A stretch of 64,000 nt of DNA from Jiangella gansuensis DSM 44835 (GTDB lineage Bacteria; Actinomycetota; Actinomycetes; Jiangellales; Jiangellaceae), in contig NZ_KI911782.1 of assembly GCF_000515395.1 (NCBI RefSeq), positions 4,520,697 to 4,584,696 of the forward strand, in the 5' to 3' direction. Below the pieces are notes generated by a model. It was not told where the DNA came from and ran no database searches. It saw only the letters and a program-made list of their open reading frames with translations. The position numbers and the translations under genes were made by a program. Positions 1 through 64,000 of this stretch are shown one piece after another; position 1 is the stretch's first letter; the number at the start of each line of letters is the position of its first letter.

Positions 1-53
1 CTCCCTTCCGTTTCCAGCCGCAGTACCCACGAACCCGGACCATTACCTCGCGG

Positions 54-536
54 TCACGGCCGGGTCGAGTCGTCACGCTCCGGCGGAACGTCGGTCTGGC
101 GCCGTCTGCCGAGCGCGAGGTCGGCCAACCGGCGCAGCGACTCCTCGTTGCGTGGACGCAGGAACAGCCCCTGCACAGCCGTCGGTATTCGCCGCACCGG
201 TCCTTCAGTTGCCTCTTCGGCCAGGGTCATCTCCGTGCCGCCGCCGGGTACGGGCGTCAGGATCAGGCGGACGCGGGCGGCACCGACGGGCCACATCCGG
301 GCGGCCAGCTCGATGTGGGACCCGGGGCGGACCGCCCTCACGGTCGTGACGTCCTGGATCGACACCGGCCACGGGCCGATGCTGTGGTGCAGCCGGCTCC
401 CGACGGCGGGCCATTCCGGGTCGACGGCGCGGATGTGCGCGGCACCGACCACCCAGTTCGCGAACGTCCAGCCGTCGCCGACGACCGCGAACACGTCGTC
501 GGGAGAGGCGTCCACGCGGCGCGACACCTCGATCAC
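54..536 (-). CDS. SRPBCC (START-like) family protein
   Basis: A 160-residue protein that opens with the usual SRPBCC pattern (MIEVSRRVDASPDDVFAVVGDG, then a FANWVVG stretch), as in polyketide-cyclase/dehydrase-like lipid or ligand binding proteins. The middle (ELAARMWPVGAARVRLILTP) reads as the antiparallel sheet of the helix-grip fold. The C-terminus is basic and then acidic and looks disordered. Its ATG overlaps the stop of the DUF4383 gene by 4 bases, so the two are co-translated. No catalytic residues can be named; the ligand is unknown. Family call is fairly sure, function is not. Confidence 0.8.
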   Translation of the reverse strand: MIEVSRRVDASPDDVFAVVGDGWTFANWVVGAAHIRAVDPEWPAVGSRLHHSIGPWPVSIQDVTTVRAVRPGSHIELAARMWPVGAARVRLILTPVPGGGTEMTLAEEATEGPVRRIPTAVQGLFLRPRNEESLRRLADLALGRRRQTDVPPERDDSTRP

Positions 537-994
537 GACGGCGCCCCCGTGGTACGGCCGGAGGTCCGGCCCAGGACGACGCCGAGGACGACCATGAGGA
601 TCGCGAGACCGAGATGGAGCCAGTTGTCGGCGTTGTTGAGAGGCACGAAGTTGGCGGTGCTGTCGTGGTCGACGAACAGGCCGTAGAGCCAGAGCACCGC
701 ATAGACGAGCCCACCCCAGACGAGGAAGGCACGGGCGCCGCCCGCACTCCGCGCCAGCACCAGGCCCGCCACCCCGAACAGCAGGTGCACGATGTTGTGC
801 AAAATCGACACCTGGAACACGCCCAGGAGCATGGCCTCCGACTCGTGGCCGGCGAACTCCAGCGTGTCCATGTCGGTGGTGACCCCGGGAACGAAACCGA
901 GCACGCCTACGGCGAGGAAGACGACCCCCACCACTGTGGCGGCGAGCTGTACCGGCGTCGCCGCCAGGCCGGACTTGCCGATGTCTTCTGTCAT
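533..994 (-). CDS. DUF4383 four-helix membrane protein
   Basis: A 153-residue integral membrane protein with about four hydrophobic helices (residues roughly 15-35, 55-80, 85-108, 125-142). The ILHNIVHLLFG stretch and the NFVPLNNADNWLHL motif before the last helix are hallmarks of actinobacterial DUF4383 proteins, whose function is not known. A strong ribosome-binding site (a GAGGGGGAGGGAT run) lies just upstream of the ATG. It is first gene of a two-gene operon with the SRPBCC gene. In other actinomycetes the family is often near stress genes, which fits the sigma factor gene 0.9 kb away, but that link is inference. Confidence 0.88.
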   Translation of the reverse strand: MTEDIGKSGLAATPVQLAATVVGVVFLAVGVLGFVPGVTTDMDTLEFAGHESEAMLLGVFQVSILHNIVHLLFGVAGLVLARSAGGARAFLVWGGLVYAVLWLYGLFVDHDSTANFVPLNNADNWLHLGLAILMVVLGVVLGRTSGRTTGAPS

Positions 995-1014
995 GTCACG
1001 ATCCCTCCCCCTCG

Positions 1015-1046
1015 ATGGGTCCGGGCCATCGCCTGCCCGGACCCAT
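1015..1046. promoter_or_regulatory. 12-bp perfect hairpin in divergent 5' region
   Basis: ATGGGTCCGGGC and GCCCGGACCCAT form a perfect 12-bp stem with an 8-base loop. It sits about 20 bp upstream of the DUF4383 start and just ahead of its ribosome-binding site, between two divergent genes. It is too far from any upstream stop to be a normal terminator. It could be a leader-RNA hairpin or a dyad bound by a regulator. Confidence 0.5.
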
Positions 1047-1103
1047 GTGGTGGGTGCCCCTCCGCCGCGCCCTCAAACCTCTGCAGTGCCGACCCGAGCC
1101 AGC

Positions 1104-1128
1104 GTTTCCGCCGCCCGCCATCGGGAAC
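1104..1128 (+). promoter_or_regulatory. Possible SigB/F-type promoter of the PEBP gene
   Basis: GTTT, a 15-base spacer, then GGGAAC. This is one of the accepted variants of the SigB/F pattern (GTTT-N14-16-GGGTAT or GGGAAT). The predicted start of transcription, near 1135, is about 28 bases before the start codon and upstream of a good GAGGAGGGGG ribosome-binding site. The match is imperfect, so this is a moderate call. Confidence 0.45.
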
Positions 1129-1162
1129 GGACACTTCGTGAGCGCGAGGAGGGGGAAGCCAG

Positions 1163-1615
1163 ATGATCGGTATCGAGCTTCGGAGCCCGGATTTCAGTGA
1201 CCACACGCCCATCCCGGGCCGGCACGCCCACGACGACGAGAACGTGTCGCCGTCGCTGGAGTGGATCGGCGTTCCGACGGAGGCGGTGGAGCTGTTGTTG
1301 CTGTGTGAAGACCCCGACGCCCCGAGCGGCCCGTTCCTGCACTGGCTCGTGACCGGCATCGACCCACACGCCGCCGGCGTGCCGGAGAACCAGACGCCGG
1401 CCGGCGGGCGCGAATGGCCCAATGACTTCGGGGAAGTCGGCTGGGGCGGCCCCGCGCCGCCGCCGGGCGATCCGGCGCACCGCTACTTCTTCAGGCTGTA
1501 CGTCCTGTCGGAGCCGGCCGACCTGCCGGACGAGCCGACGGTCGAGGACGTGTATCGCGCGGCGGACTCCGCGGCGCTCGGGCGCGGCACGTTGGTGGGG
1601 CTCTTCCAGCGCTGA
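1163..1615 (+). CDS. YbhB/YbcL-type PEBP (Raf kinase inhibitor-like) protein
   Basis: A 150-residue cytosolic protein of the phosphatidylethanolamine-binding family, bacterial YbhB/YbcL branch. Visible family blocks are DENVSPSLEW near residue 22, the anion-pocket motif CEDPDAPSGPFLHWLVTGI (residues 47-65), and PPPGDPAHRYFFRLYVL near 110, which stands in for the usual GPxPPxGxHRY. Length is normal. The ligand is not known for this branch. The gene has its own strong ribosome-binding site and is followed by a perfect 30-bp palindrome, so it is probably monocistronic; a SigB-type promoter candidate lies upstream. Confidence 0.92.
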   Translation: MIGIELRSPDFSDHTPIPGRHAHDDENVSPSLEWIGVPTEAVELLLLCEDPDAPSGPFLHWLVTGIDPHAAGVPENQTPAGGREWPNDFGEVGWGGPAPPPGDPAHRYFFRLYVLSEPADLPDEPTVEDVYRAADSAALGRGTLVGLFQR

Positions 1616-1636
1616 GCATGCGCCCGATTGTGTGAA

Positions 1637-1666
1637 CGGCCGTGCTGGTCCGGACCAGCACGGCCG
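1637..1666 (+). terminator. Perfect 30-bp palindrome, likely terminator
   Basis: CGGCCGTGCTGGTCC is followed directly by its exact reverse complement, giving a 15-bp arm with essentially no spacer, 21 bases after the PEBP stop. There is no T-run after it, as is common for actinomycete hairpin terminators. Confidence 0.7.
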
Positions 1667-1878
1667 CCGGGAGGGTCGGGACACGTCGGGGTCGCCGCAG
1701 GTCCCTGGCGAATGTCGGTCGCGCGTATGCACCCGCCGGGCCTGGCATGCCGATGGAAAGCGTGAGTAGACGGACCTTTCTGTCCTCAGGGGGTTGATTA
1801 CGAACCCGTCACGTGTTTCGGTGGGTACACGTGGTCAAGCAAGTCGCCACGACACACGATATCTGGACAGGTGTCGGC

Positions 1879-2742
1879 ATGCGGACCCAATCGTCGTTTC
1901 ACCAACGCACGAGCCCCGACCAGAGCCCCGCAAATCTCGATCGCGGTGAGCTGACCAACGACATGTTGCGCCGGGCCGCCCAGGCCGGCGGGCAGGAGCG
2001 GCAGCGGCTGATCGACGAGGTGGTCCTGCTGCATCTGCGGCTGGCCGAGTCGATCGCCCGCCGGTACAGCAACCGCGGGATCGACCGGGACGATCTGGTC
2101 CAGGTGGCCAACCTCGGCCTGGTCAACGCCGCGCAACGGTTCGACCCCGACCTCGGCAAGGACTTCGTGTCCTTCGCCGTGCCGACCATCACCGGTGAGG
2201 TCAAGCGGTACTTCCGCGACCACGGCTGGACGGTGCGCCCGCCGCGGCGAGTGCAGGAACTGCATGCCGCGGTCGCCGCCGCGACCGCCGAGCTGACCCA
2301 GACCCTGGGCAGCGCACCCACGCCGGCCGACCTGGCCGAGCACCTCGGTGTCGAGGTCGACGACGTGCTCGAGGCCAGCGCGTCGCACGAGTGCTTCACC
2401 GTGGCCTCCCTGGACTACCGCGGCGGGGGCGGCGAGGACACTCCGCTGGCGGATTCGCTGGGCGAGTCCGAGGCCGGGTTCGCCCGCGCCGAGGCCGTCG
2501 TCGCGCTGGCCCCGGCCTGCCGCGACCTGCGGCCCCGCGACCGGCGCATCCTCTACCTGCGCTTCTTCCGCGGCTGGACCCAGCAGGAGATCGCCCAGGA
2601 GCTGGGTGTCACCCAGATGCAGGTCTCCCGCCTCCTGGCCCGCATCCTTCGCGAACTGCGCACCGCTATCGGGGTCGACGGCGCCGAGGTGCCGATGCCG
2701 CATCGGCGCCGATCGGCACGGACGGCTGCCGAATCTGCTTGA
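1879..2742 (+). CDS. SigB/SigF/SigG-family RNA polymerase sigma factor
   Basis: A group 3 sigma factor of about 287 residues that redirects RNA polymerase to stress, osmotic or developmental promoters. Region 2 is clear (NRGIDRDDLVQVANLGLVNA, then SFAVPTITGEVKRYFRDHGW and RPPRRVQEL). Region 3 contains LAEHLGVEVDDVLEA, and region 4 has the helix-turn-helix WTQQEIAQELGVTQMQVSRLLAR. The start is uncertain: ATG 1879 is preferred, but an in-frame GTG at 1813 would add 22 residues that do not look conserved. No anti-sigma or anti-anti-sigma gene is adjacent, so control by partner switching must come from elsewhere. GNNT-N15-GGGTAN sites elsewhere in the window are plausible targets. Confidence 0.93.
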   Translation: MRTQSSFHQRTSPDQSPANLDRGELTNDMLRRAAQAGGQERQRLIDEVVLLHLRLAESIARRYSNRGIDRDDLVQVANLGLVNAAQRFDPDLGKDFVSFAVPTITGEVKRYFRDHGWTVRPPRRVQELHAAVAAATAELTQTLGSAPTPADLAEHLGVEVDDVLEASASHECFTVASLDYRGGGGEDTPLADSLGESEAGFARAEAVVALAPACRDLRPRDRRILYLRFFRGWTQQEIAQELGVTQMQVSRLLARILRELRTAIGVDGAEVPMPHRRRSARTAAESA

Positions 2743-2802
2743 AGCGTGGCCAGGTTCGTGCGTCACTCGCCGTTTCTGGGTCGCGATCGGAAGGAGGGCT
2801 CC

Positions 2803-3030
2803 GTGAGGGAATACGGTTTGCGGATGCCGCTGCGCCGATGGCTGTTGGAGCCGGGTTCTTCTCTCAAGGTGATCGTGGCGCTCCTGCTCGTCACCATCGT
2901 CAGCATGGCGGCACTGATGATGGTGCGTAGCGCCACGCAGACCGACAGCGGGGACGGCGCCGAGTTCACCTCGGCAGCCGTCCGGCCGCCGTCCGCTGGT
3001 GACGGTGGCCGGGATGGTCCCGGTTCGTGA
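2803..3030 (+). CDS. Small single-helix membrane protein
   Basis: A 75-residue protein with a basic N-terminus, one transmembrane helix (KVIVALLLVTIVSMAALMMV, about residues 25-44) and a hydrophilic, Gly/Ser-rich tail outside or disordered. The GTG start is chosen because AAGGAGG lies 5 bases upstream; reading from an earlier in-frame ATG (2746) has no such site. It follows the sigma factor by 60 bp and may be co-transcribed. It has no zinc or kinase motif of a known anti-sigma factor. I do not recognise the family. Confidence 0.65.
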   Translation: MREYGLRMPLRRWLLEPGSSLKVIVALLLVTIVSMAALMMVRSATQTDSGDGAEFTSAAVRPPSAGDGGRDGPGS

Positions 3031-3080
3031 CCGTCCGCACGGTCCGGTACCATGGAAGGGCGCGTGACGCTTCCGCGCCC
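3029..3080 (+). terminator. Tandem hairpins after the small membrane gene
   Basis: GACCGT-CCGC-ACGGTC (3029-3044) starts at the stop codon. It is followed by GGGCGCG-N9-CGCGCCC (3058-3080). The two GC-rich hairpins in a row probably end the sigma-factor transcript. The rest of the space before the SulP gene shows nothing recognisable. Confidence 0.5.
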
Positions 3081-3270
3081 CCGACGTAGGTAAGACCCGG
3101 CACCAGAGTGCTGGCCCGCACCACCCGCTCGACCTCACCTGCCGTCCCGGCTGTGCCGGGTGCCGGTGCGCGCCGTCGTCGTCGCCGCTGAGTGAGCGCC
3201 GCTGACCGCCAGCACCATCCGCGACTGGTTCTTGCTGCCACGCGGGTGTGCCGCACCGGAGGATCATTCT

Positions 3271-4806
<1,536 letters not shown>

Positions 4807-4812
4807 GCCTGT

Positions 4813-4840
4813 GCCGTACCGAGGTGGTGCTCGGTACGGC
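4813..4840. terminator. 11-bp stem terminator between convergent genes
   Basis: GCCGTACCGAG-GTGGTG-CTCGGTACGGC is a perfect 11-bp stem with a 6-base loop, 6 bases after the SulP stop. The opposite gene ends 120 bp further on, so it may serve both directions. Confidence 0.75.
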
Positions 4841-4961
4841 GGTGGATCGACAGGGCCTGCGCGGCGTGTGCCACGGCGTCGTCGGGGCGGCCGACGCGAG
4901 CTCGGCCTCCCGCCAGCGTGATCAACGCGTCGGCACGATGTACATGGTGGCCGGTGCGCGG

Positions 4962-7900
4962 TCACGTCCAGCGGAGCACTGGCCGTCCACGTTCGGTGTC
5001 GAACGTCCAGACGTCGGTGAAGTCCCAGCCCATGGCCTCGTACGTCGATTGGCGAGCAACCTGGGCGGCGGTGCGGGTCTGGCCGTTGAGGGTGTCCGGC
5101 CCCGTCGCGGGGACGGACTGGTGGGCGGCGACGACGGCATCGGAGGCGGCGTTGCCGACCAGCGTGGCGGTATGCCCCGCGAGCACGCGGGCGACCACCC
5201 GGTGGGCGTATCCGGTGGCGACCACCCGCGAGTTGAGCGCCATGCTGTGGCGGACGGTGGTCCCGATGTAGGCGTATCCGCTGATCCCACCGGCGTTCGC
5301 GTTGTCCAACACCTCGACGTGGCCGGTGGCGTAGGCGCGCTCGGTGAGGCTGCCGGCTCCGGAAATGCCGACGACGCCGCCGGCCTGGCGCCCACCGGTG
5401 GCGAACACGCTGGCGGTGGAGTAGCTGTCGCGCAGTTCGCCGTAGGAGTAGCCGATCACCCCGCCGACGGTGGATCCGCCGGCGATGGTGCCCGACGTCG
5501 CCACCCGCTCGACCGTGCCTCGGCTGGTGTTGACCAGGATGCCGACGTTCGAGGCGGCGGTATCGACGACGGCGCCCTCCACCGCGACATCGTGGAGGTG
5601 ACCGTCCTCGGTGACCAGCGGGAAGAGCCCGCCGGTGGACGACGTGAGGCCGGTGATCCGGTGGCCGGCACCGTCGAACTCGCCCGAGAAGCCGGTGCGG
5701 GCGACGGTGAGGCCGGGATGACCGCTCAGGTCGAGGTCCGCCGCCAACCGGTACCGCTGGTCGGGGAAGCGGGTCACCTCGGCGAGGTCGGCGACCGCGG
5801 ACGCGAGGTAGGCGCCGTCGCTGTCCCGCGGCAGCGCCGGGGTGCCCGGCTCGGACGGCGGCGGCGTCACGTCCTCGGTGACCGCTCGCAGTACCGGGCG
5901 CAGGCCGTCGTCGTCCCAGGCCCAGACGGTGTCGAAGTCCCAGCCGAGCGTGTCGCGGTAGAACGCCGGATCCTGGACCTGTGCCGCCGTCGCGGTGGCG
6001 CCCATCAGGTTGTCGGCGGCGGGCTGGTCCGGGACGCCCGGCACGTCGGCGGCCACACTCTGCGCCGCCCAGTTGTTGGCCAGGGTGGCGGTGTGGCCGG
6101 CCAGCACCCGCCCGAGCACCCGGTGGGCGTAGCTGGGAGCGGTGACGGCTGGGTTCAGCGCGACGGCGTCGCGCAGCACGGTGCCGGTGTAGCCGTAACC
6201 GGCGACGCCCCCGGCGTTGCGGGTGGACGCGCCGACCGGGCCCGCGGCGTACACGCGCTGCGTCGTCGAGCCGGCCAGGGCGACGCCCACGGTGCCGCCC
6301 GCCTCGGTGCCGTAGCTGTGCACGCGGGCGGTGGAGTACGCGTCGCGCAGCACGCCGGCGTTGTCGCCGACGATCCCGCCGGCCCGGGAGCCTGCCGTGA
6401 TCAGGCCGGTGGTGTACACGCGCTCGACGGTGCCCGTGTTGGTGTCGGCGAGGATGCCGCCGCGGGCCGTCGCGGTCGAGATGTCGGCGCCGACGATCGC
6501 CAGGTCGTGGATGGTGCCGGCGTTGACGCCGACGAGCCCGCCGTGCGTGGTGGCCAGCCCGGTGATGGTGTGCCCGTCGCCGTCCAGGTCGCCGGTGAAC
6601 GCTTCCGTGTCGCCGATCTGGGCGACTTCCTGGCCGGTCAGGTCGAGGTCGGTGGTCAGCCGATAGGACGCGGCGGGGTCGATGGCCACCTTGCCGAAGT
6701 CGTCGGCGGAGTCCAGGAGGTAGGGATCCGCGGCCGTGCCGGAGCCGGTCAGGCCCTCCTGCAGCACCAGCGCGGGCCGCAGCTCCTCGCCGCGGTCCGG
6801 GCCGTCCCAGAAGTGCAGCTTCACGGTGTCGTTCGCCGCGACCGGCAGCGCGGGGTCGAAGGCGACCCACTGCTCGGCGCCGCGGTGGTCCAGCTCGACC
6901 TCGGCGAGGCGCCGGTCCAGGACCTCCTGACCGGCGGCGTCGTAGCGCACCGCCTCGACGGCCACGGCGTCGCGGCTGCCCGGGTGGCTGATCAGCCCGA
7001 CGCCCCCGACGGCACCGTCGGCGAGCTCCGCGGTGCTGACGCTCCACTCTCCGCGGGGGCGCGCGATCGTCGCGGTGTCGACGAGCCGTCCGTCGACGGT
7101 GTACGTCGCGATCGACAGCTCCCGGCCGGTGGCCCGCAGCACACTGCCCATCGGGACGTCCTCGTCGTCGACGACGTCGTCCCAGGGCTTCTCGGCGTTG
7201 TCGCCGGCATTCGGCCCACCGGGGCCGAGCGTCACGAACGTCGTCCCCGCGGCGACCTCGTCCGGGGTCCGCGCGAGCCGGCCGTCGTAGATGGTGGAGC
7301 GCTTGTAGACGTTGTCGTGGCCGCCGACGTACAGGTCGATCCCGAGCCGCTGGAACACGCGGGAGATCTCCTCGCGCCGCTGGCGCATCCCGGGGCCGTC
7401 GGCGCCCGTGCCGCCGAAGAACGACCGGTGGCCCACGACGACGTTCCACGGCTTGCCGGCGGCGTGGATGTCGCCGACCAGCCACTCCAGCTGGGCGTCG
7501 AGGTCGTGGACGGTGTTCAGCACGGCAACGTGGACGTCGCCGCGGTCGAACGAGTAGTTCGTCTCGCCGATCGGGCCGTCGCCCGGCAGGGCGTACATGC
7601 TCGAGAAGATGGCGTTGCGGTGCGGCGACAGGAGGTTGTACTCGAGGTCGCCGGCGCTCTCCGCGTCGCCGGCCACCGGTGCCAGCTGCAGCCCGAGGCC
7701 GTCGTACGCATGGGCGAAGGCGTCCTCCCAGTACTCCCGGTTGGCGCCGCGCGGCACCAGGTCACCGGTCTGCACGACGGTGTCGCCGCCGGGTGCCTCG
7801 TCCCGCAGCCGTGCCAGCAGGTCGGGTAGCAGCCGTAGGTCGGCGGGCTCGCGGGAGTCCGCGGCGAGATCGCCGAGCAGGTAGATCGGGCGGTTCTGCC

Positions 7901-9728
7901 CGCCGCCGGCCAGGAACGAGCCCCGCACGTCGGTCCACGCCGCGTCGTCGTGCGGCCGGGGCGGTGCGCCGTCGACCGCGACGCCGAAGCGGTACTCGTA
8001 GCGGGTCGTGTCCCGCAGCCCGGTCAGCTCGAACTCGTGGCTGCGCAGCGGCTGCCCGGTCACGGTGTCCTGGTAGACCTCGCCCGGCTTGCCGACGGTG
8101 TTGATCTCGTACGTCGTGTCGCCGGTCGACGTGAGCACGGGGGTGCTGCGCCAGGTGCGGTGACCGGCCGGCCGGACCTGGGCGTACACCCGGTCGACGG
8201 TGGCGTCGGTCGTCACGCTGAGGCCGGCGGTCCCGGGCTCGGCGCCGACCGTGGCGACGGTGCCGGTGTACTGGAAGACCCCGGCCGGGTCGGCGTCCTC
8301 CTGGGACACCTCCAGGCGCAGCAGCTCCGCACCGATGTTGCCGGCGGCGTCCGTCGCCTTCACCACGACGACGTGGTCGGAGTAGCCGCGGACGACGAAG
8401 CCGCCGTCCTCCACCGGCACCTGGCCGTTGTCGTCCCAGACCTCGTACGTCACAGCCGGCCGCTGCCCGCTGTCGTCGTCGGCGGTCACCTCGGGCAGGG
8501 CGACCCGCTCGCCGAAGGCCACCGCGGACGGCACGCCGGACTCGACGGTGATCGTGGGCGCGTAGTCGGCGCCGCGGGTCGTCTCACCGACCCAGACCGG
8601 CGCGGAGACGACGACGTCGCCGTCGGCCTGGGTCGCGACGACGTAGAAATAGTCGCCGTCGGCGGCTGGCAGCGCCTGGGTGACCCGCACCTCCCGGCCG
8701 GAGACGCCAGGGACGTCGTAGGCCACCGCACCGCCGTTCGTGAGAACCCGGACCGACGTGAAGGACTCCGCCGCGTCGGCGTCCGTGAGCGCGATGTCGA
8801 GGGCGACGCCGGTGGTGTCGGGCGGCAGCACCGAGCCCATCAACTGTCCGTTGGCACCGAACTCCAGGACCGTGTTGACGTCCTGGGTGGAGTACATGCT
8901 CCGCTCCCGCATCGCCTGGTAGACCGCGTCCTGGGTCTTCTCCGCCGCCCAGACGCCGGTGATGGACTCGTCGCCGGTCACCCAGGTGGCGCTGTGCTCG
9001 TCGCCGTTCCACACCGGCGCGAGGTGCCAGCCCCGGTCGAGGGCGACCTGGAACTGCGCCAGGTTGACGGCGTTCTTGACCTCGATCAGCTGGACGCGCT
9101 CGTCCACCGCGCGATCCAGGTGAGCGAAGCCGGCGAACGAGCCCTTGCCACTCGGGTCGGGGTGGTTGAACTGCGCGATGGCGTCCGGGTCCTGCTTGAG
9201 CCGCGCGTAGAAGGTCGGCAGGTCGTACTTCAGGTCGCCGGTGGCGGCGCCGAACGAGAGCGAGTCGCCCTCACTCCGGGCCGTCACCAACCAGTCGGTG
9301 TTGAACAGGTTCATGTGGCCGGAGTCGTCGTACCAGGTGATCTCCTCGGCCGGGATCGTCACCAGGTCGTCCTGCGAGGCGTTGTACGAGTCCGTCACCT
9401 CGTGCAGGTGCCGCCACTCGTCGGAGACCGCCTGCCGCCAGTCGGTGGTGAAGTCGTCGCTGTTGCGCCGGTCGTACAGCACGTCGTGCTCGGAGACGGT
9501 GAAGAAGTCGGCGTCGCTGTGAGTGGCGACGTGCTCGAACGCGTCCAGCGGTGTCTGGACGCCGTCGCTGATCGCGGTGTGGGCGTGGAACTCACCGGTG
9601 TAATGGCGCTTGCCGAGGTACGTCGGTTGGTCGTCCGCCGCGGCGGCGACGGTGGGTGGAAGCGCCGGGAGCGCGGCCGCGGCGACGATGAGAACCACTG
9701 CGGATGCCACACGGGAACGGACCGACAC
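4962..9728 (-). CDS. Secreted multidomain PHP / metallophosphatase-like / GLUG protein
   Basis: A 1588-residue exported protein. A Sec signal peptide (residues 1-31, ending VAAAAD) is followed by a PHP-type metal hydrolase domain (EFHAHTAISDG at 46-56, SEHD at 79-82). Near 480-600 comes a fibronectin-like segment as in purple acid phosphatases, then a calcineurin-like domain at about 605-850. That domain keeps GDLV but has GDAES where GNHE is expected and GGHDNVYKR where GHxHxYxR is expected, so several metal ligands look lost. Residues about 1010-1280 and 1290-1588 are two similar blocks of GLUG-like repeats (SRAGGIVGDN, STVGGVIGYS, ATRGGILADT) with a matching insertion (HTATL.N.A). They probably bind polysaccharide or peptidoglycan. 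Nothing suggests a partner gene. Substrate unknown; phosphodiester or phosphomonoester hydrolysis is inferred from the PHP domain. Confidence 0.85.
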   Translation of the reverse strand: MSVRSRVASAVVLIVAAAALPALPPTVAAAADDQPTYLGKRHYTGEFHAHTAISDGVQTPLDAFEHVATHSDADFFTVSEHDVLYDRRNSDDFTTDWRQAVSDEWRHLHEVTDSYNASQDDLVTIPAEEITWYDDSGHMNLFNTDWLVTARSEGDSLSFGAATGDLKYDLPTFYARLKQDPDAIAQFNHPDPSGKGSFAGFAHLDRAVDERVQLIEVKNAVNLAQFQVALDRGWHLAPVWNGDEHSATWVTGDESITGVWAAEKTQDAVYQAMRERSMYSTQDVNTVLEFGANGQLMGSVLPPDTTGVALDIALTDADAAESFTSVRVLTNGGAVAYDVPGVSGREVRVTQALPAADGDYFYVVATQADGDVVVSAPVWVGETTRGADYAPTITVESGVPSAVAFGERVALPEVTADDDSGQRPAVTYEVWDDNGQVPVEDGGFVVRGYSDHVVVVKATDAAGNIGAELLRLEVSQEDADPAGVFQYTGTVATVGAEPGTAGLSVTTDATVDRVYAQVRPAGHRTWRSTPVLTSTGDTTYEINTVGKPGEVYQDTVTGQPLRSHEFELTGLRDTTRYEYRFGVAVDGAPPRPHDDAAWTDVRGSFLAGGGQNRPIYLLGDLAADSREPADLRLLPDLLARLRDEAPGGDTVVQTGDLVPRGANREYWEDAFAHAYDGLGLQLAPVAGDAESAGDLEYNLLSPHRNAIFSSMYALPGDGPIGETNYSFDRGDVHVAVLNTVHDLDAQLEWLVGDIHAAGKPWNVVVGHRSFFGGTGADGPGMRQRREEISRVFQRLGIDLYVGGHDNVYKRSTIYDGRLARTPDEVAAGTTFVTLGPGGPNAGDNAEKPWDDVVDDEDVPMGSVLRATGRELSIATYTVDGRLVDTATIARPRGEWSVSTAELADGAVGGVGLISHPGSRDAVAVEAVRYDAAGQEVLDRRLAEVELDHRGAEQWVAFDPALPVAANDTVKLHFWDGPDRGEELRPALVLQEGLTGSGTAADPYLLDSADDFGKVAIDPAASYRLTTDLDLTGQEVAQIGDTEAFTGDLDGDGHTITGLATTHGGLVGVNAGTIHDLAIVGADISTATARGGILADTNTGTVERVYTTGLITAGSRAGGIVGDNAGVLRDAYSTARVHSYGTEAGGTVGVALAGSTTQRVYAAGPVGASTRNAGGVAGYGYTGTVLRDAVALNPAVTAPSYAHRVLGRVLAGHTATLANNWAAQSVAADVPGVPDQPAADNLMGATATAAQVQDPAFYRDTLGWDFDTVWAWDDDGLRPVLRAVTEDVTPPPSEPGTPALPRDSDGAYLASAVADLAEVTRFPDQRYRLAADLDLSGHPGLTVARTGFSGEFDGAGHRITGLTSSTGGLFPLVTEDGHLHDVAVEGAVVDTAASNVGILVNTSRGTVERVATSGTIAGGSTVGGVIGYSYGELRDSYSTASVFATGGRQAGGVVGISGAGSLTERAYATGHVEVLDNANAGGISGYAYIGTTVRHSMALNSRVVATGYAHRVVARVLAGHTATLVGNAASDAVVAAHQSVPATGPDTLNGQTRTAAQVARQSTYEAMGWDFTDVWTFDTERGRPVLRWT

Positions 9729-9866
9729 CTGCGACTCCTCTGCGCATACGGGAATGATGCGGCAAAACAGCCGAAAGGTTGCCGGTCGAGCATGACCACT
9801 ACCTGCTGTCCGGGGCGACAGGAGGTGACGCAGCGGTGAACGGTGGTGCGTCGCACGCTCGTGCGG

Positions 9867-10079
9867 TCAGTGCGGTGGGTTCTCGGCGTCGTCGTGTTCG
9901 AGCTCGTCGATGAGGCCGTCCAGCCAGGCGCCGAGGGCCTGTCGCTGCTCCTCCGGCGGGACGTCGCGTCCCCGCGCGTGAGCCGCGAAGTGGTCGGCCA
10001 GTCCGATGGCGTCGAGGTCCAGCCCAGGGTCACGCCAGAAGTCGTCGTCGAACGGGTCCGTGTCGGATGACGTCGTCAC
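9867..10079 (-). CDS. Small acidic protein of unknown function
   Basis: A 70-residue, strongly acidic soluble protein (DTDPFDDDFWRDPGLDLDAIGLADHF, then ALGAWLDGLIDELEHDD). The GTG start is preceded by AAGGGG at 5 bases, which supports translation. It lies between the PHP protein gene and the divergent metal regulator. No family is recognised. Confidence rests on the ribosome-binding site and codon use only. Confidence 0.5.
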   Translation of the reverse strand: MTTSSDTDPFDDDFWRDPGLDLDAIGLADHFAAHARGRDVPPEEQRQALGAWLDGLIDELEHDDAENPPH

Positions 10080-10218
10080 ATCAGCCCCTTCCGCCGTACG
10101 TGCATCCGGTTTGGGGGTATACGCCGATATCCGGCGGCACGTCTGGCGGCCATGGTACCCACTGGTCTATACCGACCGCATCGCCGGCGTTCCGCGCGGG
10201 GTTCGACGCCGTTGCTGT

Positions 10219-10240
10219 CAGTACAGGATTCCGTGTACTG
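10219..10240. promoter_or_regulatory. 7-8-7 inverted repeat, likely ArsR/CmtR operator
   Basis: CAGTACA, 8 bases, TGTACTG: perfect arms ending 8 bases before the start codon of the metal regulator. ArsR-family repressors bind dyads of this size at their own promoter, so autoregulation released by metal is expected. Confidence 0.7.
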
Positions 10241-10248
10241 TCGCACGC

Positions 10249-10590
10249 ATGACGGTGAGTACCGCGGTGACCCTGTCGCACGCCGAGGCGGTGACCCGGC
10301 TGGGGCACGCGCTGTCCGACGAGACCCGGACCCGGATCCTGCTGGCGCTGCGCGAGGCGCCGGCTGTCCCGTCCGACCTGGCCGAGGCGCTGGGGGTGTC
10401 ACGGCAGGTCATGTCGAACCAGCTGGCCTGCCTGCGTGGGTGCGGCCTGGTCGTGGCCGGCCGGGACGGCCGCCACGTCTGGTACGAGCTGGCCGACCGG
10501 CACCTTGCCCACGCGCTGGACGAACTGCTGAAGGTGATGCTGTTCGTTGACCCGGACTGCTGCTCCTCGGACGCCTGCGAGTGCGCATGA
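10249..10590 (+). CDS. cmtR: CmtR-type ArsR family metal-sensing repressor
   Basis: A 113-residue winged-helix repressor. The ArsR core is complete (LGHALSDETRTRILLALREA, then SDLAEALGVSRQVMSNQLACLRGCGLV with the recognition helix, then GRDGRHVWYELAD). Cys in the LACLRGC stretch and the C-terminal Cys cluster (DPDCCSSDACECA) match the Cd(II)/Pb(II) site of mycobacterial CmtR, where Cys of helix 4 and the C-terminal tail bind metal. It should repress the downstream transporter until metal binds. The ATG start is placed just after a perfect 7-8-7 dyad. Its stop overlaps the transporter start (ATGA). The symbol is by similarity. Confidence 0.85.
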   Translation: MTVSTAVTLSHAEAVTRLGHALSDETRTRILLALREAPAVPSDLAEALGVSRQVMSNQLACLRGCGLVVAGRDGRHVWYELADRHLAHALDELLKVMLFVDPDCCSSDACECA

Positions 10591-11291
10591 GTCTCCCTCT
10601 CGCGGGTGCGGAGCCTAGTGCGGCGCGGCGCGCGGTGCTGCGCCGCCGGGTGCGCCTGGTCGTGGCGGCCACCATCAGCTACAACGTGGTCGAGGCGGTC
10701 GTCGCGATCGCCGCCGGGACGGTGGCCGGCTCGGCGGCGCTGGTCGGCTTCGGCCTCGACTCCACCGTCGAAGTGCTGTCGGCCGCCGCCGTCGCGTGGC
10801 AGTTCGCCGGCCGCGACCACGAGGCCCGGGAGCGGACCGCCCTACGGATCATCGCGGTGTCGTTCCTCGCACTGGCCGCCTACGTCTCGGTGGAGGCGGT
10901 ACGGGCCCTGGCCGACGCGGCCGAGGCCGACCACAGCACCGTGGGCATCGTGTTGGCGGCGGTGAGCCTGGCGGTGATGCCCGGGCTGTCGTGGTTCGAG
11001 CGGCGCACCGGCCGCGAGCTCGGCTCCGCGAGCGTGGTCGCGGATTCCAAACAGACCCTGATCTGCAGTTATCTCTCCGCCGTGCTGCTGGTCGGCCTAC
11101 TGCTCAACTCGGTGCTCGGGTGGTGGTGGGCCGACCCGTTGGCCGCACTGGTCATCGCCGGCTTCGCGGCGCGTGAGGGCTGGGAGGCCTGGCGCGGCGA
11201 CGCGTGCGCCGCGGGTGCCGGCGCCCTGCTGCACGACCCCGAGGCGGAGGCCGGCTGCGGGGACGGCTGTGACGACGGCTGCTGCGGCTGA
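10587..11291 (+). CDS. Cation transporter, cation-diffusion-facilitator-like
   Basis: A 234-residue membrane protein with about five to six helices of the CDF-like cation-transporter class that pairs with CmtR regulators. GSAALVGFGLDSTVEVLSAA near residue 45 and GSASVVADSKQTLICSY near residue 147 carry the D/S and D residues of the two metal-site helices. The usual C-terminal cytosolic CDF domain is missing. In its place is a short Cys-rich tail (CGDGCDDGCCG) that could hand on metal. Start and stop overlap with cmtR means tight co-translation. Likely substrate Cd(II), Pb(II) or Zn(II), inferred from the regulator. Confidence 0.85.
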   Translation: MSLPLAGAEPSAARRAVLRRRVRLVVAATISYNVVEAVVAIAAGTVAGSAALVGFGLDSTVEVLSAAAVAWQFAGRDHEARERTALRIIAVSFLALAAYVSVEAVRALADAAEADHSTVGIVLAAVSLAVMPGLSWFERRTGRELGSASVVADSKQTLICSYLSAVLLVGLLLNSVLGWWWADPLAALVIAGFAAREGWEAWRGDACAAGAGALLHDPEAEAGCGDGCDDGCCG

Positions 11292-11345
11292 CGGCGCACG
11301 GCGCCGAGCCGACGGCGACGAGCAGGGTGCCGCTCGAGGCCGCCG

Positions 11346-12641
11346 CTAGCCGAGGCCGTCCGCGACCAGTACGGCGAGCAGAGCGACGTCCGGGCCGGCG
11401 ATCACCTTGTTGACCGACTGGACCGACACGGCGCCCATCGGCGTGGAGATGAGCGTGAGCCCGGCAGCCGGCCGGCGAGCGGACCGGCGGCGGAGCAGGA
11501 TCGCGACCGGCAGTGCCGCGAGCACAGCGCCAGCCGCCGGTGGGAGTGAGAACCCGATGACGGCGGTGGCGGCGAGGACGAGACCCGCGGCGACGCACGG
11601 TGCGGCCAGGGCGGCCGACGTCTCGTGGGCACCGGCGCCCCAGATCCGCGGCAGTGCCTCCGAGGTGAGCCACGTCTCCGCGGCCCGTGCCGTCGTCATG
11701 ACCAGGGCGAACTGCGTCAGGACGAGGACGGTCACCGCTGGGGTACTGCCGAGGATCTCGTTGGCGGCGAACGCCAGCGGCACCGCGAGGACGCCGATGG
11801 CCGCTACCGGCCGGGTACTGCGCAGCAGCACCACCGCGCTCAGCCCGAGCGGCCGCGGCCACCGGTAGGCGGCGGCCGGAATCGGCCGCCGGCGCGTCGT
11901 CTGGTCGCGTTGCCGGACGAGGCGGACGACCTCGCCCTCCATGAGGGTGAAGCCAGCGCTCACCGCCCAGCGATGCCGGGCACCGCGGTACAGCTGCCAG
12001 CGTGGCGTCAGTTCGGCGGCCCTGCCGCGCCTGGCCGTGGCTCCGCGCCGGATGGCGGCGACGAGCGCGGCGGTGACGACGATGCCGGCGACCGCCCCGG
12101 CGGCCACCACGCCGGCCGGGCCCCACGCCTCACCGGCGGCGACGCTCACCCCGGCGGCGCCGGCCGCGAACGCGGCCCAGCGGGCGGGCCCGTCCAGGTC
12201 GCGCCGCTGCAGGTACATCGTCGCGACGACCAGGAGCTCGAGCGTCAACCAGACCGCGACGGACGGCCCGACGGCGGGAAGACCGACGGCGGCCAGGGCG
12301 AGGCCGGCCACCACGGCGACGAGGGTCGCGAGCGCCATGGACACGAGCAGCACCTGGGCGGCGGCGCTGCGCAGCAACTGCGCCGGGTGCTGTCGCCACA
12401 CCAGCCAGTGCAGGCGCGCCGCGGGCACGGCGAGCGGGCCGGCGAAGTGCCAGCCCGCGATCCAGGCACCGACCACGAAGCACAGCAGCGAGACGGCGAC
12501 CCAGCCGGGGGAGTGGCCGCGGTCCCTGGCGCCGGCCAGGATCTCCGGGACACCGCTGGCCGCGACGGCGTACAGCACCATCGCGGTGAGAGCGGCACCG
12601 ACGGCCAGTTCGTACCAGCCGCCGGCCGTGCGTGGCCTCAC
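11346..12641 (-). CDS. ABC transporter membrane subunit (DUF6297-like)
   Basis: A 431-residue polytopic protein with about ten to twelve hydrophobic helices. It begins at a GTG that overlaps the stop of the ATPase gene (GTGA), so it is the membrane partner of that ATPase. It resembles the DUF6297-type membrane proteins found beside lone ABC ATPases in actinomycetes, rather than any characterised permease. No substrate-binding protein is nearby, so export or a regulatory role is more likely than uptake. Function unknown. Confidence 0.72.
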   Translation of the reverse strand: MRPRTAGGWYELAVGAALTAMVLYAVAASGVPEILAGARDRGHSPGWVAVSLLCFVVGAWIAGWHFAGPLAVPAARLHWLVWRQHPAQLLRSAAAQVLLVSMALATLVAVVAGLALAAVGLPAVGPSVAVWLTLELLVVATMYLQRRDLDGPARWAAFAAGAAGVSVAAGEAWGPAGVVAAGAVAGIVVTAALVAAIRRGATARRGRAAELTPRWQLYRGARHRWAVSAGFTLMEGEVVRLVRQRDQTTRRRPIPAAAYRWPRPLGLSAVVLLRSTRPVAAIGVLAVPLAFAANEILGSTPAVTVLVLTQFALVMTTARAAETWLTSEALPRIWGAGAHETSAALAAPCVAAGLVLAATAVIGFSLPPAAGAVLAALPVAILLRRRSARRPAAGLTLISTPMGAVSVQSVNKVIAGPDVALLAVLVADGLG

Positions 12642-13297
12642 CTGCGTTCCGACGGGGTCAGGTCGAGCACCGGGCAGCCGAGCCGGTCGACGAGTCCGAT
12701 GGAGTGACTGGACAACACGATGCAGCGGTCCGGCGTCGCCATGGATGTCAGTTCGGCCGCCAACAGATCGATGCCGTCGGCGTCGAGGTGCTGTTCGGGT
12801 TCGTCCAGCAGGAGCACCCGCCACGGCCGGACCCGGGCCGCGGCCAGCGCGGCACGGCGGCGCTGACCCGCACTGAGCGACTCCGGCAGCCGGTCGCGCA
12901 GGCCGGCCACGCCGAACGCCTCGAGCGCGGCGCCGACGGCGTCGTCGTCCCCGCCGGAGGCCATCAGGAGGATGTGGTCGGCGACGGTGAGATCCGGCAG
13001 CCAGGTGAAGTCGTCGAGGATGCCGAAGACGGACCGCCAGTGCACCGCCGACGAAGGGTCCGAGCGCCGGCCGTCCAGGGCGATGGTCCCGGCGTCGAGG
13101 GGAGTGGCCCCGGCCAGGCATTCCAGCAGGGTCGACTTGCCGGAGCCGTTGGGCCCCACCAGCGCGACGACACCGCCGCCGGCGACGTCGAACGTGAGGT
13201 CGTCGAAGACCATCAGGTCGCCGTAGGTCTTGCGCAGCCCGGCGGCGTGCAGCACCGGCCGCTCGCGGTCACCGGTGCTCTCCGGCAGGACACTCAT
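12638..13297 (-). CDS. ABC transporter ATP-binding protein
   Basis: A 219-residue ATPase subunit with all nucleotide-binding motifs: Walker A GPNGSGKS near residue 41, Q-loop region replaced by FGILDDFTW, signature LSAGQRRRAALAAA, Walker B RVLLLDEPEQHLD, and H-loop VLSSHS. It overlaps both neighbours by 4 bases and forms one operon with the GNAT gene before it and the membrane subunit after it. Substrate unknown. Confidence 0.93.
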   Translation of the reverse strand: MSVLPESTGDRERPVLHAAGLRKTYGDLMVFDDLTFDVAGGGVVALVGPNGSGKSTLLECLAGATPLDAGTIALDGRRSDPSSAVHWRSVFGILDDFTWLPDLTVADHILLMASGGDDDAVGAALEAFGVAGLRDRLPESLSAGQRRRAALAAARVRPWRVLLLDEPEQHLDADGIDLLAAELTSMATPDRCIVLSSHSIGLVDRLGCPVLDLTPSERR

Positions 13298-13689
13298 CCG
13301 GCCGCCAGCGCGAGTTCCCACCGTGTCGACGGTCCGAGCTGCAGGTGCTCGGTGACGCCGGCGGGCTGGAAGCCGGCGCGAGTGAGCGAGGCCGCGGACG
13401 CGTCGTTGCCGTTCGTGGTGACGGCCCGGACGAAGGCGACCGGCTGGGAGCGAAGCCAGCGCACGACGGTACGGATGGCGTCGGTCACGAGGCCGCGGCC
13501 GCGGCCGTCCGGCGCCAGGAAGTAGGAGATCTCGGCGGCTCCGTCGGTGATCTCGGCGACGGTGAGCTCGTCGCGTTCGGTGGTGAAGGCGAGAACGGTC
13601 TCGTCGCGGGCCGCGACGTACCAGTCGGCGTCGCCGGCGCGCCATGCCCGCAACGTGACCCGATCACCGCGCAGTCTGCCGACCTCCAT
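13294..13689 (-). CDS. Short GNAT family N-acetyltransferase
   Basis: A 131-residue acetyltransferase of the RimJ/RimL-like GNAT group. It shows the N-terminal block GDRVTLRAWRAGDADWYVAARD and the acetyl-CoA P-loop ISYFLAPDGRGRGLVTDA, then the C-terminal NGNDASAASLTRAGFQPAG motif. Between residues 40 and 50 it lacks the usual 25-30 residues of strands 2-3, so it is shorter than typical (about 170-180). Whether this is a natural minimal form or an in-frame deletion cannot be told. It starts the operon with the ABC genes. Confidence 0.8.
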   Translation of the reverse strand: MEVGRLRGDRVTLRAWRAGDADWYVAARDETVLAFTTERDELTVAEITDGAAEISYFLAPDGRGRGLVTDAIRTVVRWLRSQPVAFVRAVTTNGNDASAASLTRAGFQPAGVTEHLQLGPSTRWELALAAG

Positions 13690-13753
13690 GGTTCGATCCT
13701 GCCAGAGCCGGCCGGGGCGACGGAGGAGTGGCCGTGCCGGCTCGGTTGCGCCG

Positions 13754-14266
13754 TCAGCGGCGTGGCGCGGGGATGCCGGCGAGTTCGGTGACGGTGGTCG
13801 CGGCCCATTCACCCACGGAGGCGACGTAGGCGTCAGCGGGCCGGGCGACGACGTCCGCGGCGGTCATCGACCACCGTGTGGGCCAGGCGCCGGGCACGTG
13901 GTCGCGGGAACCCGGCGTGCCGGACGTGACCTTCGTGCCGCGGGTCCGGCGGCGCACCTCACGGCGGAGCATCGCGACCGGGATCGGGCTCTCGACCATC
14001 TGCGCCACGCGATCGCGGAGGCCGAACAGAGCCTCGGCGGTCAGGCGCGACGGGTGCTGCAACTGGTAGGCGCCGATGGCGTAGAAGTGCGCGCGCAGCG
14101 ACGCCTCGCCGCCGTCCAGAACGATGGTCTCGATCTCGAGCAGCTCCGCGACCCGGTCCCAGCAGTCACCGGACGCTGGCAGCGGGCCGCCGCATTCGGC
14201 ACACGCGCCACCCACCGCGTCTCGATCGGCCGCCGTCACGGTCACCGACGATACCGCTCCCAGCAT
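13754..14266 (-). CDS. DUF5946-like protein with N-terminal zinc-type CxxC
   Basis: A 170-residue soluble protein. An N-terminal ACAECGGPLP motif gives one CxxC pair; CWDRVAELLEIE and AHFYAIGAYQLQHPSRLTAEAL follow, the pattern I associate with DUF5946. It starts on the last base of the dehydrogenase stop codon (TGATG), so it is co-translated with that enzyme. Role unknown; a helper of the dehydrogenase is possible but not shown. Confidence 0.65.
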   Translation of the reverse strand: MLGAVSSVTVTAADRDAVGGACAECGGPLPASGDCWDRVAELLEIETIVLDGGEASLRAHFYAIGAYQLQHPSRLTAEALFGLRDRVAQMVESPIPVAMLRREVRRRTRGTKVTSGTPGSRDHVPGAWPTRWSMTAADVVARPADAYVASVGEWAATTVTELAGIPAPRR

Positions 14267-15447
14267 CACGGAGTGAGCAGCACCTTGACCATGCCGTCGG
14301 CCTTCTTCTGGAACCGGTCGTAGGCGGCCGGCGCCTCCTCGAGCGGCAGCCGGTGCGTGTGGAAATGCTCGACTCCGAGCGGGTCGTCGTCGCCGGTCAG
14401 CAGGGGCATGATGTCGTCGGACCACCGCCGCACGTTGGCCTGACCCATGCGCAGCTGGATCTGCTTGTCGAACAGCGTGAGCATCGGCAGCGGGTCGGCC
14501 ATGCCGCCGTAGACGCCGGCGAGCGAGATCGTCCCGCCGCGGCGAACCGCGTCGATGGCCATGTACAGCGAGGCGAGACGGTCCACGCCGGCCTTCTGCA
14601 TCATCGGCTCGGCGATGGCGTCGGGCAGGAAGCCCGCGAGCTTCTGCGCGGCCTGGGCGACCGGGGAACCGTGGGCTTCCATGCCGACGGCGTCGATCAC
14701 GGAGTCCGCGCCGCGGCCGTCGGTGAGGTCACGCACGGTGCCGGCGAGGTCGTCCTCGGCGTCGGGATCGAGCACGACCGCGCCTCGCTCGGCCACCCTG
14801 GCCCGCCGTTCGGGCACCGGGTCGGCGGCGATCACTCGATGGCCCCGATGCGCTGCGATGCGGCTGGCCATGTCGCCGATCGGTCCCAGACCCAGAACGA
14901 GGACGGTGCCCTCGCGCGGGACGCCGGCGTACTCGACCGCCTGCCAGGCCGTAGGCAGCACGTCGGACAGGTAGACGAACCGCTCGTCCGGCCCCTCCGG
15001 CGGCAGCGAGATGGGGGCGTACTGCGCCTGCCGCACCTGCAGGTACTGCGCCTGCCCGCCCGGCACCTGACCGTACAGCTTGGTGTAGCCGTACAGCGCC
15101 GCACCCATCCCGTGCTCGCGTACCTGGGTGGTCTCACACTGCGTGTGCAGACCCTGCTGGCACATGTAGCAGGTCCCGCAGCAGATTTGGAACGGCACTA
15201 CGACCCGGTCGCCCGGCGCGATGCCCGTCACCTCGCTGCCGATCTCCTCGACGATGCCCATGGATTCGTGCCCCAGGATGTCGCCGGGCTTCATGAACGG
15301 CGACATGGGTTCGTACAGGTGCAGGTCCGACCCGCAGATCGCGGTGGTGGTGACGCGGATGACCGCGTCCGTAGGCGCGTCGATGCGTGGGTCCGCGACG
15401 TCCTCGACCCGGACGTCGCGGATGCCCTGCCAGGTCACTGCCCTCAT
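14266..15447 (-). CDS. Zinc-dependent alcohol / formaldehyde dehydrogenase
   Basis: A 393-residue medium-chain dehydrogenase of the glutathione-independent formaldehyde dehydrogenase-like branch. Catalytic zinc ligands are in CGSDLHLYE (Cys 38 region) and GHESMG; the structural zinc site is CCGTCYMCQQGLHTQC. The Rossmann motif VLVLGLGPIGDMAS near residue 188 binds NAD(P). Start is ATG 15447; an upstream in-frame extension is not conserved. It leads a two-gene operon with the DUF5946-like gene and is divergent from the haem-oxygenase-fold gene. Substrate is probably a short aldehyde or alcohol. Confidence 0.9.
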   Translation of the reverse strand: MRAVTWQGIRDVRVEDVADPRIDAPTDAVIRVTTTAICGSDLHLYEPMSPFMKPGDILGHESMGIVEEIGSEVTGIAPGDRVVVPFQICCGTCYMCQQGLHTQCETTQVREHGMGAALYGYTKLYGQVPGGQAQYLQVRQAQYAPISLPPEGPDERFVYLSDVLPTAWQAVEYAGVPREGTVLVLGLGPIGDMASRIAAHRGHRVIAADPVPERRARVAERGAVVLDPDAEDDLAGTVRDLTDGRGADSVIDAVGMEAHGSPVAQAAQKLAGFLPDAIAEPMMQKAGVDRLASLYMAIDAVRRGGTISLAGVYGGMADPLPMLTLFDKQIQLRMGQANVRRWSDDIMPLLTGDDDPLGVEHFHTHRLPLEEAPAAYDRFQKKADGMVKVLLTP

Positions 15448-15565
15448 CACACTGCCCCATCTCGTGGTGTCCGACACGGATGCACTCCGCGTACCCGTCG
15501 GCGCCGCGGCCATGCTGGGCGCCGACGGCGCGCGTGAGGCGGGGCTGCTCGGGTATGACGCGGGC

Positions 15566-16516
15566 ATGGGGATGAACCTTCCGAAACCACGCGGAGAACT
15601 GAGTCAACTCGTGTCCACGGCGCTGCGGGGCCGGGACTCGTCGTGGGAGACCGCGATGCGGGCCGGCCCGTCGGGCCCGGACGACCTGCACGTGACGCTG
15701 TGGATGCTGTACGAACTCAGCTACCGGGGCTTCGCCGACGTGGACGACGACCTGGAGTGGCACCCGGACGCGGTGCGGGTGCGCCGGACGCTCGAGCGCC
15801 GGTTCGAGGACGAGCTACGCACGGACTTCGCCGCCCCGGAACCGGCCGGGCCGTTCGCCGATGCGCTGGCCGAGTTCATCGACGCCGACGACGGAGCGTC
15901 GGTGGCGTCGTTCGTGCAGCGCTCCGCCACCCGCGAGCACGTGCTGGAGCTGTTGCGGCATCGGTCGATCTACCACCTGAAGGAGGCCGATCCGAGCACG
16001 TGGGTGGTGCCGCGGCTGCCGGTGGCGCCGAAGGCAGCCCTGATGGAGTTGCAGTACGACGAGTACGGCTGCGGCGACCCCAATCGGCTGCACGCCCACC
16101 TGTTCACGCTCGGCCTGGAAGCATCCGGGTTGCGCTCGGATTACGGCGCCTACATCGACGACGTCCCCGTTGAGGTGTTGATGCAGAACAACGCCATGTC
16201 GCTGTTCGGCCTGCATCGGAGGCTGCGTGGTGCCGCGATGGGACACCTCGCGGCGTTCGAGGCGACCAGTTCGCTCCCGTCGCGCCGGATGGCCCAGGGC
16301 TTGGAACGCCTCGGCTTCCCCGCGGAGATGGTCGCCTACTACACGGAGCACGTCGAGGCCGATGCCGTCCACGAACAGTTGGCCATCCGGACCATCTGCG
16401 GCGCGCTGGTGGCGCAGGAGCCGGCTCAGGCAGCTGAGATCATGTTCGGCGCGTCGACCTGCCTCGGCCTGGAAGACCGCTTCGCCCGCCGGATGCTGAC
16501 GGAGTGGGGAGCATGA
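15566..16516 (+). CDS. Iron-containing redox enzyme (haem-oxygenase fold)
   Basis: A 316-residue protein of the iron-containing redox enzyme family, which has a haem-oxygenase-like helical fold and in some members a non-haem di-iron site. Candidate ligands are E in LMELQYDEYGCGDPNRLHAHLF (with H following) and E/H in YYTEHVEADAVHEQLA. That spacing is typical of the family. It is followed with a 4-base overlap by a CDGSH iron-sulfur protein, a plausible electron donor. Two ATGs (15566, 15572) are possible starts. The reaction is unknown. Confidence 0.85.
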   Translation: MGMNLPKPRGELSQLVSTALRGRDSSWETAMRAGPSGPDDLHVTLWMLYELSYRGFADVDDDLEWHPDAVRVRRTLERRFEDELRTDFAAPEPAGPFADALAEFIDADDGASVASFVQRSATREHVLELLRHRSIYHLKEADPSTWVVPRLPVAPKAALMELQYDEYGCGDPNRLHAHLFTLGLEASGLRSDYGAYIDDVPVEVLMQNNAMSLFGLHRRLRGAAMGHLAAFEATSSLPSRRMAQGLERLGFPAEMVAYYTEHVEADAVHEQLAIRTICGALVAQEPAQAAEIMFGASTCLGLEDRFARRMLTEWGA

Positions 16517-16716
16517 GCACCTTCGAGCACCCCGATGTCGTCGTCTGCCCCGGCGGTCCGCTACTGCTGCGTGGGCGGCATGTCGTGGAGGATGCCGAGG
16601 GGCAGACTCACGTCACCACGCGGCCCGTGAGCGCGGTGTGCCGGTGTGGCAAATCGGCCACCCAACCCTGGTGCGACGGCACCCACAAGGTCATTCCCGA
16701 CAAGCAGAAGCCGTGA
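16513..16716 (+). CDS. CDGSH iron-sulfur domain protein
   Basis: A 67-residue protein with a complete 2Fe-2S CDGSH motif, CRCGKSATQPWCDGTH (three Cys and one His ligand). It is small, single-domain and soluble. It overlaps the stop of the redox enzyme (ATGA) and so is made with it, most likely as its electron-transfer partner. An in-frame GTG at 16504 could add three residues. Its 3' end overlaps the convergent methyltransferase gene by 26 bases. Confidence 0.93.
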   Translation: MSTFEHPDVVVCPGGPLLLRGRHVVEDAEGQTHVTTRPVSAVCRCGKSATQPWCDGTHKVIPDKQKP

Positions 16717-17362
16717 ACCGGCGGAGGAGCACCAGGACGCCGTGCGGCTGGTAGGACCGCACGGCGAGAACGTCCAGGTCGGCCGCATGGTCGCGCACGG
16801 AGAGCGCCTGCTCCAGCGTCCCCAGCTGCGCCAGGGCCGAGCCGCCGTCGGCGAGGTGCGCGTCGATGGCCGTCAGGCAGCGCCGCATCACGTCCAGGCC
16901 GTCGGCTCCGCCGTCGATCGCGGCCACCGGGTCCTCCGGGAACCGCCCGACGGCGTCGCTGGGCACCCACGGGGGGTCGGCGAGGATGAGCGCGTAACGC
17001 TCGCCGGGCCGCAGTGCTTCGTCGATCGTCCCCTGGCGGACCTCGACGCGGCCCACGCCCCGGCCGGCCGCTCGCGCGGCGTTGGCGCGAGCGTGGCCAC
17101 AGGCCACCGGATCGGCGTCGACCTGGACGAGGTGGCGCCCACTGCCGGCCACGGCGAGCAGCCCGATCTGTCCGGCGCCGGCACACAGTTCCAGCACCGG
17201 CCCGGGTGGCGCGGCGCGCAACAAGTCGGCGGCCCACCGGGCCTGGTTGACCGTCCACGGCCGCGGCCGCAACACCCGGTCGTCGAAGCCGATCGACAGC
17301 GACCCGAACGTCATGTATTCGTGGACGGCGGCCGCGGGCGGTGAAGTCGTCGCAGGGTTCAT
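16691..17362 (-). CDS. Class I SAM-dependent methyltransferase (HemK-like motif)
   Basis: A 223-residue methyltransferase. Motif I is VLELCAGAGQIGLLA (near residue 55), the acidic ribose binder is QVDADP, and the catalytic motif is ILADPPWVPS, the (D/N)PP(Y/W) type used for amino-group methylation of DNA, RNA or protein glutamine. Upstream it overlaps the Cys-rich gene by 4 bases. Its 3' end runs 26 bases into the convergent CDGSH gene. Target unknown. Confidence 0.87.
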   Translation of the reverse strand: MNPATTSPPAAAVHEYMTFGSLSIGFDDRVLRPRPWTVNQARWAADLLRAAPPGPVLELCAGAGQIGLLAVAGSGRHLVQVDADPVACGHARANAARAAGRGVGRVEVRQGTIDEALRPGERYALILADPPWVPSDAVGRFPEDPVAAIDGGADGLDVMRRCLTAIDAHLADGGSALAQLGTLEQALSVRDHAADLDVLAVRSYQPHGVLVLLRRFTASACRE

Positions 17363-17607
17363 GCTGTGGCGTGCGCGGCGTTGTCGCTGACCGAACCGAC
17401 GCCCTCTTCCTGTGCGCAGTGGGCGCAGCAGTAGACCTGGGCGCCCGCCTGAATGCCGTGGCCTATCACCCGGCAGCCGCAGTGCGCGCACTGCGGCGCG
17501 CACTGGTGAATGGCGCACTCGAAGCTGTCGAACACGAACTCCTGGCCGTCGGCCGTGCGCAGCGTGAAGGCGGCCTCGTAGTCGTTGCCGCAGACGGTGC
17601 ACTGCAT
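17359..17607 (-). CDS. Small Cys-rich zinc-binding protein, metallothionein-like
   Basis: An 82-residue protein with ten Cys and several His (CTVCGNDYE, FECAIHQCAPQCAHCGCRVIGHG, YCCAHCAQ). Such spacing suggests one or two zinc sites, similar to prokaryotic metallothionein-like or zinc-ribbon proteins. ATG 17607 is preferred to ATG 17622 because GAGAGGA lies at ribosome-binding distance. It is first gene of an operon with the methyltransferase. A GAAT-N15-GGGTAC site upstream suggests stress control. Confidence 0.75.
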   Translation of the reverse strand: MQCTVCGNDYEAAFTLRTADGQEFVFDSFECAIHQCAPQCAHCGCRVIGHGIQAGAQVYCCAHCAQEEGVGSVSDNAAHATA

Positions 17608-17649
17608 CGTGGGTCCTCTCATCGGTGGTACCTGGTCGTTGGGTGTCCA

Positions 17650-17674
17650 GTACCCGCGTCTCGGTACGTGATTC
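17650..17674 (-). promoter_or_regulatory. Possible SigB/F-type promoter of the Cys-rich gene
   Basis: Read on the minus strand: GAAT, 15 bases, GGGTAC, which fits the Streptomyces-type GNNT-N14-16-GGGTAY pattern. It lies 43 bases before the chosen start codon. Confidence 0.5.
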
Positions 17675-17717
17675 GCCCTCGTGCACGACGGCGCCGGCCT
17701 GGAGGTGATCTTGGCTC

Positions 17718-17742
17718 GTTTCCGGCCGATGCCACCGGGTAG
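17718..17742 (+). promoter_or_regulatory. SigB/F-type promoter
   Basis: GTTT, 15 bases, GGGTAG, 32 bases before the ATG of the DUF6766-like gene. It faces away from the minus-strand site at 17650-17674, so the two form a divergent pair of stress promoters. Confidence 0.6.
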
Positions 17743-17774
17743 TAGCAGGCCGGGGGCGAACCGGAGGAGGCGTC

Positions 17775-18148
17775 ATGCGGAATCTGCGTCGCTGGGGTGC
17801 GGTGTACGTCCTGATCCTGCTGTTCCTCGGATCGTGGCTGGGCCAGTTCCTGACTCAGCTGGCGCAGTTTCGAACGATCAGCAGGCCCACGGGGAGCCCT
17901 TCGCCTGGTCCGACTACTTCGCGACCTTCTTCTCCTCGACGTTCGAGAACTGGCAGAGCGAGTGGCTCCAGCTGGTTTTCCAGGCCGTGCTGCTGCTGGC
18001 GGCCAAGCACCTGATCTTCCAGGCGGACGCCGAGGACCTGGAACGGATCGAGCGGAAGATCGACAACATCCACGAGCACGTGGGGGCCGGCGAGGTCGGC
18101 CCGGAGAAGGGCGACGACGCCGCGATCAGGCCGGAGCGCTCGACCTGA
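17775..18148 (+). pseudogene. DUF6766-like membrane protein gene, frameshifted
   Basis: The first frame starts at ATG 17775 after GGAGG and encodes a helix (WGAVYVLILLFLGSWLGQFLTQLAQF). Near 17866-17872 the family reading continues one base earlier, as NDQQAHGEPFAWSDYFATFF, then STFENWQSEWLQLVFQAVLLL and a charged coiled tail (DLERIERKIDNIHEHVG). NDQQxHGE and FENWQSE are typical DUF6766 blocks. One missing base after CAGTTT would restore the gene. It could be a sequencing error, a recent mutation or, less likely, programmed frameshifting; no classical slippery heptamer is visible. Confidence 0.78.
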
Positions 18149-18181
18149 GGCGACCACGCTCCGTCGGCGGCGATTCGCCCC

Positions 18182-18206
18182 GTTTGAGTGCCTTCGGCAG
18201 TGGTAC
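18182..18206 (+). promoter_or_regulatory. SigB/F-type promoter
   Basis: GTTT, 15 bases, TGGTAC (consensus GGGTAC), 38 bases before the start of the 73-residue protein gene. One -10 base deviates. Confidence 0.5.
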
Positions 18207-18244
18207 CTGACGAGGATCGTCCGCGACTCTGCTCTGGAGGTCCC

Positions 18245-18466
18245 ATGCCGAACAAGGAACGAGACTCCGTCCGCCGCAACCTCCTCGCCGCACTCATGCG
18301 CAAGGCGGACGCCGACCTCTATCCGTCGTCGACGATGCTCGACGTGATCGAGTCGCTCCTCACGGAGGAGGACCTTCCTCAGTACGAGCGGCTGCTGCTG
18401 TCGCACATCGACGGCGACGCCTACCCGAGCATCCCGATGATCCGCCGGCTGCAGCGGTTCGCCTGA
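18245..18466 (+). CDS. Small soluble protein of unknown function
   Basis: A 73-residue, charged, helical protein (MPNKERDSVRRNLLAALMRK, then YPSSTMLDVIESLL, then ERLLLSHIDGDAYPSIPMIRR). The phrase YPS(S/I) appears twice, at about residues 25 and 60, which hints at an internal duplication. GGAGG lies 5 bases upstream of the ATG. It stands between two SigB-type promoters just ahead of the gas-vesicle genes. Family not recognised. Confidence 0.65.
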   Translation: MPNKERDSVRRNLLAALMRKADADLYPSSTMLDVIESLLTEEDLPQYERLLLSHIDGDAYPSIPMIRRLQRFA

Positions 18467-18474
18467 CCGCCGTC

Positions 18475-18499
18475 GTTAGCGGCCGCCCAGGCCGGGTAT
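18475..18499 (+). promoter_or_regulatory. SigB/F-type promoter of the gas-vesicle operon
   Basis: GTTA, 15 bases, GGGTAT: the -10 half matches the SigB/F consensus exactly. It lies 50 bases before the first gene of the locus. All genes from here to gvpK are co-directional and nearly all overlap or abut, so this may drive the entire locus. Confidence 0.65.
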
Positions 18500-18548
18500 G
18501 GCCGATTCGTACTGAACTAGGACGAAATGTCCACGAGGGGAGTGCGTG

Positions 18549-19361
18549 ATGAACACCGGGGCACGGATCGCCGCAGCGGCGGCCAGCGGCTACATCCTCG
18601 GCCGCACCAAGAAGCTGAAACTGGCCATCGCCGTAGGCAGCATGCTGGCCGGCAAGCGGCTGGCGACCGATCCGCGGGGGATGCTGCGGCAGGCCAACGA
18701 ACTGGTCGAGAGCCGGCCGGAGCTGGCCAAGCTCTCCGAGCAGGCACGCACCACCCTGCTGACCGCCGCGCGCGGCGCCGCGGTAGGCGTCGTCAGCCAG
18801 CGCATCGACCGCCTCAGCGACTCGATCCGCGACCGGTCCGAGCGGCTGACGGGTCAGGTGGACGAGAGCGCGGAATCGGATGAGGAAGACGAAGGCCCGG
18901 CCCGTGGCGACGAGCAGGTCGACGAGGGCGGCGACGAGCAGGCTGACGAGGGCGGCGACGAGCAGGCTGACGAGGGCGGCGACGAGCAGGCTGACGAGGG
19001 CGGCGACGAGCAGGCTGACGAGGGCGGCGACGAGCAGGTCGACGAGGGCGGCGACGAGCAGGCTGACGAGGGCGGCGACGAGCAGGTCGACGAGGGCGGC
19101 GACGAGCAGGCTGACGAGGGCGGCGACGAGCAGGCTGACGAGGGCGGCGACGAGCAGGCGGAGGAGCCGGCCGAGAGCCGGCCACGCGAGCGAGCCGCCA
19201 AGAAGGCCCCGGCCAAGAAGGCCCCGGCGAAGAAGGCACCGGCGAAGAAGGCTCCGGCCAAGAAGGCGTCATCTCGCCAGAGCGGATCCACTGCGAAGCG
19301 GTCCGCGACCAAGAAATCCACCTCGCGGACACGGTCTCGTTCCGCCGGGTCGAAGGGGTGA
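18549..19361 (+). CDS. Gas-vesicle-locus polyampholyte protein with acidic and KKAPA repeats
   Basis: A 270-residue protein at the head of the gas-vesicle operon. Residues 1-100 are helical (ARIAAAAASGYILGRTKKLK, then MLRQANELVESRPELAKLSEQ). Then come eleven 8-residue acidic repeats of the type GDEQADEG, one DEQ per repeat. The end is a strongly basic tail with five KKAPA-like units, like histone H1 or AlgP tails. So one chain carries an acidic and a basic disordered arm. Homologues with similar N-termini occur in other actinomycete gas-vesicle clusters; no function is known. ATG 18549 is preferred to GTG 18546 from the AGGGGAG ribosome site. A role in organising vesicle growth or clustering is speculation. 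Confidence 0.75.
   Translation: MNTGARIAAAAASGYILGRTKKLKLAIAVGSMLAGKRLATDPRGMLRQANELVESRPELAKLSEQARTTLLTAARGAAVGVVSQRIDRLSDSIRDRSERLTGQVDESAESDEEDEGPARGDEQVDEGGDEQADEGGDEQADEGGDEQADEGGDEQADEGGDEQVDEGGDEQADEGGDEQVDEGGDEQADEGGDEQADEGGDEQAEEPAESRPRERAAKKAPAKKAPAKKAPAKKAPAKKASSRQSGSTAKRSATKKSTSRTRSRSAGSKG
18906..19169 (+). repeat. 24-bp tandem repeat, 11 copies
   Basis: Unit GGCGACGAGCAGGCTGACGA plus GGGC, coding GDEQADEG. Three copies carry GTC (Val) for GCTG's Ala codon context (copies 1, 6 and 8), and the last copy is diverged. The near-identity of copies points to recent expansion, so length probably varies between strains. Confidence 0.9.
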
Positions 19362-19366
19362 CCGCG

Positions 19367-20518
19367 ATGACGACCGACACCGAGAAGAAGGACCAGGGCC
19401 AGGGCGCGCGCGGGCTGATCGACGAGTTGCCGCTGGACCGCCTGAAGGAGGAAGCGAAACGGGGCCTCACGTCGCTGGGCGAGTGGGCCTTGCAATCAGC
19501 CGGTGACCGTCTCACGAGTGCTACCAGCAAGCTCGATGACATCGCCGAGGGCGGGCCGGTGGCGCAAGCCGTCGCCGGTGCTGCCGGTGGTGGTGTGGCC
19601 GGCGCCGCGAAGGGTGCGCTCTCCGGCATCAAGGACAAGATCACCGGCATGTTCTCCGGTGGTGGTGGCGACGGCGGCGGCGGCAAGGCCACGAAGGCCA
19701 CCAACATCGTCGAGGAAATCGACATCGGCGCACCCATTGACCTCGTCTACAACCAGTGGACGCAGTTCCAGGACTTCTCGGGCTTCATGAAGAAGGTCGA
19801 GAGCGTCGAGCAGAAGTCCGACGAGAAGCTGGATTTCAAAGCGCAGGTGTTCTGGTCGCACCGCACCTGGTCTGCGACGATCCTCGAGCAGGTCCCTGAG
19901 GAACTGATCGTCTGGCGGTCCTCCGGCCCCAAGGGTCACGTCGACGGGGCGGTCACGTTCCACGAGTTGGCGCCGCGGCTGACGCGGGTGGTCATCGTGC
20001 TCGAGTACTACCCGCAGGGCCTGTTCGAGCGCACAGGGAACATCTGGCGGGCACAGGGCCGGCGTGCCCGGCTGGAGCTCAAGCACTTCCGGCGCCACGT
20101 CATGGTGCATCTGCTCCGCGACCCCGACGCGGCCGTCGAGGGCTGGCGCGGGGAGATCCACGAGGGCGAGGTCGAGGTCACCGACGAGGAAGCGCGTGAG
20201 GGCGAGGCCGAGGAGGCCGAGGCCGAGGACGAGGACGAGGAGTACGAGGGCGAGCCCCAGGACGAGTACGAGGACGACGAGGAGCCCGTGGACGACGAGG
20301 AGGACGTCGTCGAAGCGGATGAGGACGAGGACGTCGACGAGGACGAGGACATCGACGAGGACGAGGACGCCGAGGAGGACGAGGACGCCGCTGACGAGGA
20401 CGACGAATACGACGAAGAGGAGGCCGCCGAGGAGGACGAACTCGTCGAGGACGAGGAGCCGGCTGAGGAGGAGCCGGACGAGGAACCGGCTCCGCGCCGC
20501 CGGCGCCGGTCCCGGTGA
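19367..20518 (+). CDS. SRPBCC protein with long acidic tail, gas-vesicle locus
   Basis: A 383-residue protein. Residues 1-115 include a Gly/Ala-rich linker. An SRPBCC (cyclase/dehydrase-like) domain spans about 120-275 (NIVEEIDIGAPIDLVYNQWT, WSATILEQVPEELIVWRSSG, TFHELAPRLTRVVIVLEYYP). The last 110 residues are almost only Asp and Glu, then a short basic end (RRRRRSR). A cyclase/dehydrase-like gene is a regular member of Streptomyces gas-vesicle clusters. ATG 19367 is chosen because AAGGGG lies 8 bases upstream; GTG 19358 would overlap the previous stop. Ligand unknown. Confidence 0.82.
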   Translation: MTTDTEKKDQGQGARGLIDELPLDRLKEEAKRGLTSLGEWALQSAGDRLTSATSKLDDIAEGGPVAQAVAGAAGGGVAGAAKGALSGIKDKITGMFSGGGGDGGGGKATKATNIVEEIDIGAPIDLVYNQWTQFQDFSGFMKKVESVEQKSDEKLDFKAQVFWSHRTWSATILEQVPEELIVWRSSGPKGHVDGAVTFHELAPRLTRVVIVLEYYPQGLFERTGNIWRAQGRRARLELKHFRRHVMVHLLRDPDAAVEGWRGEIHEGEVEVTDEEAREGEAEEAEAEDEDEEYEGEPQDEYEDDEEPVDDEEDVVEADEDEDVDEDEDIDEDEDAEEDEDAADEDDEYDEEEAAEEDELVEDEEPAEEEPDEEPAPRRRRRSR

Positions 20519-20560
20519 CCGCCCTACGCGACGTCAGCACGACCGACGAAAGGTGAGCAC

Positions 20561-20983
20561 ATGACCATGGTGAACCAGCGAGGCTCCGGAGGCGGCGGTC
20601 AGCTCCAACGCCCGTCGTCGAGCGGGCTCGCCGACGTCATCGACATCATCCTCGACAAGGGCCTGGTGATCGACGCCTACGTGCGCGTCTCGCTGGTCGG
20701 CATCGAGTTGCTGACCATCGACGCCCGCGTCGTCGTCGCCAGCGTGGACACGTATCTGCGCTTCGCGGAGGCCACCAACCGGCTCGATCTCTACGAGCAC
20801 GGTGGCAAGGACCTCACCGACCTGATGGGTGACGGCGTGCAGTCAGCGGCCAAAGGGAAGACCTCCGGCGCGCTCGAAGGCATCAAGGAGGCCTTCACCG
20901 GTGACGACGAGGACGAGGGCCGGGAGGACAAACGTCCGGCGAAGAAGGCCGCATCGCGGCGGCGAAGGAGCGAGAACGGATGA
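20561..20983 (+). CDS. gvpA: Gas vesicle structural protein GvpA
   Basis: A 140-residue member of the GvpA shell family. The core ([20 protein letters not shown], then [28 protein letters not shown]) forms the hydrophobic helix-hairpin-helix rib unit of the vesicle wall. As in Streptomyces GvpA it has a C-terminal extension of about 60 residues, here acidic then basic ([20 protein letters not shown]). Good ribosome site (AAAGGTGAG). First of eight overlapping gvp genes. Confidence 0.95.
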
Positions 20984-21783
20984 CGCTCACCCAACCGAAG
21001 GTGACAACGGACGAGGCGGCGGGCGAAGCGGCCGTGGTCACGGCGCGGTACGTGTACGCGATCGTCCCGGCGGACACGGTCGTGCCGGCGGGCCTGAAGG
21101 GCATCGACGACGCGCCCGTCGAGGTGGTGCCGCACGGTGACATCGCGGCGGCGGTCGGCACGCTGGTCACGGGCCGTGCGTACGGTCGCCGTGAGGATCT
21201 GCTGGCGCACAACCGGGTGATCGACACGCTGGCGAAGCGGGGCCCGGTCGTCCCGGTCCGCTTCGGCTCGGTGCTCGCCGACGCCGAGCTGGTGGTGGCG
21301 GAGTTGCTGGCGCCGAATGCCGAGTTCTTCGCCGGCGTCATCGACGAGCTGGCGGGGCATCAGCAGTTCGTCCTCCGGGCCCGGTACGACGAGGAGGCGG
21401 TGCTGGCCGAGATCGTCAGCGAGAACCCGGAGATCGCGCGGCTGCGCGACCAGACCCGGGAACTCACGGTCGAGGCGAGCTGGAACGAACGGGTCCGGCT
21501 CGGCGAGCTGGTCGCCCGCGCGCTGGAGGTCAAGCGCGACGTCGACAGCTCCGCGCTGCTCGACCTGCTGGCGCCGCATGCCGCGAGCTGGAACATCCGC
21601 TCCGCCGGCGAGGTCGATCACCTGGTCGACATCGCCTTCCTCGTGGCCGACGAGCAACGCGACGGGTTCGAGGCGGCTGCCGAGCAGGCGGCGAAGAGGC
21701 TCGCCGGGCGTGGCCGGGTCCGCCTGGTCGGGCCGACCGCGCCCTATGACTTCGTTCCGGGCGACGAGCCGTGGGTCTCTTGA
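20980..21783 (+). CDS. gvpF: Gas vesicle protein GvpF
   Basis: A 267-residue GvpL/GvpF family protein ([14 protein letters not shown] at the N-terminus, [15 protein letters not shown] in the middle, [25 protein letters not shown] near the end). GvpF binds GvpA and is thought to keep it soluble or nucleate assembly. Position directly after gvpA, with a 4-base overlap, matches the Streptomyces order and supports GvpF over GvpL. Confidence 0.92.
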
Positions 21784-21989
21784 CCGGCCTGATCACGCTG
21801 CCGCTCGCGCCGGTGCGCGGCGTCGTCGCTGTCGCCCGCGTGGTCGCAGCGGAGGCCGAACGTCAGTACCGCGACCCGGCCGCGGTGCGGCGCGCCCTGG
21901 AGCAGGTCGACCAGGACCGCGAGGCCGGCCTGTTGTCCGAGGAGGAGGCCGCTGCCATGGAGGACGAGCTCATCGGGAGGCTGCTGTGA
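21771..21989 (+). CDS. gvpG: Gas vesicle protein GvpG
   Basis: A 72-residue GvpG protein with a hydrophobic N-terminal segment ([18 protein letters not shown]) and a charged helix (ALEQVDQDREAGLLSEEEAAAMEDELIGRL). GvpG is an accessory protein needed for vesicle assembly. The GTG start lies inside the end of gvpF (13-base overlap). Confidence 0.92.
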   Translation: MGLLTGLITLPLAPVRGVVAVARVVAAEAERQYRDPAAVRRALEQVDQDREAGLLSEEEAAAMEDELIGRLL

Positions 21990-22240
21990 AGGCCGGCGAC
22001 GTGGCCGCGCGGGCGGTCGAGGAGCTGCACGGCCTGAGCGGCCGGGTCGCCGAGGGTGTCACCGGGATCGAACGCACCGACGACGGATGGCGGGTGCGGG
22101 TGGAGGTCGTCGAGCTGGAACGCATTCCGCAGTCCACCGACCTCCTCGCGGAGTATGCCGTCGACCTCGACGAGGACGCCGGGCTCACCGGCTACCGGAG
22201 AGTCCGGCGGTACACCCGTGGCGCGTCGAGGGAGGACTGA
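21986..22240 (+). CDS. gvpO: Gas vesicle protein GvpO
   Basis: An 84-residue GvpO family protein (ARAVEELHGLSGRVAEGVTG, then ERTDDGWRVRVEVVELERIP, then YRRVRRYTRG at the end). It starts at a GTG overlapping the gvpG stop (GTGA). GvpO is a conserved regulator/assembly factor of haloarchaeal and actinobacterial clusters. Confidence 0.9.
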   Translation: MKAGDVAARAVEELHGLSGRVAEGVTGIERTDDGWRVRVEVVELERIPQSTDLLAEYAVDLDEDAGLTGYRRVRRYTRGASRED

Positions 22241-22241
22241 C

Positions 22242-22520
22242 ATGGCCGAGTCGCGAGAACGGGCACCGCTCACGCGACCGTACGGATCCGCCATGGCGGC
22301 TCCGCCCCAGCCGGCGAATCTCGCGGACATCCTGGAACGCGTGCTGGACAAGGGCATCGTGATTGCCGGCGACATCCGGATCAACCTGCTCGACATCGAG
22401 TTGTTGACCATCCGGATCAGATTGCTGGTGGCCTCGGTCGACAAGGCACAGGAGATGGGCATCGACTGGTGGCGTCACGATCCGATGCTGTCGGGGAACG
22501 GGCGGTCCGGGGATGAGTGA
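22242..22520 (+). CDS. gvpJ: Gas vesicle protein GvpJ
   Basis: A 92-residue GvpA/J/M-family protein (NLADILERVLDKGIVIAGDI, then RINLLDIELLTIRIRLLVASVDKAQEMG with a WW pair after it). It lacks the long GvpA tail, and its IAGDIRINL core is the minor-component (GvpJ) version. Such paralogues are thought to shape vesicle tips. One base after gvpO, with its own GGGAGGA site. Confidence 0.9.
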   Translation: MAESRERAPLTRPYGSAMAAPPQPANLADILERVLDKGIVIAGDIRINLLDIELLTIRIRLLVASVDKAQEMGIDWWRHDPMLSGNGRSGDE

Positions 22521-23298
22521 CACCGGGTGCTACCTCTACGCGATCGCCAAGCCGGTCGACGACGACGTCATCGGTGGCCTGCGCGGCGTGGCCGGCGAAC
22601 CGGTCCGGACCGTGCGGCACCGAGATCTGGTGGCGGTGGTGGGCACCGTCGACACCGGCGCGGACGGTGGGTTCGGTGCGGATGCACTGCGTCACCACCT
22701 GAACGATCTGCAGTGGCTGGAGGGGATGGTGCGGGCTCACCACGCCGTGGTCGACGGGGTCGCCCGGGTGGTGCCCACCGCGCCGCTGCGTCTGGCCACG
22801 ATCTGCGACGACGACGACGGCGTGCGCGACCGGCTCGACCGGTGGCACGACGGCTTCCGGCGCGCACTCGACGAGGTGACGGGCCGGGCGGAATGGAGCG
22901 TGAAGGTGTACGCGCCGCCCGCCACCGAGGCGTCGCCCGAGCCGGCGCCGGCGGCCCCGATCGGCGCCCCGGGGTCGGGTGCGGCGTATCTGCGCCGCCG
23001 CAAGGCCGCCGCCACCCGGCGGGAGGACGCGCTGGCCGCGTCGCTCGCCGCGGCCGACGACGTCCACGCCGCGCTGTCCCACGCCGCGGCGGATGCTCGC
23101 CGGCTGGCCGTGCAGGACCAGCGGCTCACCGGCAGCGACACACCGATGAGCCTCAACGGTGCCTACCTCGTGGCGAACGACCGCGCCGACGAGTTCATGG
23201 ACGTCGTGCACAGCCTGCGGGAACGGCACCCACGCTGCCGCCTCGACGTCGCCGGGCCGTGGCCCGCGTACTCGTTCGTGACCGTGGAGGAACAGTGA
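22513..23298 (+). CDS. gvpL: Gas vesicle protein GvpL
   Basis: A 261-residue GvpL/GvpF family protein (CYLYAIAKPVDDDVIGG; VVPTAPLRLATIC; MSLNGAYLVANDRADEFMDV). An Ala/Pro-rich linker lies at about residues 137-155. Overlaps gvpJ by 8 bases. Second family copy in the operon, as in Streptomyces; likely assembly chaperone or minor structural part. Confidence 0.9.
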   Translation: MSDTGCYLYAIAKPVDDDVIGGLRGVAGEPVRTVRHRDLVAVVGTVDTGADGGFGADALRHHLNDLQWLEGMVRAHHAVVDGVARVVPTAPLRLATICDDDDGVRDRLDRWHDGFRRALDEVTGRAEWSVKVYAPPATEASPEPAPAAPIGAPGSGAAYLRRRKAAATRREDALAASLAAADDVHAALSHAAADARRLAVQDQRLTGSDTPMSLNGAYLVANDRADEFMDVVHSLRERHPRCRLDVAGPWPAYSFVTVEEQ

Positions 23299-23492
23299 CC
23301 GTCGCCCCGGCGCTCACGCCGTCCCGGCCCGAGGGCGCGCAGATCGCCCTGGTGGACCTCCTCGACCGGCTGCTGGCCACCGGCGTCGTGCTGGCCGGCG
23401 ACATCACCATCTCCCTGGCGGGGGTCGACCTCGTCGAGGTCCGGCTGCACGCCCTGATCAGCTCTGTCCGGGCGGGTGAGCGGGATGACTGA
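23295..23492 (+). CDS. gvpS: Gas vesicle protein GvpS (GvpA/J paralogue)
   Basis: A 65-residue short GvpA-family protein (ALVDLLDRLLATGVVLAGDI, then TISLAGVDLVEVRLHALISS). Third GvpA-like copy in the operon. Position between gvpL and gvpK matches gvpS of Streptomyces. GTG start overlaps the gvpL stop by 4 bases. Confidence 0.85.
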   Translation: MTVAPALTPSRPEGAQIALVDLLDRLLATGVVLAGDITISLAGVDLVEVRLHALISSVRAGERDD

Positions 23493-23781
23493 CCCCGTCC
23501 ACGTCCTGCCCCGGCGCCTGGACACCACCGCAAACTCGGTCGAGCGGGACCTGTTCAAGCTGGTTCTCACGGTGATCGAGCTGATCCGTCAGCTGATGGA
23601 GCGCCAGGCCCTGCGCCGCGTCGACGAAGGCGACCTGACCGACGAGCAGGTGGAGAGCCTCGGCGTGGCGCTGATGCGGCTGGACGAGGCGATGAGCGAG
23701 CTGCGCGGCCGGTACGGCCTGACCGTCCGCGACCTCGACATAGACCTCGGCCCGCTGGGCACGCTGCTCGGCGACGGCTGA
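23485..23781 (+). CDS. gvpK: Gas vesicle protein GvpK
   Basis: A 98-residue GvpK protein (ERDLFKLVLTVIELIRQLME, RQALRRVDEGDLTDEQVESLG, LRGRYGLTVRDLDIDLGPLG). ATG 23485 is used; a GTG 9 bases earlier is possible. Last gene of the operon; its end is 20 bases from the convergent Rieske gene with no clear terminator between. Confidence 0.94.
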   Translation: MTDPVHVLPRRLDTTANSVERDLFKLVLTVIELIRQLMERQALRRVDEGDLTDEQVESLGVALMRLDEAMSELRGRYGLTVRDLDIDLGPLGTLLGDG

Positions 23782-23801
23782 GACGCAAGGGACGCGCTGG
23801 T

Positions 23802-25316
23802 TCACTCCGGCGGTGCCACGCGCGGTAGTGGGCGGACGGCGGGGCCGGAGAGGACCCGTCCGTCGGTGTCGAAGCGCGAGGCGTGACACGGGCAGTCCCA
23901 GGTCCGTTCGGCGTCGTTGAACACGACGAGGCAGCCGAGGTGGGTGCAGCGCGCGGACAGGCAATGGAGCGAGCCTTCGTCGTCACGGTAGGCCGCGATC
24001 GCCCTCGTGCCGGCGGTGATGACCCGGCCGCTGCCCGGCCGGAGCGCGGCCGGCCCTGGCCGGGTGGCGAGCGTGTCGACCCGGTCGCCGATCAGCCGGG
24101 CGGCCACATAGGCATTGGCGCGGACGAACTCGGTGGCTGACTGGCGCACGGTACGGCGGGTGGGGTCGAAGACCCCGGCCAGAGGGTTCTCCTCGCCGGT
24201 GATCAGGTCGCGGAGCAGGAGGCCGGCCAGCGTGCCGTTGGTCATGCCCCAGTGCCCGAAGCCGGTGGCCACCCAGACGTTGCGGGTGCGCGGGTGGAAG
24301 CGGCCGATGTAGGGGAGTGAGTCGACGGTGGTGAGGTCGTGGGCGAGCCAGCGGTACCGGTACTCCCGGACCGGCAGCCGGTCCTGGGCCCACGCGTGCA
24401 GCTCGTCGTAGTGCCGGGCGACGCTGGTGCGAGCGCCCACCCGGTGTGGCTCACCACCCACGATGACCAGGACCCGCCCGTCGTCGAGTGGCGTGGTGCG
24501 GATCGAGTGCCGGTCCTCGGTGGAGATGTACATGCCGGCGGGGACGTCGTCGGGATCCGCCGGGCCGGCGACGACGAGGTCGCGACGCGGCTCGAGGCGG
24601 GCGAAGAAGACGCCCCGGTCGAAGATCGGATAGTGGGTGGTGACGACGACGTGCCGGCCGCGTACCGGTCCGGAGGTGGTCTCGACGACGCACGGGTCGC
24701 CCTCGGTGAGCCCGGTGGCGCGGGTGCCGGTGACGATCTCGCTGCCGTCGCCGGGAATGCGGGCGGCGAGCGCGAGCAGCCAGCGGCGCGGGTGGAACTG
24801 GGCCTGTCCGGTAAACCGGACGGCCCCGGCCACGGGGAACGGCAGCTCGGTTCCGGTGACGAACTGCGCCGGCAGGCCGGCCTCCGCCGCCGCGCCGGCT
24901 TCACGGCGCAGCCCGGGAACCGACGACTCGTCCTCGACGTAGGCATAGCTGTCGCGCCGGGACAGGTCGGCTTCGGCGCCGATCGCCGCGGCCTCGGTCT
25001 CGATCCAGTCGATCGCCAGGTGTTGCCCGGCGCCGTAGGCCCGTGCGGTGTCCGGCCCGAAGGAGCTGGTGAGCGTGGCGTACATCGCGCCGTGCTGGCT
25101 CGTCACCTTCGCCGTCGTGTGCCCGGTGACTCCGGCGGCCAGCCGGTCGTCGGCTTCGATCAGCGCCACCGTCATCCCGGCCTGCTTGAGCAGGTAGGCC
25201 GTGGTGATGCCGGCGATTCCGGCGCCCAGGACGACGACGTCGGCCTCTTGCGGGTGCTCGGCGCGTCCCAGCGAAGGGTCGCCGGTGCTGTCCAGCCAGT
25301 AGGAGCGGGGTTGCAT
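23802..25316 (-). CDS. FAD-dependent oxidoreductase with C-terminal Rieske domain
   Basis: A 504-residue fusion. Residues about 25-390 are a DAO-type FAD oxidoreductase (VVVLGAGIAGITTAYLLKQA dinucleotide motif, then GVTGHTTAKVTSQHG and VATGFGHWGMTNGTLAG). The end is a Rieske 2Fe-2S domain (CTHLGC and CPCHASRFD). The ribosome site GGAGG precedes the ATG by 5-6 bases. It is third gene of the minus-strand stress operon after the PoxB-like gene, 40 bases downstream of it. The substrate is unknown; an internal electron path from FAD to Rieske centre is expected. Confidence 0.9.
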   Translation of the reverse strand: MQPRSYWLDSTGDPSLGRAEHPQEADVVVLGAGIAGITTAYLLKQAGMTVALIEADDRLAAGVTGHTTAKVTSQHGAMYATLTSSFGPDTARAYGAGQHLAIDWIETEAAAIGAEADLSRRDSYAYVEDESSVPGLRREAGAAAEAGLPAQFVTGTELPFPVAGAVRFTGQAQFHPRRWLLALAARIPGDGSEIVTGTRATGLTEGDPCVVETTSGPVRGRHVVVTTHYPIFDRGVFFARLEPRRDLVVAGPADPDDVPAGMYISTEDRHSIRTTPLDDGRVLVIVGGEPHRVGARTSVARHYDELHAWAQDRLPVREYRYRWLAHDLTTVDSLPYIGRFHPRTRNVWVATGFGHWGMTNGTLAGLLLRDLITGEENPLAGVFDPTRRTVRQSATEFVRANAYVAARLIGDRVDTLATRPGPAALRPGSGRVITAGTRAIAAYRDDEGSLHCLSARCTHLGCLVVFNDAERTWDCPCHASRFDTDGRVLSGPAVRPLPRVAPPE

Positions 25317-25356
25317 CGGTGCCTCCAAAGGGCGCGGTTGGTCGGGCTGGTGCCGG

Positions 25357-27147
25357 TCAGCGCCGGCGTTCCATGCCGGCATGGGCATCGAGGAGCTCTC
25401 GTGCGTGGCGGCCGGGCGGGCCCTCACGTCGCAGGGCCTCGCGCATCGGCTCGAGCTTCTGCGCACCGGCTGGGAAAGGCGGCAGCAGCGGCACGTCCGG
25501 GTCGACGACGGCCTCGATCAGAACCGGACGGTCGGCGGCCAGAGCGGCGTCCCATGCGGCGTCAACGTCCCGCGGATCGTCCACCCGGATCCCGCGCAGC
25601 CCCAGCAGGTCGGCGTAGCGCGCGTACGGGACGTCGGGCAGCGACTGGCTGGCGTCGAACCGGGGCTCGCCCTCGGTCTCTCGTTGTTCCCAGGTGACCT
25701 CCGCCAGCTCGCGATTGTTCAGCACGAGCACCACGAACCGCGGATCCTCCCAGCCGGGCCAGAGCCGGGCGACGGTCACCAGCTCGTTCAGTCCGTTCAT
25801 CTGCATTGCGCCGTCACCGCTGAGTGCCACGACCGCAGCGCCGGGCCGGTCCAGCTTCGCGGCCAGGCCGTACGGCAGCGCCGAGCCCATGGACGCCAGC
25901 GTGGAGGAGAGGTGTGCCTGGACACCGGTGGGCAACAGCAGGTGCCGCGCGTACCAGTAGGTGATCGAGCCGACGTCGACGCTGACCCTGGCGTTCGCCG
26001 GCAGCCGGGAACTCAGCGCACGCACGACCTGCTCGGGATTCACCGGGTCGGCCGCGAGCGCGGCCCGCTCCTCGGCGATGTCACGCCACTCGGTGACGGC
26101 GGCGTCGACGTCGTGCCGCCAGGTGTCGTCGGAGTGTTCGGGAAGCAGGGGTAGGAGGGCCCGCATGGTCTCGGCGGCGTCGCCGGCCAGGCCCACCTCG
26201 ACGGGGTACCGGTTGCCCAGGTGCCGTCCGTCGATGTCGACCTGCACCGCCCGGGCCTGCCCGGGCGCGGGGTAGAACTCCGTCCATGGGTCGTTGCTGC
26301 CGACGATCAGCAGTGTGTCGCACGAGTCCAGCAGGAAACCGGACGCGGACGTGCCGAGATGCCCCATGACACCGCAGCTGTAGGGGAGCGACTCGTCCCA
26401 CCACGGCTTGCCGAGCAGGCTCGTGGTCACGCTTGCGCCCAGCCGTTCGGCGACCGCTCTGACCTCGTTGCCGGCGTCCCGGGCGCCCTGGCCGACCAGG
26501 ACGGCCACCCGCCGCCCGGCGCCGAGGACGTCTGCGGCGGCGCGCAGGTCGTCGTCGGCCGGTACGACGCGCGGCGCCCGCCACTCGGGCGCGGTGACGA
26601 CGACGCCGTGCTGCTGCGGCAGTTCGTCCGGCACCGGCTCGGTCTGGACGTCGTGCGGCACGATCGCCACACAGGGCGAGCGAGTGGCCAGCGCGGTCCG
26701 GAAGGCGCGGTCCAGCACCATCGGCGCCTGTTCCGCGGCCAGGACCGTCTGGACGAACTGGGCAGCCACGTCCTTGAACAGACTGGTCAGGTCGATCTCC
26801 TGCTGGTACTCCGCGCCCAGCACCGTGGTGTGCTGCTGCCCGACGACGGCGACCACCGGCACGTGGTCGAGCTTCGCGTCGTACAGTCCGTTCAGCAGAT
26901 GCACCGCGCCCGGACCCTGGGTGCTCGTCACGACACCCACCGTCCCGGTGTACTTGGCGTGCCCCACAGCCATCAGGGCCGCGTTCTCCTCGTGCCGGGC
27001 CTGCACGAACTCCGGGTCGCCACCGGCCCGGCGCAGGGCACCCATCACGCCGTTGATGCCGTCGCCGGAGTACCCGAACAGCCGGCGCACACCCCACTGA
27101 CGCAACCTGTCGACGATGAGATCGGCGACCACTCGCTGTTCAGCCAC
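25357..27147 (-). CDS. ThDP-dependent pyruvate oxidase/dehydrogenase-like enzyme (PoxB-like)
   Basis: A 596-residue enzyme of the acetolactate synthase/pyruvate oxidase superfamily. It has the catalytic Glu in QARHEENAALMAVGHAK (near residue 49), a central FAD/NAD-type domain, and the ThDP-Mg motif SGDGAMQMNG followed by LNNRELAEV. The overall pattern (FGYSGDGINGVMGAL, GAVHLLNGLYDAKLDHVPV) is that of PoxB-like pyruvate:quinone oxidoreductases, which in many bacteria are stress and stationary-phase enzymes. GTG start, 5 bases after the small upstream gene, so same operon. Exact product (acetate or other) is inferred. Confidence 0.88.
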   Translation of the reverse strand: MAEQRVVADLIVDRLRQWGVRRLFGYSGDGINGVMGALRRAGGDPEFVQARHEENAALMAVGHAKYTGTVGVVTSTQGPGAVHLLNGLYDAKLDHVPVVAVVGQQHTTVLGAEYQQEIDLTSLFKDVAAQFVQTVLAAEQAPMVLDRAFRTALATRSPCVAIVPHDVQTEPVPDELPQQHGVVVTAPEWRAPRVVPADDDLRAAADVLGAGRRVAVLVGQGARDAGNEVRAVAERLGASVTTSLLGKPWWDESLPYSCGVMGHLGTSASGFLLDSCDTLLIVGSNDPWTEFYPAPGQARAVQVDIDGRHLGNRYPVEVGLAGDAAETMRALLPLLPEHSDDTWRHDVDAAVTEWRDIAEERAALAADPVNPEQVVRALSSRLPANARVSVDVGSITYWYARHLLLPTGVQAHLSSTLASMGSALPYGLAAKLDRPGAAVVALSGDGAMQMNGLNELVTVARLWPGWEDPRFVVLVLNNRELAEVTWEQRETEGEPRFDASQSLPDVPYARYADLLGLRGIRVDDPRDVDAAWDAALAADRPVLIEAVVDPDVPLLPPFPAGAQKLEPMREALRREGPPGRHARELLDAHAGMERRR

Positions 27148-27152
27148 GGCGC

Positions 27153-27380
27153 TCAGCTGTTCTTTCGCGCCGCCGCCTTGCCGCCCTTGCTGCCGGCCTT
27201 CTTCTTCTGCGCGGTGGTGCCGCCCTGCGAGCTGTCCCCGCCGGAGCCGCTCTGCTTGCCGCCACGGCTGGACGCGCCGGGGGAGTTGGCGATGCGCGCC
27301 GCCCGCTCCTTCGACATGCCCTTGTCCTTCAGGGCCTCGTACTGCTTCTCGTTCTTGACGTTCGCCGACTTGCTGGGCAT
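27153..27380 (-). CDS. DUF7218-type small basic stress protein
   Basis: A 75-residue, very basic protein (SANVKNEKQYEALKDKGMSK, ERAARIANSPGASSRGGKQSG, Lys-rich end). The KQYExLxxKGxSKExAARIANSP pattern is that of short actinobacterial proteins now grouped as DUF7218, probably nucleic-acid-associated. GGAGG at 6 bases before the ATG. It heads the operon that continues to the PoxB-like and Rieske enzymes. A SigB-type promoter lies upstream. Confidence 0.8.
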   Translation of the reverse strand: MPSKSANVKNEKQYEALKDKGMSKERAARIANSPGASSRGGKQSGSGGDSSQGGTTAQKKKAGSKGGKAAARKNS

Positions 27381-27413
27381 GAGAACCTCCTTCGACCGCG
27401 TACGCCACGACCC

Positions 27414-27438
27414 GTACCCGGCCGGCCTGCGTTGACAC
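27414..27438 (-). promoter_or_regulatory. SigB/F-type promoter of the PoxB operon
   Basis: On the minus strand: GTGT, 15 bases, GGGTAC, 33 bases before the DUF7218-type start. It fits GNNT-N14-16-GGGTAY. Confidence 0.6.
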
Positions 27439-27446
27439 GGGCAGCG

Positions 27447-27471
27447 GAGTGAAGTGCTGGCGCCGGGGTAG
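27447..27471 (+). promoter_or_regulatory. Possible SigB/F-type promoter of the P450 gene
   Basis: GAGT, 15 bases, GGGTAG, ending 9 bases before the ATG. If used, the mRNA would be leaderless or nearly so, which agrees with the lack of a ribosome site there. Weaker match than the facing minus-strand site. Confidence 0.4.
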
Positions 27472-27480
27472 TCGGCGATC

Positions 27481-28689
27481 ATGCGTATCGACGAGTCGGC
27501 AGGCCTGGTCCGGTGCGGATATCTGTGGGCGTCGCGGCTGCGCGGTGGGCGGCCGGCGGTTCCGGTCCGGTTCCTGGGACGCGAGTCTGTGCTCGTCGGC
27601 GGGCCGGACGGCGTGCGCCGCTTCTACGACCCGCTGCTCCGGCGGCGTGGCGCGGTCCCGCCGCCGGTGAGCGACGTGCTGTTCGGCCACGGATCGATCC
27701 ACGGCCTGGACGGCGCGGAGCACCACCACCAGAAGGCGATGTTCCTCGACGTGCTCGCCCCCGCCGCGGTGGCGCGACTGCGTGATGGGGCGCGCGAGCA
27801 GTGGCGGGAGGCAACGCGGACATGGGAGGCGGGCCGCCCCGTCGTCCTGTTCGACCAGGCCGTCCACGTCTTGACGGCCACCGCGCTGCCGTGGGCGGGA
27901 GTCCCGGCCGAGCCCGCCGGCACGGGCCGGCGGGCGGGTCAACTGGCAGCGCTGCTGGACGGCTTCGCCAGCCCTGGCCCGCGCTACGCGAGGGCCGTCC
28001 TGGCCCGCCGGTCGCTGGAGCGCTGGGCCACCCGCCTGATCCGGGCCGCGCGCGCTCATGAGGTGCATCCACGGCCGGGCACCGCCCTGGCCGCCGTGGT
28101 GCACGCGCACGACACACATGGACAACTGCTGCCGGAGCGAGCCGCCGCGGTCGCCCTGCTGAACGTCGTGCGGCCCATGGTGGCCGTCGCGTGGTTCATC
28201 GCTTTCGCCGGGATCGCCCTGCACCACCAGCCGTTCTGGCGCGACCTCATCGCCGCCGGCGACCCGACCGCCCGGGCGGCCTTCGCCCACGAGGTGCGCC
28301 GCCGCTACCCGTTCGTGCCGGTCCTGGCCGCGCGGGCTCCCACGGCCCAGGACGTCCTCGGCGTCGGTGTGCCGGACGGCGGTTACGTGATCCTCGACGT
28401 GCACGGCACCGACCACGACCCCCGGCGCTGGCCCGAGCCGGACCGCTTCGATCCCGGCCGCTTCCTCGCGCCCCCGGCCGACCCGGACAGCCTCGTGCCG
28501 CAAGGCGGAGGGGACGTGGCGACCGGCCACCGCTGTCCGGGCGAGACGGTCACGCTCGCGATGATCGAGCAGGCCGTCGAGCACCTGGCGACCACCGGTT
28601 ACGACCTGCCGGCCCAGGACCTGCGTGTCGACCTGACCCGGATCCCGGCGCGGCCGCGCAGCGGAGTGGTCATCACGCCCGCCGGCTGA
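27481..28689 (+). CDS. CYP152-type cytochrome P450 (fatty-acid peroxygenase)
   Basis: A 402-residue P450. Haem ligand Cys 352 is in PQGGGDVATGHRCPGE, the CYP152 form of the haem loop. The I-helix has NVVRPMVAVAWF: Arg 231-Pro 232 replaces the usual acid-alcohol pair and in CYP152 binds the fatty-acid carboxylate so that H2O2 can be used directly. RRRYPFVPVLAARA also matches. Products could be 2- or 3-hydroxy acids or terminal alkenes; which one cannot be read. No redox partner is needed. It is divergent from the PoxB-like operon. Confidence 0.92.
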   Translation: MRIDESAGLVRCGYLWASRLRGGRPAVPVRFLGRESVLVGGPDGVRRFYDPLLRRRGAVPPPVSDVLFGHGSIHGLDGAEHHHQKAMFLDVLAPAAVARLRDGAREQWREATRTWEAGRPVVLFDQAVHVLTATALPWAGVPAEPAGTGRRAGQLAALLDGFASPGPRYARAVLARRSLERWATRLIRAARAHEVHPRPGTALAAVVHAHDTHGQLLPERAAAVALLNVVRPMVAVAWFIAFAGIALHHQPFWRDLIAAGDPTARAAFAHEVRRRYPFVPVLAARAPTAQDVLGVGVPDGGYVILDVHGTDHDPRRWPEPDRFDPGRFLAPPADPDSLVPQGGGDVATGHRCPGETVTLAMIEQAVEHLATTGYDLPAQDLRVDLTRIPARPRSGVVITPAG

Positions 28690-28852
28690 CCCGGCGCGCC
28701 CCCATTGTCGGACGCCACGTTGGATGACGACCTGGGCGTCAGGACCCCTCGCCGGTCCTGCCGTAGCCGCGACCTTCTTCGCCACCGCCTCGGTGAACAC
28801 CCGCAACGCCTGCTCCTTACCGAAGGAGCGGCATCCGACCCATGACGGTTCG

Positions 28853-30151
28853 TCACGGTGATCTTCGTGGGTGGACGCCGGGGGCGGGCGGCGGTGCTGA
28901 TCGGTAGGTGTGGCCGGTGGGGGTGGTGGTTTCGACGATGTGCTGGTACGGGTCGGCGAGGCGGGTGGTCCAGCCGGGCATCTGTTTGACGTAGTTGCCG
29001 CGTTCGCACACGCCGCGTCCGTTGTGGCGGGTGGTGGATCCGCCGGTGGCGTGCGCCCGGATGTGGTCGAGGTGCCGGATCGGGACGTCGCAGTACGGGT
29101 CGCGGCAGGTGCGGTCGCGGTAGATCAGCAGGGTGGCCAGAGCGCCGTCGAAGCGGCGCCGCCGCGGGTCGGTGTGGGCGATGATGGCGGTGGCTGGGTC
29201 GGTGAACAGCCTGCGTAGGAACACTCGTGCCCGCTCGGCGTCGCCGGTGGCGCGGTCCGCGGACGAGTCATGGTCGCTGCCGCCGTGGGCGATGGTGCGG
29301 GCCAGGGTGGCCGGGATGGGGCCGTAGCCGGTCAGGTCGGCGGGGGTGTCGTCGTCGGCCAGCAGGGTGGTGTCGGTCATGACCAGCCCGATTTCGGCGG
29401 ATACGGCGTCGGGGCTGGCCTGGCCGGTGAGGCGTTGGACCAAGGTGTCGGCCATGATCTGGTCCCGGCTGCGTTCGTCGCCGGCGCTGGTGAGGGTGTC
29501 GGCGTGCCGGCGCAGTGCGGCGTAGGCGGCGACGCCCTGTTCGCAGGGCAGGAGCGCGGTCAGCACGGTCATGGTGTCCGGTGCCGGGCGCACCCAGACG
29601 CGGCGGTCTTCCCTGGCCCGTCCTGCGCGTGCGACCGCGGCGGCCGGGTCGGCCTGGATGGCCAGCCGTCGCGCGGCGGCGTGGGCTCGTTTCGGGCTCA
29701 GCCCAGCCATCTGCCCAGCCAGCTGCTCGTCGACGAGCCGCCGGTCGGAGGCGGTGAGGTGGGAGGTTTCGGTGACCACGATCGTGGCCACGTGCTCGGA
29801 GATCTCACCGCGGCGCCACAGCGCGAACGTGCTCGGCAGCTGTTCGATCAGTGCGCGGGCCTTGGCGACGTGCCGGGCCGCGGCAGCCGGGGACACCCGG
29901 CGGGCCAGTCCTACCTGTTCGGGTACCCCGCGACCGGCGTATCGGGCCCGTATCCCCATGGCGGTGTTCGCGGCCTGCTGCGAGGCGGCGAACTGAGCGA
30001 TGATGTGTGCTTGTGCCGCACCGGCGGCGGCTTTCACCTTCTCCAATGCCGCGATCGCATCGATGCGGTCGGCGTCATCGGTCACCGCCGAGGGCAGCTC
30101 GCCCAGCCGGTCCACCACACCGGTCAGCTCTCTCACCACTTCTTCGAACAC
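28853..30151 (-). CDS. DUF222 / HNH endonuclease protein
   Basis: A 432-residue actinobacterial DUF222 protein. The DUF222 region runs over about residues 1-300 with ISEHVATIVVTETSHLTASD and LSPKRAHAAARRLA. A C-terminal HNH nuclease motif follows (CRDPYCDVPIRHLDHIRAHA, then STTRHNGRGVCERGNYVKQ). These genes occur in many copies per genome and spread like mobile elements, perhaps in introns or 13E12-type repeats. A second, broken copy of the same class lies at 46620-48025. Cell role unknown. Confidence 0.9.
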   Translation of the reverse strand: MFEEVVRELTGVVDRLGELPSAVTDDADRIDAIAALEKVKAAAGAAQAHIIAQFAASQQAANTAMGIRARYAGRGVPEQVGLARRVSPAAAARHVAKARALIEQLPSTFALWRRGEISEHVATIVVTETSHLTASDRRLVDEQLAGQMAGLSPKRAHAAARRLAIQADPAAAVARAGRAREDRRVWVRPAPDTMTVLTALLPCEQGVAAYAALRRHADTLTSAGDERSRDQIMADTLVQRLTGQASPDAVSAEIGLVMTDTTLLADDDTPADLTGYGPIPATLARTIAHGGSDHDSSADRATGDAERARVFLRRLFTDPATAIIAHTDPRRRRFDGALATLLIYRDRTCRDPYCDVPIRHLDHIRAHATGGSTTRHNGRGVCERGNYVKQMPGWTTRLADPYQHIVETTTPTGHTYRSAPPPAPGVHPRRSP

Positions 30152-30218
30152 ACGTCCAGATTATCGCGCCGGACTGACAAGGTCCCCGACAAGCGGGCCA
30201 GCCAGCAGAGAGCCCGGT

Positions 30219-31232
30219 TCACCTCGACGAGTTCCCGCGGCCGGCCCGGCGTGGTGTTGGTCGGTGCGAGCACGCGACGTCGTGCAGGACGGCGTCCCAG
30301 TCGCGCAGGAACCGGTCGAGCCCGTACCGGGAGAGCGCGGCCGTCCGTGCGGCGCGGCCCGCGGCCCGGGCGGCGGGCGGGTCGGCGAGCAGCCGGGCCG
30401 CGGTGGCGGCCAACTGGTCCGGGCGGACCGACACGCAACCGGCCTCCTGCGGCACCGCGGCCGCGGCCTCTGTCGTTCCCAGCACGACCACGGGCAGGCC
30501 CAGATGCATGGCCTCCAGGAGTGACAGCCCCAGCGAGGTCCACCGGTGGGTGTGGACGTAGACGCGGCGGCGGGCGAGGGCGGCGTGCATCGCGTCCTGG
30601 GAGAGATCGGGGAACGTCCTGAGCCGCTCGTCGGGCAGGCGCAGTTCGGCGTGCAGCCGGTCGGTGGCCATGCCGAAGACGTCCAGCGGCGCCGACGACG
30701 CGAGTGACCCCAGCAGGTCGGTGCCGACGGCCCGGCCACGCCGCACCGGCTCGTTGACGACGACTCCGGCGCGTGGCAGCTCCCCGGTGTAGCGGTAGCC
30801 GGGATCGATGATGCCGTGCTCCACCACGACGGTGCGGGCGTCGCCGTTGTCCCACACGAGCCGGTTGAAGTGGGTGACGTGCACGATCGGGACGGCGTGC
30901 TGGTCGGCCATCGGGTGGCGGGTGGTGACGGCGCCGCCGCCGGGCGTGTTGTGCTCGAGATACACCGCGGGCAGGTCGACCCCGGGCCGCCGGCCGGTCC
31001 ATTCCCAGCACAGCCGCAGGTCGCGCGGGCGCTGCAGGACGACGACGTCGATCTCACGGTCGCGCAGCTCCCCGGCCGGCACTTCCACGGCGGAGTCGGG
31101 CCACAGGTGGGTGTCCGCCCGGCCGCGGCCGTCGGCGTCCCGGTCCGCTGTCACCGGCACGAGGTAGTCGTGGCCGCCCTGGACCAGAGCCGTCGTGTAG
31201 GCGCCGTGCACGTGCCAGAGCAGGATCCGCAT
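30219..31232 (-). CDS. Glycosyltransferase (GT4-like, GT-B fold)
   Basis: A 337-residue glycosyltransferase. N-terminal RILLWHVHGAYTTALVQGGHDYLVP gives the acceptor-side Rossmann start, and the C-terminal half has RVYVHTHRWTSLGLSLLEAM, then GLPVVVLG and ARRLLADPPAARAAGRAART. That is the E-x7-E-type donor site of GT-B enzymes with the first Glu changed to a Thr/Ser context. No sugar can be named. Stands alone downstream of small gene 31279-31581 on the same strand (46 bases gap). Confidence 0.82.
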   Translation of the reverse strand: MRILLWHVHGAYTTALVQGGHDYLVPVTADRDADGRGRADTHLWPDSAVEVPAGELRDREIDVVVLQRPRDLRLCWEWTGRRPGVDLPAVYLEHNTPGGGAVTTRHPMADQHAVPIVHVTHFNRLVWDNGDARTVVVEHGIIDPGYRYTGELPRAGVVVNEPVRRGRAVGTDLLGSLASSAPLDVFGMATDRLHAELRLPDERLRTFPDLSQDAMHAALARRRVYVHTHRWTSLGLSLLEAMHLGLPVVVLGTTEAAAAVPQEAGCVSVRPDQLAATAARLLADPPAARAAGRAARTAALSRYGLDRFLRDWDAVLHDVACSHRPTPRRAGRGNSSR

Positions 31233-31278
31233 GCGGCTCCCGGTTCCCGGAACCGCGCGTCCTATGCGCCGAGAACCG

Positions 31279-31581
31279 CTAGCGGAATCCTTGCTCCGTG
31301 CCGCGTTTCTCGTCGGGCGACGTGAGCACGACGCCTCCCGTGGATGCCGGCGGCTCGACTCGGTGGGCCCGCTGGATCGTGGTGCTGACCGGGTCGATCA
31401 GCTGCGACATCACCAGGTCGGGCCACTGCCGCTCGTCCGCATCGTCCGACTCGACACAGGACTCGACCGCGTCGGCCAGCCAGCGGCTGATGGTGGGCAG
31501 CAGCGCGCTCATGAACGCCCGGCGTTCCGCTGGCGTGGCCAGGTACAGGGCCTGGTTCAGCTCGGCGATGAGGTCGGTCAA
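31279..31581 (-). CDS. Small hypothetical protein
   Basis: A 100-residue, mostly helical acidic protein (DLIAELNQALYLATPAERRA, then MSALLPTISRWLADAVESC, then DLVMSQLIDPVSTTIQRAHR). TTG start at 31581 is inferred from GGAGAGGGG about 9 bases upstream; no better start is present before the reading becomes arginine-rich shadow sequence. Family not recognised. Confidence 0.55.
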   Translation of the reverse strand: MTDLIAELNQALYLATPAERRAFMSALLPTISRWLADAVESCVESDDADERQWPDLVMSQLIDPVSTTIQRAHRVEPPASTGGVVLTSPDEKRGTEQGFR

Positions 31582-31633
31582 CGCTTCGCCCCCTCTCCTA
31601 CGCTGCGAGAGCCGGTACCCAGCAGTCGGCGAC

Positions 31634-33043
31634 CTACGCGCCGGTCGTACGGGACTTTCGAAAGGCTTCAGGCTTCCGTGGTGTGAGCACGGCCGCGACC
31701 AGAGCGGCGACACCCGCCGCGACGGCGCCCGCGGCAAAGCCGCGAGTGAACCCGCTGAGGGTGTCGCCGACCAAACTGGCCGCCGCCACGCTGGAGACGA
31801 CGGCGGCACCGCCGGCGGCGCCGAACTCGTGGAACGTACTCACGATGCCCGAGGCGATGCCGGCCTCGTGCGGGGCGACCTGTCCCAGCGCCGTCGCCGA
31901 TGCGACGACGAAGAGGGCACCGGTGCCGGCCGCGGCGACGGACACACCGGCCACGACGGTCGCCGGATGCATCGACACCGCGGGGGCGGCCATCCCGGCC
32001 GCGGCGACGAGCAACCCGATGACGGCCAGCGGCCGGGCACCCACCCGGGCGATGGCCCGTCCGGTCAGGTTCGCGCCGGCCATCGTCGCCAGCGCGACCG
32101 GAAGGAACAGCAACCCCGTGCGTAGCGCGCCGTAGCCGCGGGCGTGCTGGAAGTAGAACGTGCCCAGGAAGAACACCGCGATCATCAGCGCGGTGGCCAG
32201 CAGGATCAGGAAGGTGCCCGTGGCTACCGGCCGGCGGGCGAGCAACCGCACATCCATCAGCGGTGACGCCGCCCGTCGCTGCCAGAGCGCGAACACCAGG
32301 TAGCCCAGGGCCGCCAGGACGACGAGCAGGCCGGTCACGGCCGTCAGCCAGCCACCGTCGCCGGCGGAGATGAACGCGTAGATCAGGGTGCCGGTCGACG
32401 CGGTCACCAGGAGTGCGCCGAGGACGTCCAGCCGGGCCCGTGGCGCGGCCGCGGCCTGCCGGGGCAGCAACCGGATCAGCGCGACGAGGATGACCAGGCC
32501 GATCGGCACGTTCACGAAGAAGACCCACGGCCAACCCGGGCCGGCGGTGAGAGCGCCGCCCAGCAGCACGCCGAGGGCCGCACCGCCACCGCCCAGAGCG
32601 GACCACACCCCCAGGGCCTTGTTGCGCTCATCGCCGTCGAACAGGGTGACGACCAGCGACAGCGCTGCCGGTGACAGCAGCGCCGCCCCGACACCCTGCG
32701 CGATGCGGCCGCCGAGCAGCAGGCCCGACGACGGCGCCAGCCCGGTGGCCAGCGAGGCGGCGGTGAAGATCACCAGGCCGGCGAGCACGACCCGCTTGGC
32801 TCCGATCAGGTCCGCGAGCCGCCCGCCCAGCAGCATCAGGCCGCCGAAGGCCAGCGCATAGGCACTGACCGTCCAGGTCAGGGCCTCGCGGCTGGCGCCG
32901 AGGTCGGTTTCGATATGCGGCAGCGCGATCGCCACCACGGTCACGTCGAGAATCAGCATCAGTTGCGCCACGCCGAGGAACCCGAGGATGCGCCAGCGCC
33001 ACGGATGCGGCGTCCGTTCGGTTTCCGTTGTGTCGTACGTCAT
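31634..33043 (-). CDS. MFS efflux transporter, DHA2 (EmrB/QacA) family
   Basis: A 469-residue, about 14-helix drug:H+ antiporter. Family motifs: LDVTVVAIALPHIETDLGAS in the first helix (motif D1), GGRLADLIGAKRV (motif A), GRIAQGVGAALLSPAALS (motif C-like region). GGAGG before the ATG. It is divergent from a TetR regulator with two operators between them, the usual arrangement for an inducible multidrug pump. Substrate unknown. Confidence 0.93.
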   Translation of the reverse strand: MTYDTTETERTPHPWRWRILGFLGVAQLMLILDVTVVAIALPHIETDLGASREALTWTVSAYALAFGGLMLLGGRLADLIGAKRVVLAGLVIFTAASLATGLAPSSGLLLGGRIAQGVGAALLSPAALSLVVTLFDGDERNKALGVWSALGGGGAALGVLLGGALTAGPGWPWVFFVNVPIGLVILVALIRLLPRQAAAAPRARLDVLGALLVTASTGTLIYAFISAGDGGWLTAVTGLLVVLAALGYLVFALWQRRAASPLMDVRLLARRPVATGTFLILLATALMIAVFFLGTFYFQHARGYGALRTGLLFLPVALATMAGANLTGRAIARVGARPLAVIGLLVAAAGMAAPAVSMHPATVVAGVSVAAAGTGALFVVASATALGQVAPHEAGIASGIVSTFHEFGAAGGAAVVSSVAAASLVGDTLSGFTRGFAAGAVAAGVAALVAAVLTPRKPEAFRKSRTTGA

Positions 33044-33064
33044 GGTTGTCGCCTCCGGATCCAT

Positions 33065-33129
33065 AACTCGTATGTCGATGTACGAGTTCTCAGAACAGGG
33101 AGGCTAACTCGTATATTCCAGTACGAGCT
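33065..33129. promoter_or_regulatory. Two TetR operator dyads
   Basis: AACTCGTA-N8-TACGAGTT (33065-33088, perfect) and AACTCGTA-N8-TACGAGCT (33106-33129, one mismatch). They start 41 bp apart, i.e. about four helical turns, between the divergent pump and regulator genes. The second lies 12 bases before the regulator start. Confidence 0.88.
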
Positions 33130-33141
33130 AGAGTGGTGCGT

Positions 33142-33732
33142 ATGTCTTCCGCTGTCCGCCCGCGCCGGCGCGCCGACGCCGAGCGCAGCATCGCCCGCAT
33201 CGTCGCCGCGGCCCGCGACTGCCTCGGCCGTGATCCGGACGCCACCATCGACGACATCGCGAAGACCGCGGGCGTGGGCCGGATGACCCTCTACGGACAC
33301 TTCCCGAACCGCGCCGAGCTGGTCGAGGCCGCGCTCGCCGACGCGCTGCGGGCCGGTGACCAGACCCTCTCCGCTGTCGACCTCACCGGCGACGCCCGCG
33401 ACGCCATGGGCCGCCTGCTCGCCTCCAGCTGGTCGCTCGTCGCCGAGTCGTCGGCGCTGCTGGAGGCGGCACAGGACGTCCTACCCCCAGGCCGGGTCAG
33501 GCTCCTGCACGCCGAGGCCGCCGACCGGGTCGAGCAGCTCGTCCGGCGCGGCCAGGACGACGGCGTGTTCCGTACCGACCTGCCCGTCGCTTGGCTGGTC
33601 AGCGCCGTGCACTATCTGCTGAAGGGCGCTGCGGAGGAGCAGCGGGCCGGGCGCGTCGATGCCGCGGACGTGGCCCAGCTGGTCACCGCCTCGGTGCTGG
33701 GGTTGCTGACGCCCCCGCCGGCAGCCCCATGA
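33142..33732 (+). CDS. TetR/AcrR family repressor of the MFS pump
   Basis: A 196-residue TetR regulator. N-terminal HTH: ARIVAAARDCLGRDPDATID, then DIAKTAGVGRMTLYGHFPNR, the recognition helix. The C-terminal ligand domain is helical (LLEAAQDVLPPGRVRLLHAE). ATG 33142 is used; GTG 33133 is possible. Its stop codon is inside an 18-bp palindrome. It should repress itself and the divergent pump through the two dyads. Confidence 0.93.
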   Translation: MSSAVRPRRRADAERSIARIVAAARDCLGRDPDATIDDIAKTAGVGRMTLYGHFPNRAELVEAALADALRAGDQTLSAVDLTGDARDAMGRLLASSWSLVAESSALLEAAQDVLPPGRVRLLHAEAADRVEQLVRRGQDDGVFRTDLPVAWLVSAVHYLLKGAAEEQRAGRVDAADVAQLVTASVLGLLTPPPAAP

Positions 33733-33780
33733 TCATCAAGAGTTGATGCGGCTATGACCGGGTCAACTCTTGATGATCAT
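33729..33780. terminator. 18-bp perfect inverted repeat, likely two-way terminator
   Basis: ATGATCATCAAGAGTTGA and TCAACTCTTGATGATCAT, separated by 16 bases. It overlaps the TetR stop codon and ends 18 bases before the end of convergent argG. The arms are only about 33% GC, far below the surroundings, which suggests an inserted repeat element that now may end both transcripts. Confidence 0.7.
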
Positions 33781-33797
33781 CGGATGGCGTCGCTGCC

Positions 33798-35348
<1,551 letters not shown>

Positions 35349-35521
35349 TCACAACCTCCGCGCGTTTCTGCAGTATTTGGTGCTTGTCCGTGCCGCGTTC
35401 GTAGGCATCGAGAGTTCCGGTGCGTTCCGGCTTGCCGATGCCAGCGAACCCGTTGCGGGCGGGGTGACGCGCGTGCTCGCCGCGATGGGCGTCAGCGTGA
35501 TGGTCCGCCGGTCAACGGGGC

Positions 35522-36745
35522 TCAGCTCTCGCCCACCATCAGGGCTGACGCACGGGGCGCGAGGAAGTGGTCCATGACGAGTTCTGCGGCACCCTGCGCT
35601 GCCACGTGCTCGCCGACGGCGGAGCCTTCGACGACGATGTGCTCGCGCGCGACGACGAGCTCCCGGGTCACCAGCTCGGGTAGGACGCGCAGGAACGACT
35701 CGCTCAGCCGGCTCCAGAGCGGGCCGCCCACGACGACGCGCGGCACGTCAAGGAGGTTCATCAGGACGCCGAGCCCGACGGCGACGCGCCCGGCCGCCCG
35801 ACGCAGGATCCGGACGGCGCCGCCGTCGCCGGCCGAGGCCAGATCGCACAGCGCCGTACAGGCGTCGTCGATGGCCAGGTAGTCGTTGAGGTTCGGCAGC
35901 GGGAGCAACCCGACGTGCGCGGCTTGGATGACGAGCGCCTCGGGCACGCACGCTGCCGCCAGCCCGCCGCGCCGGCCGGTCCATTCGAGCTGCTCGGCGT
36001 CGGGATCGACGATGATGTCGCCGACCTCGCCGATGTTGTTCGTGCTGCCGCGCAGCACCTGGTTGTCGAGCACCACGGAGGCCCCGACGCCTGAGCCCAG
36101 GTAGAGGAAGACGAAGGCGTTCGTGGCGTCGGTGGACGACCGCAGCTCGGCGGTGGCGGCGGCCGTCACGTCCTTGTCGAGCAGGACGGGCAGACCGGTG
36201 GCGTGATGGAGATCGGCCCGCAGCTTGACGTTGCGCCAGTTGGGCAGCTGCGGCGGGTCGAGGATGACGCCGGCCTGGACGTCGAGGGGGCCCGGGGTGG
36301 CGATGCCCAGTCCCAGCACGCGGTCGCGGTCGACGCCGGCCTCGTCGATGATGGAGTCGACGGAGGCGGCGATGGTGGCCGTGACCTCCGGCGGGTTCGT
36401 CGCCTGCGGGGTGCGCTGCTGGCGCTGCAGCCGCACCTCGCCGTCCAGGTCGAGCAGCACCGTGGTCAGGCGCGCGGGATCGATGTGGACTCCGACGGAG
36501 AACGCGCCGTCCCGGTCGATGACCAGCGGGATGCTGGGACGCCCGCGGGCACTGCCGCCGGGGGTGGTCTCGCGGATCAGCCCGTCGTCGATCAGGCGGC
36601 GGGTGATGTTGGAGATCGTCTGCGAGCTCAGGCCCGATACGCGCCGCAGGTCGGCCCGGCTGACGCCGGGGGAGCGGCGCAGCACGTCGAGCACGACGGC
36701 CTGGTTGAAGTCGGCCAGCCGGAGCTGGTTGCTGCCTCGCCGCAT
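35522..36745 (-). CDS. ROK family transcriptional regulator
   Basis: A 407-residue ROK repressor. N-terminal winged HTH (VLDVLRRSPGVSRADLRRVS, then GLSSQTISNITRRLIDDGLI) followed by a ROK sugar-binding/kinase-like domain (VLGLGIATPGPLDVQ, FVFLYLGSGVGASVVLDNQV, NNIGEVGDIIVDP). The ROK zinc motif CxCGxxGCxE is replaced by EWTGRRGGLAAAC, and the ATP motif DxGxT is absent, so it should be a sensor without kinase activity. Divergent from the sugar ABC operon, which it probably controls. Confidence 0.9.
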   Translation of the reverse strand: MRRGSNQLRLADFNQAVVLDVLRRSPGVSRADLRRVSGLSSQTISNITRRLIDDGLIRETTPGGSARGRPSIPLVIDRDGAFSVGVHIDPARLTTVLLDLDGEVRLQRQQRTPQATNPPEVTATIAASVDSIIDEAGVDRDRVLGLGIATPGPLDVQAGVILDPPQLPNWRNVKLRADLHHATGLPVLLDKDVTAAATAELRSSTDATNAFVFLYLGSGVGASVVLDNQVLRGSTNNIGEVGDIIVDPDAEQLEWTGRRGGLAAACVPEALVIQAAHVGLLPLPNLNDYLAIDDACTALCDLASAGDGGAVRILRRAAGRVAVGLGVLMNLLDVPRVVVGGPLWSRLSESFLRVLPELVTRELVVAREHIVVEGSAVGEHVAAQGAAELVMDHFLAPRASALMVGES

Positions 36746-36873
36746 GCGACTCCTTCCGCGCCGACGGCATCGGAGCCGTCTCGGGTGGTGATGAACTGCG
36801 AAGTTCGTCTACAGGATGGATGAAAGTGCGAGCAGCACCTTCTCGGCGCCGCTGCCGTTCGTCCTGGCCGGCT

Positions 36874-36936
36874 TGACGTCGTCGAGCGGTCACTTTAGCA
36901 TCAGGACCGCTCTTTATTCCATCCGGTTGATTAAAA
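36874..36936 (+). promoter_or_regulatory. Promoter of the glycan operon with possible ROK operator
   Basis: TTGACG (36874-36879), 17 bases, TAGCAT (36897-36902): a good housekeeping-type promoter. Just downstream, TTTATT-N11-ATTAAA (36914-36936) is an AT-rich imperfect dyad in a very GC-rich context, well placed for ROK repression. A second small dyad GAACT-GCGA-AGTTC (36793-36806) lies nearer the regulator gene. Confidence 0.6.
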
Positions 36937-36970
36937 ACCGCCCATGGGAAGACTGCAGAGAGGTGACGCA

Positions 36971-38314
36971 ATGCAGCGCAATCGTGTCTTCCTCGCCGCG
37001 ACGACCGCCGCCCTGATGGCCGGCGTCCTCGCAGCGTGTTCGGAAAGCGATGCCGGTAGCGACGGGCCCGTGACGATCCAGCTCCTCGAGTACCAGCAGA
37101 GTCGCGCCGACGTCGTCGAGAAGCTCATCCCCGAGTTCGAGCGTGCCATGGCGGAGCAGGGCAAGGACATCCAGGTCGAGTTGGTGACCGATGTCCTGAC
37201 CGACGACCAGTTCCGGACGAAGATCACGCAGCAGTTCCATTCGGGTACCGCACCGGACGTGATCGACATGGGCGGCAGCCATGTGACCGGGTTCGCCGGC
37301 GCCGGCTATCTGCTGGAGCTGGACGAGTACCTCGACGAGTGGCCGACGTGGGAGGAGTACTACGCGCCCGTCAAGGAGGCGGCCCAGCAGATCGACGGCC
37401 ACTATTACTCCATCCCGCACGAGGCGAGCGTGCAGAGCCTCTTCTACCGCAAGGACATCCTGGAGCAGCTGGGGGTCGACACCTCACAGCCGCAGACCTG
37501 GGACGAGCTGACCGAGCGGCTCGAGGCGGTCACGGCGCAGACCGGGCACCCGTCGATCGTCATCCCGGCCGGCACGGCGTGGGGCGGCGGCACGTGGTCC
37601 GAGGGATTCCTGCCGATCGTCGCCGGCACGGGCAGCACGTTCTACGACGAGGAAACCGGGCGATGGACGCTGGAGAGCGACGGCCTCTCCGCGACCTTCG
37701 ACCTCTACGCCGAGCTCACCGAGGCCGGGCTGCTGCCCGTCCAGGATCTGCTCAACCCGAACCCCTGGGAGCCGACGAAGTACGTGCAGTTCGCGGAGGG
37801 AACTCTCCCGGTCGCGGCACAAGGCACCTGGGGCTGGCGGTACGACTGGGGCCCGGAGGGGTCGGCGCCGATCGAGGACGTCCAGAACAAGGTCGCGACG
37901 TGGGACTATCCGGCGCTGGTGCCGGGCACCGAGCCGTACTCGATCAGTGGCGGCGGGTTCGTCTACGGCGTCAACGCCGAGACGGAGCACGCCGAGGCCG
38001 CGGTCGAGCTCGCGACGTGGCTGAGCACGGGCAGCGCGGCCGCCGAGCAGCTCGTGGCCATCGGTGCCGCGGCACCGCATCCGGGGATCGCGGACATCGA
38101 GCCGTACATGAGCGAGCCGACCCTGCTCGACGCGGAGCAGAAGGTCAGCACGAGCATCCGCGCCCCCTTCGGCGACGGTGCCGACCAGGTGTCGCAGGCC
38201 GTGCAGAGCGCGACCGAAGGCATCCTGCTCGGTGACTCCGACGGCGAGCAGGCGGCGGCGTCGTTCGCCGAGGACGCCGCAGAGTTGCTCGGCGAGAGTC
38301 TGGTCGCTCAGTGA
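36971..38314 (+). CDS. Sugar ABC transporter lipoprotein (extracellular binding protein)
   Basis: A 447-residue lipoprotein of the CUT1 sugar-binding group. Signal and lipobox: FLAATTAALMAGVLAAC with Cys 23. Mature part shows TIQLLEYQQSRADVVEKLIP, FHSGTAPDVIDMGG and the FVYGVNAET hinge region typical of the family. ATG 36971 follows an AGAGAGGTG ribosome site. It begins the glycan-use operon and delivers oligosaccharide to the two permeases. No ATPase gene is in the operon; a shared MsiK-type ATPase elsewhere is likely. Confidence 0.93.
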   Translation: MQRNRVFLAATTAALMAGVLAACSESDAGSDGPVTIQLLEYQQSRADVVEKLIPEFERAMAEQGKDIQVELVTDVLTDDQFRTKITQQFHSGTAPDVIDMGGSHVTGFAGAGYLLELDEYLDEWPTWEEYYAPVKEAAQQIDGHYYSIPHEASVQSLFYRKDILEQLGVDTSQPQTWDELTERLEAVTAQTGHPSIVIPAGTAWGGGTWSEGFLPIVAGTGSTFYDEETGRWTLESDGLSATFDLYAELTEAGLLPVQDLLNPNPWEPTKYVQFAEGTLPVAAQGTWGWRYDWGPEGSAPIEDVQNKVATWDYPALVPGTEPYSISGGGFVYGVNAETEHAEAAVELATWLSTGSAAAEQLVAIGAAAPHPGIADIEPYMSEPTLLDAEQKVSTSIRAPFGDGADQVSQAVQSATEGILLGDSDGEQAAASFAEDAAELLGESLVAQ

Positions 38315-39222
38315 CGTCCGTTCCAGTGCCGGTGGCCCGGCCGGGCCGCCGGCGCCGGGACCGCGGCATGCTGCCACTGCTCCTGGGGCCGTCGGTACTG
38401 CTCATCGCGGTGTTCGTGGTGGCGCCGGCCGGGTACGGCATCTACCTCAGCTTGACCAACACCCAGCTCACCGGCTTCGCCGCCCGGGATCCGCAGTTCG
38501 TCGGGCTCGACAACTTCCGGTACCTGCTGGGATCGGACGACTTCCTCGCGTCGCTGGGGCACACCGGCCAGTTCGTGCTCTTCTCCGCGATCATCGGCCA
38601 GACCGTGCTAGGGATGCTCGCCGCGCTGCTGCTGCGACGGACGTGGCTGCGAGGCAAGGGCCTGTTCGGTGCGGCGATCCTGCTCCCGATGGTGGTGCCC
38701 GAGGTCGTCGCCGCGCTGACGTGGGCGAGCGTGCTGTCCTCACGCGAGGACGGCACGTTCAACCGGCTGATCGGGCTCTTTGGCGGTGCGTCGGCGGCGC
38801 CGCTGCAGGAGTGGCCGATGCTCTCGATCATCATCGTCAACATCTGGCGGGGCATCGCCTTCGCGATGATCATGTTCCAGGCGGCGCTGGAAGACGTCCC
38901 CGACGAGCTCATCGAAGCCTCGCGCGTCGACGGTGCGGGCGCGATCCAGGTGTTCCGGTACGTCACGCTGCCGCTGATCCGCGGGCCGGTGTTCCTGTAC
39001 CTCCTGCTGACCACGATCACCACGGTGGGGGTGTTCGGGCTCGTGTACTTCCTCACCCAGGGCGGCCCCGGCTCCGCCACGCAGCTGACGTCGATCTACA
39101 TCTTCCAGCACGCGTTCCAGTACTCGCAGATCGGACTCGGCAGTGCCGCGTCCGTCATCCTCCTGGTGTTGCTCATGACGCTCGGCCTCACGTATGTCCG
39201 ACTGGCGAAGGTGGACGTCTGA
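38311..39222 (+). CDS. Sugar ABC transporter permease (MalF-like)
   Basis: A 303-residue six-helix permease, CUT1 MalF branch. The EAA loop for ATPase contact is EASRVDGAGAIQVFRYVTLP (near residue 205). GTG start overlaps the binding-protein stop by 4 bases (GTGA). TQGGPGSATQLTSIYIFQHAF near the end is characteristic of this subunit. Confidence 0.93.
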   Translation: MTSVPVPVARPGRRRRDRGMLPLLLGPSVLLIAVFVVAPAGYGIYLSLTNTQLTGFAARDPQFVGLDNFRYLLGSDDFLASLGHTGQFVLFSAIIGQTVLGMLAALLLRRTWLRGKGLFGAAILLPMVVPEVVAALTWASVLSSREDGTFNRLIGLFGGASAAPLQEWPMLSIIIVNIWRGIAFAMIMFQAALEDVPDELIEASRVDGAGAIQVFRYVTLPLIRGPVFLYLLLTTITTVGVFGLVYFLTQGGPGSATQLTSIYIFQHAFQYSQIGLGSAASVILLVLLMTLGLTYVRLAKVDV

Positions 39223-40100
39223 TGGCGACCACGACGATGCAAAGGACGACCGCTGCCCGTCGGAAGCCGCGGCGCCGTATATCGCCGGTGACGACGCTCC
39301 AGCGGGCGATGCAGACCGTGCTGCTGACGATGCTCGCGCTGTTCTGCCTGGTGCCGTTCGCCTGGGTGGCGTTGAGCGCGGTGGACGCGAACGCCGGTCC
39401 CACGGTGGGCGCTCCGACGTTCTCGCTGCAGAACTTCACGGAGTTCTTCACGAACGCCGATACTCCGCGGCTGCTGGTGAACAGCCTCATCATCTCGGTC
39501 TCGGCGACGGCGCTGAATCTCGCCTGCGGCATTCTCGGCGCCTACGCGTTGTCGCGCTTCCGCTTCCGGGGCCGCAAGTTCTTCATGTTCTCGATCCTGC
39601 TCATCCGGGTGATCCCGGCGCCGGCGACCATCGTGGCGCTCTACCTGCTGATGGTGCGGATCAACCTCGACAACAGCTATCTCGGGCTGATCCTGGTCGA
39701 AGCCGCAGCCGCGTTGCCGGTGACCCTGTGGTTGTTGAAGGGAACGATCGACGCCATTCCCTTCGAGCTCGAGGAAGCCGCGTGGATGGACGGCAGCACC
39801 CGGTTCGGCGCCATCCGCAAGATCATCCTTCCGCTGGTCGGTCCGGGTCTTGGTGCCGCGGCGATGCTGACGTTCATGGCCGTGTGGGGTGACTTCCTCA
39901 CCCCGCTGGTGCTGCTGCAGTCGCCGGACCTCTACCCGTTGTCGATCGGGCTGTTCCGCGCCTTCTCGGCGTTCAACCAGGTCGACTGGGGCGTGCTGGC
40001 CGCCAGCGCCGTCATCTACATGGTGCCGCCGGCGATCCTCTACGGCGTGCTGCGGCGGCATCTCCTCCGGTCCAGCCTCGGCGGTGCCATCAAGGGCTGA
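39222..40100 (+). CDS. Sugar ABC transporter permease (MalG-like)
   Basis: A 292-residue permease, CUT1 MalG branch. Features: NSLIISVSATALNLACGILGAYALSRF, and EAA loop EEAAWMDGSTRFGAIRKIIL. It starts on the last base of the previous stop codon (TGATG). Pairs with the MalF-like subunit. Confidence 0.93.
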   Translation: MATTTMQRTTAARRKPRRRISPVTTLQRAMQTVLLTMLALFCLVPFAWVALSAVDANAGPTVGAPTFSLQNFTEFFTNADTPRLLVNSLIISVSATALNLACGILGAYALSRFRFRGRKFFMFSILLIRVIPAPATIVALYLLMVRINLDNSYLGLILVEAAAALPVTLWLLKGTIDAIPFELEEAAWMDGSTRFGAIRKIILPLVGPGLGAAAMLTFMAVWGDFLTPLVLLQSPDLYPLSIGLFRAFSAFNQVDWGVLAASAVIYMVPPAILYGVLRRHLLRSSLGGAIKG

Positions 40101-40164
40101 GACACGCGGCAGCTGGTTCCTTCACGGCCGGCGGCGCTACGCCGGCACGTCCACTGATCGGGAG

Positions 40165-43100
40165 ATGACATCCTTGCTTGACGACTTCAATCCGAACGGC
40201 CGAGTGCAGCTCGACGCCACCGCGCTGGCGATGCTGCGGGTCCGGCGGTTCACCACGTTCTGCATCCGGCCCGCGGTGTACCGGGAGGCGCGACCGGTCG
40301 AGGTGAGCGCGTGGACGGTCGGCGGTGAGCCGGTGCCGTTCGCCGAGGCGGTGGCGCAGCGGTTCGAGCCGTTCGCGATCGGGCAGGAGTGGGGCCGGCC
40401 GTGGGACACCGTCTGGTTCGACGTCCGCGGCGAGGTGCCCCCCGGCTGGGCGCCCGAGGAGACGGAGCTCGTGGTCGACCTGGGCTTCACCGGCGAGCAG
40501 CCCGGCTTCCAGGCGGAGGCGCTGGTGTACCGGCCGGATGGTACGGTGGTCAAGGGGATCGAACCGCTCAACGCCTGGGTGCCGCTGCCCGAGCCGGGCC
40601 CGTTCCGCCTGCTGATCGAGGCCGCGGCGAACCCCGTCGTCCAGGTGCCGTACGAGTACGAGCCCACCTCACTCGGTGACAAGGCGACGGCCGGCGACGC
40701 GCACCAGTACCGGCTCACCGAGCTGTCGGTGTCGCGACGCGACCTGGTCGTGTGGGAACTGCTGCAGGACGTCCTCACGCTCGACGGGCTCGTCGACGTG
40801 CTCCCGGCACACGGCTCGCGTCGCGCCGAGATCGTGCACGCGCTCGAACGCATGGTCGACGTCATGGACCCCGACGACGTGCCCGGCACGGCGGCGCTCG
40901 GGCGGGAGGTGCTGACCCCCGTGCTGGCCAGCGGCGCGGCCGAGAGTTCGCTCATCGTGTCCGCCGTCGGGCACGCCCACATCGACTGCGCCTGGCTGTG
41001 GCCCACCCGCGAGACCGTGCGGAAGGTCGCGCGGACGTTCGCCAACGTGCTCGACCTCGCGGACCGGCATCCGGGCTTCGTGTTCGCGGCGTCGTCCGCG
41101 CAGCAGTACGCGTGGCTCAAGGAGAGCCAGCCGGCCCTGTTCCAGCGGGTGCGCGAGGCGGTGGCGGCCGGCGTCATCCGGCCCGTCGGCGGCATGTGGG
41201 TCGAGTCCGACACCAACATGCCCGGCGGCGAGGCACTGGTGCGGCAGCTGGTGCTCGGCAAGCAGTTCTTCCTGCGGGAGTTCGGCGTCGAGAGCGAGGA
41301 GGTGTGGCTGCCTGACTCGTTCGGCTACACCGCGGCTCTCCCGCAGATCGTACGAGCGGCAGGAGCGCGGTACTTCCTCACGCAGAAGCCGTCCTGGAAC
41401 GAGATCAACCGGATGCCGCACTCGAGCTTCCTCTGGGAGGGCATCGACGGCTCGCGAGTGTTCACGCACTTCCCCCCGGCGGAGACGTACAACTCCGACC
41501 TCGGTGCGCAGGACCTCGCCCGGACGGAACGTTCCTTCCGGCAGAAGGGCGCGGCGCGGCACGTCCTCGGCCTGTTCGGCTGGGGCGACGGCGGCGGCGG
41601 CCCGACCCGCGAGATGCTCGCGGCCGCGGAGCGGAAGCAGGACCTGGACGGCTCGCCGCGGGTGCGGCTCAGTGACCCGCACAGCTTCTTCCAGCAGGCC
41701 GAGGCGGAGCTGGAGACCCCGCCGGTCTGGGTGGGGGAGATGTATCTCGAACTGCATCGCGGCACGCTGATCTCACAACAGCGAGGGAAGCGGGGCAATC
41801 GCCACAGCGAGGCGCTGCTGCGCGAAGCCGAGCTGTGGGCGGCGACGGCGTCCGTGCTGCGTGGGACCCCGTACCCGTACGACGAGCTCGAGCGCGCCTG
41901 GCAGACGGTGCTCCTGCTGCAGTTCCACGACATCCTCCCCGGCACCTCGATCGCCTGGGTGCACCAGGAGGCGGAGCACCAGTACGAACAGCTCGCCAAG
42001 GAGCTGACGACGCTGATCGACGCGTCCCTGGGGGCGCTCGCCGGCGACGGCGACACCCCGCTCGCCGCGAACGCGGGGCCGTACGCCCGGCGTGGCGTGG
42101 GCGCTCTCGGCATCGGGCCCGCGGCCGCGGCGCCGGCGGCGACACCCCGGCGCGACGGTGACCGCATCGTTCTCGAAGACCGCCGGCTGCGGGTCGAGGT
42201 CGGGCCGGACGGCACCCTCGCGTCGGTCGTCGACCGGACCGCGGACCGGGAGCTGCTGCCCTCCGGCGTCACGGGCGGGGTCCTCCAGCTGTTCCGCGAC
42301 ACGCCGCGCGAGTGGGATGCGTGGGACATCAACGACGAGGACAAGCGCAGCGGACGCGACCTGCGCGAACCGGTCTCGGTCGGTGTCCAGGACGACGCCG
42401 TGGTGATCCGCCACCAGTGGGGCGGCACGACGATCGACATGACCGTCCGGTTGGTCGAGGGCCGGCTCGACTACCGCTTCGAGATCGACTGGCACGAGTC
42501 GCAGAAGCTGCTCAAGCTCGCGTTCCCGCTCGACATCCGGGCCGAACGGGCGACGTCGGAGATCCAGTTCGGCCACCTGCACCGCCCGATCCACCAGAAC
42601 ACGTCCTGGGACGCGGCGAAGTTCGAGACGGCCGCGCATCGCTGGATCCACGTCGGCGAGCCCGGCTACGGCGTCGCCATCGCGAACGACGTGGTGTACG
42701 GCCACGACATCCGCAACGGCCACGCACCGGACGGACGGCCGATGACGACGGCGCGCCTCTCGCTGCTGCGTGCGCCTCGCTACCCCGACCCGGCCGCGGA
42801 CCAGGGGCGGCACGCGTTCACGGTGAGCCTGCGGCCCGGCGGCATCCCCGAGGCGGTCGCCGACGGGTACGCCCAGCACCTGCCGCTGCGGGTCACCCGC
42901 GGCACCCCGGTCGAACCGCTGCTGGAGGTCACCGACCCCGCGGTGGTGGTGGAGAGCGTCAAGCTGGCCGAGGATCGATCCGGTGACGTCGTCGTGCGTC
43001 TCTACGAGGCGCACGGCAACCGCTCCCGGGCGACGGTGCGCACGTCGTTCGGCTGGCGCGAGGTCAGCGCGACCGACCTGCTCGAGCGGGCGCTACCGAG

Positions 43101-43197
43101 CGAGGCGGTCGACGCGGTGACCCCCGGCTCCAGCGTCGACCTGCTGATGCGTCCCTTCGAGCTGCTGACCCTGCGTTTTCGCGAACCCACGGCGTGA
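40165..43197 (+). CDS. GH38 alpha-mannosidase
   Basis: A glycoside hydrolase family 38 enzyme of about 1010 residues that removes alpha-linked mannose. Zinc and active-site motif GHAHIDCAWLWP has His 270, His 272 and Asp 274; the catalytic nucleophile is Asp 349 in MWVESDTNMPGGEALVRQ; LPDSFGYTAALPQI follows. No signal peptide, so it acts in the cytoplasm on imported oligosaccharides. ATG 40165 is used; TTG 40174, at better distance from GGGAG, is an alternative. 64 bases after the permease gene, same operon. Confidence 0.94.
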   Translation: MTSLLDDFNPNGRVQLDATALAMLRVRRFTTFCIRPAVYREARPVEVSAWTVGGEPVPFAEAVAQRFEPFAIGQEWGRPWDTVWFDVRGEVPPGWAPEETELVVDLGFTGEQPGFQAEALVYRPDGTVVKGIEPLNAWVPLPEPGPFRLLIEAAANPVVQVPYEYEPTSLGDKATAGDAHQYRLTELSVSRRDLVVWELLQDVLTLDGLVDVLPAHGSRRAEIVHALERMVDVMDPDDVPGTAALGREVLTPVLASGAAESSLIVSAVGHAHIDCAWLWPTRETVRKVARTFANVLDLADRHPGFVFAASSAQQYAWLKESQPALFQRVREAVAAGVIRPVGGMWVESDTNMPGGEALVRQLVLGKQFFLREFGVESEEVWLPDSFGYTAALPQIVRAAGARYFLTQKPSWNEINRMPHSSFLWEGIDGSRVFTHFPPAETYNSDLGAQDLARTERSFRQKGAARHVLGLFGWGDGGGGPTREMLAAAERKQDLDGSPRVRLSDPHSFFQQAEAELETPPVWVGEMYLELHRGTLISQQRGKRGNRHSEALLREAELWAATASVLRGTPYPYDELERAWQTVLLLQFHDILPGTSIAWVHQEAEHQYEQLAKELTTLIDASLGALAGDGDTPLAANAGPYARRGVGALGIGPAAAAPAATPRRDGDRIVLEDRRLRVEVGPDGTLASVVDRTADRELLPSGVTGGVLQLFRDTPREWDAWDINDEDKRSGRDLREPVSVGVQDDAVVIRHQWGGTTIDMTVRLVEGRLDYRFEIDWHESQKLLKLAFPLDIRAERATSEIQFGHLHRPIHQNTSWDAAKFETAAHRWIHVGEPGYGVAIANDVVYGHDIRNGHAPDGRPMTTARLSLLRAPRYPDPAADQGRHAFTVSLRPGGIPEAVADGYAQHLPLRVTRGTPVEPLLEVTDPAVVVESVKLAEDRSGDVVVRLYEAHGNRSRATVRTSFGWREVSATDLLERALPSEAVDAVTPGSSVDLLMRPFELLTLRFREPTA

Positions 43198-43241
43198 TGG
43201 ACTCGCGTCAGACCGTCGACCCCTCCGGAAAGGAACGCTCC

Positions 43242-45092
43242 ATGCCCGACGATCAGACACCGCTGCCGCGGGACGAGTATCCGCGGCCGCAGTTCCGCCG
43301 TCAGCGGTGGCTGAACCTCAACGGCCGGTGGGGCTTCGAGATCGACCGCGGCGACAGCGGGCTCGAGCGCGGTCTGCGCGACGCCCCGCTGTCCGGCGAG
43401 ATCCTCGTGCCGTTCGCGCCCGAGAGCACCCTCTCGGGCGTCGGCGACCGCGACTTCCTGCGGGCGGTCTGGTACCGGCGCACGATCAGGGTGCCGGAGG
43501 AGTGGGCCGGCCAGCGCGTGCTGCTGCACTTCGGCGCCGTCGACCACGACACGACCGTCTGGGTGGACGGCACCGAGGTCGGCCGGCACCGGGGCGGCTT
43601 CTCCAGCTTCACCTTCGACATCACCGACGTGGCTCCCGCCGGTGCGGAGGTGCCGCTGGTGGTGCGCGCCCGGGACGAACCGGAGGCGCCACAGGCGCGC
43701 GGCAAGCAGTCGCGCGACTACGCGCCGCACGCGGCCAAGTACTGGCGCACCACGGGGATCTGGCAGACGGTGTGGCTGGAGCCGGTGCCGCAGGTCGCGA
43801 TGCGCCGTCCCCGGATCACGCCCAACCTCGCCGCGGGATCATTCGACGTCGAGGTGCCGCTCTCGGCCAACCTGCCCGGCGGCGTCGTGCGGGTCGTCGT
43901 GTCCGACGGCGCCGGCGAGGTGACGCGTGGCGAGGTCCGCGCCGACCTCGACCTGGCGCCCCGGCTCTCTCTCGCCCTGCCGGCCGGCCGGCGGCGCGTG
44001 TGGTCGACCACCGACCCGTTCCTCTACGACCTGCGCTTCGAACTGTCGGATGCGGACGGGCGCCTGGTCGATGCGGTCGACTCCTACGCGGGGTTGCGCA
44101 GCGTCGGCATCACCGGCAAGCAGATCCGCATCAACGGTGAGGTGGTCTTCCAGCGGCTGGTGCTCGACCAGGGCTACTACCCGGACGGTCTGATGACCGC
44201 GCCCAGCGACGCCGACCTCGTCCGCGACATCGAGCTGTCCCTGGCCGCCGGCTTCAACGGGGCGCGCCTGCACCAGAAGGTGTTCGAGGAGCGTTTCCTC
44301 TACCACGCGGACCGGCTGGGCTACCTCGTCTGGGGCGAGTTCGGCGACTGGGGGTGCAACACCGAGCAGGGTGAGACCACGAACCAGCAGCCGGACGCGT
44401 CGTACGTCCAGGAGTGGCTGGAGGTGCTGGAGCGCGACTACTCCCACCCGTCGATCGTCGGCTGGTGCCCGCTCAACGAGACCTGGCAGGCCTACGGCGA
44501 CCGCATCACCGCCCTGGACGACGTGATGCGCGGGATGTTCCTCGCGACGAAGGCGTTCGACACCTCGCGCCCGGTCCTGGACACCTCGGGCTACGCGCAC
44601 CGCATCGCGGAGTCCGACGTCTTCGACAGCCACGACTACGAGCAGGATCCGGGGACGTTCGCGGCGAACTACGCGCGCCTGGCCGACGGCGACCCGTACG
44701 TGAACCGTTCGGACAACACCGGCGACTCCTGGTCGATCGCGTACCGGGGCCAGCCATTCTTCGTCAGCGAGTTCGGCGGCATCTGGTGGAACCCCGCCGC
44801 AGCCGGCCGGCCGCAGTCGGCGAGCGAGTCGTGGGGATACGGCGACCGGGTCCGGGACATCGAGGAGTTCTACACCCGCTTCGAAGGACTGGTCGCGGCC
44901 CTGCTCGACCACCCCGACATGTTCGGCTACTGCTACACGCAGCTGACGGACGTGTTCCAGGAGCAGAACGGCATCTTCGGGTTCGACCGCACCGACAAGT
45001 TCGACCTGGCCAGGATCCGCGCCGCACAGCTGCGGCCCGCGGCGATCGAGCTCGCCGACGGCGCGGCAGGCGGGAGCCGTCATGGCGAATAG
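43242..45092 (+). CDS. GH2 family glycosidase
   Basis: A 616-residue glycoside hydrolase family 2 enzyme (beta-galactosidase, beta-mannosidase or beta-glucuronidase type). Sugar-binding domain: RWLNLNGRWGFEIDRG and VWYRRTIRVPEEWAGQRVLL. Catalytic acid/base Glu 413 in CPLNETW and nucleophile Glu 510 in FFVSEFGG. No signal peptide. ATG 43242 follows GGAAAGGA by 7 bases; an ATG at 43197 would overlap the mannosidase stop and add 15 residues. Specificity cannot be fixed from sequence; beta-mannose fits the neighbour enzyme. Confidence 0.9.
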   Translation: MPDDQTPLPRDEYPRPQFRRQRWLNLNGRWGFEIDRGDSGLERGLRDAPLSGEILVPFAPESTLSGVGDRDFLRAVWYRRTIRVPEEWAGQRVLLHFGAVDHDTTVWVDGTEVGRHRGGFSSFTFDITDVAPAGAEVPLVVRARDEPEAPQARGKQSRDYAPHAAKYWRTTGIWQTVWLEPVPQVAMRRPRITPNLAAGSFDVEVPLSANLPGGVVRVVVSDGAGEVTRGEVRADLDLAPRLSLALPAGRRRVWSTTDPFLYDLRFELSDADGRLVDAVDSYAGLRSVGITGKQIRINGEVVFQRLVLDQGYYPDGLMTAPSDADLVRDIELSLAAGFNGARLHQKVFEERFLYHADRLGYLVWGEFGDWGCNTEQGETTNQQPDASYVQEWLEVLERDYSHPSIVGWCPLNETWQAYGDRITALDDVMRGMFLATKAFDTSRPVLDTSGYAHRIAESDVFDSHDYEQDPGTFAANYARLADGDPYVNRSDNTGDSWSIAYRGQPFFVSEFGGIWWNPAAAGRPQSASESWGYGDRVRDIEEFYTRFEGLVAALLDHPDMFGYCYTQLTDVFQEQNGIFGFDRTDKFDLARIRAAQLRPAAIELADGAAGGSRHGE

Positions 45093-46392
45093 GCCGCCGA
45101 ACGTCGTGGTCATCTACGCCGACGACCTCGGCTACGGCGACCTGGGGTGCTTCGGCGCGGACGACCTCGACACGCCGGCGCTCGACGCACTCTGCGCGAC
45201 GGGCGCGAAGCTCAGCCAGTGGTACTCGAACTCACCGGTCTGCTCGCCGTCACGCGCCTCGCTGCTGACGGGCCGCTACCCGAGCCGGGCGGGGGTCGAG
45301 AACATCCTGGCCGGCTCCCGCGAGACGGTGGGGCTCCCGCCCCAAGCGACCCTTGCGTCGCAGCTGCGTGACCGCGGCTACCGGACCGGGATCTTCGGGA
45401 AGTGGCATCTGGGCGTCGACGCCTCGTTCGGCCCGCTGGAGCGCGGCTTCGACACCCACGTCGGGTTCCGGGCCGGCTGCGTCGACTACTTCTCGCACAT
45501 CTACTACTGGGGCGCCACCAACCCGACCCACGACCTGTGGGAGGACGACGAGGAGATCTGGTCCAACGGGGAGTATCTGACCACGCTGATCGCGGACCGG
45601 GCGGCGCGGTTCATCCGGGACCACGCCGAGCAGCCGTTCTTCTGCTACGTGCCGTTCAACGCCCCGCACTACCCGATGCACGCCCCGGCGGAGTACGTGG
45701 CGCAGTTCGCCCACCTCCCGCCCGACCGGCGCATCATGGCCGCCATGATCAAGGCGCTCGACGACGGCGTCGCGCGGATCGTCGCGACCCTGGACGAGCT
45801 GGGGTTGCGCGAGGACACGATCGTCTTCGTGTCCTCGGACAACGGCCCATCCACCGAGGAGCGCAACTGGCTCAACGGCGAGGAGATCTCCTATCGGGGC
45901 GGCTCGGCGGGCGGCCTGCGCGGCCACAAGGGCTCGGTGTTCGACGGGGGCATCCGGGTCCCGGCCATGATCTCGTGGCCGGGACGCATCCCCGCCGGCT
46001 GGGAGAGCGCCGACGTCGGCATCATGATGGACCTGGTGCCGACCCTGCTCCACGCGATCGACGGCACCCCACCGCCCGGCGACGACCACGACGGCCGGTC
46101 GCTGCTGCCGACCCTGACGACGCCGGGAACCGAACCCGACGCCCGGATGATCTGCTGGGACTACGCGACCCAGCTGGCGGCCCGGGAGGGGACCTGGAAG
46201 ATCGTCCTCGATGCGCGGGAAGCGATGGGCCCGGAGATCGCCGAGGCCCGGGGGTTGTTCGACCTGAGTGCCGACCCCGGCGAGCAGCACAACCTGGCGG
46301 ACGTGGAGGCCGAACGCTTCAAGACCATGGAGGCCGACCTGCTCGCGTGGGCCGAGCGCAGCGCCCGGAGCCGGCCCGCGGGCTGGGTGTGA
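45082..46392 (+). CDS. Sulfatase (formylglycine-dependent)
   Basis: A 436-residue type I sulfatase. The formylglycine motif is CSPSRASLLTGRYPSRAG with Cys 54, to be matured by an FGE encoded elsewhere. Metal-binding Asp 14-Asp 15 lie in VIYADDLGYGD, FGKWHLG and SSDNGPS complete the site. No signal peptide, so it removes sulfate esters in the cytoplasm after import. It overlaps the GH2 gene by 11 bases; last gene of the operon. It implies that the imported mannose-rich glycan is sulfated. Confidence 0.93.
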   Translation: MANRPPNVVVIYADDLGYGDLGCFGADDLDTPALDALCATGAKLSQWYSNSPVCSPSRASLLTGRYPSRAGVENILAGSRETVGLPPQATLASQLRDRGYRTGIFGKWHLGVDASFGPLERGFDTHVGFRAGCVDYFSHIYYWGATNPTHDLWEDDEEIWSNGEYLTTLIADRAARFIRDHAEQPFFCYVPFNAPHYPMHAPAEYVAQFAHLPPDRRIMAAMIKALDDGVARIVATLDELGLREDTIVFVSSDNGPSTEERNWLNGEEISYRGGSAGGLRGHKGSVFDGGIRVPAMISWPGRIPAGWESADVGIMMDLVPTLLHAIDGTPPPGDDHDGRSLLPTLTTPGTEPDARMICWDYATQLAAREGTWKIVLDAREAMGPEIAEARGLFDLSADPGEQHNLADVEAERFKTMEADLLAWAERSARSRPAGWV

Positions 46393-46490
46393 GCGGCCAC
46401 GCGCGACGACGGCGTGGATCTGCCGGGTGTTGCGGATGTCGGCCAACGGGTCGGCGTCGAGCACCAGGAGGTCGGCGTGTCCGCACCCGC
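46393..46490 (-). pseudogene. Remnant of an amidohydrolase C-terminus
   Basis: On the minus strand this short stretch reads GHADLLVLDADPLADIRNTR then QIHAVVARGR, the well-known C-terminal block of imidazolonepropionase-like amidohydrolases (GKxADLLVLDxDPLxDIRN). No start, no catalytic domain and no proper stop are present; the reading runs into the sulfatase gene end. A gene relic. The next 130 bases show no recognisable coding sequence. Confidence 0.65.
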
Positions 46491-46619
46491 ACTGGTCCTC
46501 GCTCGTCTCGCCACGGCGGCCCTCTGGCAGGTCGACGTCGAACGACGGCATCGGCAGACGACACACCACCATGCGCCCCCCGCGGGCAGGCCCGACCGCG
46601 TCGGTGGTTCCTGACCAGC

Positions 46620-48025
46620 TCAGAACGGTGGCGGGTCGACGGCGGCTGGCGGGTTCACTGGCGAGTCTGCTGGGGGTCTGGCCGGTGGGTCGGTTGTGGT
46701 CCCGATGGGTTCTGGGGGGACGTGGTAGGTGCGTCCGGCGGGACTGGTCCAGGTCAGGGTGCCGGGTTCGGGGCTGTGGAGTTGCCAGCCGTGCAGGGTC
46801 TTGTCGAGATGGAACCGGCGGGCTAGTGATTGCAGATTCTGCGGACTGGTGGTGCCGCCGTCGTCGTAGGGGACGCGGTGGTCGAGATCGCACGCCGAGG
46901 CTGGGGTGTCGCTGGTGGGGAACCGGCAGGTGCGGTCGCGGGCGATGACGAAGTCGACGAGTGCCTGCGGCGGTTCGTAGGTGGTGCGGCCGTAGTCGAG
47001 CAGCCCCGTCGACCGGGTCGGTGAGCAGCCTGCGCAGGGTGCCGTCGGCGGCGAGGTGCCGAGCGGCCGGTGCGGTGATCCAGCCGTGCCCGTCCAGCCA
47101 GGCCGGCTCGTCGCCGGCCCCGGCGAGGGTGTCGAACGGCATGGTCACGTTCACCGTGGCGGGCCGGCCGTGGCGGGTGGCCAGTCGCTGCCCGTTGGTG
47201 TGCTGGGTGCCGCAGCCGTCCAGGCGGCCGGTGGCCAGCGCCGTCCAGCCGAGGGCGGTGGCGATGTGGAAGCGCAACTGGTCCAGGGTGCGCGGATCGT
47301 CGTCGGCCCGGGCGGCGCGGGCGGCGGCGTCCAGAGCGGCCCAGAGGGCGGCCAGGTCCTTGGCCGGGCCGGTCAGGCTCATGATGCTGGTGGAGTCGGC
47401 GTCACCGTACGGGCCGGGGCGCTGCACGCGCCGCTGCTCGCGGCCCTGCAGGCGGCGGGTCTCGGCCGCGTCCGGGTCGGCGGTGATGACCAGCCGGTCC
47501 AGGCTGCGCGACAGCTGCCGCAGGGTCCGGGCACCGGCGGTGGGCAGTACCCTGGCCTGCACCCGCTGGCGGGCGGGCGGGTCCAGCACGCGGGTCTTCG
47601 CCGCGATCAGCTCGGCGCGCCGCTCGTCGATGGCGCCGGCGTCGAGCGCCTCCAGGGTGGCGGGGAGATCCTCGACGAGCTCGACCGCGAGCGCGACCCG
47701 GACGTCGGCGTGACCGGGTGTCCAGGCCAGCGCCGCGGACGGTTCCGACCCCTGCGGCGCGCACCGGGTCATGAGTGTGCCGCGGCGACCCAACGCCGTC
47801 GCGTCCGCCGCAGGACGCATAGTTCCCCCGGCCGGTCAGCTCCGCCATCGAGCGCAGCTGCAGCGCCCGCAGGTGCGCGATCTGCCGCTCCGCGGCGAGC
47901 ACGACATCGATGACACCCGAATCCCCCAACGCGGCCGGATCGACCCGCTCCAGCACCCCCGCCAGCTCACCCCCGACCGGCAGCGCCGCCCACTCGGGCG
48001 CCGGCGGGGTGAGCTCTGCAACCAT
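46620..48025 (-). pseudogene. DUF222 / HNH protein gene with two frameshifts
   Basis: Reading starts at ATG 48025 (MVAELTPPAPEWAALPVGGE). Near 47780-47830 it must change frame to continue as SAALAWTPGHADVRVALAVE and LVEDLPATLEALDAGAIDER. At about 46994-47000 (a run of four G in GACGGGGCTG on the coding strand) it must change again to give LLDYGRTTYEPPQALVDFVI, then RDRTCRFPTSDTPASACDLD and HRVPYDDGGTTSPQNLQSLA. The HNH residues themselves are intact. Dropping one G repairs the second shift. Either a decayed paralogue of the gene at 28853-30151 or assembly errors in homopolymers. Confidence 0.8.
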
Positions 48026-48088
48026 GCCCTCATTCTACGGACACCTGTTCGTTTCCGCATCCTCACGAGCAGACCTCAGCGCCGCCGG

Positions 48089-48568
48089 CTATGTGGTAGG
48101 CCGCTGCTCGTCGTGCTCGCGGAACCACACGGACAGTACGGCCGTGACCCCCGGCAGTGCGGCGATGACCAGGAGCGTGATGCCCAGCCACAGCGGGACG
48201 ATCTGGTCGTAGGCCTCGCCGCCCATGCCTGCGGTCGCCGTCAGCGTGGACATGCCCAGCGCGAAGAGCGTCGTCACGGTGGCCCGCACCGCGCGGTCCC
48301 GCTTCGCCGCCCAGATCGCGACCAGCCACCCCGCCAGGCCCAGGACCCCGACGATCACCAGGCCGATGACGATCGCGTTGCGTTCGAGAGCGACCTCGTT
48401 CTGGTCCCATTCCGGGTAGGCGCCCTCGACGTGGCTCTCGACCGAGCCGAAGAACCACAGATCGAGAAGCGGCAGCAGGATGGACACCACCTGCAGGCCG
48501 ACCCCGATCCACAACGCCTGCAGCGTGCTCTCCCAGCGGCGCACCCGCGCCTCCTGCCGTACAGCCAT
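48089..48568 (-). CDS. Four-helix membrane protein of unknown function
   Basis: A 159-residue membrane protein with about four helices (ALWIGVGLQVVSILLPLLDL; AIVIGLVIVGVLGLAGWLVA; TVTTLFALGMSTLTATAGMG; LWLGITLLVIAALPGVTAVL). ATG 48568 has GGGGAGG 5 bases upstream. It is divergent from a TetR regulator that probably represses it. Family not recognised. Confidence 0.75.
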   Translation of the reverse strand: MAVRQEARVRRWESTLQALWIGVGLQVVSILLPLLDLWFFGSVESHVEGAYPEWDQNEVALERNAIVIGLVIVGVLGLAGWLVAIWAAKRDRAVRATVTTLFALGMSTLTATAGMGGEAYDQIVPLWLGITLLVIAALPGVTAVLSVWFREHDEQRPTT

Positions 48569-48616
48569 GTCGGCCTCCCCGTCTCTTACGGTGTATATGA
48601 GCACTGCGATGCTAGT

Positions 48617-48629
48617 CTTACGGCGTAAG
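48617..48629. promoter_or_regulatory. TetR operator dyad
   Basis: CTTACG-G-CGTAAG, a perfect 6-1-6 dyad, 18 bases before the TetR start. A related half (TCTTACGGTGTA) lies at 48584-48595 near the divergent membrane gene start, so two sites may serve both promoters. Confidence 0.7.
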
Positions 48630-48647
48630 AGAGGTCAAGGAGGAACC

Positions 48648-49283
48648 GTGGGCCGGTCGCGGGTGCAAGGCAAGCACGCGGGTCTGACCAGGGACCAGGT
48701 ACTTCAGGCGGCGGTACGGCTGGTCGACCGGGACGGCGTCGAGGCGCTGTCGATGCGCAAGCTGGCCCGCGAGCTGGACGTCGAGGCCATGACCCTGTAC
48801 CACCACGTCGAGAACAAGCGGGGCCTCGAAGACGCCATCGTCGAGTACGTCCTCGCCGAGTCACTCGACCCGCCGCGGGAGTCGGCATCGTGGCAGGAGA
48901 TCATCGCCAGCCATGCCCACGAGCTGGATCGCGGGCTCGCCAGGCACCCCGGCGCCGTGATCCTCTTCGCGACCCGGCCGGCGAACACCACCCGCAACCT
49001 CGCCACCGTCGAGAACCTGCTTCGCATCCTGCACGACGCCGGATTCGCGCCCCGGACGGCGTTGCACGTGGTCCACGCGGTCGCGGCCGCCGTCGTCGGG
49101 AACCGGCTCGGGTACGCCGCCGACCAGTCGAAGCAGCTCGACGGCGCCGTCGACCTCGCGATCGAGGGGCTGCCCCTGCTCTCCGCGGCCTACGGCGAGG
49201 GCCCCGTGACGATCGAGACTCGCCTGCAGTTCACGTTGACGGCACTCATCGCCGGCTTCGAGACCCTCCTGGAAGGCCCCTGA
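48648..49283 (+). CDS. TetR family regulator with TetR_C domain
   Basis: A 211-residue regulator. HTH: TRDQVLQAAVRLVDRDGVEA, LSMRKLARELDVEAMTLYHH (the YHHVENK form of classical TetR-like proteins). C-terminal helices carry LQFTLTALIAGFETLLEG, typical of the TetR_C family. GTG start with AAGGAGG 3 bases upstream. Divergent from the four-helix membrane protein. Confidence 0.93.
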   Translation: MGRSRVQGKHAGLTRDQVLQAAVRLVDRDGVEALSMRKLARELDVEAMTLYHHVENKRGLEDAIVEYVLAESLDPPRESASWQEIIASHAHELDRGLARHPGAVILFATRPANTTRNLATVENLLRILHDAGFAPRTALHVVHAVAAAVVGNRLGYAADQSKQLDGAVDLAIEGLPLLSAAYGEGPVTIETRLQFTLTALIAGFETLLEGP

Positions 49284-49299
49284 CCTACCGACCCGCGTA

Positions 49300-49527
49300 T
49301 CAGCCGATCGGCGCCGAGCGCGGCGTGCGGTCGCGGGTCCTGGTGCGCACCACGTACGACACCGATGGTGACGTCGTGCCTGCCACCCGGCGCAAGGGTC
49401 AGATGCGGCAGCCGGCCGCGGAGCCGCTGTCACGCACCTGCTGCACGTGCACGCGAAGCTGGGGGTCAACGACCGCGCGGCCGCCGTGGCCGCCGCGTTC
49501 TCCCGCGGCTACCTGACTCCGAGCTGA
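49300..49527 (+). pseudogene. Decayed NarL/LuxR-type response regulator
   Basis: One frame reads RSRVLVRTTYDTDGDVVPAT, which matches the receiver core around the switch Thr of NarL-type regulators (RVLVLTTYDTDADVVPAI). Shortly after, in another frame, AVTHLLHVHAKLGVNDRAAA then VAAAFSRGYL and a stop give the last HTH helix of the same family. About 100 codons between them are missing. The gene was lost by deletion and frameshift. Confidence 0.72.
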
Positions 49528-49548
49528 CCGGTGACCAGGACAGGTGCG

Positions 49549-50586
49549 TCAGGCCCGTAGCGGCGCGTGGGCGAACTCCGCCATGCCCGCCGCGAAGGGG
49601 ACGCGCGCCTCGAAGCCGAGTGCCGCGGCGGCCCGGCCGGGGGAGGCGACGATATGGCGGACGTCGCCGAGGCGGTACTCGCCGGTGACGACGGGCGCCG
49701 GCGCGTCGGCACCGAACGCCGTGCACAGGGCGGTCGCCATCTCCAGGATGGTGTGCGGCTCGCCGCTGGCGACGTTCGCCGCGCCGGTCCACGTCGACGC
49801 GAGCGCCAGGGCGTTCGCCTGGGCGACGTCGCGGACGTGGACGAAGTCGCGGCGCTGACCGCCGTCCTCGAACACGCGCGGTGCGGCGCCGCGGGCCAGC
49901 GCGCTGCGGAAGATGCTGGCCACGCCTGCGTACGGGGTGTCGCGGGGCATCCTGGGCCCGTAGACGTTGTGGTAGCGCAGCGCGCACACGGGCGCGCCGG
50001 TCTCGCGGCCGTACCCGGCGGCCAGATGCTCGGTGTGCAGCTTCGTCGCGGCGTAGACGTTACGCGGGTCCGGTGGAGCGTCTTCGTCGACGCGGTCCCA
50101 GGCCAGCTGCGCGCCGCAGCGCGGGCAGGGCGGATCGAATCGGCGGGCGTCGAGGTCGGCGGCCGATCGCGGCCCGGGAGCGACCGGGCCGTGCGTGGCG
50201 CAGCGGTAGCGGCCCTCGCCGTAGACGACCATCGATGACGCCACCACGAGGCGGCCGGTGAACCGGCGCCGCCACAGAGCGCGCAGGAGCACGGCCGTGC
50301 CCAGGTCGTTGTCGGACACGTAGTCGACGATGTCACCGAGGTCCACGCCCAGGCCGACGCGGGCGGCCTGGTGACAGACGGCGTCGACGTCGCCGACGGC
50401 GTGCGCGACGGCGTCGGCATCGCGCAGGTCGGCGACCCTCAGGTCCGCACCGTCCGGCAGGTGGGCGGGCGGCTCGGCGTGGGCGGCCAGTGAGTCGAGG
50501 ACGACCACGTCGGCGCCCCCGCCCAGCAGGTGTTCGACGACGTGTCCGCCGACGAAGCCGGCACCACCGGTGACCAGCACCTTCAT
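49549..50586 (-). CDS. NAD-dependent epimerase/dehydratase with zinc-type insertion
   Basis: A 345-residue extended short-chain dehydrogenase that modifies a nucleotide sugar. NAD motif VTGGAGFVGGHVVEHLL; catalytic ASSMVVYGEGRY with Ser and, after the insertion, NVYAATK (YxxxK). Between them, residues about 120-165, an insertion with RYRCATHG and CPRCGAQL supplies four Cys/His likely to bind zinc, seen in some actinobacterial epimerases. Last gene of the minus-strand operon, 28 bases after the membrane protein. Substrate unknown. Confidence 0.87.
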   Translation of the reverse strand: MKVLVTGGAGFVGGHVVEHLLGGGADVVVLDSLAAHAEPPAHLPDGADLRVADLRDADAVAHAVGDVDAVCHQAARVGLGVDLGDIVDYVSDNDLGTAVLLRALWRRRFTGRLVVASSMVVYGEGRYRCATHGPVAPGPRSAADLDARRFDPPCPRCGAQLAWDRVDEDAPPDPRNVYAATKLHTEHLAAGYGRETGAPVCALRYHNVYGPRMPRDTPYAGVASIFRSALARGAAPRVFEDGGQRRDFVHVRDVAQANALALASTWTGAANVASGEPHTILEMATALCTAFGADAPAPVVTGEYRLGDVRHIVASPGRAAAALGFEARVPFAAGMAEFAHAPLRA

Positions 50587-50614
50587 GAGCTCTCCTTCTG
50601 ATGGACGGCCGCGG

Positions 50615-51937
50615 TCACCACGGCGATCGCAGGGCTGCCTGGAGAACGACGGCCACGGCGACCTGCGGGGTGAGCCAGCGCCGGGCGCCCTGACGCGACG
50701 ACGCGAGCGCACCGCCGGCCAGCAACGCCAGTGGCATGAACGGCTGCCAGATCCGCTCGGTCTCGGCCGACGACAGGCCGGACAGATCCGCCAGCAGCAC
50801 GACGGTCAACCCCGAGCCGACCACCAGCCACGCCCGCCGGTCGCGGAGCCGGGCCAACCCGGCCGCCGTCGCCGGGCCGACCGCCAGCGCGAAGACCGCC
50901 AGATTCGCCAGCAGGAAGTACTCGTACGGCCGGTCGGCGCCCACACCCGCGTAGTACTGGACGCGGGTGGTGGCCAGCCCGTCGAGCCACCAGAACCCCC
51001 ACAGCAGCGGCAATGCCACCACGACGGCGCTGACCGCGGCAGCGACCGCCAGCACCCCGGGCCGCCGGCGCCACAGCGCGACCGCCGCGATCGGCACGGC
51101 GAGCAGCGCGACTCCGTAACTGAACAACAGCGACAGCCCGAACACCGCACCGCCCGCTCCGGCCAGCAGCCATCGCGACCGGGCGTCCCGGCCGGTGGCC
51201 AGCACCACCAGGGCCACCCCGGTCAGGGCCAGGCCGCCGAAGACCACGTCGGCGTTGGTGTGCCAGACGGCCGCCGGGGCCAGCACGACGAACGGCGCCG
51301 CGGCGCGGGCGAACCGGTCGGACACCACGTCGCGCGCCACCACTAGCGCCGCGACGGCGGCCGCGGCGACCCCCGCCATCGCCAGTGCTGTCTCCCAGCC
51401 GGGACCGGACAGCCCGACCCGGGCGGACGCCCACAGCGTCAGCACGAGCCCCGGTGGATGCGCCTGCAGATGGACCGGGACGGCGTCCTGGTGCTCGACG
51501 TAGGTGCCAAGGAACGCCGCCGGCCCGCCGCGCTCGTCGACCAGCCCGATGTGCCGGCCGTACTGGTTGCCGATGTCGGCGAACCCGCCGGCGCCGTCGA
51601 CGGCGGCCAGCACGAGGCTCCAGGCGACGGCCGTCGCCGCGACCGCACCGAGCCCGCGCCGCCACGGCCACCGGGCGATGAGCGCGGGCAGCGCCAGCAC
51701 GGCCGCGGCACCGACGGCGACCGGTGCGGCCAGCCGCCAGGTGGCGACGGGATCCCACCGGCCGTAGAACGGGATGGCGTCCAGGTGCAGGTCCGGCTCG
51801 GCCGGTAGCGCCAGGCCCCAGACCCGTGCGACCACCAGGAGCAGGACCCAACCGGCCACGGCGAGCGCGACGATCGCCCGGCGCGACGGCGCCGCGGGCC
51901 TGGCCGGCCCGGCCACGACCGTAGCGGACCCCGTCAC
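50615..51937 (-). CDS. Polytopic membrane protein, GT-C-glycosyltransferase-like
   Basis: A 440-residue protein with about ten to twelve helices. The outer-loop segment YVEHQDAVPVHLQAHPPGLV contains an HPPG motif of the sort found in lipid-linked sugar transferases (GT-C class), and GADRPYEYFLLANLAVF is another conserved-looking stretch. GTG start overlaps the histidine-kinase stop by 4 bases. With the epimerase it suggests extracytoplasmic glycosylation; this is inference. Confidence 0.65.
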   Translation of the reverse strand: MTGSATVVAGPARPAAPSRRAIVALAVAGWVLLLVVARVWGLALPAEPDLHLDAIPFYGRWDPVATWRLAAPVAVGAAAVLALPALIARWPWRRGLGAVAATAVAWSLVLAAVDGAGGFADIGNQYGRHIGLVDERGGPAAFLGTYVEHQDAVPVHLQAHPPGLVLTLWASARVGLSGPGWETALAMAGVAAAAVAALVVARDVVSDRFARAAAPFVVLAPAAVWHTNADVVFGGLALTGVALVVLATGRDARSRWLLAGAGGAVFGLSLLFSYGVALLAVPIAAVALWRRRPGVLAVAAAVSAVVVALPLLWGFWWLDGLATTRVQYYAGVGADRPYEYFLLANLAVFALAVGPATAAGLARLRDRRAWLVVGSGLTVVLLADLSGLSSAETERIWQPFMPLALLAGGALASSRQGARRWLTPQVAVAVVLQAALRSPW

Positions 51938-53130
51938 GCCGGCAGCCGGACGGTGAACCGGCAGCCTTGTTCGTGGTTGGCGACCTCGACGGAGCCGGCG
52001 TGCGCCTCGACCAGGCCGCGCGCGATGGCCAGCCCCAGCCCGCCGCCGCCGTGGTCGCGGCCGCGTGCGGTGTCGCCGCGGAAGGCGACGTCGAACACGC
52101 GGTCCAGGTCGGATTCCGGGATGCCGCCGCACTCGTCGATGACCTGCAGCACGGCGCCGTCGTCGTCGCGGCCGGCGCGGATCACCACCCGGCCGCCGGC
52201 AGGCGTGTGCCGGATCGCGTTGTCCAGCAGGTTGTTCAGCGCCCGGGAGAACTCGTGCGCCGACACCTCCGTCGCGGGCAGGTCGGCGAGCGCCTCGACC
52301 AGCTCCACGCCCTTGACCGAGGCCTGCGAGGCCGCGCCGGCCAGCGACTCGGCGACGGCGTCGGCGATCGAGACGAGCTCCGGCCCGAGCCGCACGGCAC
52401 CGCTGTTGATCCGCGACAGCTCGAACAGGTCGTCCACGAGGGCCGTGAGCCGTTCCGCGTCGCCACGAATCTGCCGGTGGTAGCGCTGGACGGTCGCGGC
52501 GTCGTCGGCCACCTCGTCGTCGAGCGCTTCCGCCATCGCCCGGATCGTCGCCAGCGGGCTGCGCAGATCGTGCGACACCCAGGCGATCAGTTCACGCCGC
52601 GACGCCTCCAGCGCCCGTTCGCGCCGCCGCGACTCGTCCAGCCGGGCGGAGACGTCGGCCAGCTCGGAGGCCAGCGCTGACAGCTCGCCTGGTCCGGTGA
52701 CGCTCGCCGGCCCGTCGCCGCCGTCGACCATGGTGCGGGCCAGGTGCCCGACCTGCAACGTCGCGGTGCCGATGTCGTCGCCCAGCTGCAGCGCCGCCCC
52801 GACCGCCATGGCCGTCGCCACCGCGACCACGATGAACAAGGCCACGAGGTCGTGGGTCGAGATGAACATCGCCAACGCCGCCGCGACGACCCCGGCCACG
52901 GTCACCAGCAGCGACGACACCGCGACGACCATCACCTGGGCACGTACGGGACGGCCGCGGAACCGGCGCAGGACGGTCGCGCCGCCGAGGAAGGCCGCAC
53001 CGGAGGCGAGCGCCGTCACCGCGACGAGCACGACGGTGTCACCGGCCGGGATGCCGGCCGACGCGGCGATGACACCGGCGACGACGAGACCGGTCGCCAG
53101 GACGGAGACGGTGGTCGCTCGGCGGCTCAT
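51934..53130 (-). CDS. Sensor histidine kinase
   Basis: A 398-residue membrane kinase. About four helices at residues 5-115, a HAMP-like linker, the phospho-acceptor motif WVSHDLRSPLATIRA, N-box LNNLLDNAIRHTPAGG, G1 VIDECGGIPESDLDRVFD and G2 GGGGLGLAIA. Its ATG overlaps the response-regulator stop (ATGA). Signal unknown. Confidence 0.94.
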   Translation of the reverse strand: MSRRATTVSVLATGLVVAGVIAASAGIPAGDTVVLVAVTALASGAAFLGGATVLRRFRGRPVRAQVMVVAVSSLLVTVAGVVAAALAMFISTHDLVALFIVVAVATAMAVGAALQLGDDIGTATLQVGHLARTMVDGGDGPASVTGPGELSALASELADVSARLDESRRRERALEASRRELIAWVSHDLRSPLATIRAMAEALDDEVADDAATVQRYHRQIRGDAERLTALVDDLFELSRINSGAVRLGPELVSIADAVAESLAGAASQASVKGVELVEALADLPATEVSAHEFSRALNNLLDNAIRHTPAGGRVVIRAGRDDDGAVLQVIDECGGIPESDLDRVFDVAFRGDTARGRDHGGGGLGLAIARGLVEAHAGSVEVANHEQGCRFTVRLPA

Positions 53131-53828
53131 GGCTCGAACCGGTATCCGACACCGCGGACGGTCAGCAGGTGCTTCGGCGCGGACGCGTCGGCCTCGATCT
53201 TCTCCCGCAGGCGGCGCAGGTGCACCGTCACGGTGGAGGTGTCGCCGAAGCGCCACCCCCACACGGCCTCGAGCAGTTCCTCGCGGCGGTAGGCCCGGCC
53301 CGGATTCGTCATGAAGTGCACGAGCAGATCGAACTCCTTGGTCGTGAGCGCAACCAGCTGGCCGTCCCTGCGCACCTGGTGGGCGACCAGGTCGACGTCG
53401 CAGCCGGCGCCGCTCAGGCGGGGCGCCGCCGTCGCCGGCCGGACGTTGCCGGCCGCGGCTCGCCGCAGCACCGCCTTGACCCGGGCGGACAACTCACGCG
53501 GCGAGAACGGCTTGGTGACGTAGTCGTCGGCGCCGAACTCGAGCCCGGCGATGCGGTCGTTCTCCTCGCCCAGCGCGGTGAGCATGACGACGGGGATCGG
53601 CGCGACCCGGCGCAGCCGCCGGCACACCTCGAGACCGTCGAGGCCGGGCAGCATGAGGTCCAGCACGATGAGGTCGGGCAGGGTGTCGAGGGCCTTCGCG
53701 AGGCCGGTGGTTCCGTCGGCGGCGTAGTCGACCTCGAAGCCGTCGCGCTGCAGGTACCGGCCGACCACCTCGGACAGTGCCGGGTCGTCGTCCACCACCA
53801 GCACGCGCTGGCCCGGTCCGGGATCCAT
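53127..53828 (-). CDS. OmpR/PhoB-type response regulator
   Basis: A 233-residue regulator. Receiver: VLVVDDDPALSEVVGRYL, phospho-Asp in LIVLDLMLPG, switch Thr in VVMLTALGEE, Lys in VTKPFSPREL. The C-terminal winged helix has LTTKEFDLLVHFM, WRFGDTSTVTVHLRRLREKI and TVRGVGYRFEP. It leads the minus operon. The divergent plus operon of redox and sugar genes starts 113 bases away and is the obvious candidate target. Confidence 0.94.
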   Translation of the reverse strand: MDPGPGQRVLVVDDDPALSEVVGRYLQRDGFEVDYAADGTTGLAKALDTLPDLIVLDLMLPGLDGLEVCRRLRRVAPIPVVMLTALGEENDRIAGLEFGADDYVTKPFSPRELSARVKAVLRRAAAGNVRPATAAPRLSGAGCDVDLVAHQVRRDGQLVALTTKEFDLLVHFMTNPGRAYRREELLEAVWGWRFGDTSTVTVHLRRLREKIEADASAPKHLLTVRGVGYRFEP

Positions 53829-53941
53829 GGCTCCACCATGCCACTGCCGGTGACCGCTTCGCCCCAGGTCGGGCAGGTGCGGCGGCAGAGTTTCGCGCTT
53901 TGTAAGAATCACGCCAGCCGGTCACTCCTACGGTCGGGAGT

Positions 53942-54586
53942 GTGAACCGAACCCACGTGCTCGTGGTCGCGAAGGAGCCGATTCCCGGCCGGGTGAAGAC
54001 CCGGCTCTGCCCGCCACTCGACCCTGCCGAAGCCGCGAGGGTCGCCGCGGCGGCACTGGCCGACACCTTGGACGCCGTCGCGCGATGCGGTGCGGACCGG
54101 CGCGTCGTCGCCCTCGACGGCCGGCCCGGACCGTGGCTGCCCGCCGGCTTCGAGGTGGTCCCTCAGGTCCGCGGCCCGCTCGGAGTACGGCTCGCCGCGG
54201 CGTGGCGCCGCGTCGGCGGCCCGGGCGTGCAGATCGGCATGGACACCCCGCAGGTGACACCGTCGTTGCTGGACGACGCACTGGGTCTGCTCACCGGCGG
54301 CGACTCGCGTACCGCGCTACTGGGGCCGGCCGAGGACGGCGGATGGTGGGCGCTCGGTCTGCACCGCTGGTGGCCGGGCCTCTTCGACGGGGTTCCCATG
54401 AGCACGGCGCACACCGGCGCCCGGCAGGCGGACCGGCTGCGCTCACGAGGCCTCACCGTGACGGCGCTCCCGATGTTGCGCGACATCGACACGGCCGCCG
54501 ACGCGGTCGCGGTGGCCGACGCCGCGCCCGGCTTGCGGACCGCCGGTGTGGTGCGTGCGCTGCTGGCCGGGCCGGTGGCGCGGTGA
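53942..54586 (+). CDS. DUF2064 / TIGR04282-type glycosyltransferase
   Basis: A 214-residue GT-A-like protein (VLVVAKEPIPGRVKTRLCPP, then QIGMDTPQVTPSLLDDALGL, then LGPAEDGGWWALGL), the signature of the TIGR04282 family. The GMDTP motif is the metal/nucleotide-sugar site. GTG start. First gene of the plus operon, whose next gene overlaps by 4 bases. Substrate unknown. Confidence 0.88.
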   Translation: MNRTHVLVVAKEPIPGRVKTRLCPPLDPAEAARVAAAALADTLDAVARCGADRRVVALDGRPGPWLPAGFEVVPQVRGPLGVRLAAAWRRVGGPGVQIGMDTPQVTPSLLDDALGLLTGGDSRTALLGPAEDGGWWALGLHRWWPGLFDGVPMSTAHTGARQADRLRSRGLTVTALPMLRDIDTAADAVAVADAAPGLRTAGVVRALLAGPVAR

Positions 54587-55812
54587 ACCTGCCGCGCGTA
54601 CCGGGCCGGCTGCGGGCGGTGGCCGTGGCACGTGACGAGGCGCTGCGGCGGCCGGTGCACGACGCGCGCACCGCTGCGATCCTGGGGATCTGTCTCGGGG
54701 TGTGCTTCCTGGTCTGCTTCCTGACCGGCCTCTACTCGCATCTGCAGCAGAACCCGGTGACCTGGCTGCCGGTCCCGCCGCGGCCGGCGTCGCTGTACCG
54801 GGTCACGCAAGGCCTGCACGTGGCGACGGGGTTCGCCACCGTGCCGCTGCTCCTGGCGAAGCTGTGGTCGGTGTACCCGCGGCTGTTCCGCTGGCCGCCG
54901 GTGAGCGGTGCCGCCCACACCGTCGAGCGTCTCATGCTGGTGCCGCTGGTGTGCGGCGCGGTGTTCATGCTGTTCTCCGGGGTGGCGAACGTGTCGCGCT
55001 GGTACCCGTGGGGGTTCTACTTCCCGGCCGCCCACTACTGGGTGGCGTGGATCACCGTCGGAGCGCTGGTGGCGCACGTGGGGGCGAAGGCCGCCGTGGC
55101 GCGGGCGGCGCTCGCCCGGCCCGGTGACGCGGCGGCGCTGGGTGATGCGGCGGCGCTGGGTGATCCGGCGTCGGGTGACCCGATGACGGCGCCGGCGCGC
55201 GGCGCGCTCGGCCGGCGCGGCTTCCTGGGTGCGGTGGCCGTCGCCACCGGCGTTGTCACCGTCACCACCGTGGGCCAGACCGTGTCGCCGCTGCGTCCGC
55301 TGACGCTGTTCGCGCAGCGCCGGCCGGACATCGGCCCGCAGGGCGTGCCGGTGAACCGCAGCGCCGTCCAGGCCGGCGTGGTCGACGCCGCGGGCGACCC
55401 GGCGTTCCGGTTGCGGGTCACCGGCGCGGTGACCCGGCGGGTCGAGCTCACCGGGACCGACCTCGACCGGCTGGCGCGCCGCGAGGCCGAGCTGCCGATC
55501 GCCTGCGTCGAAGGCTGGAGCACGTCGGCCCGGTGGCGCGGCGTCCCGGTCGCCGACCTGCTGGCCGCGGCCGGCGTCGAACCCGACGACGGCGTCACCG
55601 TGCGGGTGGAGTCGTTGCAGGCCCGTGGCCGGTACCGGGCGTCGGAGCTGAACCACCGGCAGGCCGGCGACCTCGACACCATGCTGGCCGTAGCCCTGAA
55701 CGGGGAACGCCTCGACCTCGACCACGGCTACCCGTGCCGGCTCATCGGGCCCAACCGCGCCGGCGTCCTGCAGACGAAATGGGTGCACGAACTGGTGGTG
55801 GTGCGCGCATGA
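54583..55812 (+). CDS. Membrane-anchored molybdopterin oxidoreductase (sulfite-oxidase fold)
   Basis: A 409-residue protein. Residues about 28-175 form four helices with His residues (ICLGVCFLVCFLTGLYSHLQ, GLHVATGFATVPLLLAKLW, HYWVAWITVGALVAHVG), like a cytochrome b561 module. A further RRGFLG segment then anchors a sulfite-oxidase-type Mo domain (about 235-409) in which the Mo-ligand Cys is in LPIACVEGWSTSARW and GYPCRLIGPNRAG follows. The acceptor could be quinones through haem. A duplicated AALGDAAALGDP linker sits between. Substrate unknown. Confidence 0.88.
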   Translation: MNLPRVPGRLRAVAVARDEALRRPVHDARTAAILGICLGVCFLVCFLTGLYSHLQQNPVTWLPVPPRPASLYRVTQGLHVATGFATVPLLLAKLWSVYPRLFRWPPVSGAAHTVERLMLVPLVCGAVFMLFSGVANVSRWYPWGFYFPAAHYWVAWITVGALVAHVGAKAAVARAALARPGDAAALGDAAALGDPASGDPMTAPARGALGRRGFLGAVAVATGVVTVTTVGQTVSPLRPLTLFAQRRPDIGPQGVPVNRSAVQAGVVDAAGDPAFRLRVTGAVTRRVELTGTDLDRLARREAELPIACVEGWSTSARWRGVPVADLLAAAGVEPDDGVTVRVESLQARGRYRASELNHRQAGDLDTMLAVALNGERLDLDHGYPCRLIGPNRAGVLQTKWVHELVVVRA

Positions 55813-56270
55813 CCGAGCGGCCGGCAGTACCCGAGGCGACGCCCTCGGGACCGTTCTTCTGGACCTGCCTGATCGCCGGGGCCGGGATCGTCGGCTACGG
55901 CCTGGCCGGGGCGTGGGCCGATCGCGCCGACACCCGACCGGCCGACCTCGTCGTCTGGCTGGCCGGCTCCGGGGTGGCTCACGACGTGCTGGTGGCACCG
56001 GCCGTGGTCGTCGCGGCACTGGCCACTCGCCGGCTACCGGTCGCCGCCCGGCTGCCGGTTCGGCTGGGCCTGGCCGCGTCGGCGATGCTGACCGTCCTGT
56101 TCTGGCCGGTCGTGCGGGGATGGGGGCGCTCGCCGTCGGTGCCGAGTGCGCTGCCGCTGGACTACGGCCGCAACCTCGTCGTCGTCCTCGTGCTGCTCTG
56201 GCTGGCCGTCGGTGTCGCCGTGGCGGTTCGGGCCGTGCGGGCCCGCCGGCGGGAGAGGACGGCGCGGTGA
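55809..56270 (+). CDS. Small membrane protein in the molybdo-operon
   Basis: A 153-residue protein with about four helices (FFWTCLIAGAGIVGYGLAGA; DLVVWLAGSGVAHDVLVAPA; LGLAASAMLTVLFWPVVRGW; NLVVVLVLLWLAVGVAVAVR). Overlaps both neighbours (ATGA, GTGA). Conserved position suggests it works with the oxidoreductase. No family name recognised. Confidence 0.72.
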   Translation: MTERPAVPEATPSGPFFWTCLIAGAGIVGYGLAGAWADRADTRPADLVVWLAGSGVAHDVLVAPAVVVAALATRRLPVAARLPVRLGLAASAMLTVLFWPVVRGWGRSPSVPSALPLDYGRNLVVVLVLLWLAVGVAVAVRAVRARRRERTAR

Positions 56271-56857
56271 CGGTGCTGCTGCGTAGCCGCGACGGATCGG
56301 CGCAACCGCTCGCCGTCGCCGACTGGGCCGCGCCGGCCACGGCTGCCGAACGGGTGTTGCTGGCGTCGCTGCGCGGACCGGTCCTCGATCTCGGCTGCGG
56401 TCCGGGCCGGCTGGTGGTGGCGCTGGCAGAGCTGGGCGTCCCGGCCCTCGGGGTCGACGCGTCCGCGCACGCCATCGACCGAGCTCGGGAGCGTGGCGCC
56501 ACGGCACTGCGCCATTCGGTGTTCGACGCGCTGCCGGGGGAGGGCCGATGGCAGAGCGTCCTTCTGCTCGACGGCAACGTCGGCATCGGCGGTGCGCCCG
56601 TGGACCTGCTGCGCCGGGTCGCCCGGCTGCTGGCAGGGGAGGGGCGGGCCGTGGTCGAGGCCGGGCCACCCGGTGCCGCCACCCGGTGCGGTGAGGCCCG
56701 GCTGGAACGCGACGACGAGATCAGCGGCTGGTTCCCATGGGCCTGGGTGTCGGCCGACGACCTGGTCCGGGTCGCCGCCGCGGGCGGGCTGCGACTGGTC
56801 GGCTGGCACGTGACGGCGGGCCGCTGGTTCGCCCGGCTCGGGCGGGTGACGCCGTGA
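56267..56857 (+). CDS. Class I SAM-dependent methyltransferase
   Basis: A 196-residue methyltransferase: motif I VLDLGCGPGRLVVALAE (near residue 40), acidic residue in LGVDASAHAIDRARERG, motif IV SVLLLDGNVGIGG. The DGNVGIGG form is typical of the group found in these DUF2064/GT2 clusters. GTG start overlaps upstream stop. Target unknown. Confidence 0.88.
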   Translation: MTVLLRSRDGSAQPLAVADWAAPATAAERVLLASLRGPVLDLGCGPGRLVVALAELGVPALGVDASAHAIDRARERGATALRHSVFDALPGEGRWQSVLLLDGNVGIGGAPVDLLRRVARLLAGEGRAVVEAGPPGAATRCGEARLERDDEISGWFPWAWVSADDLVRVAAAGGLRLVGWHVTAGRWFARLGRVTP

Positions 56858-57522
56858 TCGACGTCGTCCTGCCGGTCCTCGACGAGGCCGCCGCGATCCC
56901 GTGGGTGCTGGACCGGATGCCGGCCGGGTACCGCGCCATCGTCGTCGACAACGGCTCCACCGACGGCTCGGCGGAGGCGGCCGCCGCCCGTGGAGCCACG
57001 GTCGTCTCGGAGCCGCGGCGCGGATTCGGCGCCGCCTGCTTCGCGGGACTGACCGCGGCCACCTCGCCCGTCGTGTGTTTCATGGACTGCGACGCCTCCC
57101 TCGACCCCGGCGACCTGCCGCTGGTGGCCGACCCGGTCGCCGCGGGGGAGGCCGACCTCGTGCTCGGCGCCCGGCGCGGCGGCGCGATGCCGCCGCACGC
57201 CCGCCTGGCGAACCGCTACTTGGCCCGGCGGGTGGCCGCGTACACCGGCGCGCGGGTCAGCGACATCGGGCCGATGCGCGCGGCACCGCGGAACGCGCTG
57301 CTCGGCCTGGGGTTGATCGACCGCCGGTCCGGCTGGCCGCTGGAGATGGTGCTGCGCGCCGGACGGGCCGGCTGGCGGATCACCGAACGGCCGGTGCCTT
57401 ACCGTCAGCGCACCGGCAGGAGCAAAGTCACCGGCACCGTCGGCGGGACCGCACGGGCGGTGCTGGACATGCGGCGACGGCTCGCCGAGACCCGCCGCCT
57501 GATCCGGGAGGAGCCGCGGTGA
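56854..57522 (+). CDS. Glycosyltransferase family 2
   Basis: A 222-residue GT2 enzyme of the dolichyl-phosphate-mannose-synthase-like group: VVLPVLDEAAAIPWVLDRM, VVDNGSTDGSAE, CFMDCDASLDPGDL (the DxD-like metal site), QRTGRSKVTGTVGG. It lacks C-terminal membrane helices. Likely makes a lipid-linked or other activated sugar. GTG start with 4-base overlap. Confidence 0.88.
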   Translation: MIDVVLPVLDEAAAIPWVLDRMPAGYRAIVVDNGSTDGSAEAAAARGATVVSEPRRGFGAACFAGLTAATSPVVCFMDCDASLDPGDLPLVADPVAAGEADLVLGARRGGAMPPHARLANRYLARRVAAYTGARVSDIGPMRAAPRNALLGLGLIDRRSGWPLEMVLRAGRAGWRITERPVPYRQRTGRSKVTGTVGGTARAVLDMRRRLAETRRLIREEPR

Positions 57523-57599
57523 AGATCGGGCTCTCACTGGTTCGCCGTCGTCGCCGACGTGGCGAGACACTGATGCCGACTGGCCGAAATGGAGACCCG

Positions 57600-58241
57600 A
57601 TGCGTCCGTCCGTCTGGAGCATGATCGCCGCTGCCGTCGTGCTCACCGCCTGCGGTGCCGCCGACGACGGCGACACCGGCTCGGCGTCGGCACCGTCGAA
57701 CACCGCGGCGACGCCGACGAGCCCGCCGGAGACGACGCCGACGGGTGCGCCGGAGACGACGCCGACGGGTGCGCCGGAGGTGACGGCCACGTCGCCGGCG
57801 CCGTCGAGCGAGGCGCCGCAGGTCTCGGTCCCGGAGGAACTGGCGTTCACGGCGTCGACCGTCGACGGCGGGACCTTCGACGGTGCGAGCCTGGCCGGCC
57901 GGCCCGCCGTGCTGTGGTTCTGGGCGCCGTGGTGCCCGGTGTGCCAGCGGGAGGCGCCGCTCATCGCCGAGCTCGCGCAGCAGTACGGGCAGCAGGTGGC
58001 GTTCGTCGGCGTGGCCGGGTTGTCCGGCGACGTCAGCGCCATGGAGGAGTTCATCGCCGACGGCGGCGTCGAAGGCATCCCGCACATCGACGACAGCGGC
58101 GGCGACGTCTACAGCAGGTTCGGAGTGACGCAGCAGTACGACATCGGGTTCGTGTCGGCCGACGGAACCGTCGAGGTGATCCGCGGGCCGCTGGAGGAGG
58201 ACGAGATCAGGGCCGAGGTCGAACGGCTCGTGACGGACTGA
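57600..58241 (+). CDS. TlpA/ResA-like thioredoxin lipoprotein
   Basis: A 213-residue exported thiol-disulfide protein. Lipobox LTAC with Cys 17 in the signal (SMIAAAVVLTACG). A Pro/Thr-rich linker with repeated TPTGAPET follows, then the thioredoxin fold from about residue 90 with active site FWAPWCPVCQREAP. ATG 57600 after GGAG is chosen because it gives the cleanest signal; a GTG at 57519 overlapping the GT2 stop is possible. Reduced by the CcdA encoded next. Confidence 0.9.
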   Translation: MRPSVWSMIAAAVVLTACGAADDGDTGSASAPSNTAATPTSPPETTPTGAPETTPTGAPEVTATSPAPSSEAPQVSVPEELAFTASTVDGGTFDGASLAGRPAVLWFWAPWCPVCQREAPLIAELAQQYGQQVAFVGVAGLSGDVSAMEEFIADGGVEGIPHIDDSGGDVYSRFGVTQQYDIGFVSADGTVEVIRGPLEEDEIRAEVERLVTD

Positions 58242-59089
58242 TGATGACCGGGGTGCCCATCGAGTTCGCCCTGGTTCTCGGCTCCGTAGCGGCGCTCAAC
58301 CCCTGTGGCTTCGCGCTGCTGCCCACCTACCTCACCCTCCTGGTCGCCCAGAACGGACGGCCCGGATCGGCCGAGGCGCTGCGCCGGGCCGGGATCACGA
58401 CCCTGGCGATGACAGCCGGCTTCGTCGCCGTGTTCGGGGCGTTCGGGCTGGTGGTGGTGCCGGCGGCGGTGTCCGTCGAGCGAGTGCTGCCGTGGGCCAC
58501 CGTGGTGATCGGCATTGCCTTGGTCGCGCTCGGCTGCTGGCTGGTCGCGGGCCGCGAGCTCGCGGTGCCCGTGCCCCGGCTGCGCGGCGTCGCGCCGTCG
58601 TCGTCGGCGTGGTCGATGGTCTGGTACGGCGTCGGATATGCCGTGGCCAGCCTCTCCTGCACCGTCGCGCCGTTCCTGGCGATGGCCACGGCCACCTTCT
58701 CGTCCGCGGGTGTGGCCGGCGGATTGCTCGCCTTCGTCGCGTACGGCGTCGGGATGGGCCTGGTGGTCGGGTTCCTGGCGGCCGCGGTCGCGCTGGGCAG
58801 CGACACCGTCGTGCGCCGCGCTCGGCGGCTGTTGCCCTACGTGTCCCGGGTGAGCGGCGCACTGCTGATCCCCGCCGGCGCGTACGTCGTCTACTACGGC
58901 GTCTACGAGCTGCGGTTGCGCGCCGGCGGCGACCCACAGGACCCCGTCATCGACGCGGCACTGGCCGTCCAAGGCACCGTCAGCGGCTGGGTGATCGACA
59001 TCGGACCTGCGTGGTTCGCAGCGGCAGCCGCCACGGTCGTGGGTGTCGGGCTGCTCGCGGGTCTACTGCGCCGCCGCGTCCGCCGCTGA
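58241..59089 (+). CDS. ccdA: CcdA-type thiol-disulfide transporter
   Basis: A 282-residue membrane protein of the CcdA/DsbD-gamma family with six to seven helices. The two redox Cys are in GSVAALNPCGFALLPTYLTL (first helix) and VASLSCTVAPFLAM (fourth helix). It moves electrons from cytosolic thioredoxin to the lipoprotein made by the preceding gene. ATG on the last base of the previous stop (TGATG). Ends the operon. The 3' tail (about 40 residues with one extra helix) is longer than minimal CcdA. Confidence 0.92.
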   Translation: MMTGVPIEFALVLGSVAALNPCGFALLPTYLTLLVAQNGRPGSAEALRRAGITTLAMTAGFVAVFGAFGLVVVPAAVSVERVLPWATVVIGIALVALGCWLVAGRELAVPVPRLRGVAPSSSAWSMVWYGVGYAVASLSCTVAPFLAMATATFSSAGVAGGLLAFVAYGVGMGLVVGFLAAAVALGSDTVVRRARRLLPYVSRVSGALLIPAGAYVVYYGVYELRLRAGGDPQDPVIDAALAVQGTVSGWVIDIGPAWFAAAAATVVGVGLLAGLLRRRVRR

Positions 59090-59168
59090 CGCGGGCAGCG
59101 CTAGGGGTCACAGCAGGGGACGTGGCCCGGCAAGGACATGGCTGGACCGCCGGCGCCCTCCGACAAGA

Positions 59169-59206
59169 AGCCCCGGCGCGGAACCACTACAGAACGCGCC
59201 GGGGCT
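59169..59206 (+). terminator. 12-bp stem hairpin after ccdA
   Basis: AGCCCCGGCGCG, 14-base loop, CGCGCCGGGGCT. Perfect stem, 79 bases after the ccdA stop; no T-run. Its loop contains GAACCACTACAG, which recurs at the start of the small ORF at 59401. Confidence 0.6.
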
Positions 59207-59261
59207 CAGCCGGGATCACGGGTGTTAGAGCACCTAGCCCAACCATAATCAAGTTTACCCG

Positions 59262-59291
59262 TTGACGGGGATCTTGGCCGAGTGTCACGAT
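59262..59291 (+). promoter_or_regulatory. Possible promoter of the small structured unit
   Basis: TTGACG, 18 bases, CACGAT. The -35 is good, the -10 weak (only A2 and T6 of TANNNT). Predicted start near 59298, just before the first hairpin. The stretch 59207-59300 has visibly lower GC than the surroundings. Confidence 0.4.
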
Positions 59292-59313
59292 GATCGACTA
59301 ACTACATCGGGAA

Positions 59314-59351
59314 TCCGCCCGGCGTAGTCCAGAGAGGGGCTACCGGGCGGA
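59314..59351 (+). other. Two-tier RNA hairpin in leader
   Basis: TCCGCCCGG pairs with CCGGGCGGA (9 bp). After a 2-base bulge, TAGTCC pairs with GGGCTA (6 bp with one G-U) and closes an AGAGAG loop. A compact, stable structure in the presumed 5' leader, 50 bases before the small ORF. No T-run follows, so a terminator role is unlikely. Confidence 0.65.
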
Positions 59352-59361
59352 CTGTTAGAGC

Positions 59362-59407
59362 GGTTCACCTGGTGCCCTCAGAACTTGGGGAGGACCTCAA
59401 GTGAACC
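59362..59407 (+). promoter_or_regulatory. Stems hiding the ribosome site and start codon
   Basis: GGTTCAC (59362-59368) pairs with GTGAACC (59401-59407), taking in the GTG start. Inside, ACTTGGGG pairs with CCTCAAGT (59383-59402, one G-U) with an AGGA loop, taking in the GGGGAGGA ribosome site. The two helices share two bases, so they may stack or switch. CCTC at 59376-59379 could also pair with GAGG of the ribosome site. Confidence 0.6.
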
Positions 59408-59535
59408 ACTACAGCAGGCGAGGACGTACGACGTTGGAGCGCTTGGAGAGGCTTCGTCGTCACACCAAGGTCCTTGGTCAGATCCTTCGGGACCTTTGGC
59501 CGTTGGTCGTGGTGGCGTTCTTGGTTCGGATGTGA
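59401..59535 (+). CDS. 44-residue cationic/hydrophobic small protein
   Basis: GTG start 6 bases after GGGGAGGA. The product has a very basic first half (NHYSRRGRTTLERLERLRRH), a helical TKVLGQILRDLW part and a hydrophobic end (LWPLVVVAFLVRM). It could insert in the membrane edge-on or as a short helix, like type I toxins or small regulatory membrane peptides. All eight Leu codons are TTG or CTT, never CTG or CTC, and GC is about 59%, unlike all nearby genes. Its ribosome site lies in a hairpin and a terminator follows 42 bases after the stop. No family recognised. A leader peptide is unlikely, as no same-strand gene follows for 2.6 kb. Confidence 0.55.
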   Translation: MNHYSRRGRTTLERLERLRRHTKVLGQILRDLWPLVVVAFLVRM

Positions 59536-59577
59536 CCTTGCATCAGCTCGGCTGACGTCGAGCCGCAGGGAGCGAAC

Positions 59578-59601
59578 GGGGATCGGTGAGAGCCGATCCC
59601 C
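59578..59601 (+). terminator. Intrinsic-type terminator of the small unit
   Basis: GGGGATCGG-TGAGAG-CCGATCCCC: a perfect 9-bp stem, 6-base loop, followed by TTCGTG. 42 bases after the small ORF. From here to 59838 nothing recognisable is seen. Confidence 0.7.
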
Positions 59602-59837
59602 TTCGTGCGTTGCGCCGAGCGTCCCCGGCGGATGTGACGTTGTGGGCGAATGGCACACGGGGCCTGCCCACGACGTGACACAAGCCAGCAAGGCGTCCCG
59701 CAGGACGGGGATGAATCTGCCCGGGTGGCGCCGGCGCCAACAGTGGGCCGTAGCGTCGCCGGTCCAGAACACGTACCGCACGCCCGGGCGGGCATGGTCC
59801 GGCACCTCGAGGCTGCCGTCGCGCACACCCCGGCTGG

Positions 59838-60284
59838 TCAGATCACGTGGAGGCCGAGTGCCTCGCGGACCAGCCGGACCGCCTCGCCGGGCGAGGGCAG
59901 CGCACCGGCGCTGACCGTCCGCCCGTCGACCATGATGGCGGCATATGCCGGGCCGCGCAGCACCGCCTTGACCGCTTCACCCCAGGAGAGGCCCTGGCGA
60001 CGGACATCCTTGGCAATCGCCGGGGCCAGGTAGAGGTGGTTGCGCGGGTCGACGATCTCGAGGTCGACACCGGCGGGCAGGTTGTCGCGCAGGGTCAGAT
60101 ATATCCGGGCGAGCGGGTCCCAGTCGTCCCGCTCGCCGAAACCGCGGTGTGCCTCGTGGTGCTCAGGGTTGACGCACAACCCCTTGGTGGACCCGCCCCC
60201 GCAGCACCCCGCACCCACGCCCTCGGACATGTCCCAGGGGCGAATGAGCAGGACACGGTGGGTGGATTCGACGGGCCCGGTCAC
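59838..60284 (-). CDS. Thioredoxin-fold-like Cys-rich partner of CstA
   Basis: A 148-residue soluble protein. The N-terminal strand (HRVLLIRPW) is followed by GAGCCGGGSTKGLC, with three Cys, then a helix and strand (LTLRDNLPAGVDLEIVDPRN), and ends with AAIMVDGRTVSAGALPSPGE then AVRLVREAL, which is the last strand-helix of a thioredoxin fold. The Cys group may be a redox or metal site. GTG start overlaps the cstA stop by 4 bases, in the place where E. coli has the unrelated small YbdD protein. Exact function unknown. Confidence 0.7.
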   Translation of the reverse strand: MTGPVESTHRVLLIRPWDMSEGVGAGCCGGGSTKGLCVNPEHHEAHRGFGERDDWDPLARIYLTLRDNLPAGVDLEIVDPRNHLYLAPAIAKDVRRQGLSWGEAVKAVLRGPAYAAIMVDGRTVSAGALPSPGEAVRLVREALGLHVI

Positions 60285-62032
60285 CGCTGGCCGTCTCCTT
60301 CCTCAGCCTCTGCCGGGGTGGTGTCGCTGCTGCTCGTCACGCCTGCGCGGCGCTCATTCACCAGAGTGCGCATCCGGATGACGGCCTCCACGATCAGCCA
60401 CAACGCCAGTACCAGGATGATGAGGTCGAGCGGGACGAGGACCCAGCGCTCCTCGGCAGCCCAGAACTGGTCCAGCTGGATGATCAACGCCCACACCGTC
60501 ATCACCAGCAGGAACACCATCGGGACCAGGACGGCGAGCGGGTTGCGCCCATTCCGGGTGACCCAGACCGCCACGACTGCCAGCGCCAGCCCGGCAGTGA
60601 GCTGGTTGGTCGTCCCGAACAGCCGCCACAGCGTTCCGAACGCGAACCCCGCATCCGTGCTGCCCGGCATCAGCGCCAGCAGCAGCGGGACGATGACCGC
60701 CACCAGGCCGGAGAACGTGAGGCTGCGGGCCAGCCAGTGCCAGCGGACGATGGTAGCGATCTCCTGCACGATGTAGCGCTGCAGCCGGACGCCGGTGTCC
60801 ATCGTCGTCGCGGCGAACGAGATCACCACCACCGCTGCGAACGTGGCGGCGAGGGTGAGCTCGATTCCGAGGTTGTTCGCGAAGGCGGCGATGCCGTTCA
60901 CGAAATTCGCCGTGGCCCCGCCGGAGGCCGTCGCGTAGTCGGGATAGAGCGCCTCCCACTCCACCCGAGTGGCCGCGACACCGGCGCTCACCGCCAGGAT
61001 CGACGCCATCGCCAGACTGCCCTCGCCGACCGCGCCGAGGTAGCCGACGTGCCGCGCGTCGGTCTCCTTGTCCAGTTGCTTTGACGTGGTGCCGGACGAC
61101 ACCAGTGAGTGGAAGCCGGATATCGCCCCGCACGCGATCGTGATGAACAGGAACGGGAAGATGTTCGGCGACCCCTCGGGCAGGTCGGTGTTCAGCGCGG
61201 GCGCGACGATCCGGTCCAGGCCCACCAGGACCCCGAGGAATGTGACGCCGAGCGCGATGAACAGCTGGTGCGAGTTGATGTAGTCGCGCGGCTGGAGCAA
61301 CAGCCAGACGGGCAGGCGGGAGGCGATGAACGTGTAGGCGAACATGATGACGACCCACACGTCGCGTGGCTCCATGCCGAGCGCGTCGGCCAAGCCGGTG
61401 ATCTCGATCGGGTTGTTGTTGCCGATCCAGATCAGGACGTACAGGGCGATCACGCCGATGATCGACGGCACCAGTGCGGGGCTGCGCGTCCGGTAGATGT
61501 ACTGGCCGATGGCGATGGCCAACGGGATCTCGAACCAGATCGGGATCACCGCGCCCGGGAAGGCCACGAACAGGTTGCCGATGACGACCGCGAACACCGC
61601 GTTGACCAGCGTGAGCAGGAAGAAGATGATCAGCAGGAACAGGATCCTGGACCGCTTGCTGATCACCTCGCTGGCCAGCGTGCCGATGTTCTGCGCCTTG
61701 TGGCGGACCGAGACGACGAGCGACCCGAAGTCGTGCACACCGGCGGCGAAGATCGTGCCGATGGTCACCCACAGCAGCGCCGGCACCCAACCCCAGAACA
61801 CCGCGATCGCCGGGCCGACGATCGGAGCGGCGCCGGCGACCGAGGTGAAGTGGTGCCCGAACAGCACGTGCTTGTTGGTCGGGACGTAGTCGACACCATC
61901 GGCGAACTGATGCGCCGGCGTGACGAACGCGGGGTCCAGCGCATAGACCTTGGTGGTCAGGTACTTCGAGTAGTAGACGTATCCGAGTGCGTACAGGACG
62001 AGTACGACCACGGCTATGACGATCGCGGGCAT
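60281..62032 (-). CDS. cstA: Carbon starvation protein CstA (peptide/pyruvate transporter)
   Basis: A 583-residue transporter with about 15-16 helices. Family blocks: HVLFGHHFTSVAGAAPIVGPAI, AGVHDFGSLVVSVRHKAQNIG, SGFHSLVSSGTTSKQLDKETDARHVGYLGAVGEGSLAM, LWRLFGTTNQLTAGLAL (each part of a longer conserved stretch). CstA takes up peptides or pyruvate when carbon is scarce. It has a short hydrophilic C-terminus. ATG 62032 with an upstream GGGGG site. A CRP-like dyad overlaps its promoter. First gene of a two-gene operon. Confidence 0.94.
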   Translation of the reverse strand: MPAIVIAVVVLVLYALGYVYYSKYLTTKVYALDPAFVTPAHQFADGVDYVPTNKHVLFGHHFTSVAGAAPIVGPAIAVFWGWVPALLWVTIGTIFAAGVHDFGSLVVSVRHKAQNIGTLASEVISKRSRILFLLIIFFLLTLVNAVFAVVIGNLFVAFPGAVIPIWFEIPLAIAIGQYIYRTRSPALVPSIIGVIALYVLIWIGNNNPIEITGLADALGMEPRDVWVVIMFAYTFIASRLPVWLLLQPRDYINSHQLFIALGVTFLGVLVGLDRIVAPALNTDLPEGSPNIFPFLFITIACGAISGFHSLVSSGTTSKQLDKETDARHVGYLGAVGEGSLAMASILAVSAGVAATRVEWEALYPDYATASGGATANFVNGIAAFANNLGIELTLAATFAAVVVISFAATTMDTGVRLQRYIVQEIATIVRWHWLARSLTFSGLVAVIVPLLLALMPGSTDAGFAFGTLWRLFGTTNQLTAGLALAVVAVWVTRNGRNPLAVLVPMVFLLVMTVWALIIQLDQFWAAEERWVLVPLDLIILVLALWLIVEAVIRMRTLVNERRAGVTSSSDTTPAEAEEGDGQR

Positions 62033-62099
62033 CAATGCCCCCTCAGGTCGGAGGTACCCAGCCTCCGCCCGCGGCCGGACACCGTAGGATGTTGACGGC

Positions 62100-62129
62100 A
62101 CTATGACGCAGGTCACAGTGGCCGGTCAA
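62100..62129 (-). promoter_or_regulatory. cstA promoter with CRP-like site
   Basis: On the minus strand: TTGACC (-35), 18 bases, CATAGT (-10). TGTGA-N6-TCATA (62102-62117) overlaps the -10 and differs from the CRP/GlxR consensus TGTGA-N6-TCACA at one base. In that place it would repress, whereas E. coli cstA is activated by CRP. Confidence 0.55.
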
Positions 62130-62214
62130 TAGTCCGATACGCCTTCGAAACGGAACCGACACCGGGAGGGTCACTCTGGACGTCAGCCTGCGCCAACCGG
62201 TCCGGGCCGCCTCA

Positions 62215-62952
62215 GTGGCGGAGCTCACCTGGGTCGGCCCCGGCGGACGGCCGGACGCGCTGCCTGTGACGCCGTTGCTGCTGGACGAGCGGCCGGCGGT
62301 TGCCTACCCGTACGCCTACGCGGACCTGGCCCGCCAGATCGTCGGCTCTCCCGCCGTCGCCCTCACCCTTTCGGACCCGCGAATGACCGGCAGCGGCTGG
62401 CGGGCCATGACAGCGGCCGGGCAGGCCCGGCTTGTCGAGGACTCCCAAGGTGAGCTGTTCCGTGCGCAGCTGCTGCGCGAAGAGTTGCGCAAGTATCCAC
62501 CGTCGCGGGCGCTGGCCGACTCGCTCATACTGCAGCGTGAGCACTGGTGGTACCTGCCGCGGCTGATCGTCATCCTCGACCTCGGCGGCCCGGTGCCGGT
62601 CGAGCCACGGGTCGACGGCCAGTCCCAGGTGCTGTCGATGTGGGCCGGCGGCCGGTTGCACGTCGACACCGTGCGCGTGACGGACACCAGCACCGACCGG
62701 CCGCACGTTGCCAGTCTGGCCGGACGGCCGATACCGGACGGACCAGCCTCGCTGCTCGGCCACGACTTCTCGGTTCCCGACCTGGAACGCTGGACGCCCT
62801 GGGTCACCGCCGGCGAGATGGCAGGTGGCGTGTTCAAGGCGTCAGGGCGACCCGAACGCACCACGCTGGAGCCGAGTCTGAGCTTGCGGCAACGCTACCG
62901 TCGCCAACGCGACCTGGAACGGGCCTGCCGAGCCAACCTCCCGCCCGGGTAG
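62215..62952 (+). CDS. FMN-split-barrel-like (pyridoxamine oxidase-like) protein
   Basis: A 245-residue soluble protein. The N-terminal ELTWVGPGGRPDALPVTPLL, AYPYAYADLARQIVGSPAVA and GQARLVEDSQGELF blocks fit the split-barrel flavin-binding fold of pyridoxamine-phosphate-oxidase-like proteins. The C-terminal part is not recognised. The reading frame stays open upstream with family-like sequence (DVSLRQPVRAAS), so the true start may be a CTG at 62176, 6 bases after GGGAGG; GTG 62215 is the first ordinary start. Confidence 0.65.
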   Translation: MAELTWVGPGGRPDALPVTPLLLDERPAVAYPYAYADLARQIVGSPAVALTLSDPRMTGSGWRAMTAAGQARLVEDSQGELFRAQLLREELRKYPPSRALADSLILQREHWWYLPRLIVILDLGGPVPVEPRVDGQSQVLSMWAGGRLHVDTVRVTDTSTDRPHVASLAGRPIPDGPASLLGHDFSVPDLERWTPWVTAGEMAGGVFKASGRPERTTLEPSLSLRQRYRRQRDLERACRANLPPG

Positions 62953-63006
62953 CGCCGGCAGCGGGCCAACGTGCGCCTCGATCTCCAGTTGCTCGGCGGA
63001 CGGGTG

Positions 63007-63021
63007 ATAAGGTTGCCTTAT
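63007..63021. promoter_or_regulatory. 6-3-6 dyad over the antitoxin start codon
   Basis: ATAAGG-TTG-CCTTAT, a perfect dyad that covers the first two bases of the MNT gene start. There is no ribosome site, and GATAAG at 63006-63011 could act as a -10, so the mRNA may be leaderless and self-repressed through this dyad. Confidence 0.6.
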
Positions 63022-63493
63022 GACCCTGGCGGCAGAGTACGCCGATGCCCGGCGCGGCGCAGATATCGCGCGCCTGCGGCGGGTGCTTGCCCTGCGCGCG
63101 ATGATGGCGAGCGGCATGAGTCAGCGTCAGATAGCCAAGGAGCTGGGCATTTCTCAGCCGGCGATCAGCCAGCAGCTCAAGTTCGCCGCCGAGCTGGAGA
63201 ACCTGCACCCTGAGCTCTTGTTGGAGGCGGCTACGCCGATCCTCAAAGCACTGGCTGCGGAGCACGGCTACTCTCGCTTGTCCGTCTTCGGCTCGGTGGC
63301 TCGTCGTCAGGCACGTCCCGACTCCGACCTCGACCTTCTCATTGAAGCTCCCGAAGGAACGTCGACGTTTGGGTTCATCCGGTTCAAGCAGCTCATCGAG
63401 CAGGTCCTGGGCCGGACGATCGATCTGATCGAGTACGGCGGGCTCAAGGCCAGGCTGGATGACGACATCCGACGCGAGGCGGTGCCGCTGTGA
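63020..63493 (+). CDS. HTH-fused MNT nucleotidyltransferase antitoxin
   Basis: A 157-residue protein. Residues about 20-60 are a helix-turn-helix (MASGMSQRQIAKELGISQPA, ISQQLKFAAEL). Residues about 80-157 are a minimal nucleotidyltransferase with an intact GSx10DxD active site (GSVARRQARPDSDLDLLIE). In HEPN-MNT systems such antitoxins inactivate the HEPN RNase toxin by AMP addition. The partner gene that follows with a TGATG overlap is truncated. Confidence 0.88.
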   Translation: MTLAAEYADARRGADIARLRRVLALRAMMASGMSQRQIAKELGISQPAISQQLKFAAELENLHPELLLEAATPILKALAAEHGYSRLSVFGSVARRQARPDSDLDLLIEAPEGTSTFGFIRFKQLIEQVLGRTIDLIEYGGLKARLDDDIRREAVPL

Positions 63494-63603
63494 TGGAGCG
63501 CAAGGCAGCCAAGGAGCTACTCCATATCCAGGGATTGTGGAAGTCGTCGTTGGGGCCCTTGTTCGAGGTCGCCGAGGCGGCGATCGACGACGGGTCTGAT
63601 TGA
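63493..63603 (+). pseudogene. Truncated HEPN toxin gene
   Basis: 36 codons: MERKAAKELLHIQGLWKS matches the start of DUF86-type HEPN toxins (MERxAAKELLHIxxW), but after it the sequence ends early (LGPLFEVAEAAIDDGSD) with no RxxxxH catalytic motif. It overlaps the antitoxin stop by one base. The following 200 bases hold no coding sequence I recognise, so the toxin has been lost by deletion. Confidence 0.7.
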
Positions 63604-63804
63604 AGCGACATCCGCCTAGCTGGTCCGGCCGCGCCGGCCCGCGGTCGCACGAGAAGATCACGGCGAGCTCGAGCCGCGTGTGCAGGCGTCGACCCTGCAA
63701 TCACACTCGCGGCCGAAAGCCGCGACACCAGATGGCGAGGATCGCGAAGACGGGAGCGAAAACTCGACCGATGAGTTTTGGCGTTGAGGATAATCTAACG
63801 AGGC

Positions 63805-64000
63805 ATGACCCAATATCTACTCTCCGTCCCGCACAACTCCGACGAAGAACCGACCATGGAGACCATGGACCCGGCCGAGCTCGAGGCGGCCATGGCTGCC
63901 ACCGGTGCGATCATCGAGGAGCTGACGTCGACCGGCGCGTTCGTCTTCGCGGGCGGGCTGATGCCGCCCTCGAGCGCGATCACTGTCGACAACACCGGTG
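63805..64000 (+). CDS. YCII-domain (DGPF-like) protein, 5' part
   Basis: The first 65 codons of a gene that runs past the window end. MTQYLLSVPHNSDEEPTMET then AAMAATGAIIEELTSTGAFV and FAGGLMPPSSAITVDNTG fit YCII-related / DGPF-domain proteins, small dimeric alpha-beta proteins common next to ECF sigma factors. CGAGG lies 4 bases before the ATG, and GATAAT upstream could be its -10. Confidence 0.82.
   Translation, partial: MTQYLLSVPHNSDEEPTMETMDPAELEAAMAATGAIIEELTSTGAFVFAGGLMPPSSAITVDNTG

What the first reader, a model, noticed from the sequence alone, without database searches (positions are those of the whole stretch)
59262..59601. Self-contained structured unit with a 44-codon small protein of foreign codon use
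Seen directly: possible promoter, two strong hairpins, ribosome site GGGGAGGA, a 135-base ORF, and a terminator, all within 340 bp. The ORF uses only TTG or CTT for its eight leucines and is about 59% GC in a region near 70% or more. The peptide is basic then hydrophobic. The ribosome site and start codon are both in stems. Small hydrophobic peptides with hidden ribosome sites are the pattern of type I toxins and of RNA-controlled membrane peptides, poorly known in actinomycetes. That function is inference.
Basis: partly seen in the sequence, partly recalled or inferred. Interest (0 to 1): 0.72.

Follow-up and report, generated by a model that had tools for sequence, protein, structure and literature searches.

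The report
RNA-silenced toxin-like peptide gene family
This stretch of a soil actinobacterium's genome carries a tiny membrane-type peptide gene beside a small RNA gene on the other strand whose two loops match the peptide's own message, a likely "poison and antidote" arrangement that occurs in many copies, each with its own matching lock and key.

Summary
It is a dispersed multi-copy family in Jiangella; an RNA model finds 86 antitoxin-like sites in 13 of 22 Jiangellaceae genomes. Read on the minus strand, 59165-59245 is a two-hairpin RNA of about 80 nt. Its terminator-hairpin loop is complementary to the peptide's start region; its second loop is complementary to a leader-hairpin loop. Both matches change together from copy to copy. 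The second-loop code is exact in 39 of 41 copies (shuffled mean 4.8), with at least 18 switches on a tree, and in 13 of 13 further units with a readable leader, including two peptide types without detectable similarity to this one. The RNA's stems show compensatory changes. Only 2 of 50 peptide matches lack the RNA, both headless fragments; of 86 RNAs, 24 have no peptide beside them and do not belong to a separate conserved RNA. Best reading: a new family of divergent type I toxin-antitoxin modules, to my searches the first in Actinomycetota. Transcription and toxicity are untested.

The parts
59165..59245 (-). Antitoxin-like small RNA of about 80 nt (its start is inferred, about 7 nt after the -10-like box)
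   Evidence: Structure kept in 33 aligned copies: 15 of 23 pairs with changes on both sides, 0 of 500 shuffles as high; window fold z -3.38, 1 of 200 shuffles as good
59169..59206 (-). Terminator-like hairpin of that RNA; loop 59181-59194 is complementary to the peptide's start region
   Evidence: Loop identical for 12 nt to the + strand at 59403-59414; cognate pairing mean -21.2 against -13.3 kcal/mol for other units of the same genome; CTTCTT after the hairpin in 18 of 33 rows, TTTCTG in 6, neither in 9
59221..59234 (-). Second hairpin; its loop carries the address code
   Evidence: Code identical to the leader loop in 39 of 41 copies
59252..59257 (-). -10-like box TANNNT of the small RNA (no clear -35 seen)
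   Evidence: TANNNT close to this place in 34 of 34 copies examined
59262..59291 (+). Promoter-like elements of the peptide mRNA: TTGACG, then TGT-CACGAT (18-nt spacing)
   Evidence: TTGAC and a GTCA box in 34 of 34 copies examined; not found by the E. coli-type scan
59315..59350 (+). Leader hairpin P1 (CCGCCCG...CGGGCGG with inner GTAGTCC/GGGCTAC)
   Evidence: 96.4% of cells paired, little co-variation
59349..59366 (+). Address hairpin GGACTGT-TAGA-GCGGTTC; loop 59356-59359 matches the small RNA's second loop
   Evidence: 99.5% of cells paired; one of 7 pairs co-varies, AU 15, GC 9, GU 6; code test
59352..59418 (+). Alternative fold that hides ribosome site and start codon (CTGTT with AGCAG, GGTTCAC with GTGAACC)
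   Evidence: 93.5% of cells paired; minimum-energy fold of the window leader
59387..59394 (+). Ribosome binding site GGGGAGGA
   Evidence: Sequence
59401..59535 (+). Toxin-like peptide, 44 aa, basic then hydrophobic; C-terminus shortened by a one-base deletion that its subfamily shares
   Evidence: match in 12 of 60 genomes at E 0.001 or less
59578..59601 (+). Terminator-like hairpin of the peptide mRNA
   Evidence: Recurs in the family alignment; T-poor tail, not listed by the scan

Best explanation
A divergent type I toxin-antitoxin module. The + strand would make an mRNA of about 310 nt for a small basic-hydrophobic peptide; its leader can fold so that ribosome site and start codon are hidden (predicted and conserved). 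The - strand would make a short antitoxin RNA with two loops. Loop 2 would kiss the address hairpin of the leader; loop 1, in the terminator hairpin, would pair with the start region and block translation. Complementarity and its co-variation are shown. Transcription, binding, repression and a membrane-acting toxin are inferred. The two-loop address would keep paralogous units in one cell apart. Units have reached different sites, lost toxins and left antitoxins without a toxin.
For: Loop 2 equals leader code in 39 of the 41 copies that have both parts (50 examined): permuted mean 4.8, maximum 13; within-genome permuted mean 11.4, maximum 25. Loop 1 against start region: the cognate is the best target within its genome in 30 of 36, expected 10.0. 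At least 18 code switches on a tree built without these columns. Further test: all 13 units outside the model's training rows whose leader and ORF can be read carry the exact code; 0 of 126 mismatched combinations do; base-shuffled sequences 0.2%. Antitoxin stems co-vary. Promoter-like elements on both strands in 34 of 34 examined. Asymmetry: 48 of 50 peptide matches have an antitoxin match upstream; the 2 without are fragments lacking the start. Of 86 antitoxin matches 40 lack a peptide match of this type: 8 carry another peptide, 8 are a separate RNA beside a CGNR-like gene, 24 have neither, 7 of these being second RNAs in tandem. Peptide under moderate purifying selection past codon 8.
Against: No transcript, binding or toxicity data. 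The window's peptide is a frameshifted, shortened form and only moderately hydrophobic (best 15-residue Kyte-Doolittle mean 2.04). dN/dS is only moderately low, about 0.67 in the 50-residue subfamily past codon 8. Promoter scan empty and toxin terminator T-poor; 9 of 33 antitoxin rows show neither T-rich tail that I counted, some because the row was cut short. Several copies have broken ORFs, so the peptide is not strictly needed, and the 46 antitoxins with a peptide match include broken ones. No match to a known toxin family. Tandem second RNAs do not match the code of the unit below them (3 parsed). Copies share descent; the 18 switches are a parsimony count on a tree with 11 of 33 inner branches drawn open. 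The peptide search scored at most 16 candidates per genome, so a lone toxin could be missed.
Confidence: 0.82

Rival explanations
1. The same antisense switch, but the peptide is a regulated small membrane protein with a normal job (for example stress signalling) and not a toxin.
For: Nothing here measures toxicity. The pairing evidence shows regulation only. Hydrophobicity of several members is modest.
Against: Toxin-antitoxin-like decay: antitoxins without toxins are common, while the only peptide matches without an antitoxin are 2 headless fragments of 50. Many paralogues with private addresses, frequent breakage of the ORF and patchy sites fit addiction modules better than a housekeeping peptide.
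Confidence: 0.13
2. A small mobile DNA repeat whose two internal direct repeats are recombination or protein-binding sites; the RNA reading is incidental.
For: Dispersed copies with fairly sharp ends; the ccdA site lacks the unit in the 10 other genomes in which the gene was found (11 places).
Against: Compensatory changes in the RNA stems, a code that sits in hairpin loops on both RNAs, a kept ribosome site and ORF with dN below dS. I saw no terminal inverted repeats, target duplications or transposase, by eye only.
Confidence: 0.03
3. The upstream module is transcribed on the + strand, as a decoy that copies the mRNA's sites and soaks up some other regulator.
For: The repeats are identical on the + strand, so a sense decoy cannot be excluded from identity alone.
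Against: A T-rich tail follows the hairpin on the minus strand in 24 of 33 rows and TANNNT stands near a fixed place on the minus strand in 34 of 34 copies examined. No other regulator with the code was looked for.
Confidence: 0.02

Closest known systems
par of plasmid pAD1 (Fst / RNA II), Fst/Ldr type I family
   Same: A pair of direct repeats gives antisense complementarity that covers a GUG start codon, and terminator loops start the kissing (PMC7472228, passages read).
   Different: par transcripts converge and share one bidirectional terminator; here they diverge with separate terminators. No Pfam match.
zorO-orzO and zorP-orzP of E. coli O157:H7
   Same: Divergent antitoxin RNA with limited complementarity; a short variable stretch sets which paralogue is recognised (PMC3919570, passages).
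   Different: [quoted passage not shown] here two loops, one on the start region.
aapA/IsoA of Helicobacter pylori
   Same: Toxin mRNA with alternative folds that hide the ribosome site (PMC6733600, passages).
   Different: From that paper, 3'-end trimming makes the mRNA active; long-range pairing with the 3' end was not tested here.
msoT1/msoA1 of Microcystis
   Same: A type I module reported outside the classical phyla (PMC12390103, passages).
   Different: Cyanobacterium; its sequences were not compared with this family.

Membership tests
Type I toxin-antitoxin (general) | Small peptide, under about 60 residues, with a hydrophobic stretch | tested here: met
   44 aa here, 49-57 in other intact copies; hydrophobic C-terminal half. 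More distant units have 48-71 aa, some above 60
Type I toxin-antitoxin (general) | Partner RNA gene with base complementarity to the toxin mRNA | tested here: met
   Two loops, co-varying
Type I toxin-antitoxin (general) | Antitoxin RNA is transcribed | not testable with these tools
   Only a -10-like box and a terminator-like hairpin
Type I toxin-antitoxin (general) | Peptide toxic when overproduced; RNA represses it | not testable with these tools
   Needs the bench
Known type I families held in Pfam, PADLOC, NCBIfam, Rfam (that these libraries hold such families is recalled) | Match to a curated model | tested here: not met
   Pfam: 0 families for 10 peptides. PADLOC: 0 for 4. NCBIfam: for 4 peptides one hit at E 0.11, far below its cut-off. 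PHROGs: of 10 peptides L080 weakly matches a holin family, E 0.0016, and two match an unknown family at E 0.11 and 0.27. Rfam: none at gathering, one chance hit at E 0.56
Fst/Ldr (par) | Convergent transcripts sharing a terminator | tested here: not met
   Orientation of ORF, hairpins and promoter-like boxes is divergent; inferred from sequence
Fst/Ldr (par) | Direct repeats that cover the toxin start codon | tested here: met
   59181-59192 repeats 59403-59414, which overlaps the GTG by one base
Zor-Orz | Divergent antitoxin RNA | tested here: met
   inferred from sequence
[quoted passage not shown]
   Two sites; the longer is on the start region

The most novel reading that the evidence does not exclude
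An actinobacterial superfamily of type I modules in which one antitoxin RNA scaffold with two exchangeable loop addresses governs at least three peptide types that show no detectable similarity to each other. Addresses switch in step on both RNAs, giving many mutually exclusive pairs in one cell; units reach new sites, and orphan antitoxins stay behind as immunity against returning units. In the window's own genome an orphan RNA (locus L136) has a loop 1 that pairs with the window's peptide start better than the cognate one (-24.6 against -21.0 kcal/mol), though its loop 2 code differs.
Probability: 0.4. Interest if true: 0.88.

Novelty: new variant of a known kind. Interest (0 to 1): 0.8.

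Why it matters
A 2025 paper states that type I systems were known only from Proteobacteria, Firmicutes and Tenericutes before its cyanobacterial case (PMC12390103, passages). In my five searches for type I systems in actinobacteria none of the papers listed reports one by title and opening abstract lines; they were seen as listings, one search listed 15 of 19 papers, and only openly licensed papers are held. This family would extend the class to Actinomycetota. It also offers a natural library of RNA-RNA address pairs, 12 matched codes in one genus, with which the rules of antisense specificity among paralogues can be tested directly. The co-variation suggests a search method that does not depend on peptide similarity.

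Tried and rejected
Family libraries and Rfam gave no convincing relative. One 55-residue relative found nothing in plasmids or phages, and the peptide alignment nothing in viral contigs. Class-wide, the peptide profile matches 17 of 393 genomes: 12 Jiangella, 2 of one related genus, and 3 others at E 0.005-0.009 that I treat as chance. RNA model R2 matches 18 of 296 genomes: 11 Jiangella, 2 of that genus, and 5 others at E 1.6e-4 to 7.6e-4. A rough script parsed a second hairpin in 3 of these 5, and in 2 found the short code somewhere downstream without its context; I treat all five as chance, which is a judgement. Foreign origin of the ORF was rejected because the unit is spread through the genus. 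A mobile-element reading was considered: no terminal inverted repeats or target duplications were seen by eye; no systematic search was made. Peptide structure prediction was not run. The ccdA leucine count used a wrong frame and is not used.

Full report
What is there. The 44-codon ORF, ribosome site and hairpins exist as described. Of 60 relatives searched, 15 have a DNA match to 59230-59620, with nine matches in the window's own genome; a few of the 15 are short and may be chance or remnants. The peptide matches in 12 of 60. Of 40 long alignments to the fetched loci (some loci overlap), 36 begin at 59157-59166 and 35 end at 59608-59620, so the true unit is about 59165-59610. The 11 named relatives found in a genome collection are all Jiangella. 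The window's genome has 5,585,780 bases in one contig; that it is J. gansuensis is recalled from memory, not shown.

The missing partner. The loop of the first, GAACCACTACAGAA, repeats the start of the ORF (GTGAACCACTACAG), and the loop of the second, TTAGAG, repeats a leader loop. Read on the minus strand both are antisense to the mRNA. The minus strand has TANNNT near a fixed place in 34 of 34 copies examined and a T-rich tail after the hairpin in 24 of 33 rows, CTTCTT in 18 and TTTCTG in 6. The predicted fold is two hairpins; the second-hairpin loop is open, and the terminator loop holds only two weak extra pairs.

Co-variation. Of 50 aligned copies, 41 have both the second loop and the leader loop; 39 of 41 are identical, with 12 different matched codes. 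The two exceptions are L055, whose ORF is broken, and L085, whose toxin is largely deleted. Shuffling the pairs gives a mean of 4.8; shuffling only within genomes gives 11.4 and never more than 25. For the start-region loop, cognate pairing averages -21.2 kcal/mol against -13.3 for other units of the same genome, and the cognate target is best in 30 of 36. A tree built without these columns, from 36 matched copies, needs at least 18 code changes. By eye, units that share both flanking genes in different species have different codes that stay matched within each unit, for example L048, L060 and L067.

A further test. An RNA model of the minus-strand RNA, trained on 33 rows, gave 86 matches in 13 of 22 family genomes. 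I examined 36 places outside the training rows. In 13 an address loop and an ORF can be read, and all 13 carry the exact code, 90-120 nt downstream in 12 and 20 nt in L164, whose leader is partly deleted. Mismatched combinations give 0 of 126, and base-shuffled sequences 0.2%. Loop 1 matches the start region for 8-13 nt in 12 of 13; in L150 the longest match lies elsewhere and the start match is 7 nt by eye. Six of the 13 share one code and may be orthologues, so the effective number is nearer eight. Their peptides fall into three groups: relatives of the window's (L144 at E 1e-12; L143 related through the 55-residue form, E 1e-7; L087, L147 and L164 alike by eye), and two groups without detectable similarity, L142/L145 and a 48-residue type (L140, L150, L158-L160; L153 similar, its start uncertain).

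Structure. The antitoxin's pairs show changes on both sides in 15 of 23, never reached by 500 shuffles. The mRNA leader keeps a hairpin P1 (96.4% of cells paired, little co-variation), an address hairpin that shows the code in its loop (99.5%, one pair with nine compensatory cells) and a competing stem that hides the start codon (93.5%). The last two share bases, so they exclude each other. I infer, without a test, that the address hairpin forms first during transcription and offers the docking site, and that the hidden-start fold follows.

Selection and decay. Past codon 8 the window's subfamily (7 sequences) has dN 0.065 and dS 0.216; codons 1-8, the antisense target, have 0.288 and 0.341. 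The 55-residue subfamily (11) has 0.149 and 0.332, the 50-residue one (5) 0.066 and 0.099, so constraint is moderate. The window's subfamily lost the common C-terminal tail through a one-base deletion shared by its eight aligned members. A paper seen only as a search listing with its abstract reports that frameshifted IbsC stays toxic (PMC7192591). Of 50 peptide matches, 48 have an antitoxin match upstream, and the two without are fragments lacking the start. Of 86 antitoxin matches, 46 have a peptide match of this type, intact or broken; of the other 40, eight carry a different peptide, eight are a separate RNA beside a CGNR-like gene, and 24 have neither. The peptide search scored at most 16 candidates per genome.

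Mobility. In the other 10 genomes in which the neighbouring ccdA-like gene was found (11 places), similarity to the window stops at that gene's end and no unit follows within the roughly 1.5 kb fetched. The downstream 148-residue gene has no match at E 1e-20 in the 11 other genomes. So the unit reached this site in this lineage or was lost in the others; how is unknown.

Range. Among the genomes searched, RNA matches are found in 11 of 12 Jiangella and in 2 of 2 genomes of one related genus of the family; class-wide searches add only weak matches.

Comparison with the known. It works like par of pAD1 and zor-orz, but meets neither family's full definition (membership table). It meets the sequence-level definition of a type I module; the functional half is untested. 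Whether none has been described in Actinomycetota rests on PMC12390103 (passages) and the searches, which cover open-licence papers only.

Noticed in passing
L149, L151, L152, L154, L157, L161, L162, L163 (about 2001-2105 each): An antitoxin-like RNA with nearly invariant loops (CACCGGTGTGGGA in six of eight; second hairpin with GGTGGTGGAAGCACC or close to it) stands at eight places beside what looks like the same gene end..RRWCSMQRCGNLAKVRAHRGRA in the one read (L151; CGNR-like, name recalled), with no toxin. It may be a domesticated regulator.
   Followed up: partly
L136 2001-2102 (window's own genome): Orphan antitoxin whose loop 1 matches the window's peptide start for 14 nt but whose loop 2 code differs; possible trans-acting antidote.
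   Followed up: partly
L143, L165, L166, L167, L063, L080, L088: Tandem antitoxins upstream of one toxin; in the three parsed (L143, L165, L167) the extra copy's code differs from that of the unit below it.
   Followed up: partly
L080 peptide: Long hydrophobic run and a weak match to a PHROG holin family (E 0.0016), a hint at a membrane role; its sister L088 has no PHROG match at E 0.1.
   Followed up: partly
59838-60284 (-): A 148-residue ORF with no match at E 1e-20 in the 11 other Jiangella genomes searched; it lies just downstream of the unit.
   Followed up: no
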